A stretch of 46,109 bases of DNA, taken from positions 1 through 46,109 of the forward strand of contig NZ_AUIT01000014.1 in the NCBI RefSeq assembly GCF_000423845.1. The letters run 5' to 3'. Positions 1 through 46,109 of this stretch are shown one piece after another. A program made the translations under genes and the position numbers. The notes beneath the pieces were generated by a model, which searched no databases, was not told the DNA's origin, and saw nothing but the letters and a program-made list of their open reading frames with translations. The stretch comes from Thermodesulfobacterium hveragerdense DSM 12571. Lineage in GTDB: Bacteria > Desulfobacterota > Thermodesulfobacteria > Thermodesulfobacteriales > Thermodesulfobacteriaceae. How positions within the stretch are numbered: the stretch's first letter is position 1; the number at the start of each line of letters is the position of its first letter.

Positions 1-187
1 AACAGGCAAGTTGTCTTTCATAGTAACCATTAGCTTTATTATCAATACTATCTCTAAGGAATATTTCTCTTTCTTTTTTCATGAGAGCGTTTAAGAGGAG
101 TGCAGCAGCCATTTTGATACCCTCTTTTGATTCAATTTTTGAGATTTCACTTAAAACTTTTTCTAAATCTAAGTCTAAGTTTTCCAT
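1..187 (-). CDS. IS256-family transposase, N-terminal fragment (runs off window)
   Basis: The frame starts with ATG at 187-185 behind an AGGAGGT ribosome binding site and stays open to the window edge (62 codons). The N-terminus is an acidic helix followed by EREIFL and then NKANGYYERQL, the signature seen near the N-terminus of mutator-type (IS256) transposases. The DDE catalytic residues of this family lie further downstream and cannot be seen. Whether the copy is intact cannot be judged. The gene points away from the truncated methyltransferase gene it adjoins. Confidence 0.8.
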   Translation of the reverse strand, partial: MENLDLDLEKVLSEISKIESKEGIKMAAALLLNALMKKEREIFLRDSIDNKANGYYERQLAC

Positions 188-305
188 TTTACAGACCTCC
201 TGGTTAGTTTAGTCTTTTAGGTTTTATGTTATCATTAATTTAAAAAATATTAAAAATTTTTATTATGCCTCTAAAATATTTTATTAAAAGACACAATTTA
301 TATTC
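1..305. mobile_element. IS256-family insertion sequence, one end only
   Basis: This stretch is the 5' end of an insertion sequence that runs off the left edge of the window. It holds the first 62 codons of a minus-strand transposase, its ribosome binding site, and about 110 bases of AT-rich leader ending near 295-305. The outer boundary is inferred: from about 303 rightwards the sequence reads in frame as an internal part of a methyltransferase-type gene. The far end, terminal inverted repeats and target duplication lie outside the window, so the exact junction is not fixed. Confidence 0.75.
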
Positions 306-1343
306 TACTCCCAAAAGATATGCGGGAATCTGGATGGTGTTATAGATTTAAAATTAGTTGGTTGGGTTTTTAACGAAGAAAGTCCAGAGGAAAGGGTTGA
401 GGTGGTAGTTTTGATCGACGAAGAACCTGTAGCTGAGGGGGTAGCTGATCGGTTTAGAGAGGACCTACTTGATGCTGGAATCGGAGATGGTAAGCATGCT
501 TTTGCAATAGACATACCAGAAAAATTTGCTGATGGCAAAGAATATGAGATTAAAGTGGTTATTAAAAACTTAGAGAAAGAGTTAGGTTCTGTAAAGTTTT
601 CTAAAAGATATGAGGTTATATTTTTTGCCAATTGTCCGATCTGTGAAAGACGTGTAAAGTTTATATCTACAGATGATTATTATTCTTGTAGAGATGTTTT
701 GTTTTCACCTGACTGTCCTCTTAATCGTTGTGTCACTCGAGAGAGGGCAGTTGCTTATGTTCTTTTTAGAGAAATTCCTAAACAAAAATTATTTGAAGAA
801 AAAATTATCTATGAACAATCTCCCGCCTTGAGAGGCCTTTCATTATTACTAAAAAAACACGCTAAACATTACCATGCTTGTGGTTATTATCCCGATAGAA
901 ATTTTGGCGAGTATGTAAATGGTTTGAGAAATGAAAATTTAGAAGAGCTTACACTACCAGACGAAAGTGTAGACGTATGGATACATCTTGACGTTTTAGA
1001 ACACGTGTTTGATCCAATTAGAGCTATTAGGGAAATTTATAGAACCCTAAAGAAAGGTGGAATTTGTATCTTTACCACACCTACCCAACCAGGCTTATTA
1101 GAGAGCAAGCAGGTGGCTTTAAAGATGCCAGACGGAACGGTAAAAATAATAGGTAATCCCGAATATCATGGTAATCCTCAGAACCCAAAACAGGGCTCTT
1201 TGGTTACCTGGAAATACGGGTATGATTTGCCATACCTTATTCAAAGTGCTACAGGATTTGATGTAGAGGTTTTTAGATTTCAATCTTTTGAAATTGCTGT
1301 GTGTGGGCTCTATACAGAGGTTTATTTATGTAGAAAAAGATAG
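303..1343 (+). pseudogene. SAM-dependent methyltransferase gene, 5' end removed by IS insertion
   Basis: The open frame begins at the IS boundary, with no start codon in the host part before GTG at 402. Codons 320-580 encode a beta-rich accessory module (GNLDGVIDLKLVGWVF, then ADRFREDL and GIGDGKHAFAI), known as a companion of glycan-related glycosyltransferases and methyltransferases. A small cysteine pair (CPIC) follows, then a class I methyltransferase domain with LPDESVDVWIHLDVLEHV and LKKGGICIFTTPTQPG. The usual glycine-rich motif I is not obvious. The module begins upstream of the GTG, so the gene was probably cut by the IS. A shortened protein from GTG 402 with a whole methyltransferase domain remains possible. 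The substrate is unknown; cell-surface glycan modification is a guess. Confidence 0.7.
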
Positions 1344-1361
1344 TTTATGTATAGGAGAAAA

Positions 1362-1446
1362 TGCCGGGGGCGGGAGTCGAACCCGCACGGGGGTGAACCC
1401 CAGTGGATTTTGAGTCCACCGCGTCTGCCAATTCCGCCACCCCGGC
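1362..1446 (-). tRNA. tRNA-Leu (anticodon CAA)
   Basis: Read on the minus strand, the RNA starts GCCGGGG and ends CCCCGGC, giving a perfect 7-bp acceptor stem, with A as discriminator at 1362. The anticodon arm is GTGGA / CTCAAAA / TCCAC, so the anticodon is CAA. A long variable arm, typical of class II tRNAs, and a T arm containing GGTTCGACTCC follow. No CCA is encoded, so the tail must be added enzymatically. A good promoter lies 20-50 bases upstream. Confidence 0.95.
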
Positions 1447-1466
1447 GGAAAAATCTATCAAAACCT

Positions 1467-1494
1467 ATTTTAATAGAGTTTGAATTTTTGGCAA
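1467..1494 (-). promoter_or_regulatory. Promoter of tRNA-Leu
   Basis: On the minus strand TTGCCA (1494-1489) is followed after exactly 16 bases by TAAAAT (1472-1467). Transcription would start about 13 bases before the tRNA 5' end. The boxes interleave with those of the opposing yebC promoter. Confidence 0.65.
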
Positions 1495-1507
1495 GACCTA
1501 TTATACT
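1480..1507 (+). promoter_or_regulatory. Promoter of the yebC-ruvCA-cytochrome operon
   Basis: TTGAAT at 1480-1485 is followed after 16 bases by TATACT at 1502-1507, about 30 bases before the yebC start. It overlaps the opposing tRNA-Leu promoter, so the two should interfere with each other. Confidence 0.6.
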
Positions 1508-1536
1508 TATTAAAAAAATTTTTAAGGGGTGGTATT

Positions 1537-2286
1537 ATGGCTGGACATTCCCATTGGGCACAAATAAAGAGAAAAAAAGCTGTTCAAGACGCTAAAAGAG
1601 GTCAAATATTCACTAAACTTATAAGAGAAATCGTGATTGCTGTGAGGGCAGGGGGAAGCGGAGATCCTGAGCTAAATCCAAGGTTGAGGGCAGCTATACA
1701 GGCGGCAAGAGCAGCTAACATGCCCAAAGAAAACATCGAAAGGGCCATAAAAAAAGCCTTAGGGCAAGAAGAAGGGACCAACTACGAAGAGGCGGTGTTT
1801 GAAGGGTATGGTCCTGGCGGGGTTGCCATCTTGGTCCATACTATCACCGATAACAGAAGAAGGACTGTTTCTGAGGTAAGACATATTTTTAGTAAACATG
1901 GTGGTAATTTGGCAGAGCCAGGGGCAGTTTCTTGGATCTTTGAACACAAAGGATTGATCGTTGTACCTAAAAAGGATGAAGAGAAGGCTTTAGAGATAGC
2001 CATAGAAAAAGGGGCAGAGGATACCAAAGAGTATGAAAGTGAAATCGAAATCATCACAGAACCTTCTCAGTTTGAAGAGGTTAAAAAAACCTTAGAAGAA
2101 GCTGGTGTTGAGATCCTTTCTGCCAAGCTCACTTTGGTGCCCAAATCTGTTGTCCCGATCTCGGATGAACAAACAGCAAATACCCTTTTAAAACTTATAG
2201 AGGCACTTGACGATAACGACGATGTTCAGCAGGTATATGCTAACTTTGATATCCCTGAACACATCATGGAAAAACTTAATAGATGA
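1537..2286 (+). CDS. yebC: YebC/PmpR family protein (TACO1-like)
   Basis: This is a 249-residue member of the YebC/TACO1 family, the usual length. It begins with the family hallmark MAGHSHWAQIKRKKA and continues with PELNPRLRAAIQAARAANMP and a GYGPGGVAILV motif. Family members were first described as DNA-binding regulators and are now also linked to relief of ribosome stalling at proline stretches; which applies here cannot be told. The ATG at 1537 was chosen over an earlier in-frame start because the conserved N-terminus begins there, with AAGGGG upstream. It is the first gene of the operon and overlaps ruvC by four bases (ATGA). The yebC-ruvC-ruvA order is common in bacteria. Confidence 0.95.
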   Translation: MAGHSHWAQIKRKKAVQDAKRGQIFTKLIREIVIAVRAGGSGDPELNPRLRAAIQAARAANMPKENIERAIKKALGQEEGTNYEEAVFEGYGPGGVAILVHTITDNRRRTVSEVRHIFSKHGGNLAEPGAVSWIFEHKGLIVVPKKDEEKALEIAIEKGAEDTKEYESEIEIITEPSQFEEVKKTLEEAGVEILSAKLTLVPKSVVPISDEQTANTLLKLIEALDDNDDVQQVYANFDIPEHIMEKLNR

Positions 2287-2783
2287 AAATTTTAGGGATA
2301 GACCCTGGGCTCAATCATTTAGGTTATGCCTGTGTGGAAAAACTTCAGCAAGAATTTAGGGTGTTAACCTGGGGGACCATCAGTCCCCCTCAACATTTAC
2401 CCCTTCCTCAAAAGCTGGCTTTGATCTTTGAGAACCTTAAAGAAATCATAAATAAATTTTCCCCAGATTATTTGGCGTTAGAAGAGGTTTATACACGAGG
2501 GGTTGGAAATGCGACCCTAAAGCTTTCTCAGGCTCAAGCTTTGGTTTTGCTTCTCTGCGGTCTTTATAACCTTAGGTTTAAAACTTTTAACCCTAAGGAA
2601 ATAAAAAATTTTTTGACCCAGAATGGAAATGCTGAAAAACAGGATATGGTCTCTCAAATTCAGTGGTTGAATAAACACGGGGTTTTATCTTTTGTGGAAG
2701 ATTTTGAGGAAGATGGGTTAGACTCTCATAAGGTGGATGCTTTAGCAGTGGCTCTTTTATTTGGTTTTGAACTTGGAGGTTAA
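2283..2783 (+). CDS. ruvC: Crossover junction endodeoxyribonuclease RuvC
   Basis: RuvC resolves Holliday junctions by paired nicking, working with RuvAB. The 166-residue protein is full length and starts MKILGIDPG. The expected four-residue metal site is present: Asp7, Glu67 in LALEEVY, His149 and Asp152 in SHKVDALAVAL. A His at the third position also occurs in other thermophile RuvC proteins. The start overlaps the yebC stop, indicating coupled translation. ruvA follows directly; ruvB is not in this window. Confidence 0.95.
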   Translation: MKILGIDPGLNHLGYACVEKLQQEFRVLTWGTISPPQHLPLPQKLALIFENLKEIINKFSPDYLALEEVYTRGVGNATLKLSQAQALVLLLCGLYNLRFKTFNPKEIKNFLTQNGNAEKQDMVSQIQWLNKHGVLSFVEDFEEDGLDSHKVDALAVALLFGFELGG

Positions 2784-2785
2784 TT

Positions 2786-3409
2786 TTGTTTTTTGCAGTC
2801 TCAGGGGTTTTAAAAATCGTAAATCCTCCTAATAAGGCTATCATAGAAATTTTACAGGTTTTTTCCATAGAGGTTTTTGTGCCTTTAAACTTGGTAGAGT
2901 CACTTAAAACTAAGTTTATTGATAAACCGATAACCATGTATTTGGTTAGTTTTATAAGAAAAAACGAATTTTTAGAGCTTTATGGGTTTTTAGACAAAGA
3001 AACCAGGGAGCTTTTTATAAAACTGAACACCCTTTCTAAGGTTGGACCTAAACTTGCATTAAACGTACTTTCTGTTTTTTCTCCTGAAGAGCTAAGACAA
3101 GTAATCCTTGAAGCACGTTGGAAGGAACTTGCAAAAGTTCCAGGTATAGGCCCAAAAAGGGCAGAAAAACTGTTTTTAGAACTAAAGAGCCTATTTTTAA
3201 AACCCAGCCTCAAAGGGATAACCTTACCTCCAGAAAAAGAAATGGTCCTTGAAGAGGCTAAAAGCTGTCTTTTATCCTTAGGGTTTAGTTCTAAAGAGAT
3301 AGACTCAGTTTTATATAACGTTTTTGAAGAAGGGGCTACCTTAGACGAATTGATAAAAAGGGCTTTAAAGGAACTTGCACCAAGTGTTAAAGAAGAAAGG
3401 TTTGACTAA
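2786..3409 (+). CDS. ruvA: Holliday junction branch migration protein RuvA
   Basis: RuvA binds four-way DNA junctions as a tetramer and loads the RuvB motor. The 207-residue protein has an N-terminal OB-fold-like part, two helix-hairpin-helix motifs (SKVGPKLALNVLS about residue 80, VPGIGPKRAEKLFLEL about residue 117), and the C-terminal three-helix domain (EEAKSCLLSLGFSSKEID) that contacts RuvB. The start is a TTG at 2786 with GGAGG six bases upstream, two bases after the ruvC stop. The N-terminus is slightly longer and less typical than the usual short start, so it deserves an alignment. Confidence 0.93.
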   Translation: MFFAVSGVLKIVNPPNKAIIEILQVFSIEVFVPLNLVESLKTKFIDKPITMYLVSFIRKNEFLELYGFLDKETRELFIKLNTLSKVGPKLALNVLSVFSPEELRQVILEARWKELAKVPGIGPKRAEKLFLELKSLFLKPSLKGITLPPEKEMVLEEAKSCLLSLGFSSKEIDSVLYNVFEEGATLDELIKRALKELAPSVKEERFD

Positions 3410-3429
3410 AAGCTACAGGGGGTATTAAG

Positions 3430-3993
3430 ATGGACTGGGAAAGGTATTTTATCAAACCTGAAGAAGCGGTTTTGGTTGTGGTAGACGTCCAGGAAAAGTT
3501 GGTGAGAGCGATGGAAGAAAAGATAGTTTCTAAGATAATAAAAAACATAACCATTTTGGTTGAGGTAGCTAAAGTCTTAGGAATACCTGTTATCCTTACC
3601 GAACAATATCCCAAAGGGTTAGGACAAACCATAGAAGATTTAAAACAGATTCTTCCGGAATATCATCCTATCGAAAAGATAACCTTTGATTGTTGTGCAG
3701 AAGAGAAATTTTTAGCTACCTTAAGATCCTATGGACGTAATAAAGTAATTCTGACAGGTATGGAAACCCACATTTGTATCTATCAAACTGCCTTAAGCCT
3801 TCTTTCGAAAGGATATTTTGTGTTTTTACCTAAGGATGCAGTATGTAGTCGTAAAGAGGAAAACTGGAAGACAGGCCTTCAGCTTAGCATCCTTTCAGGG
3901 GCTTTACCTGTTGATACCGAAACCATCACCTTTCAACTTTTACAAAAAGCAGGAACCGAAGAGTTTAAAAAATTATCGGTTTATTTTAAATAA
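3430..3993 (+). CDS. Isochorismatase-like cysteine hydrolase
   Basis: This 187-residue protein belongs to the isochorismatase-like hydrolase superfamily (nicotinamidase, YcaC and relatives). The catalytic triad is visible: Asp19 in VVVDVQEKL, Lys83 in PIEKITF, and the nucleophile Cys116 in GMETHICIYQTAL. The LTEQYPKGLG segment is typical of the YcaC-like subgroup. The substrate cannot be read from the sequence. It lies between ruvA and the Rieske gene with short gaps, so it is probably cotranscribed. A functional link to either side is not evident. Confidence 0.85.
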   Translation: MDWERYFIKPEEAVLVVVDVQEKLVRAMEEKIVSKIIKNITILVEVAKVLGIPVILTEQYPKGLGQTIEDLKQILPEYHPIEKITFDCCAEEKFLATLRSYGRNKVILTGMETHICIYQTALSLLSKGYFVFLPKDAVCSRKEENWKTGLQLSILSGALPVDTETITFQLLQKAGTEEFKKLSVYFK

Positions 3994-3999
3994 AAAGCA

Positions 4000-4395
4000 A
4001 TGAATTCAAAAAAAAGAAAATTTTTAAGTTTTTTTTCTTTGGGCGTTTTGGGTTTTTTGACTTATGGAGTTTTTAAAAACCTAAGTAGTTTATCTTCTCC
4101 CCCACCTAAAAAGGTTATGGTTCTTTTTGAGGAGATAGAAAAAGCCAAAGATATCCTTTTTAAAGAAAACTTTATTGTGATAAAAACAGGCACTAATTTT
4201 AAGGTTTTTTCCAGGAAGTGTCCTCATTTAGGCTGTTTGCTTAGCTATTCTCTTGAAGAGGGTTTGATCGTCTGCCCTTGTCATCAAAGTAAGTTTAATC
4301 TTTATGGAAAGTTTCTCTCTGGACCTGCAAAAAAAGACCTTACTACCTTAAATTACAGACTTACTTATCAGGGTTTAGAGGTTGAGGTTTTTTAG
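4000..4395 (+). CDS. Rieske [2Fe-2S] protein of a cytochrome bc-type complex
   Basis: A 131-residue small Rieske protein. One N-terminal membrane segment or uncleaved signal (residues 8-25) follows a basic KKRKFL stretch that resembles a Tat signal with Lys-Arg in place of the twin arginines. The cluster site is complete: Cys74-Pro-His76 with Cys79, and Cys92-Pro-Cys94-His95, giving two Cys and two His ligands and the Cys79-Cys94 disulfide of high-potential Rieske centres. Its stop overlaps the cytochrome b start. It is expected to take an electron from menaquinol at the outer membrane face and pass it to a c-type haem, here probably the multihaem cytochrome. Confidence 0.92.
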   Translation: MNSKKRKFLSFFSLGVLGFLTYGVFKNLSSLSSPPPKKVMVLFEEIEKAKDILFKENFIVIKTGTNFKVFSRKCPHLGCLLSYSLEEGLIVCPCHQSKFNLYGKFLSGPAKKDLTTLNYRLTYQGLEVEVF

Positions 4396-5233
4396 CTTTT
4401 CCACCTCTCCTAAGCTCAACTTGTTTATAGCCAATCTCTGTTTGATAAGCCTTATAATCTCCATTTTATCTGGGATAGTGGTTAGTTATCATTACTTTTA
4501 TACCGAACCTCTCTACAGTGTAATTCAGTTAGAGTCATCGGTGCCTTTTGGTAGGTTCTTTAGAAGCCTTCACTATTTTTCTTCTCAACTTGCCTTAATT
4601 TCAACTTTTTTCCATCTGCTAGATAGCTTTTACAGAGGATGGCATCATAAAAAAATTTTTGTTGCCTGGTTGTTTTTGGTGTTAAGCTTTATCGTCCTTA
4701 TTTTTGTAACGTTTACCGGTTATGTGATAAGGTTTGATGAGGTAGGGAAGCTTGCAGGAAGCATAGCTGAAAATCTTTGCTTAAGCATACCTTATGTAGG
4801 AGAAGCTTTAAGAGACCTTTTGTTCCCAATTTCTAAAGGAGGTCTTTATAGAGTTTATTTAGCCCATATCTATGGTTCTTTTTTGTTAGCCATAGGGCTT
4901 TTTGTTTGGCATGCCTCGATAAAACGGGTTCTAAGCCTTAAATATGCCCCTTATCTTTACCTAAACCTGATTTTGCCCTTCATCTTTTATGTTCCTCTTG
5001 AGTCAGAGAAAGGAAAAACGGTAGTTACTGGTCCATGGTTTTTTTGGGGGGCTCAGGGACTTTTAAAGTTTTTACCCCCTTTGGGAGTACTTTTTTTAGC
5101 GGTTTTTTGGCTTGTTCTTTTAGGTTTTAAGCCTGCAAGAAAGTTTAGCCCCTGGATAGGTGGTGCTTTAATATTGTGGTTGTTAGTTTATTTTATTTTT
5201 AGCCTTATCATCTACAGAGATGCCCACACTTAA
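4382..5233 (+). CDS. Cytochrome b subunit (b6-like) of a quinol-oxidising complex
   Basis: A 283-residue membrane protein with about seven hydrophobic helices. Two pairs of haem b ligands sit on two helices: His-X13-His in SLHYFSSQLALISTFFHLL and His-X14-His in LAHIYGSFLLAIGLFVWHA. The X14 spacing on the second helix is that of the b6 type. The first part matches cytochrome b6 and the last three helices could serve as a short subunit IV. A PEWY-type Qo motif is not clear; VPLESEKG occupies a possible equivalent site. The start is a TTG at 4382, 14 bases inside the Rieske gene, and the 3' end overlaps the multihaem gene by 14 bases. Such overlaps imply coupled translation of a fixed complex. 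Confidence 0.88.
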   Translation: MRFFSFSTSPKLNLFIANLCLISLIISILSGIVVSYHYFYTEPLYSVIQLESSVPFGRFFRSLHYFSSQLALISTFFHLLDSFYRGWHHKKIFVAWLFLVLSFIVLIFVTFTGYVIRFDEVGKLAGSIAENLCLSIPYVGEALRDLLFPISKGGLYRVYLAHIYGSFLLAIGLFVWHASIKRVLSLKYAPYLYLNLILPFIFYVPLESEKGKTVVTGPWFFWGAQGLLKFLPPLGVLFLAVFWLVLLGFKPARKFSPWIGGALILWLLVYFIFSLIIYRDAHT

Positions 5234-6938
5234 ACGTTTAGCTAAGACTAAATCGTTTTGGATTTTATTAGGATTAACTATTTTCCTCTGTTTGTTCTAT
5301 TCTGAAGCTAAAAAAGACAGACGAGAGGTTGCTAAGTTAACCTCAGGTGAGGTAGAGTTATGTATCACTTGTCATCAGGAGGTAGTCCCTGAAAAGGTGC
5401 ACGAAAAAAAGGTCGTTGGTTGTTCTTCCTGTCATTTAGGGAATCCCTATACGTTAGACTTTAAAGAGGCCCATAAAAACATAGTAAAAAACCCCGGGGA
5501 TCTGAGATATGTTAATCTTACCTGTGGACAACTAGGCTGTCATCCTACTGAGATATCGAAGGTAAAAAATTCTCTTATGGCTACCAATCATGGAATGATA
5601 AAAAGAGTCCTCGAAGTTTTTGAAGAAAAAGAGGTTTTATCTTTATATCCTAAGTTGAGTGTATCTCAACTTTATCACAGGGAGGTTTATCATAAAACCA
5701 GAAACAGCTTAGGTTTAGACTATTACCGAAAACTTTGTGGCAGTTGTCATCTTTGGTTAGAAAAGGGAAAACTCCCCTATTTTTTGAAAGAAAAAGGAGG
5801 GGGATGTTCTGCCTGTCATTTGGTAAAGGAGGAAGATGAGAGCCTCAATTCTTCTCGAAAAACCCATCCTAAACTGGTTAGATATCCTCCGATGGAAAAC
5901 TGTGTAAGGTGCCATAACCGAAGTGGGAGGATAGGTTTTACCTACCAAGGACTTTATGAAAATGAACAAGGAGGGGTAGGGGATGAAGTTTGGGTTGACG
6001 GAAGATGGTTAGATCGGGTTTCTCCTGACATTCATTTCCAAAAAGGGTTAAAATGCGTAGACTGCCATACTAAAGAAGAAGTGATGGGAGATGGGAATTT
6101 TTACTACAGTTTGCATGAGGCTTTAGAAATCGAATGCCAAACCTGTCACGGAGGAGATGGGACTACTAAAAAAGGAAGGAAACTAAAAAATTTTCAGAAA
6201 AAAGGGACTCAGGCTTATTTAGAAATTAAAGGTTCTGAAAAACTACTTTTAATCAAAAAATCGGTTAGAGCTTGTAGCCTTTCTTATCATAAACGATTAA
6301 CCTGTGTGAGCTGTCATGCCAAACATATGCCTGATTGCTATGGCTGTCACATAAAATATGACCCAAGAGACACCCATCTTGACAAAATACTTGCTAAGGA
6401 AACGAAGGGGCTCTGGATAGAGCATGAATCTTATAGAAGACTTGCACTTCCTACTTTAGCGGTGGAAGATAATCAAAGAGTGGTTACCGTTACCCCAGGC
6501 TGACAGGATTTTATCACCATCCTCTCAGAGACAGGAGAGGTAAAAAAAGAAATAACAAGCCTTACCTTTGCTAAACTTAACCCTCATAGCACGGGGAAAC
6601 AGGGGCGTTCTTGTAAAAGTTGCCATCAAGACACAAAAACCTTAGGGTTAGGGTATGGAAAGGTGGTAAAAGGTAAAAATTCTATAGAGGTTGTAAACTT
6701 AGAAAAACCTTTTCTAAAATCTCCGCGGGTTTGTCTTTCTCAGATGGTTACCCTTAACGGAACTAAGCTGGTCAATTTTTCTCGGCCAAATCTTCGTCCT
6801 TTTAGTCAGGAGGAACTGGTAAAAATTTTAAGGGTGGGTTTTTGTCTAAACTGCCATTCTGAAAAGGATAAGATTTTTAAAAAATGGCCTCCTAAAAAGG
6901 TTTGCCCTTATGCTAAAAAATTTCAAATCAATTTCTAA
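5220..6938 (+). CDS. Multihaem c-type cytochrome with in-frame UGA (possible selenoprotein)
   Basis: The N-terminus has one membrane segment (residues 12-30), then a periplasmic domain with 11 CXXCH sites and one CX4CH site (CGQLGCH). The first 427 codons carry ten of these sites. At 6501-6503 a TGA interrupts the frame, yet the same frame stays open for 144 more codons with two further haem sites (CKSCH, CLNCH) and ends at TAA 6936-6938. Read through, the product has 572 residues with the UGA at residue 428, in the context TPG-UGA-QDF. A hairpin suited to a SECIS element follows. The 3' end resembles the C-terminus of other large multihaem cytochromes, so the UGA is either selenocysteine or a recent nonsense mutation. 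CSLSYH near residue 355 looks like a haem site that lost a Cys. The protein is the likely electron acceptor of the Rieske/cytochrome b pair encoded just upstream. Confidence 0.8.
6521..6540 (+). promoter_or_regulatory. Candidate bacterial SECIS hairpin after the in-frame UGA
   Basis: CCTCTC (6521-6526) pairs perfectly with GAGAGG (6535-6540) around an 8-base loop AGAGACAG. The loop starts 23 bases after the UGA and has G as its second base, which agrees with the general bacterial SECIS pattern. A weaker lower stem is possible between TTTTA (6509-6513) and TAAAA (6541-6545). Folding and conservation have not been tested. Confidence 0.5.
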
Positions 6939-8137
6939 GAGTCTTCTGAGTTTAGATGTTGAATAACCTTAGGTATTAGAAGAAAAGCAGGGAGAGAAAC
7001 CAGAAAGGTTATACCAAAAAATAAGGTATACCCTAAATAGGTGGTTAAAACCCCTGATAAGCTTCTTGATAAGGTTAAAGAAAGGCTAAACAGAGTAGAA
7101 AAAACCGCATACTGGGTTGAAGAAAACTCTTTCTGACAGAGTTTGGTAAGAAAGGTAACAAAGGCTGCTGTGCCAAGGCCTCCGGTAAAGCTTTCGATTA
7201 CAGAGGCTAAATAAACAGTCTCTTTGGGAAGAGCTGAAATAGAGGCGAAGGTATAACCTAAGTTGGAAAAGGCTTGAAATAAACCTAATGTTAGCAAGGA
7301 TTTTTTGGCCGTCCATCTGCTGGAAAGATATCCTCCTAAAAGGGACCCCAGTATGGTAAGAATACTTCCGATAGACCCTGCGATCATCCCTATTTCTAAC
7401 CGGGAAAAACCTCTGTCCACCCAAAAGGGATAAACCATCGCCCCAAGCAAAGAATCCCCTATTTTGTAAGTAAAGACAAACAAGAGAAGGGTGAAAACCC
7501 CTTTCCTTTTTAGTATCTCAGCGATGGGTAGAATAAACTGCTCTTTTAGAGAATAAGTTTTTTTAGGTGGGTTGTGTTTAAGAAAAGGGTTGAGTAGTAA
7601 AAACAGCCCTATGGATAAACCTATAAGAAAGATTAGATAAAATACCGGTTTAAACCCTAAGTAATGGCTTACCGCAACCAACCCACCTCCAAAAGTAATC
7701 AGGGCTAATCGATAGGCTGCTATCCTTAGGCCATTGGCTTTTCCTAAGGTAGCAGTAGGGATCCACTCTACCACAAAACCATCGGCAGCGGTATCAAAAA
7801 CCGAAGAAAAAAAACAAAGCAGGATAAGCAAGATGAAAAAGGTGAGTCCTTGGGGAGGAGTAAAGGCTAAAGATAAGATAACTATCCCGATGTTTATTAA
7901 AGATATTCCCATCCAAAAAGTTTTATTAAAATACCGGTCTATCAAAGGAGCCCAGAAAAGTCTTAGACTCCAGGGCAAACTTGCTAAAGAAAAAAGTCCG
8001 ATGTGTAGCAAACTTATTCCTTCTGTCCTTAAAAATACAGGAATAAAGGTATAGAAAAACCCAAAAGGAAGGCCAGAAAAGAAATAGATAAGACTTAGAT
8101 AAATAAGTTTTTGAGTTTCTTCTGGGAATTTTCGCAT
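6935..8137 (-). CDS. Major facilitator superfamily transporter, AmpG-like
   Basis: A 400-residue integral membrane protein with about 12 predicted helices. The opening resembles the AmpG/PAT group of MFS carriers: SGLPFGFFYTFIPVFLRTEG and the LPWSLRLFWAPLIDR motif after helix 2. AmpG imports anhydromuropeptides during cell-wall recycling, but related carriers move other solutes, so the substrate stays open. The ATG at 8137 was preferred to an upstream TTG at 8203 because the conserved sequence starts there. The stop overlaps the multihaem cytochrome stop by four bases in a convergent arrangement, with no terminator between. Confidence 0.8.
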   Translation of the reverse strand: MRKFPEETQKLIYLSLIYFFSGLPFGFFYTFIPVFLRTEGISLLHIGLFSLASLPWSLRLFWAPLIDRYFNKTFWMGISLINIGIVILSLAFTPPQGLTFFILLILLCFFSSVFDTAADGFVVEWIPTATLGKANGLRIAAYRLALITFGGGLVAVSHYLGFKPVFYLIFLIGLSIGLFLLLNPFLKHNPPKKTYSLKEQFILPIAEILKRKGVFTLLLFVFTYKIGDSLLGAMVYPFWVDRGFSRLEIGMIAGSIGSILTILGSLLGGYLSSRWTAKKSLLTLGLFQAFSNLGYTFASISALPKETVYLASVIESFTGGLGTAAFVTFLTKLCQKEFSSTQYAVFSTLFSLSLTLSRSLSGVLTTYLGYTLFFGITFLVSLPAFLLIPKVIQHLNSEDS

Positions 8138-8249
8138 ATAACCTACTATTTTACAACCAATTTTTAAGATTGGCACGTTATTTTTTGTCTGGGTAAAACC
8201 CAAAAATGTTTTAAAATATGATCGAAAAAGAATTAGGAGGCTTTCTTAA

Positions 8250-9089
8250 ATGCTTTATGAAATAAACGTAAAAGTTCCCAGAGAAAAAGAGGAAGAAATA
8301 GAAGAAGTGCTTTATCAGTTGCTTTCTCAAGGTTGGGAAACAGCCTATCAAGAAGACAAGGTGGTTTTTAGGTTTTACTTTAAAGAGGATAGTCCAGCAT
8401 TAGAAGAAATTGAGAAAGCCTTAGCTAAATACCCTTTTGTGGAGTTAGAATATAAAGTTTTTGAAGAAAAGAACTGGGCAGAACTTTGGAAAGCAAACTT
8501 TAAGCCTTTAAAAGTGGGGAAGCATCTTTGGGTTATTCCTCCCTGGGAAGAAGGTTTTAGCACGCAGGGTCAGGTGGTGATCGTAATAGAACCAGGGCAG
8601 GCCTTTGGAACAGGGCATCATCCTACAACCCAGATGATGCTTGAGTACATAGAATACTTTGCCTTGACTAAGGGACAAAACAGTCTTTATAAGGTGCTTG
8701 ACCTTGGCTGTGGAACAGGTATCTTAGCCATAGCCTGTGCTAAACTTTTACCTAAAGCCAAAATCTGGGCAGTAGACATAGATGAAGAAGCTCTAAAAGC
8801 CTGTTTGGAAAATCTTCAGTTAAACCAGGTAGAAGGAAGGGTTTTGGTAAGTAAGGAAGTCCCTGCTGAAAAGTTTGAGTTGATACTTGCCAACATAGGC
8901 TATAGAGAGCTTAAAAATCTTTCTCAAAAGATGGTTGAAATCTCTGAGAAAGGAAAAACAAATATTTTTTTAACAGGCATCTTAACCGAAGATGCAGAGG
9001 AGATGTTAAGAATATATGAAGCTTTAGGTTATCGGTTGTTAGAAAAAAAGTTTTTAAAAGAGTGGGCCTTTCTGTGGATGGAGTTTTAA
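8250..9089 (+). CDS. prmA: Ribosomal protein L11 methyltransferase PrmA
   Basis: PrmA trimethylates ribosomal protein L11 using S-adenosylmethionine. The 279-residue protein has the N-terminal L11-recognition domain (residues 1-75), the linker motif NWAELWKANFKPLKVG, and a class I methyltransferase domain with EPGQAFGTGHHPTT and motif I VLDLGCGTGILAIA. AGGAGG lies 9 bases before the ATG. It is a single-gene unit, convergent with the radical SAM gene and overlapping it by four bases. Confidence 0.95.
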   Translation: MLYEINVKVPREKEEEIEEVLYQLLSQGWETAYQEDKVVFRFYFKEDSPALEEIEKALAKYPFVELEYKVFEEKNWAELWKANFKPLKVGKHLWVIPPWEEGFSTQGQVVIVIEPGQAFGTGHHPTTQMMLEYIEYFALTKGQNSLYKVLDLGCGTGILAIACAKLLPKAKIWAVDIDEEALKACLENLQLNQVEGRVLVSKEVPAEKFELILANIGYRELKNLSQKMVEISEKGKTNIFLTGILTEDAEEMLRIYEALGYRLLEKKFLKEWAFLWMEF

Positions 9090-10414
9090 ACTGTTGTTAA
9101 CCTATGTCTTATGGTTCTTGCCAAATTTTTAATTCTTTCTATGTCTTCCCAAACAGGTTTTTTAAAGGCAGGAAACACCGAGTTGTTGTGGAAGATAGGG
9201 TCATCTTCTAAGGGATAGCGGGAGTAAGTTTTAGCCAGTTCAAAAAAAGGAGTCCCTGGGATAGGTGAAAACTCTGCTAAACAAGGACTTACTCCTATTT
9301 TTTCAAGGAAAAATAGGGCCTTTTCCACTTCTTTAAAGTTTTCTTCAGGGATTCCGTAAAGAACATAGGCTCCTAATTCTTTGGCAGTAAACCCTGCCTG
9401 CTTAAGGCAGTAGGCTGCCTCTATGAATTCTTCAAGAGTAACTTTATGGTCAAACCGATTTTCTACCCTTTCAAGCCCAAGTCTTATGGTTTTAAATCCT
9501 GCTTGTTTTAAAAGTAAGGTAACCTCTTTATCTATAAACCTTGCATGCACTGCATTAGGGGTATGAAACCTTATGTTGAGTTTGGAATCGATAATCTTTT
9601 CTAAAAAGGGTCTTAATTTTTTTTCAAAATTAAAAAGTAAGGCATCGTCATAAAAAGCAAAATCTTTAACTCCGTAGGTTTTGTGCCAAAAAAATACCTC
9701 TTCCCAAATCTCTTCAGCTGCCCTTTCTTTATAACAAGGATAAAGCTTTTTAGAAGCACAGTAAGGACAGTTAAATGGGCACCCCAGACTGGTCATGATA
9801 ACCACGTAAGGTATTCTGGTTTGCAGGTCAAAAATAGGATAGTCATGAATAAAAGGTGGATTAGAAGGAGCAAAGTCCCTTTTAATCTGGGTGAGGAATT
9901 CTTCCTCTTCTTGGGTAACCACAAAGGTTTTTGTGTCTGGATAGTGTGATAAAAACTGTAAGAGGTGGTCTTTACAGAGTTTAGCGTAGATTCCTCCTAT
10001 GTAAATCGGGGTTTGAGGATAATTTTTAGCAAAAAAATCTATAAGAGAGAAAAGCCCAGGATACCAGTAGGTAAGGGTGGTGGTAATAAAGACTGCTTTA
10101 AATTTAAGACGAGATATTTTATGCTTAAAGGTTTCGAAAGGAAGTCCATAGCGATAAAACCTTCTTGGTACGTCTTGAAAAAAATAGGGTTTTGGCACAG
10201 GTTGTTTATAAAAATGACCTGTTCCAAAGCTCCTTCTCTTAGGAAGCTTAGGTAGTTCTTCTGCAAAGGGGTCAAGCAGGTCTAAATAATAAATTTTATA
10301 TCCTAACTTTCTTAACTTACCCCCTATATATAGTAATCCATAAGGTTTAAGCCAGAAATCATAGGCAGAAAAGTCATATATCCAAGGATTAATAAATAAA
10401 AAATCTACTTCCAA
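9086..10414 (-). CDS. B12-binding-domain radical SAM protein
   Basis: A 442-residue protein with an N-terminal Rossmann-like cobalamin-binding type domain (FINPWIYDF, GLLYIGGKLRKLGYKIYYLD) and a central radical SAM domain whose SLGCPFNCPYCASKK gives the three cysteines for the [4Fe-4S] cluster. The LRLGLERVENRFDHKVT region is usual for this Elongator-like fold. A canonical cobalamin DXHXXG motif is not seen, so B12 may not be bound. The reaction is unknown. The start is a TTG at 10414 with a weak ribosome binding site, three bases after the rhodanese stop, suggesting translational coupling. Confidence 0.82.
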   Translation of the reverse strand: MEVDFLFINPWIYDFSAYDFWLKPYGLLYIGGKLRKLGYKIYYLDLLDPFAEELPKLPKRRSFGTGHFYKQPVPKPYFFQDVPRRFYRYGLPFETFKHKISRLKFKAVFITTTLTYWYPGLFSLIDFFAKNYPQTPIYIGGIYAKLCKDHLLQFLSHYPDTKTFVVTQEEEEFLTQIKRDFAPSNPPFIHDYPIFDLQTRIPYVVIMTSLGCPFNCPYCASKKLYPCYKERAAEEIWEEVFFWHKTYGVKDFAFYDDALLFNFEKKLRPFLEKIIDSKLNIRFHTPNAVHARFIDKEVTLLLKQAGFKTIRLGLERVENRFDHKVTLEEFIEAAYCLKQAGFTAKELGAYVLYGIPEENFKEVEKALFFLEKIGVSPCLAEFSPIPGTPFFELAKTYSRYPLEDDPIFHNNSVFPAFKKPVWEDIERIKNLARTIRHRLTTV

Positions 10415-10417
10415 CTT

Positions 10418-10894
10418 TTACCAGCTAAGCCCCACCACACTTCTTCCGGCTGCTTTGGCAAGCTCAGAAATACCGCCATCAAGGACTATAGCTTTATACC
10501 CAAGCATGTTAAGAGGTAAACTGGCAGCAATCGCTCTGGCTCCGGTGTGGCAAACTACCACGATTAATTTATCCTTAGGAAGGTTCTTAAGGTTTTCCTC
10601 TTTAAAAAGTTCATGCATCGGTATTTCTATCGTGTTAGGAATAGACACCCTAACAAAATTTTTTTCTTGAGGGGTTCTTATGTCCAAAACCACAAAAGGT
10701 TCTTTTTTCTCAATCATCTCAAACAGATTTTTTACACTTATCATACAGGGTTTCTTAGCTATTACCTCTGGTGTAAGCTTAGAGAAAAAACTATCAAACT
10801 TTTTAGCAAGTTCTACATCATAACCCCAACCCTGCCCTAAGTATAAAACACAAATCAACAACCCTAATCCAACTTTCTGTAAAATCCCTTTCAT
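10418..10894 (-). CDS. Exported rhodanese-like domain protein
   Basis: A 158-residue protein with an N-terminal signal peptide (hydrophobic residues 8-22, probable cleavage after GWG) and one rhodanese domain. The active-site Cys115 lies in VVCHTGARAIAASLPL, and the domain ends VLDGGISELAKA. Such single-domain periplasmic rhodaneses bind or transfer sulfane sulfur, which would suit a sulfur-metabolising cell; the actual acceptor is unknown. The ATG at 10894 was chosen because AGGAGGGG lies just upstream and the signal peptide begins there. Confidence 0.87.
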   Translation of the reverse strand: MKGILQKVGLGLLICVLYLGQGWGYDVELAKKFDSFFSKLTPEVIAKKPCMISVKNLFEMIEKKEPFVVLDIRTPQEKNFVRVSIPNTIEIPMHELFKEENLKNLPKDKLIVVVCHTGARAIAASLPLNMLGYKAIVLDGGISELAKAAGRSVVGLSW

Positions 10895-10922
10895 AGGCCC
10901 CTCCTTTTTATTATTTTTAAAA

Positions 10923-10951
10923 ATTATAAAACACAAATTATTCTAATTCAA
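10923..10951 (-). promoter_or_regulatory. Possible promoter of the rhodanese-radical SAM pair
   Basis: On the minus strand TTGAAT (10951-10946) is followed after 17 bases by a perfect TATAAT (10928-10923), inside the very end of the upstream gene and about 30 bases before the rhodanese start. Confidence 0.5.
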
Positions 10952-11879
10952 GAGGAAAGGGGTTTAAAAAGACCTGGTTTTTGAGGTAATGGTCTTCAAA
11001 CCTAAACGTCCAGGCTCTAAGAATTTCAAGAAGGGTGTTTTTGGAAGCTTTCCCTTTTTTGTAGCGTTCTATCAACCATAGAAAGTGTTTCCTTTCTCCA
11101 GGTGTTAGTTTAGAAGAGAAATGGCCAAACACATGAAGTAATACATTTATTTCCTTTCCTTTTGTAGGAGGTTGAGATAAGACTTTTTTAAAAAGGGTTT
11201 TGTAGTTTTCCAAGGTTTGATTAAAAGGGAAAATTTTTCCCCAGGCAACCAGTTGTCCTAACTTTTTAAGTCCTTCTGGTGAATAGCTCATCAAAAGATA
11301 TTTATATCTTTGATGAAAGGCTATAAGGTCTTTGAAAGATTCTGCTTTGGTTAAAAAGTTTCTTAGGTCTGCCAGACTAAAAATCTTTGTGAGAAAGTTT
11401 TCTCTAATAAAAGGATCATGAAGCCTTCCGTCGTCTTCGACAGGAATGTCAGGAAAGATTTTCTCAGCCTCTATCGCAAAAATACCCTTTCCTCTACCGA
11501 TAGGAAAGGTGCCTTCTCTATCTTTATACCAGCGGGTTCCAGAAACTCCGCAGGAAGGAGATCGACTTTTTAACAAAAAACCGTCTATATCTTTAAGGTT
11601 CTCAAGAAATTTTTTAGAAAAGTTTAACATTTCTTCTGTCAAATCTCTTTTTTTAGCTGGTTGAAAGACTCCAAGTTTCCCCTCTTTTTTGTAGACAATA
11701 ATCCTATCTCGTGGTACAGGAAGACCTATGTCTACTTCTGGGCAAACCTTTACAAACTCACAGAAATTAGAGAGTTTTTTAGATAAAGGAAAAATAATAG
11801 GATTTCCGTCATATCTCGTGTTTTCTCCTAAAAGGCAGGTGCTTATAACCAACTTAGGTTTTAGGTGATTTGTGTCCAT
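10938..11879 (-). CDS. DUF523 and DUF1722 protein (YbgA-like)
   Basis: A 313-residue two-domain protein. The first half is DUF523, with conserved cysteines in STCLLGENTRYDG, KVCPEVDIGLPVPRD and KSRSPSCGV. The second half (from about residue 190) is a DUF1722/YbgA-type helical domain with HQRYKYLLMSYSPEGLKKLG. The same fusion occurs in many bacteria. No biochemical role is firmly assigned; the cysteines could bind a metal or an Fe-S cluster. The gene is monocistronic or leads the rhodanese-radical SAM group, 43 bases before the rhodanese start. Confidence 0.85.
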   Translation of the reverse strand: MDTNHLKPKLVISTCLLGENTRYDGNPIIFPLSKKLSNFCEFVKVCPEVDIGLPVPRDRIIVYKKEGKLGVFQPAKKRDLTEEMLNFSKKFLENLKDIDGFLLKSRSPSCGVSGTRWYKDREGTFPIGRGKGIFAIEAEKIFPDIPVEDDGRLHDPFIRENFLTKIFSLADLRNFLTKAESFKDLIAFHQRYKYLLMSYSPEGLKKLGQLVAWGKIFPFNQTLENYKTLFKKVLSQPPTKGKEINVLLHVFGHFSSKLTPGERKHFLWLIERYKKGKASKNTLLEILRAWTFRFEDHYLKNQVFLNPFPLELE

Positions 11880-12023
11880 TTTAAAGTTCTTATAACTTAG
11901 TTATACATAAAAATATTATAAAACTTAATTCCATAAAGGAAAAGGTCATAGTGTTTCATTCGATAGAGAAAAATTGAGATGTCTGATTTTACTAAGTTTA
12001 AAACCTTATTTTTTGAGAACACG

Positions 12024-12051
12024 TTGGCAAAACCAAAAATTAAGATAAAAT
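12024..12051 (+). promoter_or_regulatory. Promoter of leuA
   Basis: TTGGCA (12024-12029), a 16-base spacer, then TAAAAT (12046-12051). It lies 34 bases before the start codon in the 206-base gap 11880-12085. No attenuator, T-box or leader peptide was recognised in that gap. Confidence 0.65.
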
Positions 12052-12085
12052 TTTTACTTAAAAAATCTTATTAAGGAGGGTTACC

Positions 12086-13726
12086 TTGAATCCCAGAATA
12101 GTGTTTTTCGATACCACCCTTAGAGATGGAGAGCAGTCTCCTGGGGTATCATTGGACTTAAAACAAAAGATAGAGATAGCCAAGGCTTTGGAAGAGTTAG
12201 GTATAGACGTAATAGAGGCAGGGTTTCCTATAACATCTCCCGGGGATTTTGAGGGAGTAAAAAACGTGGCTAAGGAGATGAAAAGATGTACTGTTGCGGC
12301 CTTAGCCAGGGCTAATCAAAAAGACATAGAGGTAGCCTGGGAGGCTATCAAGCACGCTGTGTCTCCCAGGATCCACACCTTTATAGCTACTTCTGACATT
12401 CATCTTAAGTATAAACTGAAAAAAGACAGGTCTCAGGTATTAGAAATTGCCAGAGAAGCTGTAAAGTATGCCTGCTCTTTGTGCCCTAACGTTGAATTTT
12501 CTGCCGAGGATGCAACCAGAAGTGATTGGGAATATTTGGCTCAAGTGGTGATAGAGGTGGTAAAAGCAGGAGCCACCACCATCAACATTCCTGATACCGT
12601 GGGTTATACAGTCCCTCAGGAGTATTATAACCTGTTTAAATTTTTGGTAGAAAAATTGATAGCTGCTGGATACGAAGAAGACCTGAAATCTGGGCGTTTA
12701 AGACTTTCTGTTCATTGCCATAACGACCTTGGGCTTGCGGTTTCTAATTCCCTTTCTGCCATCTTAGCCGGTGCAACTCAAATAGAAGGTACGATAAACG
12801 GTATTGGAGAAAGGGCAGGAAATGCTGCCTTGGAAGAAGTTATAATGGCTCTAAAAATTAGAAAAGACTTCTTTGAAAGGTCCTTAGGATATCCTTTAGA
12901 GGTAAACATTGCTACTAAAAAAATAGTTCCTACCAGCCAGCTTGTTTCCAAATATACCGGAATGTTGGTACAGCCTAATAAGGCTATTGTTGGAGCCAAT
13001 GCCTTTGCTCACGAATCTGGTATCCATCAACATGGTGTTATCTGTGAACGAACGACCTATGAGATTATTAAGCCAGAAGAGGTAGGTTGGACTGGGTCTG
13101 CTATCGTTCTCGGTAAACACTCAGGAAGACATGCCCTGTCTTTTAAACTAAAAAGCAGAGGCTGGCAGTTTGATGATACCGTTTTAACTAAGGTTTTTGA
13201 AAAGTTTAGGGAAGAAATAAAGGATGTTTTAAGAAAGATTGAAGAAGAACATTTAGAAGGAATCCTTCTAGATCTCTTTTGTGAAAAAGAGTATCGTTAT
13301 GAGTTAGTTTCTTCTCAGGTGATAAGTGTATTGAGTGGCTCATTAAAGCCGGTTGCTCAGGTAGAGATAAGAGATAATCTTTCCGGAAATAAAGTAGCTG
13401 TAGGTTTAGGGATAGGGCCTATAGATGCAGCCTATAAAGCAGTAGCTCAAGCCTTAGGTTATAGTTTTAATGGAGAAGAAAAAGATAAAAAAAATCTCAA
13501 ACTCGTAGATTTTAACATCAGTGCCCTTACAGGTGGGACCTCTTCTGAGGGAGTCTGTAGTGTGATCATAGAAGACGAACCAGGGTTAAAAACCGCAGGG
13601 CTTGGTAAAGACGGAGATATCGTTATAGCAAGTATTAAGGCTTTCTTAAAGGCTTTAAACCGGTTAGAAGTTTTAAAAATAAAAGAAAAAGAGCTGAAAA
13701 GCCAGGTATTAACCTTAGCAAAATAA
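12086..13726 (+). CDS. leuA: 2-isopropylmalate synthase
   Basis: LeuA condenses acetyl-CoA with 2-oxoisovalerate, the first committed step to leucine. The 546-residue protein has the DRE-TIM barrel motif FDTTLRDGEQSPGVSL, the metal site SVHCHNDLGLAVSNS, and the GERAGNAALEE segment. A C-terminal allosteric domain starts about residue 400. Length and domain order fit LeuA type 1. The start is a TTG at 12086 with AAGGAGGG five bases upstream. The gene stands alone with its own promoter and terminator; leuB, leuC and leuD are not here. A second family member, cimA, lies at 40438-42024. Confidence 0.93.
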   Translation: MNPRIVFFDTTLRDGEQSPGVSLDLKQKIEIAKALEELGIDVIEAGFPITSPGDFEGVKNVAKEMKRCTVAALARANQKDIEVAWEAIKHAVSPRIHTFIATSDIHLKYKLKKDRSQVLEIAREAVKYACSLCPNVEFSAEDATRSDWEYLAQVVIEVVKAGATTINIPDTVGYTVPQEYYNLFKFLVEKLIAAGYEEDLKSGRLRLSVHCHNDLGLAVSNSLSAILAGATQIEGTINGIGERAGNAALEEVIMALKIRKDFFERSLGYPLEVNIATKKIVPTSQLVSKYTGMLVQPNKAIVGANAFAHESGIHQHGVICERTTYEIIKPEEVGWTGSAIVLGKHSGRHALSFKLKSRGWQFDDTVLTKVFEKFREEIKDVLRKIEEEHLEGILLDLFCEKEYRYELVSSQVISVLSGSLKPVAQVEIRDNLSGNKVAVGLGIGPIDAAYKAVAQALGYSFNGEEKDKKNLKLVDFNISALTGGTSSEGVCSVIIEDEPGLKTAGLGKDGDIVIASIKAFLKALNRLEVLKIKEKELKSQVLTLAK

Positions 13727-13734
13727 GTTTTTAG

Positions 13735-13783
13735 CCCTTAGCCTCAAAAATAAGGTTAATTTGAGGCTAAGGGTTTGGTTTTT
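13735..13783 (+). terminator. Intrinsic terminator of leuA
   Basis: A perfect 14-bp stem (13735-13748 with 13760-13773) with an 11-base loop is followed by TTTGGTTTTT. The 3' arm holds the stop codon of the opposing TPR lipoprotein gene. On the minus strand the hairpin is followed by an A-rich tract, so it should work only for leuA. Confidence 0.85.
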
Positions 13784-14654
13784 CAAGATATTTTCTTTCT
13801 AATAAATATAACCTTTCAGAAGCTTTGTTAGCCCACTCAGAATTTGGTTCAAGTAAAACAACCGAATTCCATAAATCTTTAGCCAATTTAAGATCGCCTT
13901 CTCTAAAGGCTATTTCTCCTAAATAAAAGCGTGCTTCACTGGAATATTTGTCTATTTCTAAGGCCTTTTTAAAATAGAACTTGGCTGAGGTAAGGTCGTT
14001 TTCACTAAGATATACATAACCAAGATAGACTATAGCCTTTGGATATCTTGGATTTTCTCTAAATGCTTCAATCAAAATGCTTTTAGCTTTTTCCTTTTGG
14101 TCTAAGAGAAAATAAGCCCATCCTAAATTGGTTTTAGCCATGTAAGCATTGGTATAGTAAGGATTCTGAATCGCCTTTTCCAGATATTCTATGGCTTTAT
14201 GATAATTCTGTTGTAAGAGCATCAAAGAGCCAAGGTTGTTATAGGCCTCTGAATAATCAGGTTTAATGCTGATAGCGTCTTTAAAAGCTTGTCTGGCTTT
14301 TTCGTAATCTTTTTTACCTATGTAGGCTAATCCTAAAAGGTTATAAACCTCTGGGTCACATTTTTCTTTTTTGTTTTGCAAGGCTTTTTTGAGATCTTCT
14401 ATCGTTCCTGGATTGGTGGCGTTTTCTAAAAGTTGTAAAATTCTTCTTATGTCACAGATATCACACTGGCTTGATTTTTCCGCTAATTCAAGCTCTTTTA
14501 AAGCCTCGGTATAACGTTTTTCTTGAATAAACGTCTGAGCGATTTCTTTATGAGAAGAGATTTTTTGCTCAAAATACTGAGAACTTGCTCTACATCCTCC
14601 TAAAACCAAAGTAAAAACAACACCTAACCCTAACCACACTAAATGTTTTTTCAT
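13767..14654 (-). CDS. TPR-repeat lipoprotein
   Basis: A 295-residue protein with a lipoprotein signal peptide (MKKHLVWLGLGVVFTLVLGG then Cys21) and six or so tetratricopeptide repeats between residues 35 and 285, for example PEVYNLLGLAYIGKKDYEKA and AKFYFKKALEIDKYSSEARF. TPR arrays mediate protein contacts; this layout resembles the pilotin PilF and cell-wall scaffold lipoproteins, but no partner is visible. Its stop codon lies inside the leuA terminator hairpin. It is the last gene of a five-gene minus-strand group. Confidence 0.85.
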   Translation of the reverse strand: MKKHLVWLGLGVVFTLVLGGCRASSQYFEQKISSHKEIAQTFIQEKRYTEALKELELAEKSSQCDICDIRRILQLLENATNPGTIEDLKKALQNKKEKCDPEVYNLLGLAYIGKKDYEKARQAFKDAISIKPDYSEAYNNLGSLMLLQQNYHKAIEYLEKAIQNPYYTNAYMAKTNLGWAYFLLDQKEKAKSILIEAFRENPRYPKAIVYLGYVYLSENDLTSAKFYFKKALEIDKYSSEARFYLGEIAFREGDLKLAKDLWNSVVLLEPNSEWANKASERLYLLERKYLEKPNP

Positions 14655-14658
14655 AGGC

Positions 14659-15045
14659 TTAACCCTCTAAAAATTTTAAAAATACCTTTCTTGTCCTTGG
14701 TCCGTCATATTCTGCAAAAAAAATCCTTTGCCAGGTACCTAAAACGGGCTTTCCTTTTTCTACAATAAGGGTTAAGGAAGGTCCTGTTATAGAAGATTTC
14801 ACATGTCCTGGGGAGTTTCCTTCCAGATGTTTGTAAGGAAGGTTTTCTGGTGCTATCCTTTCAAAAGCCATGAGCAGGTCTTCTTTTACAGATGGATCAG
14901 CCCCCTCATTAATAATAATACCTGCTGTGGTGTGAGGGACATAAAGTACACAAATTCCATCTTTAGGAGGGAGCTTTTTTAAGACTTCTTCAGTTATGTC
15001 AAGCAACTCAACCTTTTTATGAGTTTTAACAGTAATAACTTCCAT
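14659..15045 (-). CDS. yjbQ: YjbQ family protein (UPF0047)
   Basis: A 128-residue single-domain protein of the YjbQ/UPF0047 family, with VPHTTAGIIINEGADPSVKED and LTLIVEKGKPVLGTWQRIFFAEYDGPR. Weak thiamine phosphate synthase activity has been reported for the family, but its real role is unsettled. The ATG at 15045 was chosen because the family N-terminus (MEVITVKTHKKVELLDIT) starts there, although no good ribosome binding site precedes it; a TTG at 15081 would add 12 residues. It lies five bases before the TPR lipoprotein gene. Confidence 0.88.
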   Translation of the reverse strand: MEVITVKTHKKVELLDITEEVLKKLPPKDGICVLYVPHTTAGIIINEGADPSVKEDLLMAFERIAPENLPYKHLEGNSPGHVKSSITGPSLTLIVEKGKPVLGTWQRIFFAEYDGPRTRKVFLKFLEG

Positions 15046-15104
15046 GTTATTTTCTATATACCTAAAATTTAAAAAAGTCAATGCCTAAAAAATCAAAAAA
15101 GGGG

Positions 15105-15851
15105 TTAAACCCTCAACAAACCTCCGTTAACATGAAACACGCAGCCTGTGATATAGCTTGCCTTTTCACTGGCTAAAAAAGAAACAAGATAGGCTACTTC
15201 TTCAGGAGTTCCAGGTCTTTTTAAAGGAATTTCTTGCAAAAAAGCTTCTCTAACTTTTTCAGGTAGTTGGTTTGTCATGTCAGTTTCTATGTAGCCTGGA
15301 GCAATAGCATTAACCGTTATGTTTCGCGAAGCAACCTCTAAAGCTAAAGCTTTAGTAAAACCTATGATCCCAGCCTTAGCTGCTGCATAGTTGGTTTGTC
15401 CAGCATTACCACTAAAGGCTACCACCGAAGAGATGTTGATTATTCTCCCCCATTTAGCTTTTGTCATCATCGGGAGAACTGCTTTGGTAACATAAAAAAC
15501 CGAATAGAGGTTGGTTTTAATAACCAAATCCCAGTCTTCTTCTTTCATCCTTAAAAACAAAGCATCTCTGGTGATCCCTGCGTTGTTTACTAAGATTTGA
15601 ATAGGTCCGACAACTTCTTCCACTTCTTTTATAGCTTTTTGAACCTCTTCAGGGTTGGCTACGTCAAACTTAGAAAGATAGGCCTTGGTCCCAAGCTTTT
15701 CTATTTCGGTAGCCAACTTTCTTGCCTTTTCTTCAGATCCTTTGTAATTGATAACTATTTCCGCTCCATCTTTTGCAAGTTGATAGGCTATCGCCCTACC
15801 TATCCCTCTTGAGGCTCCTGTTACTAAAGCCACCTTTCCCTTAAGTTCCAT
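15105..15851 (-). CDS. fabG: 3-oxoacyl-[acyl-carrier-protein] reductase FabG
   Basis: FabG reduces 3-oxoacyl-ACP with NADPH in fatty acid elongation. The 248-residue short-chain dehydrogenase has the cofactor motif VTGASRGIGRAIA, the NNAGITRDALF segment specific to FabG, the catalytic Ser in INISSVVAFSGN with Tyr and Lys in TNYAAAKAGIIGFTKAL, and the C-terminal end ITGCVFHVNGG. AGGAGGTGAT precedes the ATG. The start overlaps the upstream gene by 11 bases. No other fatty acid synthesis genes are adjacent. Confidence 0.93.
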   Translation of the reverse strand: MELKGKVALVTGASRGIGRAIAYQLAKDGAEIVINYKGSEEKARKLATEIEKLGTKAYLSKFDVANPEEVQKAIKEVEEVVGPIQILVNNAGITRDALFLRMKEEDWDLVIKTNLYSVFYVTKAVLPMMTKAKWGRIINISSVVAFSGNAGQTNYAAAKAGIIGFTKALALEVASRNITVNAIAPGYIETDMTNQLPEKVREAFLQEIPLKRPGTPEEVAYLVSFLASEKASYITGCVFHVNGGLLRV

Positions 15852-16359
15852 GTTTGATCACCTCCTTTTGCAACATTTTAGTGTTTATATAATTAGCTAA
15901 AATAAAACCTAAAATAGCCTCCTCTTCCATCGCTTGCTGGATGTAGGTTAAGTTAGCATGACCTAAGTGCTTGGCCAGTTTATCGCAGAAGAAGTTCCTA
16001 CAAAAAACAGGGGTAAGGATAAGGATACATCCTTTTTCTCCTAAGAAGAGACAGTCTTCCTCTCGATAAGTATTAAAAGCAAGGGGTAAACCATGGGTTT
16101 CTGAAAGCAGAAGGTTTATCAAAAACTCAGCAGGACTTAGTTTCCATTCTAACCCAGCTTTACAACACTTTTCTCCTGAGTTTGCACAAGCACTGCAAAA
16201 AGCAAAAGACCCTTTTTCTATAAAGGCTTGACGACTTTTTTCTATGGCTTTTTTTAATAATTCGAGTTTCTCCTGAATAAAGGGGTCTTTTAAAAGTAAA
16301 TCTTTTTTTTCGTAATAAAAGGAAAGCCAGTGGTTGAAATAGGCTAAACTGTCTTTCAT
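15841..16359 (-). CDS. Cysteine-cluster protein, YkgJ-like
   Basis: A 172-residue protein with an N-terminal helical part (residues 1-50) and a cysteine-rich core: CSACANSGEKCC, then CLFLGEKGCIL and CRNFFC. This order resembles the YkgJ / zinc- or iron-chelating cysteine cluster family, where the cysteines hold a metal or Fe-S cluster. No function is known for this group. Both ends overlap neighbouring genes (4 bases with DUF1015, 11 with fabG), so it is certainly cotranscribed with them. Confidence 0.7.
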   Translation of the reverse strand: MKDSLAYFNHWLSFYYEKKDLLLKDPFIQEKLELLKKAIEKSRQAFIEKGSFAFCSACANSGEKCCKAGLEWKLSPAEFLINLLLSETHGLPLAFNTYREEDCLFLGEKGCILILTPVFCRNFFCDKLAKHLGHANLTYIQQAMEEEAILGFILANYINTKMLQKEVIKHGT

Positions 16360-17597
16360 AATGAAAAGTCTATGGGTTTTCCGCTTACTTCATTTAAAAC
16401 CAACCCTGTAAGGATTTTAGGATAAAAAAACGTGCTTTTATGAGGCATTCTTTTCCCTTGCAACGCAACCTCTTTTAAGATTAAAGGAGAAAGCTCAGGG
16501 AAAATTACTCCAATTTCTTGATCTTTGATATGGTTAAACACCTGTTTTACCTCAGACAAAAATTCAACCTGATTTTGTTCCTTTAGTATCTCTTCTTTAA
16601 TTTTAAAGGCTTGTTCTATCAGGGACAAAAAGTTGTAAAGGATTAGTTTTGAAAGCACTGGATCTTTCTGTTGAAAGCGCTCATACACTTCTTGTTTTAT
16701 CCTGAAAATCATCACTTTATTTTTAAAGCAAATACCAAAATCCCTTTCTTTTATTTTAAAAAAATTCTGAGAAAAATTAATAGGCTCTGTGGTGTAAACT
16801 TTTTCTGCCCAATTTTTTAAGGCTTGAATTAAATCTTCAGCGTTTGGTAAACGATAGATTCTATGAGTAGGGAGCATAAGAAGGTTTGGCTCTTCTATAG
16901 GGCAAACATACATGGCTATGTAATGATAATCCCTTGGAGGGGTTGTGCCTAATTTATTTTCCATGTATTCTTTATATCTCAGGGCAGTGGTGTATCTGTG
17001 GTGTCCGTCTGCGATGTATATTTTTTGATGTTTAAGATAGTCGGTCACTTCTCTTATTATGTCTAACTCAGTGACTTGATAAAGGCGATGGGTTTGTTGA
17101 TCAAAGGTTGCCTCATAAAGCAGATCTTTAGGACTATAAGAAAGTGTGAGAAGGGAAGGATCTTCATATATCCCAAAAATCTGACTGAACTGAAACCCAG
17201 TAGTCTTAAGCAATTTAAACCGATCTTCTGTTATCTTTGGGAACACCTTCTCATGGGGTAAAACTACTCCTTCTTCAAAGGGGTGGAGCTTTACCAGTAG
17301 AATCCACCCTTTTCGGGAAAAGATTTTCTGCTCTCTTACAAAGGATAGTTCATAAAAATAGAGACAGGGTTTAGGTTCTCTTACAAGGATTTGCGACCTT
17401 ATCCACTCTTCCAAAAGGTGTTTAGCTTTTTGGTAGGTTTCAGGAAGCTCCAGATGAAAGATGTTATAAGGACTTTTTTTCTGATAAAAAACCTTTTCTT
17501 CTTCGCCCACCACATCGTAAGGAGGGGCAACTACTTCTTCGATGTTTACTTTTTCGGGATTATATCTCCAGCCATAAAATGGAAGACAATCAGGCAT
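16356..17597 (-). CDS. DUF1015 family protein
   Basis: A 413-residue protein of the DUF1015 family, with the conserved EVVAPPYDVV near the N-terminus, SPYNIFHLELPE, and the histidine-rich YIADGHHRYTTALRY motif in the middle. The family is common in anaerobes and sometimes lies next to serine or glycolate metabolism genes, but no reaction is firmly assigned. It is the first gene of a five-gene operon; GGAGAT lies upstream of the ATG. Its promoter is shared almost base for base with the divergent rsmA promoter. Confidence 0.87.
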   Translation of the reverse strand: MPDCLPFYGWRYNPEKVNIEEVVAPPYDVVGEEEKVFYQKKSPYNIFHLELPETYQKAKHLLEEWIRSQILVREPKPCLYFYELSFVREQKIFSRKGWILLVKLHPFEEGVVLPHEKVFPKITEDRFKLLKTTGFQFSQIFGIYEDPSLLTLSYSPKDLLYEATFDQQTHRLYQVTELDIIREVTDYLKHQKIYIADGHHRYTTALRYKEYMENKLGTTPPRDYHYIAMYVCPIEEPNLLMLPTHRIYRLPNAEDLIQALKNWAEKVYTTEPINFSQNFFKIKERDFGICFKNKVMIFRIKQEVYERFQQKDPVLSKLILYNFLSLIEQAFKIKEEILKEQNQVEFLSEVKQVFNHIKDQEIGVIFPELSPLILKEVALQGKRMPHKSTFFYPKILTGLVLNEVSGKPIDFSL

Positions 17598-17638
17598 GAT
17601 TTTGATCTCCTTCCCAGATAATTAAAAAAGTTTCTCTA

Positions 17639-17666
17639 AATCTACCAAAAAATTCAGGTTTGACAA
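17639..17666 (-). promoter_or_regulatory. Promoter of the DUF1015-fabG operon
   Basis: On the minus strand TTGTCA (17666-17661), a 16-base spacer, then TAGATT (17644-17639), about 42 bases before the start codon. The -35 box overlaps the divergent rsmA -35 box by five bases. Confidence 0.6.
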
Positions 17667-17687
17667 TAAGCTTGGGTTTTTTATCCT
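17660..17687 (+). promoter_or_regulatory. Promoter of rsmA
   Basis: A perfect TTGACA (17660-17665), a 16-base spacer, then TATCCT (17682-17687), 36 bases before the start codon. It faces away from the DUF1015 promoter with overlapping -35 boxes, so one polymerase should exclude the other. Confidence 0.55.
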
Positions 17688-17723
17688 CTGGAAAAAAGAC
17701 AGAAAGAAATTAAACTTTGAAAC

Positions 17724-18452
17724 ATGCTAAAGAAAAAATGGGGACAACATCTTTTGGTTTCATCTGGGGTGTTAGAGCGTTTGGTTGAACTTGCTGAGAT
17801 AAAAGAAGAGGTGGTGGTAGAGATTGGTCCAGGTACAGGGAACCTTACCAAAAGACTGCTTGCTACCCCCCTAAAGCGCCTTTATCTTCTGGAAATAGAC
17901 CCAGAGATGGTAGAGAAACTTAAAGTTAGTCTAAACGACCCTCGGTTGGTTATCTTTCAGACCGACGCTACCACCTTTGATTTTAACACCTTAAATGAAA
18001 GGGAACTCAAACTCATAGGTAACCTTCCTTATAACGTTGCCAGCCTTATCATAGAAAATACGATATACCATAAACATCTTGTATACCAAGCCTTTTATAT
18101 GGTTCAAAAAGAGGTAGCTGAAAGACTTATCCAGCAAAAATCATGGCTTTCTGTTTTTGTAAACACCTTCTATCAGCTTGAATACCTGATGAGTATTCCT
18201 CCGAGGTTTTTTATTCCTCCTCCTAAGGTGAATTCAGCCTACCTTAAGTTTACCCGAAAAAGCTTTGATGAAATAAAAGATTTGAAAAAATATAAAAGTT
18301 TTTTGGTAAAACTTTTTAGCCAAAAAAGAAAGATGTTAAAACAAAAAATACCACCTGAAATTTTAGAAAAAGCCTCTATTTTACCTGAAAAAAGAGTAGA
18401 AGAACTTAAACTTTCAGATTTTATAACTTTGTATCAGGTTGGGGTTCATTAG
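17724..18452 (+). CDS. rsmA: 16S rRNA dimethyladenosine transferase RsmA (KsgA)
   Basis: RsmA dimethylates two adjacent adenines near the 3' end of 16S rRNA during 30S maturation. The 242-residue protein starts KKKWGQHLL, followed by motif I VVEIGPGTGNLTKRL, the acidic loop LLEIDPEMV and the catalytic NLPYNVASLI, then the PPKVNSAYLKF segment. At 242 residues it is a little shorter than usual, with a reduced C-terminal domain. The last 32 bases overlap the opposing mltG gene. Confidence 0.94.
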   Translation: MLKKKWGQHLLVSSGVLERLVELAEIKEEVVVEIGPGTGNLTKRLLATPLKRLYLLEIDPEMVEKLKVSLNDPRLVIFQTDATTFDFNTLNERELKLIGNLPYNVASLIIENTIYHKHLVYQAFYMVQKEVAERLIQQKSWLSVFVNTFYQLEYLMSIPPRFFIPPPKVNSAYLKFTRKSFDEIKDLKKYKSFLVKLFSQKRKMLKQKIPPEILEKASILPEKRVEELKLSDFITLYQVGVH

Positions 18453-19533
18453 AGGGTTTTTCAGAAAGAGGTTTATAGACTAAATTTTCTGAAGTCTGGT
18501 TAGAAGGAGGATTTTTGGGAGTTTCTCTTATTTTGTTGATAGCCTCTAAGTGTTCTTTATAGGTTACAGAAAACACGTGAGAACCGTTACCTGCAGCTAC
18601 AAAATAAAGATAAGGCACCTTAGCCGGAAAAAGTACTGCTTTTATGCTTGCTTCTCCAGGATTACCTATGGGGGTAGGGGGTAGGCCAGGATTTAAGTAG
18701 GTGTTGTAGGGACTCTTTACCTGGTAATAATCTTTGTAAGTTAAACGTCTAAAAGATTTTAAGGCATAGTTGATGGTAGGGTCAGCTTGAAGAGGCATTT
18801 TTTTCTTTATTCTGTTTAAATAAACCGCAGCGATTACTGGTTTTTCTGAGTTTAGATAAGCTTCTTTTTCTACTATAGAGGCTAAAATGATTACTTCTTT
18901 TAATGATTTTTTCTGCTTTTTGGCTATTTCCTCGTATTTTTTCCAGTGTTTCCAGAAGTTATCTACCATGGTTTTTACTACCTGCCCTGGATGAGAGTTT
19001 CGGTAAAAATAATAGGTATCAGGAAAAAGGTATCCCTCTAAGGTGGGTCCAGGTAATCCATATTGTTTAGCTGTTTGAGGACTTTCAGCCAACTTAAGAA
19101 AATCTTCCTTATTGCAGATTTCATTTTTTTCGAGTAAATCAGCGATTTGCCAAAGAGTGTATCCCTCTGGTATGGTTATCTTTGTAGCTAAAACTTTTCC
19201 CTCTACTAACATGGTAAGAATTTCTGATAGAGGCTGGTTAAGGTAAAAGCCGTATTCTCCTGGTTTTAGTTTATGGTAATAACCTTTCCTTAAGGCTTCC
19301 AGATAGAATACTAAGGAACTTTTGATAATACCTTGTTTTTTAAGCTTTTTAGCTATGCTCCAGACACTCTCTCCTTTTTTGATTTCTACAACCTTAAATT
19401 CTTTGGTAGGGCCTTTTACCACAGGTTCTAACCCTTCAAAATAGTATCCCAAAAAAAACAAGACCAAGCTGCAAAAAATTACCAACCCAAAGGTTAACAT
19501 CCATTTCTTGTTTTTACGTCTTGAGAACTTCAT
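18421..19533 (-). CDS. mltG: Endolytic peptidoglycan transglycosylase MltG
   Basis: MltG (YceG) cuts nascent glycan strands and sets their length. The 370-residue protein has an N-terminal membrane anchor (residues 11-30), a LysM-like module (KGESVWSIAKKLKKQGII), and the YceG catalytic domain with GYLFPDTYYF, the catalytic Glu in ILASIVEKEAYL, QADPTINYAL and PYNTYLNPGLPPTPIGNP. A Pro/Ser-rich tail of about 30 residues follows VFSVTYKEHLEAI and is unlike the usual end; it is encoded over the convergent rsmA 3' end. Confidence 0.94.
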   Translation of the reverse strand: MKFSRRKNKKWMLTFGLVIFCSLVLFFLGYYFEGLEPVVKGPTKEFKVVEIKKGESVWSIAKKLKKQGIIKSSLVFYLEALRKGYYHKLKPGEYGFYLNQPLSEILTMLVEGKVLATKITIPEGYTLWQIADLLEKNEICNKEDFLKLAESPQTAKQYGLPGPTLEGYLFPDTYYFYRNSHPGQVVKTMVDNFWKHWKKYEEIAKKQKKSLKEVIILASIVEKEAYLNSEKPVIAAVYLNRIKKKMPLQADPTINYALKSFRRLTYKDYYQVKSPYNTYLNPGLPPTPIGNPGEASIKAVLFPAKVPYLYFVAAGNGSHVFSVTYKEHLEAINKIRETPKNPPSNQTSENLVYKPLSEKPSNEPQPDTKL

Positions 19534-19548
19534 AATTGATGGTATCCT
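19521..19548 (+). promoter_or_regulatory. Promoter of the TPR-HEAT-TPR operon
   Basis: TTGAGA (19521-19526), a 16-base spacer, then TATCCT (19543-19548), 26 bases before the start codon and overlapping the 5' end of mltG. The -10 box is identical to that of rsmA. Confidence 0.5.
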
Positions 19549-19574
19549 TTAAAAAGTTTTAAAAGGAGGAAAAG

Positions 19575-20189
19575 ATGATAGACGAAAAAGTCCTAAAAAT
19601 TTTAGAAAAAGAAGCCATAGAAAACCCTCATTCCCCTTTTGCACAACATAAGTTAGCTATAGCTTACTTTAATTTAGGAAAATTACAAGAGGCTAAAGAG
19701 GCGTTTAAAAAGGTGTTAAAACTTGATCCCTATCATTTTGAGGCTATGGTTAACCTTGGCATTATATTAGCTCAAGAGGGAGAACTTGAAGAGGCTAAAA
19801 AGGCCTTTAGCTTTACCCTTAACTTTTATCCCAAATCTGTAGAGGCCTGGGTAAACTTAGGGTTGATAGAGTTTCAATTAGGTAACCTGGATGAGGCAGA
19901 AAAATGTTATAGGAAAGCTTTAGAGATAAACCCTGATTTTATCCCTGCCATGATAAATCTTTCTACCATTTTGATAGAAAAGGAGCTTTTTGCAGAGGCT
20001 ATTACTATGTTAGAAAAAGCAAAATCTCTTGCTCCTCAAATGGCTACTCTTTACAATAATTTAGCCGTAGCTTATTATTATCAGGGAGACATAGATAAGG
20101 CCAGAGAAAACTTAGCACAAGCTAAAAGCTTAGGTTATCCAGTAAGCGTAGAGTTTGAGGAGCTTTTAAATGAAAAAGCCCGTTCCTAA
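19575..20189 (+). CDS. TPR-repeat protein
   Basis: A 204-residue cytoplasmic protein without a signal peptide, made almost wholly of five tetratricopeptide repeats, for example AQHKLAIAYFNLGKLQEAKE and AWVNLGLIEFQLGNLDEAEK. It should act as a protein-binding scaffold; its partner is not identifiable. GGAGG lies upstream of the ATG. It overlaps the next gene by 20 bases, so the two products are probably made together. Confidence 0.85.
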   Translation: MIDEKVLKILEKEAIENPHSPFAQHKLAIAYFNLGKLQEAKEAFKKVLKLDPYHFEAMVNLGIILAQEGELEEAKKAFSFTLNFYPKSVEAWVNLGLIEFQLGNLDEAEKCYRKALEINPDFIPAMINLSTILIEKELFAEAITMLEKAKSLAPQMATLYNNLAVAYYYQGDIDKARENLAQAKSLGYPVSVEFEELLNEKARS

Positions 20190-21240
20190 ACCTCCCACCT
20201 GTCCTTTTTGTGGGAGGTTTATCAAAAAACCAGAGCTTTTACCTATAGGTTTTTCTGACTTAGAGGCTGGTGTATGCGAATGTGGGAGTGTCTATGTGTG
20301 TGATGTGACCGGACACAACCGAGGAAATGCTTTTATAGAGGCTCTCTTTCTTGCTACTGCAGGTGATTGGGATTTAATGTGGGAGTTGATTCCTGAAGAA
20401 GACTATAAAGAAGTTTGGGTCGAAGATTATGATTTAAAAACCCATACCATCCTTCCTATGCCAGCTACCTCAAGGGTGGTCTCTAAGGGAGCGCTTTGTT
20501 TTTTAAAAGTAGCAGATGATATCAGAGAATTAAAACACTTAAAACTAAGTCAAGCTTTGCAAAAGGAACCTCTCTCTGAAGTGGACTTTAACAAACCTAA
20601 GAGGAAGCTTTCTAAGAGGGAAATAGAAGAGTTAATCGAAAAGGAAGATTTCAACACCTTTAGTGCTTATATAGTTTCTGAACCTTTAAACCTCAACGTG
20701 CTTCAGAAGTTTTTCTATCATCCAGACCCTGTTTTTCGTAGAAAAGCGGTGGTTGCGTTGGGTAAAGTATCTCCTGCCTTAGCTAAGGTCTATCCAGAAA
20801 AACTTTTAGACTTTATAAAAAGGCTTCTTTATGCTGCTGCTGATTCTGCGTCTTCTGCCTGGGGGGCTCTTGAAGCAGTAGGAGAGATCATAAGAGAGAC
20901 AGGAGACAGATATGCTATTTTTATAAAAAACCTGTTAGCTTTCTTGAGGTTCCCTGAATATCATGTTTACGTCATTTATGCGATTTACCGGATTTCTGAA
21001 AAGAATCCTGAAGTTTTAAAAAAACATAGCTATTTCTTACTTTTAGACCTGATAGAACACTCCTCTTCTGAAATAAAAGCTTTGATTTTAAAGACTTTTG
21101 TTAATCTTGGGTCTAAGGAGATATCTCCTTATTTAGATAAGCTAAATCCTGAGGAAGAAACCGAAGTTTTTAATCACAAAACCTTTTCATATGAGAAGGT
21201 TAAATTAAAAGACATCATACAACAAATAAAAAGGGGTTAA
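20170..21240 (+). CDS. Zinc-ribbon and HEAT-like repeat protein of unknown function
   Basis: A 356-residue protein not matched to a named family. Residues 10-45 form a probable zinc ribbon (CPFC, later CECG, plus a further Cys). Residues 55-140 are a mixed domain with GHNRGNAFIEALFLATAGDWD. From about residue 180 helical pairs of HEAT/PBS-lyase type follow, with FRRKAVVALGKVSPALAKVYPEKL. No catalytic motif is visible, so an adaptor role is possible. It sits between two TPR genes, overlapping the first by 20 bases and separated from the second by one base, so all three probably act together. Confidence 0.7.
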   Translation: MKKPVPKPPTCPFCGRFIKKPELLPIGFSDLEAGVCECGSVYVCDVTGHNRGNAFIEALFLATAGDWDLMWELIPEEDYKEVWVEDYDLKTHTILPMPATSRVVSKGALCFLKVADDIRELKHLKLSQALQKEPLSEVDFNKPKRKLSKREIEELIEKEDFNTFSAYIVSEPLNLNVLQKFFYHPDPVFRRKAVVALGKVSPALAKVYPEKLLDFIKRLLYAAADSASSAWGALEAVGEIIRETGDRYAIFIKNLLAFLRFPEYHVYVIYAIYRISEKNPEVLKKHSYFLLLDLIEHSSSEIKALILKTFVNLGSKEISPYLDKLNPEEETEVFNHKTFSYEKVKLKDIIQQIKRG

Positions 21241-21241
21241 C

Positions 21242-21865
21242 ATGGAAGGTAAGGACTTTATCGAGAAAAGAAAAGAGTTTTATTTTAAACAGATGGGGAT
21301 TTCAGAGGAGTTGAAACCAGGATATGAACTCTGTATAGAAGCCCATAAGTGTTGGACTGAAGGGAGAGTTCTTGATACCATAGAACTTATGGAAAGGGCC
21401 TTAGAGTTTTTTCAAGAACATCAGGCATATAAAGAAATGGCTAACATCTTAGACTTTTTAGGAGATGTATACCATATGAGAGGAAATATAGAAAAGGCTT
21501 TAAGGTGTTATAAAGCCTGTTTAGATGTATGTGAAACCGCAGAAGATGAATTTAGTGTGGCGGTTATAGTAGAAAAGATCATACATGTTTATCGTACAAA
21601 AAATGAATACGATAAAATGCTTCCTTATCTTTACAGAAACTTAGAGATAGGAGAAAAATATAAAGATGCCCATCGAGCAGCTCGTGCCTTGGTGGGTATA
21701 GGGGATGTTTATAGATTTCAGAACAACTTTGAGGCAGCTAAAGAGGCTTATTCTTTAGCCTATAAAATATACAAAGGGATGGGAGCTGGAGAACTTGCAG
21801 AAAAGGTAAAAGAAGGGTTAGAACTTTTAGAAAAGGAGCAATCTAACTTAAATACCAAAGATTAA
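21242..21865 (+). CDS. TPR-repeat protein
   Basis: A 207-residue cytoplasmic protein with four or five tetratricopeptide-type repeats of the longer, 40-residue kind, such as MANILDFLGDVYHMRGNIEK and ARALVGIGDVYRFQNNFEAA. It has no signal peptide and no enzymatic domain. It is the third gene of the TPR-HEAT-TPR unit and converges on the FmdB-like gene with a four-base overlap of stop codons. Confidence 0.83.
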   Translation: MEGKDFIEKRKEFYFKQMGISEELKPGYELCIEAHKCWTEGRVLDTIELMERALEFFQEHQAYKEMANILDFLGDVYHMRGNIEKALRCYKACLDVCETAEDEFSVAVIVEKIIHVYRTKNEYDKMLPYLYRNLEIGEKYKDAHRAARALVGIGDVYRFQNNFEAAKEAYSLAYKIYKGMGAGELAEKVKEGLELLEKEQSNLNTKD

Positions 21866-22110
21866 TCTCCATAACCAGGTAGTTCTATATGGGTGCAACT
21901 TCCTGACGGACAGGAATGAGATTCTGTGATCCTTGGTTTGTCTGAAGATCCCTCTGAACCACTAACGATAGAGTTTACCACACTCATCAGTCTTTTAACG
22001 TTTTTGCTTTTGCAGTTTTTACACTCAACTAAGCCTAACTCCTCTTTTTTTTTCAAAAAAACTTCAAACTCTGTTTTACAGTCTTCACACTTAAACTCAT
22101 AGATAGGCAT
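21862..22110 (-). CDS. FmdB-family zinc ribbon protein
   Basis: An 82-residue member of the FmdB putative regulatory family, with MPIYEFKCEDCKTEFEVF and the second metal-binding pair CKNCKSKNVKRL giving a four-cysteine zinc ribbon. The rest is a flexible, Ser-rich tail with a further CPSGSC motif. The name comes from a regulator of formamidase/amidase genes, but most members are uncharacterised. The ATG at 22110 has AAAGGAGG at suitable spacing; a GTG at 22119 would abut it too closely. Confidence 0.88.
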   Translation of the reverse strand: MPIYEFKCEDCKTEFEVFLKKKEELGLVECKNCKSKNVKRLMSVVNSIVSGSEGSSDKPRITESHSCPSGSCTHIELPGYGD

Positions 22111-22177
22111 TAACACCACCCTCCTTTTAGATTTACCTGATGTGTAATTATATCAAAGATTTTAAAAAAACCAAACA

Positions 22178-22804
22178 TTACTGAGAACTACAGTTTATCT
22201 TTACCCTGATAAAGTTATGAGCTTTAACTTCACCAAGGATTTCTTTTATCACCACCTTTTCTCCCAAATTCACCCTTATAGTACTTAAGGGAAACAAAGA
22301 AGAATTACATTTTTCATTTTCTATCTTAATCATAACCCCTTCTGGCAAGTATTTTATGTTGGTTATCATCCCAGAGATAGGAGCTCTAATAAAAACAGGA
22401 GGGGTTAGTTTAAAACTATATTCTCCTGGCTTAATAGCCTCTCCAGAAACAGGATTTATAGCTTGAGAAATAATTTGTTTGTTAAACAAAGACATGTTGA
22501 TAAGCTCTGCTTTTTTATGTTCTAAAGATAATTTCTCTTGGTTTAGTTGGATTATTTTTTTGAGTAAAGTTTTCTCTAAAAACCTGTTTAAAGGATATTC
22601 ATCCTTTAGATAAGAGATCTGATGGTTTTTGATAAAAAGTTTTAGATATTCTTTCAAAACCTCTTTCTTAGTTTTTTCTATGTCTGTTATTTTTCTTTCG
22701 ATATCCTTTAAATTTAAGTCTTGAGCAGGAAGACATAAAGCATTATTTTTTGAGAACATCAGAATAAGACACCCTAAGAGGGTTAAAATTTTTCTATATT
22801 TCAT
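22178..22804 (-). CDS. EnvC-like coiled-coil protein with degenerate LytM domain
   Basis: A 208-residue exported protein: signal peptide (residues 1-25), a coiled-coil-forming helical part (residues 30-105), then a C-terminal beta domain resembling a LytM/M23 fold (PVSGEAIKPGEYSF, IRAPISGMITNIKYLPEGVM). The zinc-binding His and Asp residues of active M23 peptidases are absent. EnvC has the same plan: it is a catalytically dead LytM factor that FtsEX controls to activate cell-wall amidases. The gene overlaps ftsX by 11 bases, which supports that role. The protein is much shorter than E. coli EnvC. Confidence 0.72.
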   Translation of the reverse strand: MKYRKILTLLGCLILMFSKNNALCLPAQDLNLKDIERKITDIEKTKKEVLKEYLKLFIKNHQISYLKDEYPLNRFLEKTLLKKIIQLNQEKLSLEHKKAELINMSLFNKQIISQAINPVSGEAIKPGEYSFKLTPPVFIRAPISGMITNIKYLPEGVMIKIENEKCNSSLFPLSTIRVNLGEKVVIKEILGEVKAHNFIRVKINCSSQ

Positions 22805-23654
22805 AACCCCAAAAACTTATCCACACAATTAAAAAAGGTATTAATACTACCAAAAGTATAAAATACACCAAAGGATACCAGGAATTTACCCAAAAGCTAT
22901 CTAAAAGAGGAAAGTTTATAATACTTGTTAAAGAATTTACTGCTAAGTAAAAGGTAGCCCCTGAACTAAAGAATCCTAAGGTTATGATAAAAACCAAAAA
23001 ACTAAACCTGATGAATTTTAAATAACAAGGGTTACCTCCTAAAAGAAGGATCAATTTATATTGTTGATAAAGCAGGTTGTTCAATAAGGTATTTATAAAA
23101 AATATAGCCCCGATATAAACTATTATCCAGCTAAACCAAAACCCAATTATCCCTGATTTAAGAAAAAAGCTTAGTTTTAGAAACTTAAAATATTTAGGGG
23201 TTTGAAGCTCTAAAGCAGGAGTTGATGCGGCGATTAGTTTTAAACGCTCTGTAAGTTCTATATAACTTCCCAAAGATTTAGGATAAATTTTGATGAGAAA
23301 AGGTAAGTTTTCCTTGAGCTCTTTTTCAGTAAAAATTTGGGTTATTTCCTTGGGAAGGGTTTTTTGAGCTTGTTTTAGGACCATTTCTGGAGTAACTACT
23401 TCAATTTTTTCTGTGAAAGAAGAAAAACTGTTTTGTAGTTCTTTAATAAAAAGTTCTAACTGTTCTTGGTCTTTAGGATAATAAAAGAGGATTAAGGTTA
23501 TTTGATCTTTCCAGTGTTTTTCTAAGGTAAATAAAATTCCATAAGCATAAATAAGGGCTAAAGAAAAAAAATTCCAAAAAAAGAAAAATAGGATAAAAAA
23601 AAGATAATAAAGTAAACCCTTTTTAATCTCTAACTTAGCAAGAAGTTTGAACAT
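22794..23654 (-). CDS. ftsX: Cell division protein FtsX
   Basis: FtsX is the membrane part of the FtsEX complex at the division site. The 286-residue protein shows the FtsX plan: one N-terminal helix (residues 18-40), a periplasmic domain (about 42-165, with VTPEMVLKQAQKTLPKEI), and three C-terminal helices with the LLNNLLYQQYKLILLLGGNP coupling segment. Sequence identity to model proteins is low, but gene order with ftsE upstream and an EnvC-like gene downstream makes the call safe. It overlaps ftsE by 20 bases. Confidence 0.87.
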   Translation of the reverse strand: MFKLLAKLEIKKGLLYYLFFILFFFFWNFFSLALIYAYGILFTLEKHWKDQITLILFYYPKDQEQLELFIKELQNSFSSFTEKIEVVTPEMVLKQAQKTLPKEITQIFTEKELKENLPFLIKIYPKSLGSYIELTERLKLIAASTPALELQTPKYFKFLKLSFFLKSGIIGFWFSWIIVYIGAIFFINTLLNNLLYQQYKLILLLGGNPCYLKFIRFSFLVFIITLGFFSSGATFYLAVNSLTSIINFPLLDSFWVNSWYPLVYFILLVVLIPFLIVWISFWGYEI

Positions 23655-24312
23655 TTTCTACCAACCTTCCTTGTTCTAATCTAAGAATTTTTCCCGCGTT
23701 AAGTTGTAGGATAACTGGGTCATGGGTAGCAAGAATTACCGTTTTTCCTGCTTGTTGATATTCTTGAAATATCTTAATAATTTCCCTTATGCTTTCAGGA
23801 TCAAGATTTCCTGTAGGTTCATCAGCTATTAACAATTCAGGGTCTCTAATGATAGCTCTTACAATACCTACTTTCTGTTGTTCACCTCCTGAAAGTTCTT
23901 TTACTTTTTTGAAGGCCTTGGCAGCAAGGTTAAATCTTTCAAGATAGTTTAAGATGTGAAATTTTATTTTAGGTAATTTTTTTTGACTTAGGATTAAAGA
24001 GATTTTTATGTTTTCAAAAACCGTTAAGTCTGGTATTAGTTTGTAATCTTGAAAAATGATACCCCAATTCCGTCTTAGATGTAAAAAATTTTGTTGTTTA
24101 AGCTTAGAATAAGGGAGGTTTTTGTAAAATATTTCTCCGTCGGTAGGCGTTTCTTCTCGGTAAAGTAACTTTAAAATGGTTGTTTTTCCTGCACCAGTCG
24201 GTCCGGTTAAGACCAAAAAATCTCCTTCTTTTACGATAAAAGATACTTCATCCAGCACTTTAAAATAGGGATTATAAACTTTGGTTACCTTTTCTATAAC
24301 AAAAATTTCCAT
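23635..24312 (-). CDS. ftsE: Cell division ATP-binding protein FtsE
   Basis: FtsE is the ATPase that drives FtsX. The protein (225 residues from ATG 24312) has Walker A GPTGAGKTT (residues 37-45), Q-loop IIFQDYKLIPDLTVFENI, the signature LSGGEQQKVGIVRAI, Walker B LLIADEPTGNLD and the switch His in ATHDPVI. An upstream in-frame start at 24354 would add 14 atypical residues and has no better ribosome binding site; the start is therefore uncertain. It is the first gene of ftsE-ftsX-envC-like and diverges from dsrA. Confidence 0.92.
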   Translation of the reverse strand: MEIFVIEKVTKVYNPYFKVLDEVSFIVKEGDFLVLTGPTGAGKTTILKLLYREETPTDGEIFYKNLPYSKLKQQNFLHLRRNWGIIFQDYKLIPDLTVFENIKISLILSQKKLPKIKFHILNYLERFNLAAKAFKKVKELSGGEQQKVGIVRAIIRDPELLIADEPTGNLDPESIREIIKIFQEYQQAGKTVILATHDPVILQLNAGKILRLEQGRLVENVQTSC

Positions 24313-24457
24313 AACATTTTTGAGTATATCTAAAAATTTATCTATGGCAACCAAAATTTTATAGTAGCAAAAGGTAAAAAAAACTAAAAAACCAAAGCAA
24401 AAAAGAAAAATTTAGAGAATTAATTAGAAAATCAACCTTAATTTAAATTTTTTATTC

Positions 24458-24485
24458 TTGACATATAATTCAAGATCAATAAAAT
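24458..24485 (+). promoter_or_regulatory. Promoter of dsrABD
   Basis: A perfect TTGACA (24458-24463), a 16-base spacer, then TAAAAT (24480-24485). The leader would be about 25 bases, ending in AGGGAGGG before the dsrA ATG. This is the strongest promoter match in the window, fitting a highly expressed operon. Confidence 0.75.
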
Positions 24486-24517
24486 GTATTCTATACAAAA
24501 ACTGTAGGGAGGGTACA

Positions 24518-25816
24518 ATGGGCGAGGTGAAAAAACATGATACACCAAAAGTAGACCAGCTTAAAACTGGTCCGTGGCCAAGTTTTGTTGATGACATTTA
24601 TTCTTATGCTGAGAAGCACAAGAAGCAGGCCTGTTTTGACATAATGGGTCAGATGGAGCTTTCCTATATCAACAGAGAGACCCATTGGAAGCATGGTGGT
24701 ATAGTTGGTGTCTTTGGTTATGGTGGTGGGGTTATCGGAAGATATTCTGACCAGCAAGAAAAGTTCCCTGCTATCTGGGCATTCCATACTGTTCGTGTGC
24801 ATCATACCGCAGGAAAGTGGTATCATACTGCAGCTTTAAGAAAGCTTTGTGACATGTGGGATAACAGGGGTAGCGGTATTGTTAACTTCCATGGTTCTAC
24901 TGGTGACATTATTCTTTTAGGTACGGTTACTGACCAGCTTGAGCCTATCTTTTTTGATTTAACTCATCAACTTCACTGGGACCTTGGTGGTTCTGGTTCT
25001 AACTTGAGAAGTCCTGCTTGCTGTATGGGTAAGTCCCGTTGTGAATGGGCTTTGGTAGACGTTCAAGAATTAGACTATGAGTTAACCATGGCTTTCCAAG
25101 ATGAATTGCACCGCCCTGCATTTCCATATAAGTTTAAGTTTAAGTTTTCTGCATGTCCTTTAGATTGTGTGGCTTCTGTGGCAAGAGCTGACATGTCTTT
25201 TATCGGTACCTGGAGAGACGATATTAGGATAGACCAAGAAGCAGTAAGGGCTTATGTAAGGGGTGAGCTTAAACCTAATGCAGGTGCTTTTTCTGACAGA
25301 GACTGGGGACCTTTTGATATTAAGAAGGAAGTTATCGACCTTTGTCCTACCAAGTGTATGTATTGGGATGAAAACGAACAAAAGCTTTACATCAACAACA
25401 GTGAATGTAACAGGTGTATGCACTGTATAGCTGTTATGCCAGAGGCTTTAAGACCTGGTCAAGATACCGGTATTGCTATTTTGATCGGAGCTAAAGCACC
25501 GATCTTAGAAGGTGCTCAGCTTTCTACCCTTATCGTTCCTTTTATGAAGGTGGAATCACCTTATGATGAACTTAAAGATTTTATCTATAAGGCCTGGGAT
25601 TATTGGATGGAAAATGGAAAGAACCGTGAACGTATCGGTGAACTTATCCAGAGGATTGGTTTGAACAAGTTTATCACCGAGGTTATGGGGCTTACACCTA
25701 TTCCTCAGCATGTAAGAGTACCTCGTGACAACCCATACATCTTCTGGAAGGAAGAAGAGGTTGAAGGTGGTTGGACCAGAGACGTGGCTGAATTTAGAAA
25801 ACGCCACCCTGCTTAA
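24518..25816 (+). CDS. dsrA: Dissimilatory sulfite reductase subunit alpha DsrA
   Basis: DsrAB reduces sulfite in the cytoplasm, the last step of sulfate respiration. The 432-residue alpha subunit has the sirohaem-[4Fe-4S] cysteines in ACCMGKSRC (CX5C) and SACPLDC (CX3C), and an inserted ferredoxin domain with CPTKCMYWDE and CNRCMHCIAVMP. The ATG at 24518 was chosen over an upstream in-frame start because AGGGAGGG precedes it and the sequence before it overlaps the promoter. Codon use is less AT-biased than in neighbours (many GGT and CTT codons), as expected for an abundant protein. Confidence 0.98.
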   Translation: MGEVKKHDTPKVDQLKTGPWPSFVDDIYSYAEKHKKQACFDIMGQMELSYINRETHWKHGGIVGVFGYGGGVIGRYSDQQEKFPAIWAFHTVRVHHTAGKWYHTAALRKLCDMWDNRGSGIVNFHGSTGDIILLGTVTDQLEPIFFDLTHQLHWDLGGSGSNLRSPACCMGKSRCEWALVDVQELDYELTMAFQDELHRPAFPYKFKFKFSACPLDCVASVARADMSFIGTWRDDIRIDQEAVRAYVRGELKPNAGAFSDRDWGPFDIKKEVIDLCPTKCMYWDENEQKLYINNSECNRCMHCIAVMPEALRPGQDTGIAILIGAKAPILEGAQLSTLIVPFMKVESPYDELKDFIYKAWDYWMENGKNRERIGELIQRIGLNKFITEVMGLTPIPQHVRVPRDNPYIFWKEEEVEGGWTRDVAEFRKRHPA

Positions 25817-25874
25817 GGTGAGGATGGATTTGATGAATAAAGACCTAAATATTTTAAAATAAAAGGAGGGTAAA

Positions 25875-27131
25875 ATGGGAATTGAAAAATTTAAAGAGTT
25901 AGACCCGATTTATACACAGCCTTATGATCCAACTTTGGCAGAAAAGTTGTATAACCCTGAAAAACCGATGGAAAACAGGATTACCGATATAGGACCTCCT
26001 TATTTCTGGCAGTTTATGCCACCTGTTATTCAGAAAAACTATGGTAAATGGGTTTCTCATGAGATAATCCAACCTGGAGTTTTAAAGTATAAGTCTGAAA
26101 CAGGTGATGTAGTTTATGTGGTAAGATGTGGTACCCCTCGTTTGGAAACTACAGACTATATCAGAGAAATTTGTGAGATCGCAGATAAATATTGTGGCGG
26201 GTATGTACGCTGGACTACCCGTAATAACGTAGAATTTCATGTAACAGATGAAGAAACTTTAAAGGCCCTTATAGAAGACTTGAAAAACAGGAAACATCCT
26301 AATGGTTCTTACAAGTTCCCTATTGGTGGTACTGGAGCAGGTATTAGCAACATAGTTCATACCCAGGGATGGATCCACTGTCATACTCCTGCTATCGATG
26401 CTTCTGGTATAGTTAAGGCTATCATGGATGAACTTTTTGAATACTTTGGGTCTCACAAGCTTCCTGCAAAGACTAAGTTAGCCCTTGCCTGTTGTCTTAA
26501 CATGTGTGGTGCTGTACATTGTTCTGACCTTGCTTTGGTGGGTATTCACAGAAAGCCACCTTTGGTTGAAGATGAAAGGTTAGAACATGTTTGTGAAATA
26601 CCTTTGGTTATAGCTTCATGTCCTTTAGGTGCTATTAAGCCTGCAACTGCTGAAATAGATGGTAAGAAGAAAAAGACAGTAAGGATAAATGTAGATCGTT
26701 GTATGTTCTGTGGTAACTGCTATACCATGTGCCCAGCTTTACCTATTTCTGATGGAGAAGGTGATGGTATTACTATCGTGGTAGGTGGAAAGGTTTCTAA
26801 CAGGATTTCTCCTCCTGAGTTCTCAAGAGTAGTAATACCTTTTATTCCTAACGAACCACCTCGTTGGCCAACCACCGTTAAATGGCTTAAAAAGATTATT
26901 GAAGTCTATTCTCAGTATGCTAATAAGTATGAAAGGATTGGTACCTGGATTAACAGAATTGGTTGGGAAAGATTCTTTGAATTAACCGGTATTCCTTTTA
27001 CTGAAAAATGTATCGACGATTACAGACTTGCTTATACTACTTACAGGACTTCTATGCACTTTAAGTTTACCAAACATGTAGATGAGGTGTTTAATGCTCC
27101 AGAAATTTATAAGGTAGAACAGTTTAAGTAA
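25875..27131 (+). CDS. dsrB: Dissimilatory sulfite reductase subunit beta DsrB
   Basis: The 418-residue beta subunit pairs with DsrA as an alpha2beta2 core. It carries the cysteine motif [18 protein letters not shown] near its sirohaem site, a ferredoxin domain with CPLGAIKPA and [16 protein letters not shown], and sulfite-reductase Arg/Lys segments such as [19 protein letters not shown] precedes the ATG. It lies 58 bases after dsrA and 34 before dsrD, with no terminator between. Confidence 0.98.
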
Positions 27132-27165
27132 GATTAAAGTATAAAATTTTAAAAAGGAGTGTGTT

Positions 27166-27420
27166 ATGGACAAGGAAGAATTGAAACAGAAGATAATTCA
27201 GATAATGGAAGAAAAGGTTAAAAAAGGTGGTAAAACTAAGATTTATCTAAAAGATTTACAAAGAGAAATACCTGATGCCAATCCTCGTGAGATTAAAAAT
27301 GCTGCTAACGAGTTAGTAAGAGAAGGGAAGTTGGAGTACTTCTCTACCGGTAGTACAGTTATGTTCGGACTACCTGGCGTAGGAATGGGGTTGGAAGCAG
27401 GAGTAGAAAAACCTGAATAA
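27166..27420 (+). CDS. dsrD: DsrD, activator of dissimilatory sulfite reductase
   Basis: An 84-residue winged-helix protein found next to dsrAB in sulfate reducers. It starts MDKEELKQKIIQIMEEK and holds the conserved core KTKIYLKDLQREIPDANPRE and GKLEYFSTGSTVMFGLPG. DsrD was long taken for a DNA-binding protein, but published biochemistry indicates that it binds DsrAB and raises its activity. Its presence points to reductive rather than oxidative use of DsrAB. It ends the operon before a strong terminator; dsrC is not in this window. Confidence 0.96.
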   Translation: MDKEELKQKIIQIMEEKVKKGGKTKIYLKDLQREIPDANPREIKNAANELVREGKLEYFSTGSTVMFGLPGVGMGLEAGVEKPE

Positions 27421-27440
27421 TTAAGCCAATAGTTTAATAA

Positions 27441-27472
27441 AAAAGGGGGACTTTAAGTCCCTCTTTTTTATT
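27441..27472. terminator. Bidirectional terminator between dsrD and tatA
   Basis: GGGACT (27447-27452) pairs with AGTCCC (27456-27461) around a 3-base loop, extended by A/G- and T/C-rich flanks. T-runs follow on both strands, so it can end both the dsrABD and the tkt-tatC-tatA transcripts. Confidence 0.8.
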
Positions 27473-27532
27473 ATTTTTTTTAACAAAAAGTTTAAACTTA
27501 AAGAATGATGACAGTCAAGAGATTATTAAACT

Positions 27533-27754
27533 TTAAACTTTATTAGAAGTTTCTTGAGTTTTAGATTTTTCTTCTTTCTGGTTTTCTAATTTTTCTAAAT
27601 CTTCTTTCACGTCGGTAGAACGAAGAGCTTCTTTAAAAGATCTTATACCTTTCCCTAACCCTGCTCCTACTTCAGGCAAACGTTTAGCTCCAAACAAGAT
27701 TAAAGCTAAGAAAAGTATGATAAAAAGTTCTTGACCTCCTAAGCTGGGTAGCAT
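27533..27754 (-). CDS. tatA: Sec-independent translocase protein TatA
   Basis: TatA forms the pore-like component of the twin-arginine translocase. The 73-residue protein has the N-terminal helix GQELFIILFLALILFGAKRLPEVG, the amphipathic segment GAGLGKGIRSFKEALR, and a charged tail. This is the TatA/E type. AAGGAGG precedes the ATG. It lies 16 bases after tatC. No TatB gene is next to it, so it may be a two-component TatAC system. Confidence 0.95.
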   Translation of the reverse strand: MLPSLGGQELFIILFLALILFGAKRLPEVGAGLGKGIRSFKEALRSTDVKEDLEKLENQKEEKSKTQETSNKV

Positions 27755-27770
27755 ATCAGAAAACCTCCTT

Positions 27771-28514
27771 TTATTTGAGTGGTTTAAACAACCTGACTAA
27801 AATTATACCTGTTTCATATAGTAGTGTCAAGGGTATGGCTAAAATAATTTGGTTAAAAGGATCTCCTCCACCAGTTAGGATAGCGCTTATAAAAAAGGCG
27901 AGAAGGATTGCATAAGGTCTAAATTTTTTAAATCCTTCGTAGTTTACTATTTCTAACCGATTAAGCAGAACCATAAAGGACGGTATTTGAAACACCGCCC
28001 CTATGATTAAAAAAAAACGGAGACAAAAACTTATATAATCTTTTAAAAAAGGTTTGAAAACCAAAAACTTTTCCCCAAAAGAATAAAGGAATTTAAGAAT
28101 AAAAGGTAAAAAAAAGAAATAAGCCAAAAGATCTCCTAGAATAAACGCAAAAGAGGTTAAAAATACGGCAGTTTTTACCCATTTTTGTTCATGAGGATAG
28201 AGCCCAGGGGCTATAAAAGACCACAGTTGATAAAAGATATAAGGACTGCCTAAAATAAAACCTGCTATTATAGAAAGTTTAAGATAAGAAGCAAAAACTT
28301 CAGGAAAGGTGCGGAAAAATACATAATTCTGTTGAGGTATAGCTTTCATTAAAGGTTTTAGTAACAAGTCTATAATGTGATCGCCCAAAAAGTAAGCAAT
28401 TACAGAGGCAATAGTCCAACCAATAAAGGCCTTTATTAGACAAGCTCTGAGCTCTAATAAGTGTTCGATTAGACTTAGTTTTTTCTCTTCTGCTTCTTTG
28501 ATCTGAGAATTCAT
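27771..28514 (-). CDS. tatC: Sec-independent translocase protein TatC
   Basis: TatC recognises twin-arginine signal peptides and organises the translocase. The 247-residue protein has six membrane helices and the conserved features LIEHLLELRACLIKAF, the FRTFPEVFASYLKLSIIAG segment with its conserved Glu, and GSPYIFYQLWSFIAPGL. It overlaps the end of the transketolase gene by one base, so the two are cotranscribed. Confidence 0.95.
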   Translation of the reverse strand: MNSQIKEAEEKKLSLIEHLLELRACLIKAFIGWTIASVIAYFLGDHIIDLLLKPLMKAIPQQNYVFFRTFPEVFASYLKLSIIAGFILGSPYIFYQLWSFIAPGLYPHEQKWVKTAVFLTSFAFILGDLLAYFFFLPFILKFLYSFGEKFLVFKPFLKDYISFCLRFFLIIGAVFQIPSFMVLLNRLEIVNYEGFKKFRPYAILLAFFISAILTGGGDPFNQIILAIPLTLLYETGIILVRLFKPLK

Positions 28515-30457
28515 TATTTTAACATTTGTTTCATGGCATGAGCAATGCTTTCTGGGTCTAAACCTGCTTGTTTAAAAAGTTCTGAAGGCTTCCCAGAGGA
28601 GCAAATAGTTTTATGGCCTAAAAGTTTAAGGTTTACTTTAACATGATTGAGACCAAAAAAACTGGCTATCTTTGTTCCAAGACCTGTTTCTACCAGATGA
28701 TCCTCTACTACGATGAGATTTTTTAATTCAGAGGCTTTTAATAAGTCTTTTTCTGGTAAAGGCCTTATAGAAGCTACGTTTAAAAGACTTACCTTAATTC
28801 CTTCAGAATTTAGAATTTCCCAAGCTTTTAAAGCATAAGGCATCATCGTACCATAGGTAATAATAACTCCTTGATCACCCTGTCTTATCCAATCAGCCTT
28901 GCCAGGAATAAAGGTATAACTTTCGTCAAAGTAAGGACTTCCATCTTCTTTGGTAACTACAGGAAGTTTAGACCGTCCCATTCCTACGAAGATGTTCCTT
29001 GGTTTGTCTGCTATATATCTTATGATATGGTCTGTTTGGTTGGGATCAGCAGGAAGGTAAATTTCAAAATCATAAAGATTTAACAAAAGACCTATATAAT
29101 CTATACATTGATGGGTAGGCCCATCTTCTCCTACGTCAACTCCAAGGTGAGTAGCTACCACCTTTAACGCTGTTCGATTGATACTGTTTATTCTTAGTTG
29201 GTTGTAAACCTCATCTATCGCAAACACTCCAAAGGTAGAAAAGAATACCGAAAAGCCTTCTTTAGAAAGGGCGCCTGCTACAGAGGCTGTATGATGTTCT
29301 TGTATTCCTGATTCAAAAAAAGCCTGAGGAGACCATTTTTTAAAATCTGTCATTTTTACCGAACCTTCAAGATCGCAGGTTAACCCTAAAATTTTTGGAG
29401 TTCCTGTTGGAGGGTTGTTTTCTTTAGCAAGGTTTAACAAGGCTTTGCCATATGCACTTCTACAATCTGTTTTAACCTCAAGGAGATAAATCGTAGGGCC
29501 TGGTATTTTTAGTTTTATAGGTAGGGGCTCATGATTTTGATGTTCAAAACTGACCTTCCAGGTTTTTCTTTTTTCTTTTAAAACATCAAGCTCCCCAGGG
29601 TCAAATCCTAACTCTTCTAAAGCCTTTTTGGCTAAATCTTCTGGGAGAGCCATCCCATGCCACTTAGGATCATTTTCCATAAAAGAGATCCCTTTGCCCA
29701 TCACCGTATGGGCTATGATGGCTGTAGGATATTCAGGATTAGATACTCTTTTTTCGATGGCTAACTTGAGTGCATGAAAAATTTGTTGAAAATCATGCCC
29801 ATCGATTTCTAAGACATTCCATTTTGTGGCTTCTATTTCTGCCTTTAAGTCCTGTGGCATCACTTCCGAAATTTTGCCCCCTATTTGTAACTGGTTATAG
29901 TCTATAAGAGTAATAAGATTGTTAAGTTTAAATTTAACCGCCCATCTTCTGGCCTCGATTACTTGACCCTTTTGTTGTTCTCCGTCTCCCATAAAACAAA
30001 ACACAAGATTAGGAAGATTTTTAAGTTTTAAGGCTTGAGCCATACCACAAGCCGCTGAAAGGCCTTGACCAAGGTTACCTGTGTTCCATTCTACCCCGGG
30101 TACAGATTGTTCTACATGCCCTGCGAAAGCAGAACCAGCCCTTCTGAATTCCATCAGAAAGGGCTCTTCAGGAAAGAAGCCGTATTCACAAAGCACGCTA
30201 TAAACTCCAGGACTTATATGTCCATGGCTAATAACAACTCTATCTCTTTCTAAAGCCCTAGGATCTTGTGGGTTAATCTTAGCTAAGGAATAGACCACCA
30301 AAAGTAAACTTAAAGAAGAAAGAGACCCACCTGGATGTCCACATCCTGCCAAAGTGGTAGAAAGTATAATTCTTTTAGCACATCTTTTAAAAGCTTCTTC
30401 AAACCATTTTATCTGTTCTTCAGTAAGACTTTTCTGTTTTACGTCGATTTTAAGCAT
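28514..30457 (-). CDS. tkt: Transketolase
   Basis: Transketolase moves two-carbon units in the pentose phosphate pathway with thiamine diphosphate. The 647-residue protein is the full single-chain form: GHPGGSLSSLSLL with the cofactor-contacting His, the TPP motif MGDGEQQKGQVIEA, the pyrimidine domain with GIQEHHTASVAGAL and GVDVGEDGPTHQ, and the C-terminal domain (VVEDHLVETGLG). GAGGTG precedes the ATG. It leads the tkt-tatC-tatA operon behind its own promoter. Confidence 0.94.
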   Translation of the reverse strand: MLKIDVKQKSLTEEQIKWFEEAFKRCAKRIILSTTLAGCGHPGGSLSSLSLLLVVYSLAKINPQDPRALERDRVVISHGHISPGVYSVLCEYGFFPEEPFLMEFRRAGSAFAGHVEQSVPGVEWNTGNLGQGLSAACGMAQALKLKNLPNLVFCFMGDGEQQKGQVIEARRWAVKFKLNNLITLIDYNQLQIGGKISEVMPQDLKAEIEATKWNVLEIDGHDFQQIFHALKLAIEKRVSNPEYPTAIIAHTVMGKGISFMENDPKWHGMALPEDLAKKALEELGFDPGELDVLKEKRKTWKVSFEHQNHEPLPIKLKIPGPTIYLLEVKTDCRSAYGKALLNLAKENNPPTGTPKILGLTCDLEGSVKMTDFKKWSPQAFFESGIQEHHTASVAGALSKEGFSVFFSTFGVFAIDEVYNQLRINSINRTALKVVATHLGVDVGEDGPTHQCIDYIGLLLNLYDFEIYLPADPNQTDHIIRYIADKPRNIFVGMGRSKLPVVTKEDGSPYFDESYTFIPGKADWIRQGDQGVIITYGTMMPYALKAWEILNSEGIKVSLLNVASIRPLPEKDLLKASELKNLIVVEDHLVETGLGTKIASFFGLNHVKVNLKLLGHKTICSSGKPSELFKQAGLDPESIAHAMKQMLK

Positions 30458-30491
30458 TGTTTACACCTCGACCATAAAAATTGATTTAACA

Positions 30492-30519
30492 TTTATAACT
30501 TGAGACCTGGAAAAATCAA
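30492..30519 (-). promoter_or_regulatory. Promoter of tkt-tatC-tatA
   Basis: On the minus strand TTGATT (30519-30514), a 16-base spacer, then TATAAA (30497-30492), in the 79-base gap between ilvH and tkt. Confidence 0.55.
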
Positions 30520-30536
30520 GAGGAAAGACTTAATTT

Positions 30537-31034
30537 TTAAGCAGATTTTTTTTCTCTTCTGATAGCTATAACCCCTGTTCTTACGATTTCTTTGATTCCC
30601 ATAGGTTTAAGTAATTCTATCACTGCTTCCAACTTGTCTCTATCTCCTGTGACTTCTACTACATAGGTTTTAGGGCTTACGTCTACTATTTTACAACGAA
30701 AAATTTCGCATATTCTAAAGATTTCGTCCCGATTTTCCTTTTCAGCCTTTACTTTAATAAGGGCCATTTCCCTTTCCACGTGATCTCCTTCTTCGGTTAC
30801 GTTAACCACTTTATAAACGTCTATAAGCCTTCTCAATTGTTTTAAGATTTGTTCTAATATTTGATCGTCTCCATGGGTTACTAAGGTAAGATGAGAAAGG
30901 GTAGGGTCTAAAGTTTCGGCCACACAAAGGCTGTCTATGTTAAAACCTCTTCCGCTAAAGAGTCCTGCTATTCTGGCAAGAGCTCCTGGGGTGTTTTCTA
31001 CAAGGACTGAAAGGGTATATCTTTTTTCTTGCAT
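30537..31034 (-). CDS. ilvH: Acetolactate synthase small (regulatory) subunit
   Basis: IlvH stimulates IlvB and makes it sensitive to valine. The 165-residue protein has an N-terminal ACT domain (LSVLVENTPGALARIAGLFSGRGFNIDSL) and a second ACT-like domain (RDEIFRICEIFRCKIVDVSPKTYVVEVTG). AAGGGGG precedes the ATG. It follows ilvB by 19 bases, the common ilvBH order. Confidence 0.96.
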   Translation of the reverse strand: MQEKRYTLSVLVENTPGALARIAGLFSGRGFNIDSLCVAETLDPTLSHLTLVTHGDDQILEQILKQLRRLIDVYKVVNVTEEGDHVEREMALIKVKAEKENRDEIFRICEIFRCKIVDVSPKTYVVEVTGDRDKLEAVIELLKPMGIKEIVRTGVIAIRREKKSA

Positions 31035-31053
31035 AAATTCCCCCTTTTCCAGG

Positions 31054-32757
31054 TTATAAAAGTATCATTTCTGTGGTGGCCTTTCCTGCAGGTACCATCG
31101 GAAAGACCCCTTCTTCTGGAGCGATATGGACATCAAGGATTACCAGAGAATTCGTTTGTAGAACTTTTTTTAACGCTGGCTCAACCTCTTCTGGTCGGGT
31201 TATTCTCATTCCTACAGCCCCATAAGCCTCAGCTAACTTAACAAAATCAGGGATAACCTGAAATCTAACTGAAGAGTATCTTTTACCGTAAAAAAGTTCT
31301 TGCCATTGACGGACCATTCCTAAAAATCCGTTGTTTAGGATGATGATTTTAATAGGAAGCCTTTGCTCTACAGCGGTTGCTAATTCTTGAATGTTCATCT
31401 GAATAGAACCATCTCCTGCTATATCTATTACCAACTTACCAGGGTTACCCATTTGGGCTCCGATCGCAGCCGGGAACCCAAATCCCATCGTTCCTAATCC
31501 ACCTGAGGTAATAAGAGACCGAGGATGTTTAAACTTATAAAAAAGGGCAGTCCACATCTGATTTTGTCCTACCTCGGTGGAAATGATAGCCTCTCCCTTA
31601 GTAAGTTCCCATAGTTTTTCTATCACAAACTGAGGTTTTATGTAATCTCCTTCTTGTTTGTAGACCAAGGGATATCGTCTTTTCCAGATGTTAATCTGTT
31701 CCCACCAATCAGTAAATCTTTCTTCCCAGTATTTCTTATCTTTTCCTCCTTGTTTTACAAACTCTAATAACCGTTTTAAAGCCTTTTTACAGTCTGCGAC
31801 TATAGGAACGTCAACTTTTACGTTTTTCTGAATAGAACTTGGGTCTATATCTATATGAACGATTTTTGCCCCAGGTGCAAAGGCATCTACTTTGCCAGTT
31901 ACTCGGTCATCAAACCGTACTCCCACGGCTAAAAGTACGTCACAGTTGGCTACTGCCATGTTTGCATAATAGGTACCGTGCATTCCTAACATTCCCAAAC
32001 TCTGGTCGTGGTCGCCAGGAAAAGCACTTAGCCCCATCAGGGTCATAACCACCGGTAATTTTAATTTTTCCGCTAATTTTATCGCTTCTTCAGAAGCGTT
32101 AGATGAAATTACCCCTCCTCCTAACAACAAGATAGGTCGTTCTGCTTGTTCTAAAAGTTGATAAGCCCTTTCTATCTGCTTTATATGAGGTTCATAAACA
32201 GGGTTGTAACTTCTTAGTTTTATTTCTTCAGGATAATTAAACTCTCCTTTGGCTTGTTGTATGTCTTTCGGTATGTCTACTAAAACCGGTCCAGGTCTGC
32301 CTGTTTTGGCTATGTAAAAGGCTGCTTTTATGATGGTAGGAAGGTCTTCTATACGTTTTACCAAAAAATTATGCTTGGTAATAGGCCTGGTTATCCCGGT
32401 AATATCTACTTCTTGAAAGGCATCATTTCCGATTAATCTGGTAGGAACTTGGCCGGTTAGTATTACTATCGGAATAGAATCCATATAAGCGGTAGCAATT
32501 CCTGTAACCGTGTTGGTAGCCCCAGGCCCTGAAGTAACCAAAACTACCCCTACCTTACCTGTAGACCTTGCGTAACCATCGGCAGCATGAGTAGCTCCTT
32601 GTTCATGTCTTACTAATACATGTTTTAGTTCTGGTGCTTTGTAAAGCTCGTCATAAATATCTAAGATTGCCCCACCAGGATATCCAAAAAGAACCTCTAC
32701 TCCCTCACGTTTTAAAGCCTCTATCACCATTTTGGCACCAGTCATAACTTCACTCAA
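31054..32757 (-). CDS. ilvB: Acetolactate synthase large (catalytic) subunit
   Basis: IlvB makes acetolactate or acetohydroxybutyrate from pyruvate, starting valine, leucine and isoleucine synthesis. The 567-residue protein has the catalytic Glu in [16 protein letters not shown], the FAD/substrate segment [19 protein letters not shown], and the TPP motif [16 protein letters not shown] ending IIILNN. The start is a TTG at 32757, six bases after AGGGGGG; the ATG at 32745 is too far from that site. It forms an operon with ilvH. Confidence 0.96.
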
Positions 32758-32803
32758 AGCAATCCCCCCTAAAGAGTGTATAACCTTAAAATTTTTTCTA
32801 AAT

Positions 32804-32830
32804 GATAGAGATTTTTAGTCTATCTCTATC
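32804..32830 (-). terminator. Hairpin at the end of the DUF465 gene, possible weak terminator
   Basis: On the minus strand GATAGAGAT pairs with ATCTCTATC (9 bp, loop of 9) and overlaps the DUF465 stop codon. It is followed by ATTTAG and an A-run rather than a clean T-run, so termination would be weak. It could instead be part of the ilvB leader. Confidence 0.4.
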
Positions 32831-33039
32831 CCTTCGTTTGTTTTTATTATTTTATATATTTTTTCTTTAATATAAAGTTTTTCTTTTTTAAGTTCCTTAA
32901 GTTTAACCTCTTCTTCTGGGGTAAGATAAGCTTTTTGAGAAAGTTCAGCTACTTTGTTTTCCATCTCCTGATGTTTCTCAAGAAGCTCGCTGATTTCTGG
33001 ATACTTATCGGAAAATTTTTTAACCAGTTCCTTGTCCAT
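32815..33039 (-). CDS. DUF465 (YdcH-like) small coiled-coil protein
   Basis: A 74-residue, strongly charged, helical protein with the DUF465 pattern: an N-terminal helix (VKKFSDKYPEISELLEKHQE), then YLTPEEEVKLKELKKEKLYI and a short tail. The family forms small coiled coils; its function is unknown. AGGAGGGAAGGAAG precedes the ATG. It stands between slipin and ilvB genes with about 100 bases upstream. Confidence 0.82.
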   Translation of the reverse strand: MDKELVKKFSDKYPEISELLEKHQEMENKVAELSQKAYLTPEEEVKLKELKKEKLYIKEKIYKIIKTNEGIEID

Positions 33040-33138
33040 CTTCCTTCCCTCCTTTTAAAGGATAATAGGTATATTTTTAAAAAACATATCATGTGAAAAA
33101 AATCTTTAACCCAAGGATTTGTACCTCATTGTGTCGGT

Positions 33139-33885
33139 TTATTTAGGGTTGTTGGTTAAGGCTTTTAACATCTCAATAGGTAAAGGAAAGAGTATTGTGG
33201 AATTTTTTTCACTTGCAATCTCTGTAAGGGTTTGTAGGTACCTTAGTTGAATGGTTATTGGATTTTGTGCCATGATTTGGGCAGCTTCGAGTAAGGTTTT
33301 AGAAGCTTGGTACTCACCATCAGCGCTGATCACCTTAGCTCTCCTTTCTCTTTCAGCTTCAGCTTGTTTAGCCATAGCTCTTTTCATCTCTTCTGGAAGG
33401 TCTATTTCTTTGATCTCTACCTTGGAAACCTTGACCCCCCAAGGTTCTGTGTCTGCATCAAGGATTTCTTGAATTTTTAGATTAAGTTTCTCTCTTTCGG
33501 CTAACACCTCATCAAGTTCTGCTTGACCACAGATGCTTCTTAAGGTGGTTTGGGCTAATTGACTGGTAGCATAATGATAATCTTCTACTTGAAGAAATGA
33601 TTTTTCTGGGTCTAAAACCCTATAATATACTACGGCACTTACCCTGATAGAAACGTTATCCTTAGTAATAACCTCTTGCGGAGGAACATCTAAAGTTACT
33701 GTTCTTAGGTCTATCTTTACCATTTTATCTATTATTGGAAGGAGTATAATAAGTCCTGGACCTTTAACCGCTAAAAATTTACCTAACCTAAGAACAACTG
33801 CTCTTTCATATTCATTAATTACCTTTACTGAGGTTTGTAAAAACAGTAAGATCAAAACCACAATAAAGATTAACGTAAAACTCAT
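33139..33885 (-). CDS. Slipin-type SPFH/Band 7 membrane protein
   Basis: A 248-residue protein with one N-terminal membrane segment (residues 2-20) and an SPFH/Band 7 domain: [24 protein letters not shown], the [25 protein letters not shown] core, and an oligomerising helix rich in Ala and Glu ([21 protein letters not shown]). This is the bacterial slipin (stomatin-like) subgroup. These proteins build membrane microdomain assemblies. The NfeD-like membrane protease partner that often lies beside slipin genes is not present in this window. AGGAGGG precedes the ATG. Confidence 0.9.
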
Positions 33886-34342
33886 AGTACCCTCCTGTTT
33901 TTTGGTTTTTTAAGGTTTAAAGGTAAAACATTTAACCAGATAAAAGGTTTAAAGACTTTATAAAGGTTAAGATAAAAGGCGTTGAATAAAGGATCGATAA
34001 AATTGAGGCACCAGTTTTTAATCATATATACTTTAAAATTATTAGTAAAAATATTAAAAGGTCAAGGGTGCACATTCGATCAAAAATGTCTCCAAGTTAA
34101 ATCAAATTCTATGTCCCTGAGAGTTAGAAATTATAGGATTAGGAAAGCTTAATTATAGAAAAAGATCAACCTGTAAGAAAGGATAGAGAGCTTCATCAAA
34201 AGTAAAAGGTTTGTATTGGCAACTCATTTCTAAAAAGAGAAAAATTTTGTTAAACAATCTCAAGCTTTGCTTGACAAAATGAATTTTTGGCATAAAGTTA
34301 TAAAACTACATTTTTAATTTTTAAAGGCAGGAGGCAAGAAGT
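33886..34342. other. Intergenic region between slipin and rplM
   Basis: This 457-base AT-rich gap between divergent genes holds the rplM promoter near its right end. No frame with a recognisable product was found on either strand. The part from 34068 to 34140 (around TGCACATTCGATC and ATGTCCCTGAGAG) is less AT-rich than its flanks and might be a decayed mobile-element end, but nothing firm supports this. No ribosomal-protein leader structure was recognised. Confidence 0.5.
34271..34298 (+). promoter_or_regulatory. Promoter of rplM-rpsI
   Basis: A perfect TTGACA (34271-34276), a 16-base spacer, then TAAAGT (34293-34298), 45 bases before the rplM start. Confidence 0.65.
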
Positions 34343-34789
34343 ATGTCTTCAGTATTAACCCCTCAAACTCCTTGGGTAAAAAAGGAAGAGGTAAAAAGAG
34401 AATGGTATTTAGTAGATGCTAAAGACAAAGTGCTTGGTAGATTAGCCAGTAAAATAGCTACTTTTTTGCAAGGGAAAAATCGTCCAGATTATTCTCCCCA
34501 TGTAGACCAGGCTGATTTTATAGTTATTATCAATGCAGAACAGGTTAAACTTACAGGTAAAAAACTTGATCAGAAGGTTTACTGGCGTCATACTGGCTAT
34601 ATGGGTGGTTTAAAATTGGAGACAGCTAAGCAGCTTTTAGCTAAGGATCCTGCAAAGGTTATCCTTCTTGCGGTAAAAAGGATGCTTCCTCGCAACAGGA
34701 TGAGAAATAAGCTGCTTAAAAAACTTAAAATATATGCTGGTTCCACCCACCCTCATGTAGCTCAAAACTTTAAACCTTTGGATCTTTAA
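34343..34789 (+). CDS. rplM: 50S ribosomal protein L13
   Basis: A 148-residue L13 with the conserved features [19 protein letters not shown], the [18 protein letters not shown] core, [13 protein letters not shown] and the [21 protein letters not shown] stretch. It has about six extra residues at the N-terminus ([17 protein letters not shown]). AGGAGG precedes the ATG. It is followed after 14 bases by rpsI, the usual gene pair. Confidence 0.97.
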
Positions 34790-34803
34790 GGAGGTAGTAT
34801 AAC

Positions 34804-35193
34804 ATGGAAAGAATTTACGCCACCGGAAAAAGAAAGACCTCTATAGCCAGGGTATGGATCTATCCTGGTACAGGACAGATTATTGTAAATGATAAACCTT
34901 ATACTGAATACTTCTATGACCATATCGTAGCAGAGGATGTGTTGTTTGCCCCTTTTAGAATTACCAATCTGTTAGGCAAGTTTGATGTGAAATGTACGGT
35001 AGAAGGTGGAGGAAAGGCTGCTCAGGCTGAGGCCATAAGACATGGAATAGCCCGTGCTTTGGTCCTATATTCACCTGAGTTGAAAGTAGTGCTTAAGAAA
35101 GCCGGCTTTATAACCCGCGATCCACGTGAAAAAGAAAGAAAGAAATATGGATTGAGAGGAGCCAGAAGAGGTCAACAGTACTCCAAACGTTAA
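34804..35193 (+). CDS. rpsI: 30S ribosomal protein S9
   Basis: A 129-residue S9 starting MERIYATGKRKTSIARVWIYPG, with GGGKAAQAEAIRHGIARAL and the basic C-terminal tail RGARRGQQYSKR that reaches the decoding site. GGAGGTA precedes the ATG. It is the second gene of rplM-rpsI and is followed by an intrinsic terminator. Confidence 0.98.
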   Translation: MERIYATGKRKTSIARVWIYPGTGQIIVNDKPYTEYFYDHIVAEDVLFAPFRITNLLGKFDVKCTVEGGGKAAQAEAIRHGIARALVLYSPELKVVLKKAGFITRDPREKERKKYGLRGARRGQQYSKR

Positions 35194-35202
35194 GGGCTAT
35201 TT

Positions 35203-35235
35203 GGGGCTACCTGAGGTAGCCCCTTTAAAATTTTT
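35203..35235 (+). terminator. Intrinsic terminator of rplM-rpsI
   Basis: GGGGCTACC (35203-35211) pairs with GGTAGCCCC (35215-35223) around a TGA loop, a 9-bp GC-rich stem. TTTAAAATTTTT follows. It separates the ribosomal genes from argC 20 bases downstream; no separate argC promoter was found, so partial read-through is possible. Confidence 0.8.
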
Positions 35236-35254
35236 AAAATTCAAACTATCTTTT

Positions 35255-36289
35255 ATGATAAAAGCAGCTATTGTAGGGGCTACAGGATATACAGGGCTTG
35301 AACTGTTAAGGTTAGTTGAAAAACATCCTGGACTTCAGATCGAGGTTATCACCTCTCGAGAAAATCATGGTAAATCTTTAAAAGAAGTTTGCCGTTGGAG
35401 TGGAAAATACAAAGATCTTGTATTTGAAGTTCCTGTGGTAGAAAACATAGCTTCTAAGGTAGATGTGGCTTTTTTATGTGTTCCTGCTGGTAAGGCTCAA
35501 GAGTTAGCTTATCAGTTTTTAACCAATAAAGTAAGAGTTATCGATTTTTCAGCAGATTTTAGGTTTAAACATACGTCATTGTTTGAAGAAACATATCAAC
35601 TGCCTTATGTCTATCCAGAACTTAACGATAAAGCAGTTTATGGTTTGTGCGAGGTTTTTACAGAGGACATTAAAAAGGCAGATTTGGTGGCAAACCCAGG
35701 ATGCTATCCAACCTCTATTCTTTTACCCCTAATCCCTTTGGTTAAGGAAGGACTTATAGAGACCGATTTCATCATAGCTGACTCAAAAAGTGGAACCTCA
35801 GGGGCTGGAAGAAAGGCAGACCTTTATTACAGTTTTTGTGAAGTAAACGAAGATTTTAAGGCTTATAAGATAGCTTCTCACAGACATAATCCAGAAATAG
35901 AAGAAAAACTTTCTTTGTTTGCCAAAAAACAGGTAAAGGTGGTTTTTACTCCCCATCTTTTACCTATAAACCGTGGGATTTTTTCTACGATCTATGTAAA
36001 GGCTAAACATCCGGTAAAAGTTTTAAGAGATTGTTTACAAACTTTTTATCAAAATAGACCTTTTGTACGTTTAACTCCTGAAGGCACAGTCCCCACGATT
36101 AAAGAGGTTAAAGGCACCAATCTTTGCAAAATAGGTCTTTTTGAAGACAGAAAAAGAGGTTTTGTGGTAATCACCTCTGTGATTGATAACCTGGTTAAAG
36201 GTGCAAGTGGTCAGGCTTTACAAAATTTTAACCTGATGTTTGGTTTTCCTGAAGAAACTGGACTGCCTTTTTCTTCTGTGTTTGTTTAA
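35255..36289 (+). CDS. argC: N-acetyl-gamma-glutamyl-phosphate reductase
   Basis: ArgC reduces N-acetylglutamyl phosphate in arginine synthesis. The 344-residue protein has the NADP motif VGATGYTGLELLRL at the N-terminus, the active-site Cys in LVANPGCYPTSILLPL, SKSGTSGAGRK, and IASHRHNPEIEEKL. The ATG at 35255 was chosen because the NADP fold starts there; an earlier in-frame ATG at 35201 lies in the terminator. It is the first of argC-truA-hisB. Confidence 0.95.
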   Translation: MIKAAIVGATGYTGLELLRLVEKHPGLQIEVITSRENHGKSLKEVCRWSGKYKDLVFEVPVVENIASKVDVAFLCVPAGKAQELAYQFLTNKVRVIDFSADFRFKHTSLFEETYQLPYVYPELNDKAVYGLCEVFTEDIKKADLVANPGCYPTSILLPLIPLVKEGLIETDFIIADSKSGTSGAGRKADLYYSFCEVNEDFKAYKIASHRHNPEIEEKLSLFAKKQVKVVFTPHLLPINRGIFSTIYVKAKHPVKVLRDCLQTFYQNRPFVRLTPEGTVPTIKEVKGTNLCKIGLFEDRKRGFVVITSVIDNLVKGASGQALQNFNLMFGFPEETGLPFSSVFV

Positions 36290-36291
36290 AA

Positions 36292-37098
36292 ATGGCTGAG
36301 GTCAACATAAGAAATATTCGGTTATTTATAGCTTATGATGGGACTAACTATTTAGGTTGGCAGGTACAACCTAAGGGGCCAACAGTCCAAGGAGTCATCC
36401 AAGAAGTTTTATCTAAGATCCTCGGACATAAAGTAACGTTGAAGGCTTCAGGTAGAACAGATGCGGGAGTTCACGCCCTTCATCAAGTCGCTCATTTTTT
36501 GACTACCTCAGACAGACCTTTAGAGATAATCTTTAAAGCTTTAAACAGTCTCCTGCCTAAGGACATTTCTGTTTGGAAGGTAGAGGAGGTTGATTTTAAG
36601 TTTCATGCACAGAAGCATGCATATAAAAAAACTTATGTCTATCAGATCTATAATTATCCTATAAAAAATCCTCTTTTAAGACTTTATTCTTGGTGGGTTC
36701 CGGAGCCACTTGATTTAGAAGCCATGAAAAGCTGTTTGCCTTTAATCATCGGAGAAAAAGATTTTGCCAGTTTCAGAAAGGCTGGAACTGAGGTTAAAAC
36801 TACGGTTAGAACGATTTATCAGACAACCTTAGAAAGATCATTAGAAAATCCTAACATGATAGTTTTTACGATAGAGGGTAGGGGTTTTATGCGTTATATG
36901 GTGAGAAACTTAGTAGGAGCTTTGGTTGAAGTAGGAAAAGGTCGTCTTACGGTAGAGGATTTTGAAAACATCCTTAACGCAAAAGATCGAAAAGTAGCAC
37001 CACCTCCAGCTCCTCCTCAGGGTTTGATTTTAAAAAAAGTTGGATATCTTGACGTTAAGGTGTTAGAGAGTTATCCTTCTTTTGAGGTTAAAATCTAA
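36292..37098 (+). CDS. truA: tRNA pseudouridine(38-40) synthase TruA
   Basis: TruA makes pseudouridine at positions 38-40 in tRNA anticodon arms. The 268-residue protein has IAYDGTNYLGWQVQP, the catalytic Asp in ASGRTDAGVHALHQVAHF, the KKTYVYQIYN segment, and EGRGFMRYMVRNLVGALVEVG. It begins two bases after the argC stop. A typical ribosome binding site is not obvious, so translation may be coupled to argC. Confidence 0.95.
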   Translation: MAEVNIRNIRLFIAYDGTNYLGWQVQPKGPTVQGVIQEVLSKILGHKVTLKASGRTDAGVHALHQVAHFLTTSDRPLEIIFKALNSLLPKDISVWKVEEVDFKFHAQKHAYKKTYVYQIYNYPIKNPLLRLYSWWVPEPLDLEAMKSCLPLIIGEKDFASFRKAGTEVKTTVRTIYQTTLERSLENPNMIVFTIEGRGFMRYMVRNLVGALVEVGKGRLTVEDFENILNAKDRKVAPPPAPPQGLILKKVGYLDVKVLESYPSFEVKI

Positions 37099-37117
37099 TC
37101 TGTATAAGGAGTTAAAC

Positions 37118-37702
37118 ATGAAAACCGTCGAAAAGAAGCGATATACTTTAGAGACTGAAGTAGAAATAAAGTTAGATTTAACCGGAGAGTGGTTAGAGGA
37201 AAACGTAATCAACACAGGGATAGGGTTTTTAGACCATATGCTTGAGCTTTTTGCCTACCATTCAGGGATAAAACTTCAAGTAGAAGCAAGAGGAGACCTT
37301 GAGGTAGACTACCATCACACCGTAGAAGACATAGGAATTACCTTAGGAGAAGCGTTAGATGAAGCTTTGGAAGATAGACGTGGCATGGCCCGTTATGGAG
37401 AAGCAACCATCCCTATGGAAGAGGCTTTAACTCAGGTGGTAATAGACCTTGCTAAGAGACCTTATTTTGTTTTTTTGGTTAACTTTCCTACTGAAAAGAT
37501 AGGAGGTTTTGATGTAGAGCTTATAGAAGAGTTCCTAAGGGCCTTAGCTGTAAACGGTAGGTTCACTCTTCATGTAAGAAATTTTTATGGTAAAAATTCT
37601 CATCATATAGCTGAAAGTGTATTTAAAGCTTTAGCTCATGCTTTTAGAAAGGCTTTAAGCCCTCTTTCTCAAGAGGTATTTTCCACCAAAGGTATCCTTT
37701 AA
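37118..37702 (+). CDS. hisB: Imidazoleglycerol-phosphate dehydratase
   Basis: HisB catalyses the dehydration step of histidine synthesis. The 194-residue, monofunctional enzyme has the two metal-binding His motifs GFLDHMLELFAYHSG and LEVDYHHTVEDIGITLGEAL, plus NSHHIAESVFKALAHAFRKAL. The ATG at 37118 has AAGGAG upstream, and an earlier start inside truA was rejected. No other his genes are near. Its stop overlaps the cvpA stop by four bases. Confidence 0.96.
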   Translation: MKTVEKKRYTLETEVEIKLDLTGEWLEENVINTGIGFLDHMLELFAYHSGIKLQVEARGDLEVDYHHTVEDIGITLGEALDEALEDRRGMARYGEATIPMEEALTQVVIDLAKRPYFVFLVNFPTEKIGGFDVELIEEFLRALAVNGRFTLHVRNFYGKNSHHIAESVFKALAHAFRKALSPLSQEVFSTKGIL

Positions 37703-38205
37703 GTTAACACCTCTCTTTTTTTAAGAAAGGTTTTCCAGCTCTCAGGAATAAAGGGAGAAGAAAATTTTAGGGTTTTTTCTACGATAGGGTAGGTTAAAGC
37801 GGTTTTTAAGATGTTTTTAGAGGCTGGATAGGGAATTACTAAGAGAAGATAGATAAAGGTAATAAAAAGAGAGGCTTTAATAAGGCCTAATAGACTTCCT
37901 AAAATTCTATCTGCCAACGTAAGATGCAATTTTCCCAAGAAGATTGTTAGGAGAAACCCTCCTAACACAAAACTAAGATATATCATCGCAAAGGATAAGA
38001 TAAAACTTAGGACCGGAAGAACCTTAGAGTTTGAGGTGGTGATACTTCCTACAAAGGGTGCTATCTTTATAGAAAGCCATCCTGAGTAAAGAAAGGCTAC
38101 CACCATCCCTAAAAGAGAAGCTATGGTTTTTACAAAACCTGACAAAAAACCTCTTAGCGTAAAATAACTCAAAATAGCTAAGGCTACATAGTCAAACCAT
38201 ATCAT
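37699..38205 (-). CDS. cvpA: CvpA family membrane protein
   Basis: A 168-residue protein with four predicted membrane helices and the CvpA features: DYVALAILSYFTLRGFLSGFVKTI at the N-terminus and LHLTLADRILGSLLGLIKASLFI in the third and fourth helices. CvpA affects colicin V export and envelope or stress responses in other bacteria; the molecular role is not settled. It follows cysS by one base and ends the six-gene minus-strand operon. Confidence 0.88.
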   Translation of the reverse strand: MIWFDYVALAILSYFTLRGFLSGFVKTIASLLGMVVAFLYSGWLSIKIAPFVGSITTSNSKVLPVLSFILSFAMIYLSFVLGGFLLTIFLGKLHLTLADRILGSLLGLIKASLFITFIYLLLVIPYPASKNILKTALTYPIVEKTLKFSSPFIPESWKTFLKKREVLT

Positions 38206-38206
38206 T

Positions 38207-39676
38207 TTATTCTACCCACCAAAAGGTTTCTGTTTTTGTGTCCTTTAGAATAATGCCCTTTTTTTGTAGCTCTTCTCTTATAAGGTCTGCTTGCTCAAAG
38301 TTTTTTTCTTTTCTTGCTTTTTCTCTCTCTCTTACTAATCTTTCTACTTCTTCTAAGGTTAAACCTAAAGGTTTAAGTTTCCTTTGTCTTTCAGTTTTCC
38401 AAAAAAAAGTAGGGTCAGTTTGGAAAAGACCTAAAACTCTATAAGCCTCCTCTCTTAGGTCTTTCGCGAAGGTTTTAATCAGAAGTTCTTCTTCAGACGT
38501 AAGTTGAGGAGTTTTACTTACAAAGTTGTATAGTTCCTTTTCCAGGTTAAACAGATATCCCAAGGCCATTGCCGTGTTTAGGTCTTCTAAAAGGGCAGAG
38601 ATAAATTTGGCTTTAAACTCTTGATATGTTTTTTCTAAGCGTCTTGCTTTTTCTGAAAGGAGTCCTTCCTTTAAGCTTTGAACTTTTTCAGCCCAGTATA
38701 AAGTTTCATAAAATCCATATACAGCCTTTTCTATATTTTTCAGGCTTTCTTCTGAATAGTCTAAGGGACTTCTGTAATGCATAGAAAGAAGAAAGGTTTT
38801 GATGACCTCGGGATGGAAACGTTCAAAAAGCCATTCCATCGTTACAAAGTTTCCAAGACTTTTAGACATTTTTTCTCCGTTTATGGTGATCAATCCATGA
38901 TGGACAAAGTATCTGACAAAAGGTTTTCCTGTAGCCCCTTCGCTTTGGGCTATCTCGTTTTCGTGATGAGGAAAAATTAGATCAAGCCCACCTCCATGTA
39001 TGTCGATGGTTTCTCCAAGATATTTTAAGGCCATGGCAGAACACTCTATATGCCATCCTGGACGGCCTAATCCCCAAGGACTTTCCCAGAAAGGTTCTCC
39101 TGGCTTGGCGGCTTTCCATAAAGCGAAGTCTAAAGGATTCTCTTTCTTTTCTGAAACCTCGATCCTTACCCCAGAAAGTAATTCTTCAGTTTTTCGCCCG
39201 GAGAGCTTTCCATAATAAGGAAATTTTTCTACCCTAAAATAAACATCTCCGTTACTTTTATAAGCTAATCCCCGGTCTATTAAATTTTGTATAATGGCTA
39301 TTATATCTGGGATATGTTCTGAGGCTTTAGGGGTATAGGTAGGTTTTAATAAATTCAGTTTTTCAACGGCTGTTTCATATTCTTTAACATATTTTTCTAC
39401 CAAATCTTTCCAGAAGATACCTTCCTGGTTGGATCGATTGATGATTTTATCGTCAATGTCTGTAATATTTCTTACATAAACTACTTCATATCCTAAATAG
39501 GTTAATACTCGAGTCAAAACGTCAAAAACCACAGCAGATCGTATATGTCCTAAATGAGGAGAATCGTATGCAGTGATACCGCACACATACATCGTTACTT
39601 TTGGGGGGTTTAAAGGGGAAAATTCCTCCAATTTTTTGGTTAACGTGTTGTAAAGTTTTAAGGTTTTTTCTTTCAT
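38207..39676 (-). CDS. cysS: Cysteinyl-tRNA synthetase
   Basis: CysS charges tRNA-Cys. The 489-residue class I enzyme has TMYVCGITAYDSPHLGHIRSA (zinc Cys and HIGH-type motif), the further zinc ligands in GWHIECSAMALKYLG and FPHHENEIAQSEG, and KMSKSLGNFVT (KMSKS motif). The ATG at 39676 was chosen because MKEKTLKLYNTLTKK matches the family start and GGGAG precedes it. It begins one base after the cooC-like stop. Confidence 0.96.
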   Translation of the reverse strand: MKEKTLKLYNTLTKKLEEFSPLNPPKVTMYVCGITAYDSPHLGHIRSAVVFDVLTRVLTYLGYEVVYVRNITDIDDKIINRSNQEGIFWKDLVEKYVKEYETAVEKLNLLKPTYTPKASEHIPDIIAIIQNLIDRGLAYKSNGDVYFRVEKFPYYGKLSGRKTEELLSGVRIEVSEKKENPLDFALWKAAKPGEPFWESPWGLGRPGWHIECSAMALKYLGETIDIHGGGLDLIFPHHENEIAQSEGATGKPFVRYFVHHGLITINGEKMSKSLGNFVTMEWLFERFHPEVIKTFLLSMHYRSPLDYSEESLKNIEKAVYGFYETLYWAEKVQSLKEGLLSEKARRLEKTYQEFKAKFISALLEDLNTAMALGYLFNLEKELYNFVSKTPQLTSEEELLIKTFAKDLREEAYRVLGLFQTDPTFFWKTERQRKLKPLGLTLEEVERLVREREKARKEKNFEQADLIREELQKKGIILKDTKTETFWWVE

Positions 39677-39677
39677 C

Positions 39678-40436
39678 TCAGTGCTCCCAGAGGTTATCAA
39701 AAATTTTGTAGGCTTGGTTTTTAAAATTTTGATCCCATTCAAAAACAGGATAAGAATTTAACTCATATTCAATCAAAGTATTTGTTTCTGGCAAAAATCC
39801 TAATAGCCTAATTTGAGGATCTTTTATGTTTTTTTTAACCAATTCTTCTATCTCTTCTTCCATGTTGGTTGACGCTTTGTTTATTAATAACCAGATTTTT
39901 TTTGCTTCAACCTTAAGAGATTGCACCAACTTCCAAATCCTTTCGGCTGTAAGTATTCCTCGGGGATTTGGGTCTGAAACGATGATAAGATGGTCCATTT
40001 GAGTTAGGTTTAACCTGGAAAGATGCTCCATGCCTGCTTCGTTGTCTATAACCACGTATGGATAGTTTTTAAACAACCTGCCTAAAGCTTGCGAAAGAAA
40101 AGAGTGTATAGGACAATAACAACCTGCTTGTTCAGGATAACCCATTACTAAAAGGTCAAAGCCTGGGTTTTCTATTAAAATTTCGTTTATTTTCATCTCA
40201 ACAAATTCATGACGAGACATAAACTCAGGTACTTTATGAGCAAGCACCTCTTCTCTTATTTCACTTAACGTCTTAAAACTCTTAATTCCTAAGAGTTCGT
40301 TTAGGTTGTAATTAGGGTCTGCATCTACGGCTAAAAGGGGAGTAAAGTTTTTTTCTATCAAATAATTGATAAGCAAAGCACAGACGGTGGTTTTCCCTGT
40401 TCCTCCTTTACCTACCAGTGAAATTTTAATAGACAT
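39678..40436 (-). CDS. CooC-like nickel-insertion type ATPase (MinD/ParA superfamily)
   Basis: A 252-residue P-loop ATPase with the deviant Walker A motif VGKGGTGKTTVCAL, a DADPNYNLNELLG segment, and GCYCPIH, the CXC motif that binds nickel in CooC, the maturation factor of carbon monoxide dehydrogenase. VVIDNEAGMEHLSR is also typical of CooC. Carbon monoxide dehydrogenase or acetyl-CoA synthase genes are not in this window, so the client is unknown. The gene lies tightly between cimA and cysS. The ATG at 40436 overlaps no other gene; a TTG at 40457 is a poorer choice. Confidence 0.82.
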   Translation of the reverse strand: MSIKISLVGKGGTGKTTVCALLINYLIEKNFTPLLAVDADPNYNLNELLGIKSFKTLSEIREEVLAHKVPEFMSRHEFVEMKINEILIENPGFDLLVMGYPEQAGCYCPIHSFLSQALGRLFKNYPYVVIDNEAGMEHLSRLNLTQMDHLIIVSDPNPRGILTAERIWKLVQSLKVEAKKIWLLINKASTNMEEEIEELVKKNIKDPQIRLLGFLPETNTLIEYELNSYPVFEWDQNFKNQAYKIFDNLWEH

Positions 40437-40437
40437 T

Positions 40438-42024
40438 TTATCTTTTTCTTTTGTCAAGGAAAAGTTTATAAGTATAGGAGTCTATCAAAGCTTGACAGCT
40501 TGCCTCTAAAATGTCTGTTGATACCCCGACAGTCCCCCACTTTTTGTCTTTACTTTTAGAAAGGATAAACACCCTCACCTTAGAGGAGGTACCAGGAAGT
40601 CCTGGAAGTACCCTTACTTTATAGTCTTCAAGCTCCATCTCTTTGATTTGAGGATAAAACCTTTCCAAGGCCTTTCTTAAGGCGTTGTCAAGGGCGTTAA
40701 CAGGTCCATTGCCTAAGGCTGCAGTATGTTCTACTTCTCCTACTCCAGGTGGGACCCTTACGATCACTGTAGCTTCAGACTGAGCCTCTTGGTTGTGAGA
40801 CTTTAGGTCAAGCACTTTGTAACTTAAAAGCTCAAAGTACTGTTTAGGCTCTCCCATCAAACGATAGATTAAAAGCTCTAAACTGGCTTCTGCAGCTTCA
40901 AACTCAAATCCATCTGCCTCTAATTTTTTGATTTCCTCTACTATTTTACTTAAAAGTGGACTATCTAATTCTAAGTCAATCCCAAGTTCTTTGGCTTTGT
41001 AGATGATGTTGCTTTTACCAGAAAGTTCTGAAACCAAGACTCTTCTGGTATTTCCCACAAGCACCGGGTCTATATGTTCATAAGTTGCAGGAGACTTTAA
41101 AACTGCAGAAACATGTACCCCTCCCTTATGGGCAAAAGCAGAGCGCCCTACAAAAGGAAGTCTTGAAGGATGAGAAAGGTTCGCCATTTCAAAGACATAT
41201 TTAGAGACCTCTGTAAGTTTATAAAGCATTTCAGCACAGCTACAGCTATATCCCATCTTAAGAACTAAGTTAGGTATGATAGAGCAGAGGTTGGCGTTAC
41301 CACACCTTTCTCCTATACCGTTTATCGTCCCTTGAACTTGGGTGGCCCCTAATCTTACAGCTTCTAAACTGTTGGCTACGGCACACTCAGAATCGTTATG
41401 AGCATGTATCCCAAAAACTAAATCCTCGCCTAATTCTTTTTTTACCTGGGTGATAATTTCTACAATCTCATGGGGTAGAGTACCTCCGTTGGTATCACAA
41501 AGAATTAAACAATCTGCCCCTGCTTCTTTTGCTTTTTTAAGAGTAGCTAAGGCATATTGAGGATCTGCTTTAAACCCATCAAAAAAGTGTTCCGCATCAT
41601 AGAAAACCTTCTCTACCTGAGATTTAAGGTATTTGATAGAGTTAGAGATAAGCTCTAAGTTTTGGTCTAAAGAAATCTTTAAGGCTTCCTTTACGTGTAT
41701 AGTCCAGGATTTACCAAAGATGGTAACTATAGGTACTTTCACCTGTAAAAGTTGTTTAAATATTTCGTCTGTTTCTGGAGATTTTTTAGGATGGTAAGTG
41801 CTTCCAAAGGCCGCTATCTTGGCATGTTTAAGATTATAGTCTTTTATCTCTTTAAAAAACTGAAAGTCTTTGGGGTTGGAACCAGGCCATCCCCCTTCTA
41901 TGTAGTCTATCTTAAACTCATCAAGTTTAAGGGCTACCCTTATTTTGTCTTCTAAAGAAAAATTAACCTCTTCAGCTTGACTGCCGTCTCTTAAGGTAGT
42001 GTCGTATATTTCAACCCGTTTCAT
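40438..42024 (-). CDS. cimA: (R)-citramalate synthase
   Basis: CimA condenses acetyl-CoA with pyruvate to citramalate, giving a threonine-independent route to 2-oxobutyrate and isoleucine. The 528-residue protein has the DRE-TIM barrel start IYDTTLRDGSQAEEVNFS, the CimA hallmark YIEGGWPGSNPKD, FGIHAHNDSECAVANS, GERCGNANLCSI, and a C-terminal regulatory domain. These features separate it from LeuA, which is also present in this window. It lies between lysC and the cooC-like gene in the same operon. Confidence 0.93.
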   Translation of the reverse strand: MKRVEIYDTTLRDGSQAEEVNFSLEDKIRVALKLDEFKIDYIEGGWPGSNPKDFQFFKEIKDYNLKHAKIAAFGSTYHPKKSPETDEIFKQLLQVKVPIVTIFGKSWTIHVKEALKISLDQNLELISNSIKYLKSQVEKVFYDAEHFFDGFKADPQYALATLKKAKEAGADCLILCDTNGGTLPHEIVEIITQVKKELGEDLVFGIHAHNDSECAVANSLEAVRLGATQVQGTINGIGERCGNANLCSIIPNLVLKMGYSCSCAEMLYKLTEVSKYVFEMANLSHPSRLPFVGRSAFAHKGGVHVSAVLKSPATYEHIDPVLVGNTRRVLVSELSGKSNIIYKAKELGIDLELDSPLLSKIVEEIKKLEADGFEFEAAEASLELLIYRLMGEPKQYFELLSYKVLDLKSHNQEAQSEATVIVRVPPGVGEVEHTAALGNGPVNALDNALRKALERFYPQIKEMELEDYKVRVLPGLPGTSSKVRVFILSKSKDKKWGTVGVSTDILEASCQALIDSYTYKLFLDKRKR

Positions 42025-42029
42025 GGTGT

Positions 42030-43292
42030 TTATTTAGTTTTTTTAGGTCTTTTTTTAGGAGTTTTTTCCTCTTTTATATGCTCTTGGTCTAATTGAAAGG
42101 CCTCGTGTAAAGTTCTCACCGCAAGTTCGGTATATTTTTCGTCGATCACGCAGGAGATCTTGATTTCAGAGGTAGAAATCATCATAATATTAATACCATG
42201 TTTGGCCAAAGTTTCAAACATCTTGGTTGCTACCCCTGAATGGGTACGCATACCAGCTCCGACGATAGAAACTTTAGCGATTTTATCATCCCCTTCTACC
42301 CTTTCAGCCTTGAGTTTTTTAGCCACCTCCTTTACTATTTCTAAGGCTTGAGTATAGTCTGTTCTTGGGACAGTAAAAGTTATATCAGCTTTATTGTCAG
42401 GGTGTACAGTTTGAATGATCATGTCTACAATAATACCTTTCTCGCCTATAGGGCCAAAGATCTGAGCTGCAATGCCTGGTTTATCTGGAACCCCGTAGAT
42501 GCTTATACGCGCTTCATTTCTACTATAGGTTATACCTGATACCACTACCTTTTCCATCTCTTCATCCTCCTCGGTTATTAAGGTTCCTTCTGCTTCTGTA
42601 AAACTTGATTTTACTACTAAATTTACTTTATAGATCATGGCTAATTCTACAGACCGCATTTCTAAAACCTTGGCCCCACTACTTGCCATCTCAAGCATCT
42701 CTTCATAGGATATTTTCTTAAGCTTACGGGCGTTACTCACTATACGTGGGTCAGCGGTGTATACACCTTCAACGTCTGTGTAAATCTCACAAAGGTCAGC
42801 CTTTAGTGCAGCAGCTAAAGCTACTGCAGTGGTATCAGAACCACCCCTTCCAAGTGTTGTTATATCTCCCTCTTCAGTAACTCCTTGAAACCCTGCTACT
42901 ACTACGATTTTACCCTGGTTGAGTTCTTTTTTTAGTTTATCTACCCTGATGTCCTTTATTTTGGCTTTGGTAAAAAGGTTGGTGGTGTAGATAGGTATTT
43001 GGTAACCTAAGAAAGCTACCGCGTCAAACCCCATGCTTTGAAGGGTTATGGCCAGTAAAGAGGAAGTAACCTGTTCTCCTGTCGAAACCAAAAGGTCTAA
43101 TTCCCTTAAAGGGGGAGTTGGGGTGATTTCTTTGGCTAAATTGATCAACCGGTCTGTTTCTCCTGCCATCGCAGAAACTACCACCACCAGGTCATGCCCT
43201 TCTCTTTTATACTTGATTACCCTCTCTGCTACTTTTTTAATCCTTTCTATGTTGGCTACCGAGGTACCACCGTATTTTTGAACTATTAACAT
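42030..43292 (-). CDS. lysC: Aspartate kinase
   Basis: Aspartate kinase phosphorylates aspartate at the entry to lysine, threonine and methionine synthesis. The 420-residue, monofunctional enzyme has the [18 protein letters not shown] start, [26 protein letters not shown], and two C-terminal ACT domains (from about residue 265) for feedback control. The last 15 residues are a lysine-rich tail not typical of the family. AGGGAGG precedes the ATG. cimA follows after five bases. Confidence 0.95.
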
Positions 43293-43295
43293 ATT

Positions 43296-43592
43296 TTACC
43301 TCCCTTTACCCCAGATAGGATCCTCTCCAAAATGTTCAAACCACCAATCCTCTGGATTAAGTATATTATCATTAGGTTCTAAATTTATCAAGTAATTATC
43401 ACAATATTCCATAAGAAGGGTATAGGCTTCGTTTAATTTTTTTATCGTAGAATTATCTCCTCCAACGTCAGGATGGTGTTTTTTAACCAAACGATGGTAA
43501 GCCTCTTTGATTTCCCTTCTTGTAGTTTTTTTAGGTAGGTTTAAAATCCTTCTCGCTTCTTCAATTTTTTCCCATTTTTCTGTCCGACTCAT
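43296..43592 (-). CDS. J-domain (DnaJ-like) protein
   Basis: A 98-residue protein consisting of one J domain with RRILNLPKKTTRREIKEAYHR and the HPD tripeptide in KHHPDVGGDN, which stimulates Hsp70 (DnaK). The glycine-rich and zinc-finger regions of DnaJ are absent, so this is a type III J protein. The C-terminal 30 residues are acidic with Trp residues. It leads the operon and is followed by lysC after three bases; the reason for this pairing is not clear. Confidence 0.88.
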   Translation of the reverse strand: MSRTEKWEKIEEARRILNLPKKTTRREIKEAYHRLVKKHHPDVGGDNSTIKKLNEAYTLLMEYCDNYLINLEPNDNILNPEDWWFEHFGEDPIWGKGR

Positions 43593-43600
43593 ATAAGACT

Positions 43601-43628
43601 ATATTATTAAAAAATTGATTTTAAACAA
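43601..43628 (-). promoter_or_regulatory. Possible promoter of the J-domain-lysC-cimA operon
   Basis: On the minus strand TTGTTT (43628-43623), a 16-base spacer, then TAATAT (43606-43601). The match is weak, but this 46-base gap is the only upstream space. Confidence 0.35.
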
Positions 43629-43638
43629 GAGGTAAAAA

Positions 43639-44844
43639 TCAAAATAAGCTTAAAATCACAAGTCCAACTAAAACGGACAGTAGGGTTACCGGAAGCCCGA
43701 TTTTTAGGTATTCAAAAAAGCCAATCTTTACTTTTGGAGAGGCTCCTTCGATAACGATGATGTTAGCGATAGACCCAAGGATGGTTAAATTTCCTGCAAA
43801 AGTCGAGGACATCGCTAAGAAAAACCAGGCTTTTTCGTCGTTAAAGTAATTAACTATAAGGGGCTTAAAGATCAAAACCGCAGGAACGTTGCTTACAACG
43901 TTAGAAAGTAAGAGAGAAGAAAATACCAAAGATAGAGGGGCAGTTACTAACATCTGAAAATGTTCTACCAACCTATAAAAAACTACAGATTTTTCAACTC
44001 CTTTTATAACGATAAAAAGCCCTATAAAAAGGATTAAAAGTCTAAAGTCTATCAGGTTATACACCTTTTCAGGCTTAACCCTCCTGGTAATCAACAGAAA
44101 GGAACCTACACCTATAGAAACAATTTCCATAGGTACGTTTAAAAAGAAGAGAATTACTGTGATCAGGGCTACCAAAGAAGATTTTATAACCAAAGGCTTA
44201 TTGTATCTATATTTTAAGGTTTCTTCGGGGGTTTTTACTGGTGAGGTTAAATCTTTTTTGTAAAACCAGTGGATTACCCCAGCACAGATAAAAAGTCCTG
44301 CTAAAGCTACTGGGAATAGATGAAAAAAGAATTTACTGTAGGAGATACCTGAAGCCGCTCCGATTATGATGTTTTGAGGGTTTCCTGTGATGGTACCTAC
44401 ACTACCTATGTTAGCTGACATGCAAAGGGCTAAAAGATAAGGTTTAGGGTTTAGGTTCATTTTTTTTGTTAACACAAGGATAAAAGGAGTAAAGATTAAA
44501 CAAACCGTATCGTTTATAAAAAAAGCAGATAACATGCCTGAAGTAAAAATCAAAAGGTAAAGTAGTTTTGAAGGGTTTTGTACTCTTTGGGCTAAAAAAG
44601 ATAACACAAGGTTAAAAAATCCAGATAACCTTAGGTTAGCGATCAAGATCATCATCCCAAAGAGGATTAAAATGGTTTTATAATCTATGGCTTCATAAGC
44701 TTCATATACAGATAAAACCCCAGAGATTACCATAAGAGAGGCACCTATGATAGCTGCTCCTGTGCGGTCAATCCTAAATAACGGAGGTTGTCCTATAGCC
44801 ATCAATAAATATGTAAAGGAAAAAATAAGAAAGGCTGTATCCAT
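43639..44844 (-). CDS. ArsB/SLC13-type permease (ion transporter superfamily)
   Basis: A 401-residue membrane protein with about 11 helices. It shows the two repeated motifs of the ArsB/NhaD/citrate-transporter (SLC13-like) superfamily: FINDTVCLIFTPFIL followed by GNPQNIIIGAASG, and in the second half SNVVSNVPAVLIFKPL followed by AGNLTILGSIANII. The substrate may be an organic or inorganic anion or sodium/proton; it cannot be told from sequence alone. It is monocistronic, with its own good promoter and no near neighbour downstream. Confidence 0.82.
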   Translation of the reverse strand: MDTAFLIFSFTYLLMAIGQPPLFRIDRTGAAIIGASLMVISGVLSVYEAYEAIDYKTILILFGMMILIANLRLSGFFNLVLSFLAQRVQNPSKLLYLLIFTSGMLSAFFINDTVCLIFTPFILVLTKKMNLNPKPYLLALCMSANIGSVGTITGNPQNIIIGAASGISYSKFFFHLFPVALAGLFICAGVIHWFYKKDLTSPVKTPEETLKYRYNKPLVIKSSLVALITVILFFLNVPMEIVSIGVGSFLLITRRVKPEKVYNLIDFRLLILFIGLFIVIKGVEKSVVFYRLVEHFQMLVTAPLSLVFSSLLLSNVVSNVPAVLIFKPLIVNYFNDEKAWFFLAMSSTFAGNLTILGSIANIIVIEGASPKVKIGFFEYLKIGLPVTLLSVLVGLVILSLF

Positions 44845-44879
44845 GACCTTTTATAAAAAATTTTTAGATAATTTTGGTT

Positions 44880-44907
44880 ATTATAGTCAAACTTAAGCCC
44901 TTTGCAA
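44880..44907 (-). promoter_or_regulatory. Promoter of the ArsB/SLC13-type permease
   Basis: On the minus strand TTGCAA (44907-44902), a 16-base spacer, then a perfect TATAAT (44885-44880), 36 bases before the start codon. Confidence 0.65.
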
Positions 44908-45036
44908 CAACTTGAACCAGTCCCTAATTTGCCGATAAAAATTTCCTTTCATGTTTTTCCCATTTTCCAATCTGTCTAAACGATTTATAATATCACCCAT
45001 TAGGTGAAAATTCCCTAAACCTAAGAGGATTTCGTT
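44893..45036. other. Stretch between the permease promoter and the first IS remnant
   Basis: No gene is called here. A minus-strand frame is open from 45084 to a TAA at 44893 and would end DWFKLLQRA; its only ATG codons lie well inside it and it has no ribosome binding site. A short inverted repeat (TCACC / GGTGA near 44994-45008) is the only structure seen. The left end of the IS1380-like element should lie in this stretch, but its inverted repeat could not be fixed. Confidence 0.45.
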
Positions 45037-45635
45037 ATGCCTCAAAACTCTCTTAACTTCAAAATACTTAGAACTAACGAAAACCTAACCTCTCGTTCAG
45101 GGCTTGCTTTTGTTGATGCCTTTACCTGGTTCAAACAGAGTTTACACCGCCTGGCAATATACAAGCAGAAAAAAAGACAGCCAAGATGACTTGCAAGAGA
45201 TTTCGTGAATATAGACCCATGATTACGGCATTTAAAGAGATACCTTTGATAGTCTATCATGAGTTTAAGGAAGGCAATAGGCATGACGGACATGTAAGGG
45301 CGATATAAGCAGCTTTTGAGGTTTTGCCTGAGGGCAAGAGGATAGTGCATCCATCGCTTGATTCTGAGTATTACAGTTCTTCGGTGCTAAATTATTTGAT
45401 GAAAAGAGGGGTAACATTTTGTATAGTAGCAGATTTAGACAGAGCGGTAAGGAAGGCGATAAAGAGGATAAGGGAATGGAGGCCATACAGGGATAGAGAT
45501 GGGATAAAGACAGAAAGGGAGATAGGGGAGACGGTACATGTGATGAACAAAAGGGAGGGAGCGTTTAGGCTTGTGGTGTTGAGGCAGAAGAAAAAGCAGC
45601 TGGATTTATTTAGTGATGAGGAGTATTTTTTGAGA
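45037..45635 (+). pseudogene. Broken transposase, IS1380-like
   Basis: Pieces of one transposase survive in two frames. The first (45037-45189) reads LRTNENLTSRSGLAFVDAF, like the N-terminus of IS1380-type enzymes, and ends at a TGA. After a frameshift, and a probable internal deletion judged from family length, a second frame reads FREYRPMITAFKEIPLIVYHEF, passes a TAA at 45306-45308, and goes on with LPEGKRIVHPSLDSEYYSS, GVTFCIVADLDRAVRKAI, and ETVHVMNKREGAFRLVVLR. The reading stops making sense at about 45635, where another element seems to begin. The gene cannot make a working transposase. The family name rests on remembered motifs and is moderately sure. Confidence 0.7.
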
Positions 45636-46109
45636 TGTCCCCATCTTGAGACACCTTTTATGTCACTACTCCTCTGAAACATGCCACACCTCCATTGGTG
45701 CCCTATATTCAAGAGCTGAATGAGGACGCTGCTTGTTGTAGTTCTCCACCCACTTCTTCACTATTTCCCGAACTTCTTCAAGGCTCACAAATTTCTACCT
45801 ATCAAGCAATTCCTCCCTCATGCTCCGATGAAAACTCTCTATATGCCCATGTGAAAAGGTTGCCCCGGCGGTATCACTTCTTCCTCAATCCTCCACTTCT
45901 TAATCACCCTGCTAAACTCCTTCTCCCTAAACTCAAGCCCATCATCCCGCCTAAAAATCCTCGGTGACCCATAAATCTCACAAAGCCTGTCCAAATACTC
46001 AGCAACTGTTCTCCCAGTCAGTGAATAATCAACCAGCGGCTCAAAGGCTCTTCGACTAAAAACATCTATCACGTTAAACAACCTGACTACCCTCCCAGAA
46101 ACTAATCTA
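45631..46109. mobile_element. Remnant of an IS with an integrase-core (IS3/IS481-like) transposase
   Basis: The element begins close to 45631-45636, at TGTCCCCATCTTGAGACA, which resembles an IS terminus, and runs off the right edge. It seems to have inserted into the IS1380-like transposase. Its other end is outside the window. Confidence 0.55.
45666..46109 (-). pseudogene. Broken integrase-core transposase (rve type), 5' part outside window
   Basis: The minus-strand frame enters from the right edge as LVSGRVVRLFNVIDVFSRRAF, with the first catalytic Asp, and shows the second in RRDDGLEF and the IPPGQP segment. At HMGI the frame shifts: the catalytic-Glu segment ESFHRSMREELLDR is read in another frame, then a TAG interrupts it, and KFVSLEEVREIVKKWVENYN and KQRPHSALEYRAPMEVWHV follow to a TAG at 45666-45668. 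One frameshift and one stop make it inactive. The pattern is that of the DDE integrase core of IS3 or IS481 transposases; the exact family is not settled. Confidence 0.75.

Follow-up and report, generated by a model that had tools for sequence, protein, structure and literature searches.

A Rieske, cytochrome b and twelve-haem cytochrome gene set with a very probable selenocysteine codon in Thermodesulfobacterium hveragerdense

The ext cluster of Geobacter combines the 12-haem cytochrome ExtM with the Rieske protein ExtO and the cytochrome b ExtP, beside a proposed selenocysteine (Sec) cytochrome, ExtKL (PMC5877670). An early proposal of a Sec cytochrome concerned GSU2937 together with GSU2936 (PMC1914089), which are ExtKL, and the MccSep entries of the PDB (9wt8, 9wt9; NF040886) are likewise of the ExtKL type, as ExtKL of one ext-like locus from the present survey (L150) matched MccSep with 772 bits. 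Among the 119 families of prokaryotic selenoproteins catalogued in 2026 are ExtKL, GSU2204 and an octahaem protein of the tetrathionate-reductase family; ExtM is not listed anywhere in Table 1 of that catalogue (PMC13188914). No report of Sec in ExtM was found in the open-access literature searched; PMC2702500, in the parts that bear on the subject, deals with other selenoproteins.

Here, a locus of the thermophilic sulfur bacterium Thermodesulfobacterium hveragerdense DSM 12571 (genome of 1.73 Mb in 42 contigs) was analyzed within a window, i.e., the whole stretch of 46,109 nucleotides of contig NZ_AUIT01000014.1. It resembles Geobacter extHIJKLMNOPQS in that a 12-haem cytochrome of the same superfamily, a Rieske protein and a b-type cytochrome occur in one set. 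Three genes lie where the original prediction had placed them, namely the Rieske ORF at 4000-4395, the cytochrome b ORF at 4382-5233 and the cytochrome from 5220, and both 14-base overlaps that it reported are borne out by the ORF coordinates. However, 5220-6938 is not a single open frame, as had been implied with no word of a stop: it consists of 427 codons, an in-frame TGA at 6501-6503 and 144 further codons. This TGA, which judging from the comparisons below is very probably read as Sec, is the unusual feature that the prediction missed. The features of the locus and its upstream neighbours are as follows.

1537..2286, + strand: yebC (YebC/PmpR family regulator), upstream neighbour; NCBIfam PRK00110, 352.7 bits
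2283..2783, + strand: ruvC-like gene, upstream neighbour; NCBIfam RuvC, 99.2 bits (cut-off 163)
2786..3409, + strand: ruvA, upstream neighbour; NCBIfam TIGR00084, 138.3 bits (cut-off 85)
3430..3993, + strand: isochorismatase-family hydrolase gene between ruvA and the Rieske gene; Pfam PF00857, 4.6e-32
4000..4395, + strand: Rieske 2Fe-2S protein, 131 aa, ExtO-like; Pfam PF00355, 2.4e-11
4382..5233, + strand: cytochrome b, 283 aa, ExtP-like but longer, TTG start; Pfam PF00033 (Cytochrome_B), 6.9e-14
5220..6938, + strand: 12-haem c-type cytochrome with predicted membrane anchor, 572 aa if the TGA is read as Sec, putative Sec-ExtM type; ExtM, 313.4 bits
6501..6503, + strand: in-frame TGA, very probably Sec428 in the motif TPG(U)QD; aligned codons TGA, TGC and TGT only
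6521..6540, + strand: SECIS-type hairpin, stem CCTCTC/GAGAGG of 6 bp, loop AGAGACAG of 8 nt

The proposed link to yebC-ruvC-ruvA stands insofar as these genes are located upstream on the same strand, but the isochorismatase-family gene (3430-3993) intervenes before the Rieske gene. The latter arrangement is also present in Thermodesulfobacterium thermophilum DSM 1276 (L047; cytochrome 95% identical), the closest relative among the best 80 of 464 named ones, and the isochorismatase-family gene is absent from this place in L048. The gene yebC, with a PRK00110 match from residue 20 of an ORF listed from 1480, is a neighbour only and lies outside the Rieske/cytochrome complex. The link to DNA-repair genes is confined to one family: the ruvCA neighbourhood is kept only in close relatives, and in other lineages the Rieske-cytochrome b pair has other neighbours, being located downstream of genes that we take, from resemblance, to be queH/DUF2905-like, rlmD-like or coaD-like. 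Since the pair also follows ruvC-ruvA in Caldimicrobium-type genomes (L179, L182 and L185; for L182, both ruv genes were verified with NCBIfam), the ruv neighbourhood is a family feature and does not point to a role in DNA repair. In a sequence scan of 1200-7200, promoter-like sites were at chance level (15 as compared to 11.3 expected, sd 3.1) and two terminator-like sites were detected, none of them in 3409-5220, a result that speaks neither for nor against an operon.

The locus shares with the bc1 and b6f complexes a Rieske protein with its cluster motifs and a cytochrome b with four haem histidines. The Rieske cluster motif is CPHLGC / CPCHQSxF, of which CPHLGC and CPCHQS do not vary among 13 aligned sequences. 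Where CPCHQSxF has Phe, Tyr is usual in Rieske proteins of high potential, so the earlier description of this protein as high-potential is unsupported. The cytochrome b consists of a b6-like N-terminal half and a short C-terminal part with a GPWFF motif, which is invariant in 13/13 aligned sequences; equally invariant are the four haem-b ligands H64, H78, H162 and H177, in agreement with the original prediction, and the second His pair is spaced by 15 residues as in b6 cytochromes. Nevertheless, to speak of a ‘complete’ bc-type quinol-oxidising chain is too strong, since GPWF stands in place of PEWY, the usual Qo motif, of which further variants are known. A further difference from bc1 and b6f is that the adjoining acceptor gene encodes a 12-haem ExtM-type cytochrome in place of cytochrome c1 or f, and no separate gene for subunit IV adjoins the Rieske and cytochrome b genes at the locus. 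In a survey with a search pattern that required a PWFF-type motif, a Rieske motif was encoded immediately upstream of cytochrome b in 29/29 fetched loci (27 distinct).

Counted on the read-through frame, the cytochrome has the 12 haem sites that had been predicted, 11 of the CX2CH type and one CX4CH, with ten located before Sec and two after it, and its N-terminus is a hydrophobic anchor. A multihaem acceptor in such sets has a precedent in Geobacter ExtM/ExtO/ExtP. Pfam matches of the cytochrome are to class III cytochrome families, and its nearest NCBIfam family is ExtM (NF040943) with 313.4 bits, below the curated cut-off of 800; the cytochrome b scored 82.2 bits against ExtP (NF040969), below the cut-off of 290. 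By these profile scores, the cytochrome is a distant ExtM homologue, and like the cytochrome b it falls outside the curated equivalog. Besides scoring under both cut-offs, the window set differs from Geobacter ExtM/ExtO/ExtP in carrying Sec and in its order O-P-M, and its cytochrome b is longer (283 aa) than the corresponding ORFs of the ext-like loci L146 and L150 (206 and 226 aa). In the ext-like cluster to which L150 belongs (genome G063) the ExtM-type protein has Cys at the Sec column, and it is ExtKL that has TGA. The window cytochrome resembles ExtKL/MccSep in combining several c-type haems with a single Sec; however, the latter constitute a separate five-haem family, with a best pairwise match of 23.5 bits (E 0.019) that covers haem motifs only and does not establish homology, and no ExtKL was detected at E 1e-10 in this genome or in any of six congeners sampled. 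The octahaem tetrathionate-reductase-family selenoprotein (TIGR04315) is also a Sec multihaem cytochrome according to the 2026 catalogue; an NCBIfam search with the window cytochrome at E 0.1 did not return it.

One line of evidence on the TGA is the column in which it stands. Among 110 loci of relatives, the aligned codon was TGA in 39, TGC in 48, TGT in 23 and any other codon in none. These loci comprise the best 30 from 395 genomes of the phylum (81 of which matched) and the best 80 of 464 relatives in named genomes, and correspond to 100 distinct 120-nt contexts (34 TGA, 66 Cys) and likewise 100 distinct proteins, some genomes occurring twice; beyond the best 30, one (G228, L137) of 11 further close-family genomes was examined at the Sec column. 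In more distant ExtM-type proteins (n = 40) the column holds Cys in 39 cases and TGA in one. Residue 428 is thus Cys or Sec in 140/140 aligned proteins, and the following Gln429 is invariant in all of them. By contrast, in 22 adjacent ExtN-type paralogues (L143, in which the column is uncovered, is left out of the count) there is no Cys at this column, with Phe in 11, Tyr in eight, His in two and Gly in one. Moreover, the differences from the relative L020 at codon positions 1/2/3 amount to 19/17/64 after the TGA and 73/52/198 before it, and the retained third-position bias of substitutions indicates that coding constraint persists past the TGA.

Bacterial SECIS elements have been modelled with a loop of 3-9 nt, a stem of 4-16 bp, a G in the first two loop positions, a distance of 16-37 nt from the UGA and an MFE <= -7.5 (PMC13188914), and the hairpin in the window fits this model with G at loop position 2, a loop start 23 nt past the TGA and -8.9 kcal/mol. 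Taken alone this hairpin is not significant (z -0.72; 47/200 shuffles fold as well). Compared across the family, a SECIS-type hairpin after the codon was found in 33/34 distinct Sec genes as compared to 29/66 Cys genes, the Sec gene without hairpin under the strict rule being L022. The mean hairpin score was 10.9 for Sec genes and 3.7 for Cys genes, with codon-shuffle means of 4.5 and 4.4, so that hairpins in the Cys contexts are at about shuffle level. The register of the stem shifts between lineages. The genome also encodes Sec machinery: tRNA-Sec (80.3 bits, found by two programs), SelB (384 bits) and SelA (611 bits). SelB was present in 47/47 genome entries tested (T. thermophilum being entered twice, as G227 and G397), in those with Sec and with Cys alike, and is therefore non-discriminating.

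In a FastTree tree calculated without the Sec column, which has to be read with its long branches and composition in mind, two changes are needed to account for Sec, and all 35 Sec rows fall into one clade of 36. The lone Cys row in it, from a metagenome-assembled genome of Caldimicrobium thiodismutans (L050), is nested within the clade, which points to one reversion to Cys, and the reverted gene still has the hairpin in place. As Cys is present in most relatives, Sec cannot be essential to the fold or the reaction.

The genes of the set were found to belong together beyond the window. The three-gene order, a search for which had been suggested, is kept in 11/14 cytochrome-carrying genomes of the window's order; in the other three, of the Caldimicrobium type, the Rieske-cytochrome b pair after ruvC-ruvA is separated from the cytochrome gene, which is located elsewhere. 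The complete order of Rieske, cytochrome b and Sec cytochrome occurs at 21 loci, some of them from the same genome, all with Sec. Furthermore, the close-family cytochrome (E below 1e-80) and the long cytochrome b (at least 238 bits in 40 genomes and 166 bits, a partial match, in G156) are found in the identical 41/395 genomes of the phylum, even when the genes are far apart; these thresholds were chosen after the lists had been seen, and the 41 genomes are related and so not independent events, which means that a hypergeometric value for the overlap cannot be read as a probability. Nine further genomes have second-tier versions of both, and in three genomes of the same genus (G100, G180, G345) both are absent. 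In genomes of the Caldimicrobium and Desulfobulbaceae types there is no linkage between the cytochrome gene and the Rieske-b pair, and in the latter type a Cys cytochrome follows a gene that we take, from its sequence, to encode a NAD synthetase-like protein in 37/70 named loci surveyed (70 of 80; ten without a called gene at the Sec column were left out). The conserved order and the genome-by-genome co-occurrence thus give good support to the predicted complex of Rieske protein, cytochrome b and multihaem cytochrome.

As a whole, the locus is probably best explained as a compact ExtOPM-like quinol-oxidising module with a Sec cytochrome, Sec likely taking part in substrate reduction. What the sequences themselves show is the arrangement of the genes, the column of Sec or Cys, the SECIS-type hairpin, the presence of Sec machinery and the co-occurrence. 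We propose that the membrane-anchored Rieske protein and the short b6-like cytochrome b would form the quinol-oxidising module and, in a presumed physical complex, would have as electron acceptor the 12-haem cytochrome, a periplasmic member of the ExtM superfamily anchored in the inner membrane. UGA 6501-6503 would be decoded as Sec428 by SelB and tRNA-Sec, aided by the downstream hairpin, and only the full-length product would carry all 12 haems. Quinol would be oxidised at the cytochrome b/Rieske site, electrons presumably passing from the Rieske cluster to the haem chain, and Sec, predicted to occupy the tip of a beta-hairpin located between haems 10 and 11, may help to reduce a small periplasmic substrate, for which a sulfur or selenium compound would be our first guess. 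An AlphaFold model based on 140 sequences (mean pLDDT 91.7, pTM 0.87; an earlier model with 28 sequences and a mean pLDDT of 56.5 was set aside) places Sec in the turn that connects strand 420-425 to strand 430-435, within a region rich in beta structure that separates haem motif 10 from haem motif 11. With Foldseek, no PDB entry matched this model at E 0.001, and VIA-align on 156 chains reached Z scores of only 3.1 (6qvm, undecahaem cytochrome) and 3.0 (6i5b, OcwA).

That Sec or Cys is a structural residue or an axial haem ligand, with the cytochrome as a large c1 replacement that merely relays electrons to periplasmic or extracellular acceptors, is possible, if not the reading we favour. Non-motif histidines conserved in all 101 close rows number only six (H61, H85, H216, H272, H357, H456), so not every one of the 12 haems can have a conserved second His; some haems are possibly open or methionine-ligated, and there is room for a selenium or sulfur ligand. 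Tyr, Phe or His at the column in ExtN-type paralogues is partly compatible with an altered ligand, and ext clusters have been tied to extracellular electron transfer (PMC5877670, PMC11976967). However, Phe and Gly of the paralogues are not ligands, and a ligand role alone leaves the gain and retention of Sec in one clade unexplained. Changes of Cys to Sec are seen in many redox enzymes. A catalytic Sec is favoured because Cys or Sec is present in every ExtM-type protein examined, beside the invariant Q429, and Sec was gained in one clade; R234, R237, D270, D281, E401 and E532 are likewise invariant in the 140 aligned rows, and the small number of conserved free histidines, with some haems possibly open, would fit catalysis as well.

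We consider it unlikely that the Rieske-cytochrome b pair and the cytochrome belong to different pathways and are found together solely owing to common ancestry or lifestyle. The genes are indeed unlinked outside most of the window's order and the sampled genomes are related, so that 41/41 does not stand for 41 separate events, but the joint absence in the three same-genus genomes, the matching first and second tiers, the tight three-gene overlap in 11/14 genomes of the order and the joint presence of ExtO, ExtP and ExtM in one published cluster (PMC5877670) argue for partnership. There is little to recommend the TGA as a selenium-controlled stop, yielding a functional 10-haem short form without selenium and a functional 12-haem form with it: the first 427 codons alone do hold 10 haem sites and Sec decoding depends on selenium supply, but in relatives with Cys the product is always full-length, and conservation of the C-terminal part equals that of the rest. 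A pseudogene or a sequencing error, as might be read from the two ORFs into which the standard code splits the frame, is extremely improbable, being already contradicted by the alignment, in which 34 distinct contexts share a TGA at this column and every other context has Cys, and by the third-position bias beyond the TGA.

Should the Sec reading hold, the few multihaem cytochromes with known or predicted Sec would gain a further family, and Sec would be tied to a quinol-oxidising membrane module. Since forms with Sec and with Cys both occur naturally in related genera, what selenium contributes to a multihaem protein would become open to direct test. Reading by the standard code cuts such genes at the TGA, with the loss of two haems and the key residue. 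Many relatives, cable bacteria among them, have the same Rieske-b/cytochrome partnership, which could represent a respiratory complex that has escaped notice. A wider proposal, which we regard as doubtful, is that Rieske-b and the ExtM-type cytochrome constitute a widespread alternative complex III/terminal reductase in sulfur-metabolising Thermodesulfobacteriota, a quinol-fed periplasmic reductase with Sec (or Cys) in its active site, and also an unrecognised quinol-oxidising complex of cable bacteria. CytB and Rieske of cable bacteria are depicted in a previous genome paper (PMC10030654), so that only the proposed cytochrome partner is new for them. The Rieske-b pair and a Cys cytochrome were found in 4/4 named cable bacterial genomes tested (L068, L095, L103, L113), and likewise in Desulfobulbus sp. 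F5 (L069), a neighbour of Electronema in the FastTree tree.

In a Caldimicrobium thiodismutans MAG (locus L050), TGC replaces TGA at the Sec codon of the 12-haem cytochrome, and the hairpin is retained despite this change:

L050:2515-2559, TGC codon and SECIS-like hairpin

The combination of TGC with a kept hairpin probably reflects a recent reversion from Sec to Cys. In several genomes there is an additional ExtKL-like cytochrome of divergent sequence, likewise with one in-frame TGA, for example:

G128:C1:1525459-1526607, divergent ExtKL-like cytochrome, in-frame TGA
G269:C1:242524-243528, divergent ExtKL-like cytochrome, in-frame TGA

The window genome encodes, besides the 12-haem cytochrome, a second multihaem cytochrome with a lipobox-like N-terminus:

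L191:582-1829 (contig C2, near 94255-94959), minus strand, multihaem cytochrome, 415 aa, nine CX2CH motifs

By its profile matches (ExtM, 81.6 bits; ExtN, 70.6 bits), this protein is a paralogue of the ExtM/ExtN kind; comparison of the Sec region of the 12-haem cytochrome with it found no match. The DUF523 family, for which a Sec form (SxSUG) is included in the 2026 catalogue (PMC13188914), is also represented in the window:

10938-11879, minus strand, DUF523/DUF1722 fusion protein, Cys within the motif SPSCG

At 2283-3409 of the window, ruvC and ruvA are present without an adjoining ruvB, and the RuvC match of 99 bits lies below the curated cut-off of 163. In cable-bacterial genomes and Desulfobulbus sp. 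F5 (loci L198, L199, L201 and L202), the Rieske-cytochrome b pair is located 3' of one gene type, which we take from sequence resemblance to be coaD-like.

Follow-up and report, generated by a model that had tools for sequence, protein, structure and literature searches.

Multihaem cytochromes that carry selenocysteine (Sec) have been reported before. ExtKL (GSU2937-2936) is a described multihaem selenoprotein (Fujita 2007, PMC1914089; Jahan 2018, PMC5877670), for which Fujita and co-workers left open the possibility of a split gene (PMC1914089). It belongs to the same Geobacter ext cluster as ExtM (PMC1914089, PMC5877670, PMC13188914). The octahaem tetrathionate reductase family (TIGR04315) is annotated as a selenoprotein in GenBank, and both ExtKL and this family are included among the 119 prokaryotic selenoprotein families of a 2026 inventory (PMC13188914).

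Here, we analysed a stretch of 46,109 nt from the heat-loving sulfur bacterium Thermodesulfobacterium hveragerdense, hereafter the window, in which a frame on the forward strand (5220-6938) encodes a c-type cytochrome related to ExtM (GSU2935, twelve haems). The two are homologous over the length of ExtM, and in their alignment every one of the 12 haem sites of the window protein is invariant, and so is its P-x-[C/U]-Q site. The best NCBIfam match is the ExtM model NF040943, with 313 bits, which lies below the equivalog cut-off of 800; full-length homology, 12 haem sites and the Cys/Sec-Gln site place the protein in a wider, ExtM-like family. Given the conserved Sec/Cys site, the Sec machinery of the genome, a hairpin tied to Sec and selection downstream, we consider it very probable (about 0.93), from sequence comparison, that UGA 428 of this twelve-haem cytochrome is decoded as Sec.

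The frame is a single gene of 573 codons ending with TAA at 6936-6938, and the predicted product is 572 aa long with Sec at residue 428. As the original prediction had described, it is interrupted once, by the TGA at 6501-6503 (+; context PG-U-QDF), and then runs on for 144 open codons (6504-6935, +) with two further CXXCH sites (C465 and C542). Ordinary gene calling would end the protein at residue 427, losing both of these haem sites and the Sec. Counting every frame of both strands, the window has 1303 TGA triplets, 9 of which are followed by at least 144 open codons, so the open frame by itself says little and it is conservation that counts. In this respect, dN/dS after the UGA was 0.095 in each of two sister pairs (with L019 and L020), close to the upstream values of 0.12 (L019) and 0.07 (L020). 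For the very close L018, the values were 0.34 after the UGA and 0.12 upstream, with few changes counted. The portion after the UGA is thus maintained as protein under purifying selection.

These values bear on another reading, namely that translation truly stops at the UGA, or that a frozen nonsense mutation has left a truncated or decaying cytochrome. The nominal ORF does end at 6503, and TGA ends other ORFs of the window. We nevertheless regard this as highly improbable, since purifying selection acts on the frame downstream, haem sites 11 and 12 do not vary and the TGA is conserved across many genera at a column that is Cys in other homologues. Decay into a pseudogene, a worry raised at the outset, is rejected on these grounds. 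That worry had been founded on the motif CSLSYH, taken for a haem site that had lost a Cys. The motif (6273-6290, +) is instead a C-x4-H element, C352-x4-H357, whose Cys and His are both invariant among the close homologues of the PGxQD clade. The stop itself would also be accounted for by two separate genes, the second starting after the UGA, but this is just as improbable, because the Cys homologues run on uninterrupted across this position as one protein and the residues flanking the UGA do not vary.

We then consider residue 428 across homologues. Among 62 distinct close homologues with the PGxQD motif, 47 have Sec and 15 have Cys, with no third residue, and the context is always PG-[U/C]-QD; the in-frame UGA is therefore aligned with Cys, as is typical of a selenoprotein. 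At class level, 29 of the 30 long matches listed (own genome included) have TGA aligned at residue 428, and the single exception among them, L021, has a TGC Cys codon. A search for relatives outside the class covered 395 genomes from the phylum as well as the GTDB contig collection, and the close ones have either TGA or a Cys codon at this position. Moreover, 28 further ExtM-type relatives have Cys at the 428 column, and distant ExtM-type proteins have Cys in PG-C-Q or SP-C-Q. The ExtN-type paralogues alone differ, with Tyr, His, Phe or Gly. The original prediction, which had suggested Cys or another residue in a PG-X-Q context in related cytochromes and would have been contradicted by homologues with neither Cys nor Sec, agrees with these data, as orthologues show only Sec or Cys. 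The same holds for sister genomes: in G020, G025 and G032 the codon is likewise TGA, never a sense codon.

The nearest named match to the window cytochrome is that of T. thermophilum DSM 1276 (95% protein identity), and the Sec form is found in about ten families of the phylum. The tree requires 4 changes between Sec and Cys, which is compatible with a single Cys-to-Sec gain at the root of one clade and about three later reversions to Cys. The site is probably central to the working of the protein. It should be noted that five genomes of the same genus (G021, G023, G028, G030 and G031) possess selB and lack the Sec cytochrome, so not every member of the genus has the gene.

A 6-bp hairpin with an 8-base loop had been predicted at the distance from the UGA expected of a bacterial SECIS. 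Such a SECIS-like hairpin is indeed present at 6521-6540 (+), as CCUCUC-AGAGACAG-GAGAGG. Counted from the UGA, its stem begins at 17 nt and its loop at 23 nt; loop position 2 is a G, and the energy is -8.9 kcal/mol. Taken alone, it is unremarkable by dinucleotide shuffling (z -0.81); the signal comes from synonymous-codon shuffles and from homologues. For this, the best such hairpin after codon 428 was scored in all 62 genes against 200 synonymous-codon shuffles per gene. Sec members reached a mean of -8.9 kcal/mol, compared to -3.7 for the shuffles and -2.7 for other regions of these genes (paired test, p 2e-12, a statistic that ignores relatedness; p 5e-5 for 18 representatives chosen across clades). 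Cys members gave a mean of -2.9 kcal/mol versus -3.2 for the shuffles and -3.3 elsewhere in the same genes, that is, no hairpin signal (paired test, p 0.72), and the two groups differ (p 4e-6). Conservation of the predicted element is thus confined to the Sec members.

The hairpin is found in 46 of the 47 Sec members, 19-26 nt after the UGA, as expected of a SECIS. Its stems vary on both sides among lineages (e.g., GCTTTC/GAAAGC, GTTTTC/GAAAAC and CGTTCC/GGAACG); since the hairpins were chosen for pairing, the evidence lies in these varied pair types and not in the percentage of paired bases. L021, the Cys member that adjoins the Sec member L022 in the tree, retains a hairpin of -10.7 kcal/mol (p 0.005). 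Judged from its sequence, L021 is a recent Sec-to-Cys reversion (TGC for TGA) with a relic SECIS.

If UGA 428 is read as Sec, the host should possess the Sec machinery. A survey of the genome (1.73 Mb, 42 contigs) revealed all four components: tRNA-Sec (selC, 80 bits; ARAGORN agrees, with anticodon TCA), selB (384 bits), selA (611 bits) and selD (341 bits; G000:C9:70544-71476, locus L090). The earlier remark that the window holds no sel genes is correct, all four lying elsewhere in the genome, and the absence of selB and selC, which would have spoken against Sec, is not what the genome search found. The selD gene has an in-frame TGA of its own, in the motif SGUAAK (KASGUAAK); SelD of this genome is likely a Sec-containing protein, and this TGA is an internal sign of a Sec system in use. 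The distribution of the machinery does not discriminate between the Sec and Cys states, because selB occurs in all 68 genomes, including every Cys genome tested. TGA is otherwise a working stop in this genome. General recoding of UGA is ruled out, as window genes such as yebC (1480-2286) end in TGA with another stop a few codons later.

Upstream of the cytochrome gene, and on the same strand, lie genes for a Rieske [2Fe-2S] protein (4000-4395, +; PF00355, with CPHLGC and CPCH motifs) and a b6/ExtP-like cytochrome b (4382-5233, +; PF00033, and 82 bits to the ExtP model, below its cut-off). The order is Rieske, cytochrome b, multihaem cytochrome, with overlapping ends, the cytochrome b gene overlapping the start of the multihaem gene by 14 bases. 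The gene pair has the cluster motifs and the domain of a quinol-oxidising b/Rieske unit. Its position directly upstream lends support to the original description of the cytochrome as quinol-linked, and electron flow from quinol to the cytochrome would be the natural inference for this organism. The same order is seen in other Thermodesulfobacteria (L145, L146 and L148-L150) and around the Cys relative L103, and Rieske and cytochrome b genes are also found nearby in true ext clusters (L124, L127 and L128). In many other Sec members the cytochrome gene stands apart, the Rieske and cytochrome b genes not being adjacent, so quinol coupling may differ between lineages. The sole Rfam match within the window is an ordinary tRNA gene at 1362-1446 (-; Rfam tRNA, 58 bits).

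The protein starts with a hydrophobic helix (5220-5315, +; residues 3-32, also a helix in the structural model) that may act as signal or anchor, and its c-type haem sites suggest that it is exported. The haem sites comprise 11 CXXCH and one CX4CH (C102-C107-H108), 12 in total, all invariant in the alignment. Outside of these, the invariant Cys positions are 352, 428 (Sec) and 562. The AlphaFold2 model (pLDDT 90.6, pTM 0.86) predicts that residue 428 is located on a long strand belonging to a beta-rich module, which is placed between haem sites 10 and 11. With E below 0.001 as the threshold, Foldseek found nothing for the whole model or for the Sec-bearing module (residues 338-488). In structural alignment, the whole model came closest to the undecahaem cytochrome 6qvm, at a Z of 3.5 that is too low to rely on, and the module gave matches of Z 4.2 or less, mostly to unrelated kinases and hydrolases. 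This lack of a fold match does not show a new fold. A PHROGs scan also gave no match.

We propose that UGA 428 would be decoded by SelA, SelB, SelC and SelD, guided by the hairpin just downstream, to yield an ExtM-like twelve-haem cytochrome facing the periplasm. Electrons would pass from membrane quinol through cytochrome b and the Rieske protein into the haem chain. Sec428, within the invariant PG-[U/C]-Q motif, would place a chalcogen at the point where the haem chain acts chemically on its substrate, either beside one haem or as its ligand. Replacing an ancestral Cys, it could be more strongly nucleophilic or lower the redox potential. As for the substrate, our guess would be an oxyanion of sulfur or of a metalloid, or else a different partner in the periplasm. 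We put a specific role of Sec at a haem at roughly even odds. That Sec naturally ligates a c-type haem iron in an axial position, or acts as the catalytic residue at an open haem, seems to us a real possibility that falls somewhat short of even. We know of no natural selenolate-ligated haem, but only of engineered ones, such as Sec-substituted P450.

Residue 428 could also serve purely as an axial ligand, Sec428 or Cys428 tuning the potential of one haem iron with no catalytic part. The invariant candidate distal ligands in the clade are H61, H85, H216, H272, H357 and H456 together with M120 and M289; six His and two Met for 12 haems imply that some haems are ligated otherwise or are open. Cys haem ligands occur in other c-type cytochromes (SoxAX, TsdA and DsrJ), which provides a precedent, and on the same side we count the variation at this position in the ExtN-type paralogues (Tyr, His, Phe or Gly). 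The fold search, however, gave no close solved relative, and we consider this reading less likely than not. Rather unlikely, in our opinion, is a selenenylsulfide between Sec428 and the invariant Cys352 (or Cys562) that serves as a two-electron relay or redox switch. Apart from position 428, C352 and C562 are the sole non-haem Cys that are invariant within the PGxQD clade; C352 occurs in all 36 clade members and in 69% of the wider set. In the wider ExtM group, however, Cys428 persists in proteins lacking C352, so that there the site works without that partner.

Compared with known systems, the window protein is closest to ExtM. The ext clusters, like the window locus, hold a Rieske protein and a cytochrome b, whereas the window locus has neither ExtN nor ExtKL as a neighbour. 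ExtM proteins above the NCBIfam cut-off (L123, L124 and L127, 963-1064 bits) have Cys at the site, followed by QT or QV, while the window protein has Sec followed by QD. In passing, the NCBIfam models NF040967 (ExtN) and NF040968 (ExtO, Rieske subunit) gave near-identical hits on the same multihaem region; to judge from these hits, the ExtO model may have been built on ExtN-like cytochromes and be mislabelled. Weaker likenesses, all below family level, were found to the OcwA-type 6i5b and to NrfA 3ubr (local profile similarity in haem regions, E 0.0002-0.0005) and, in a single structural match, to 6qvm. To our knowledge, none of these three cytochromes contains Sec.

The octahaem tetrathionate reductase family resembles the window protein in being a multihaem cytochrome with a predicted Sec (PMC13188914); membership is ruled out, there being no TIGR04315 match at E up to 1. 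Similarly, ExtKL is a multihaem c-type cytochrome with one predicted Sec from Thermodesulfobacteriota (PMC1914089, PMC5877670, PMC13188914), but it differs in having five haems and the Sec context PDG-U-PTP (NF040886), against twelve haems and PG-U-QD. The window protein is not an ExtKL either, as the model NF040886 is absent among its matches at E up to 1. Moreover, ExtKL has no match in the whole genome and is absent from the closest sisters. Elsewhere in Thermodesulfobacteria, ExtKL-type Sec cytochromes are common as a separate gene (e.g., L154-L157), and G013 and G015 each have one ExtKL-type copy without TGA. In the ext loci L123 and L129, an ExtKL with Sec (PDG-U-PTP) adjoins an ExtM with Cys at the column where the window protein has Sec.

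Since it differs from ExtKL and is not listed in the 2026 inventory of 119 families (PMC13188914; search of freely available literature), the ExtM-like cytochrome appears to represent a selenoprotein family that is new, although proteins of its kind are known. It would add a family in which a respiratory cytochrome carries Sec within its haem-rich core. The natural Sec and Cys versions, together with a fresh reversion that keeps its relic SECIS, make the benefit of selenium in an electron-transfer chain testable, and they point to a conserved functional residue in ExtM of Geobacter.
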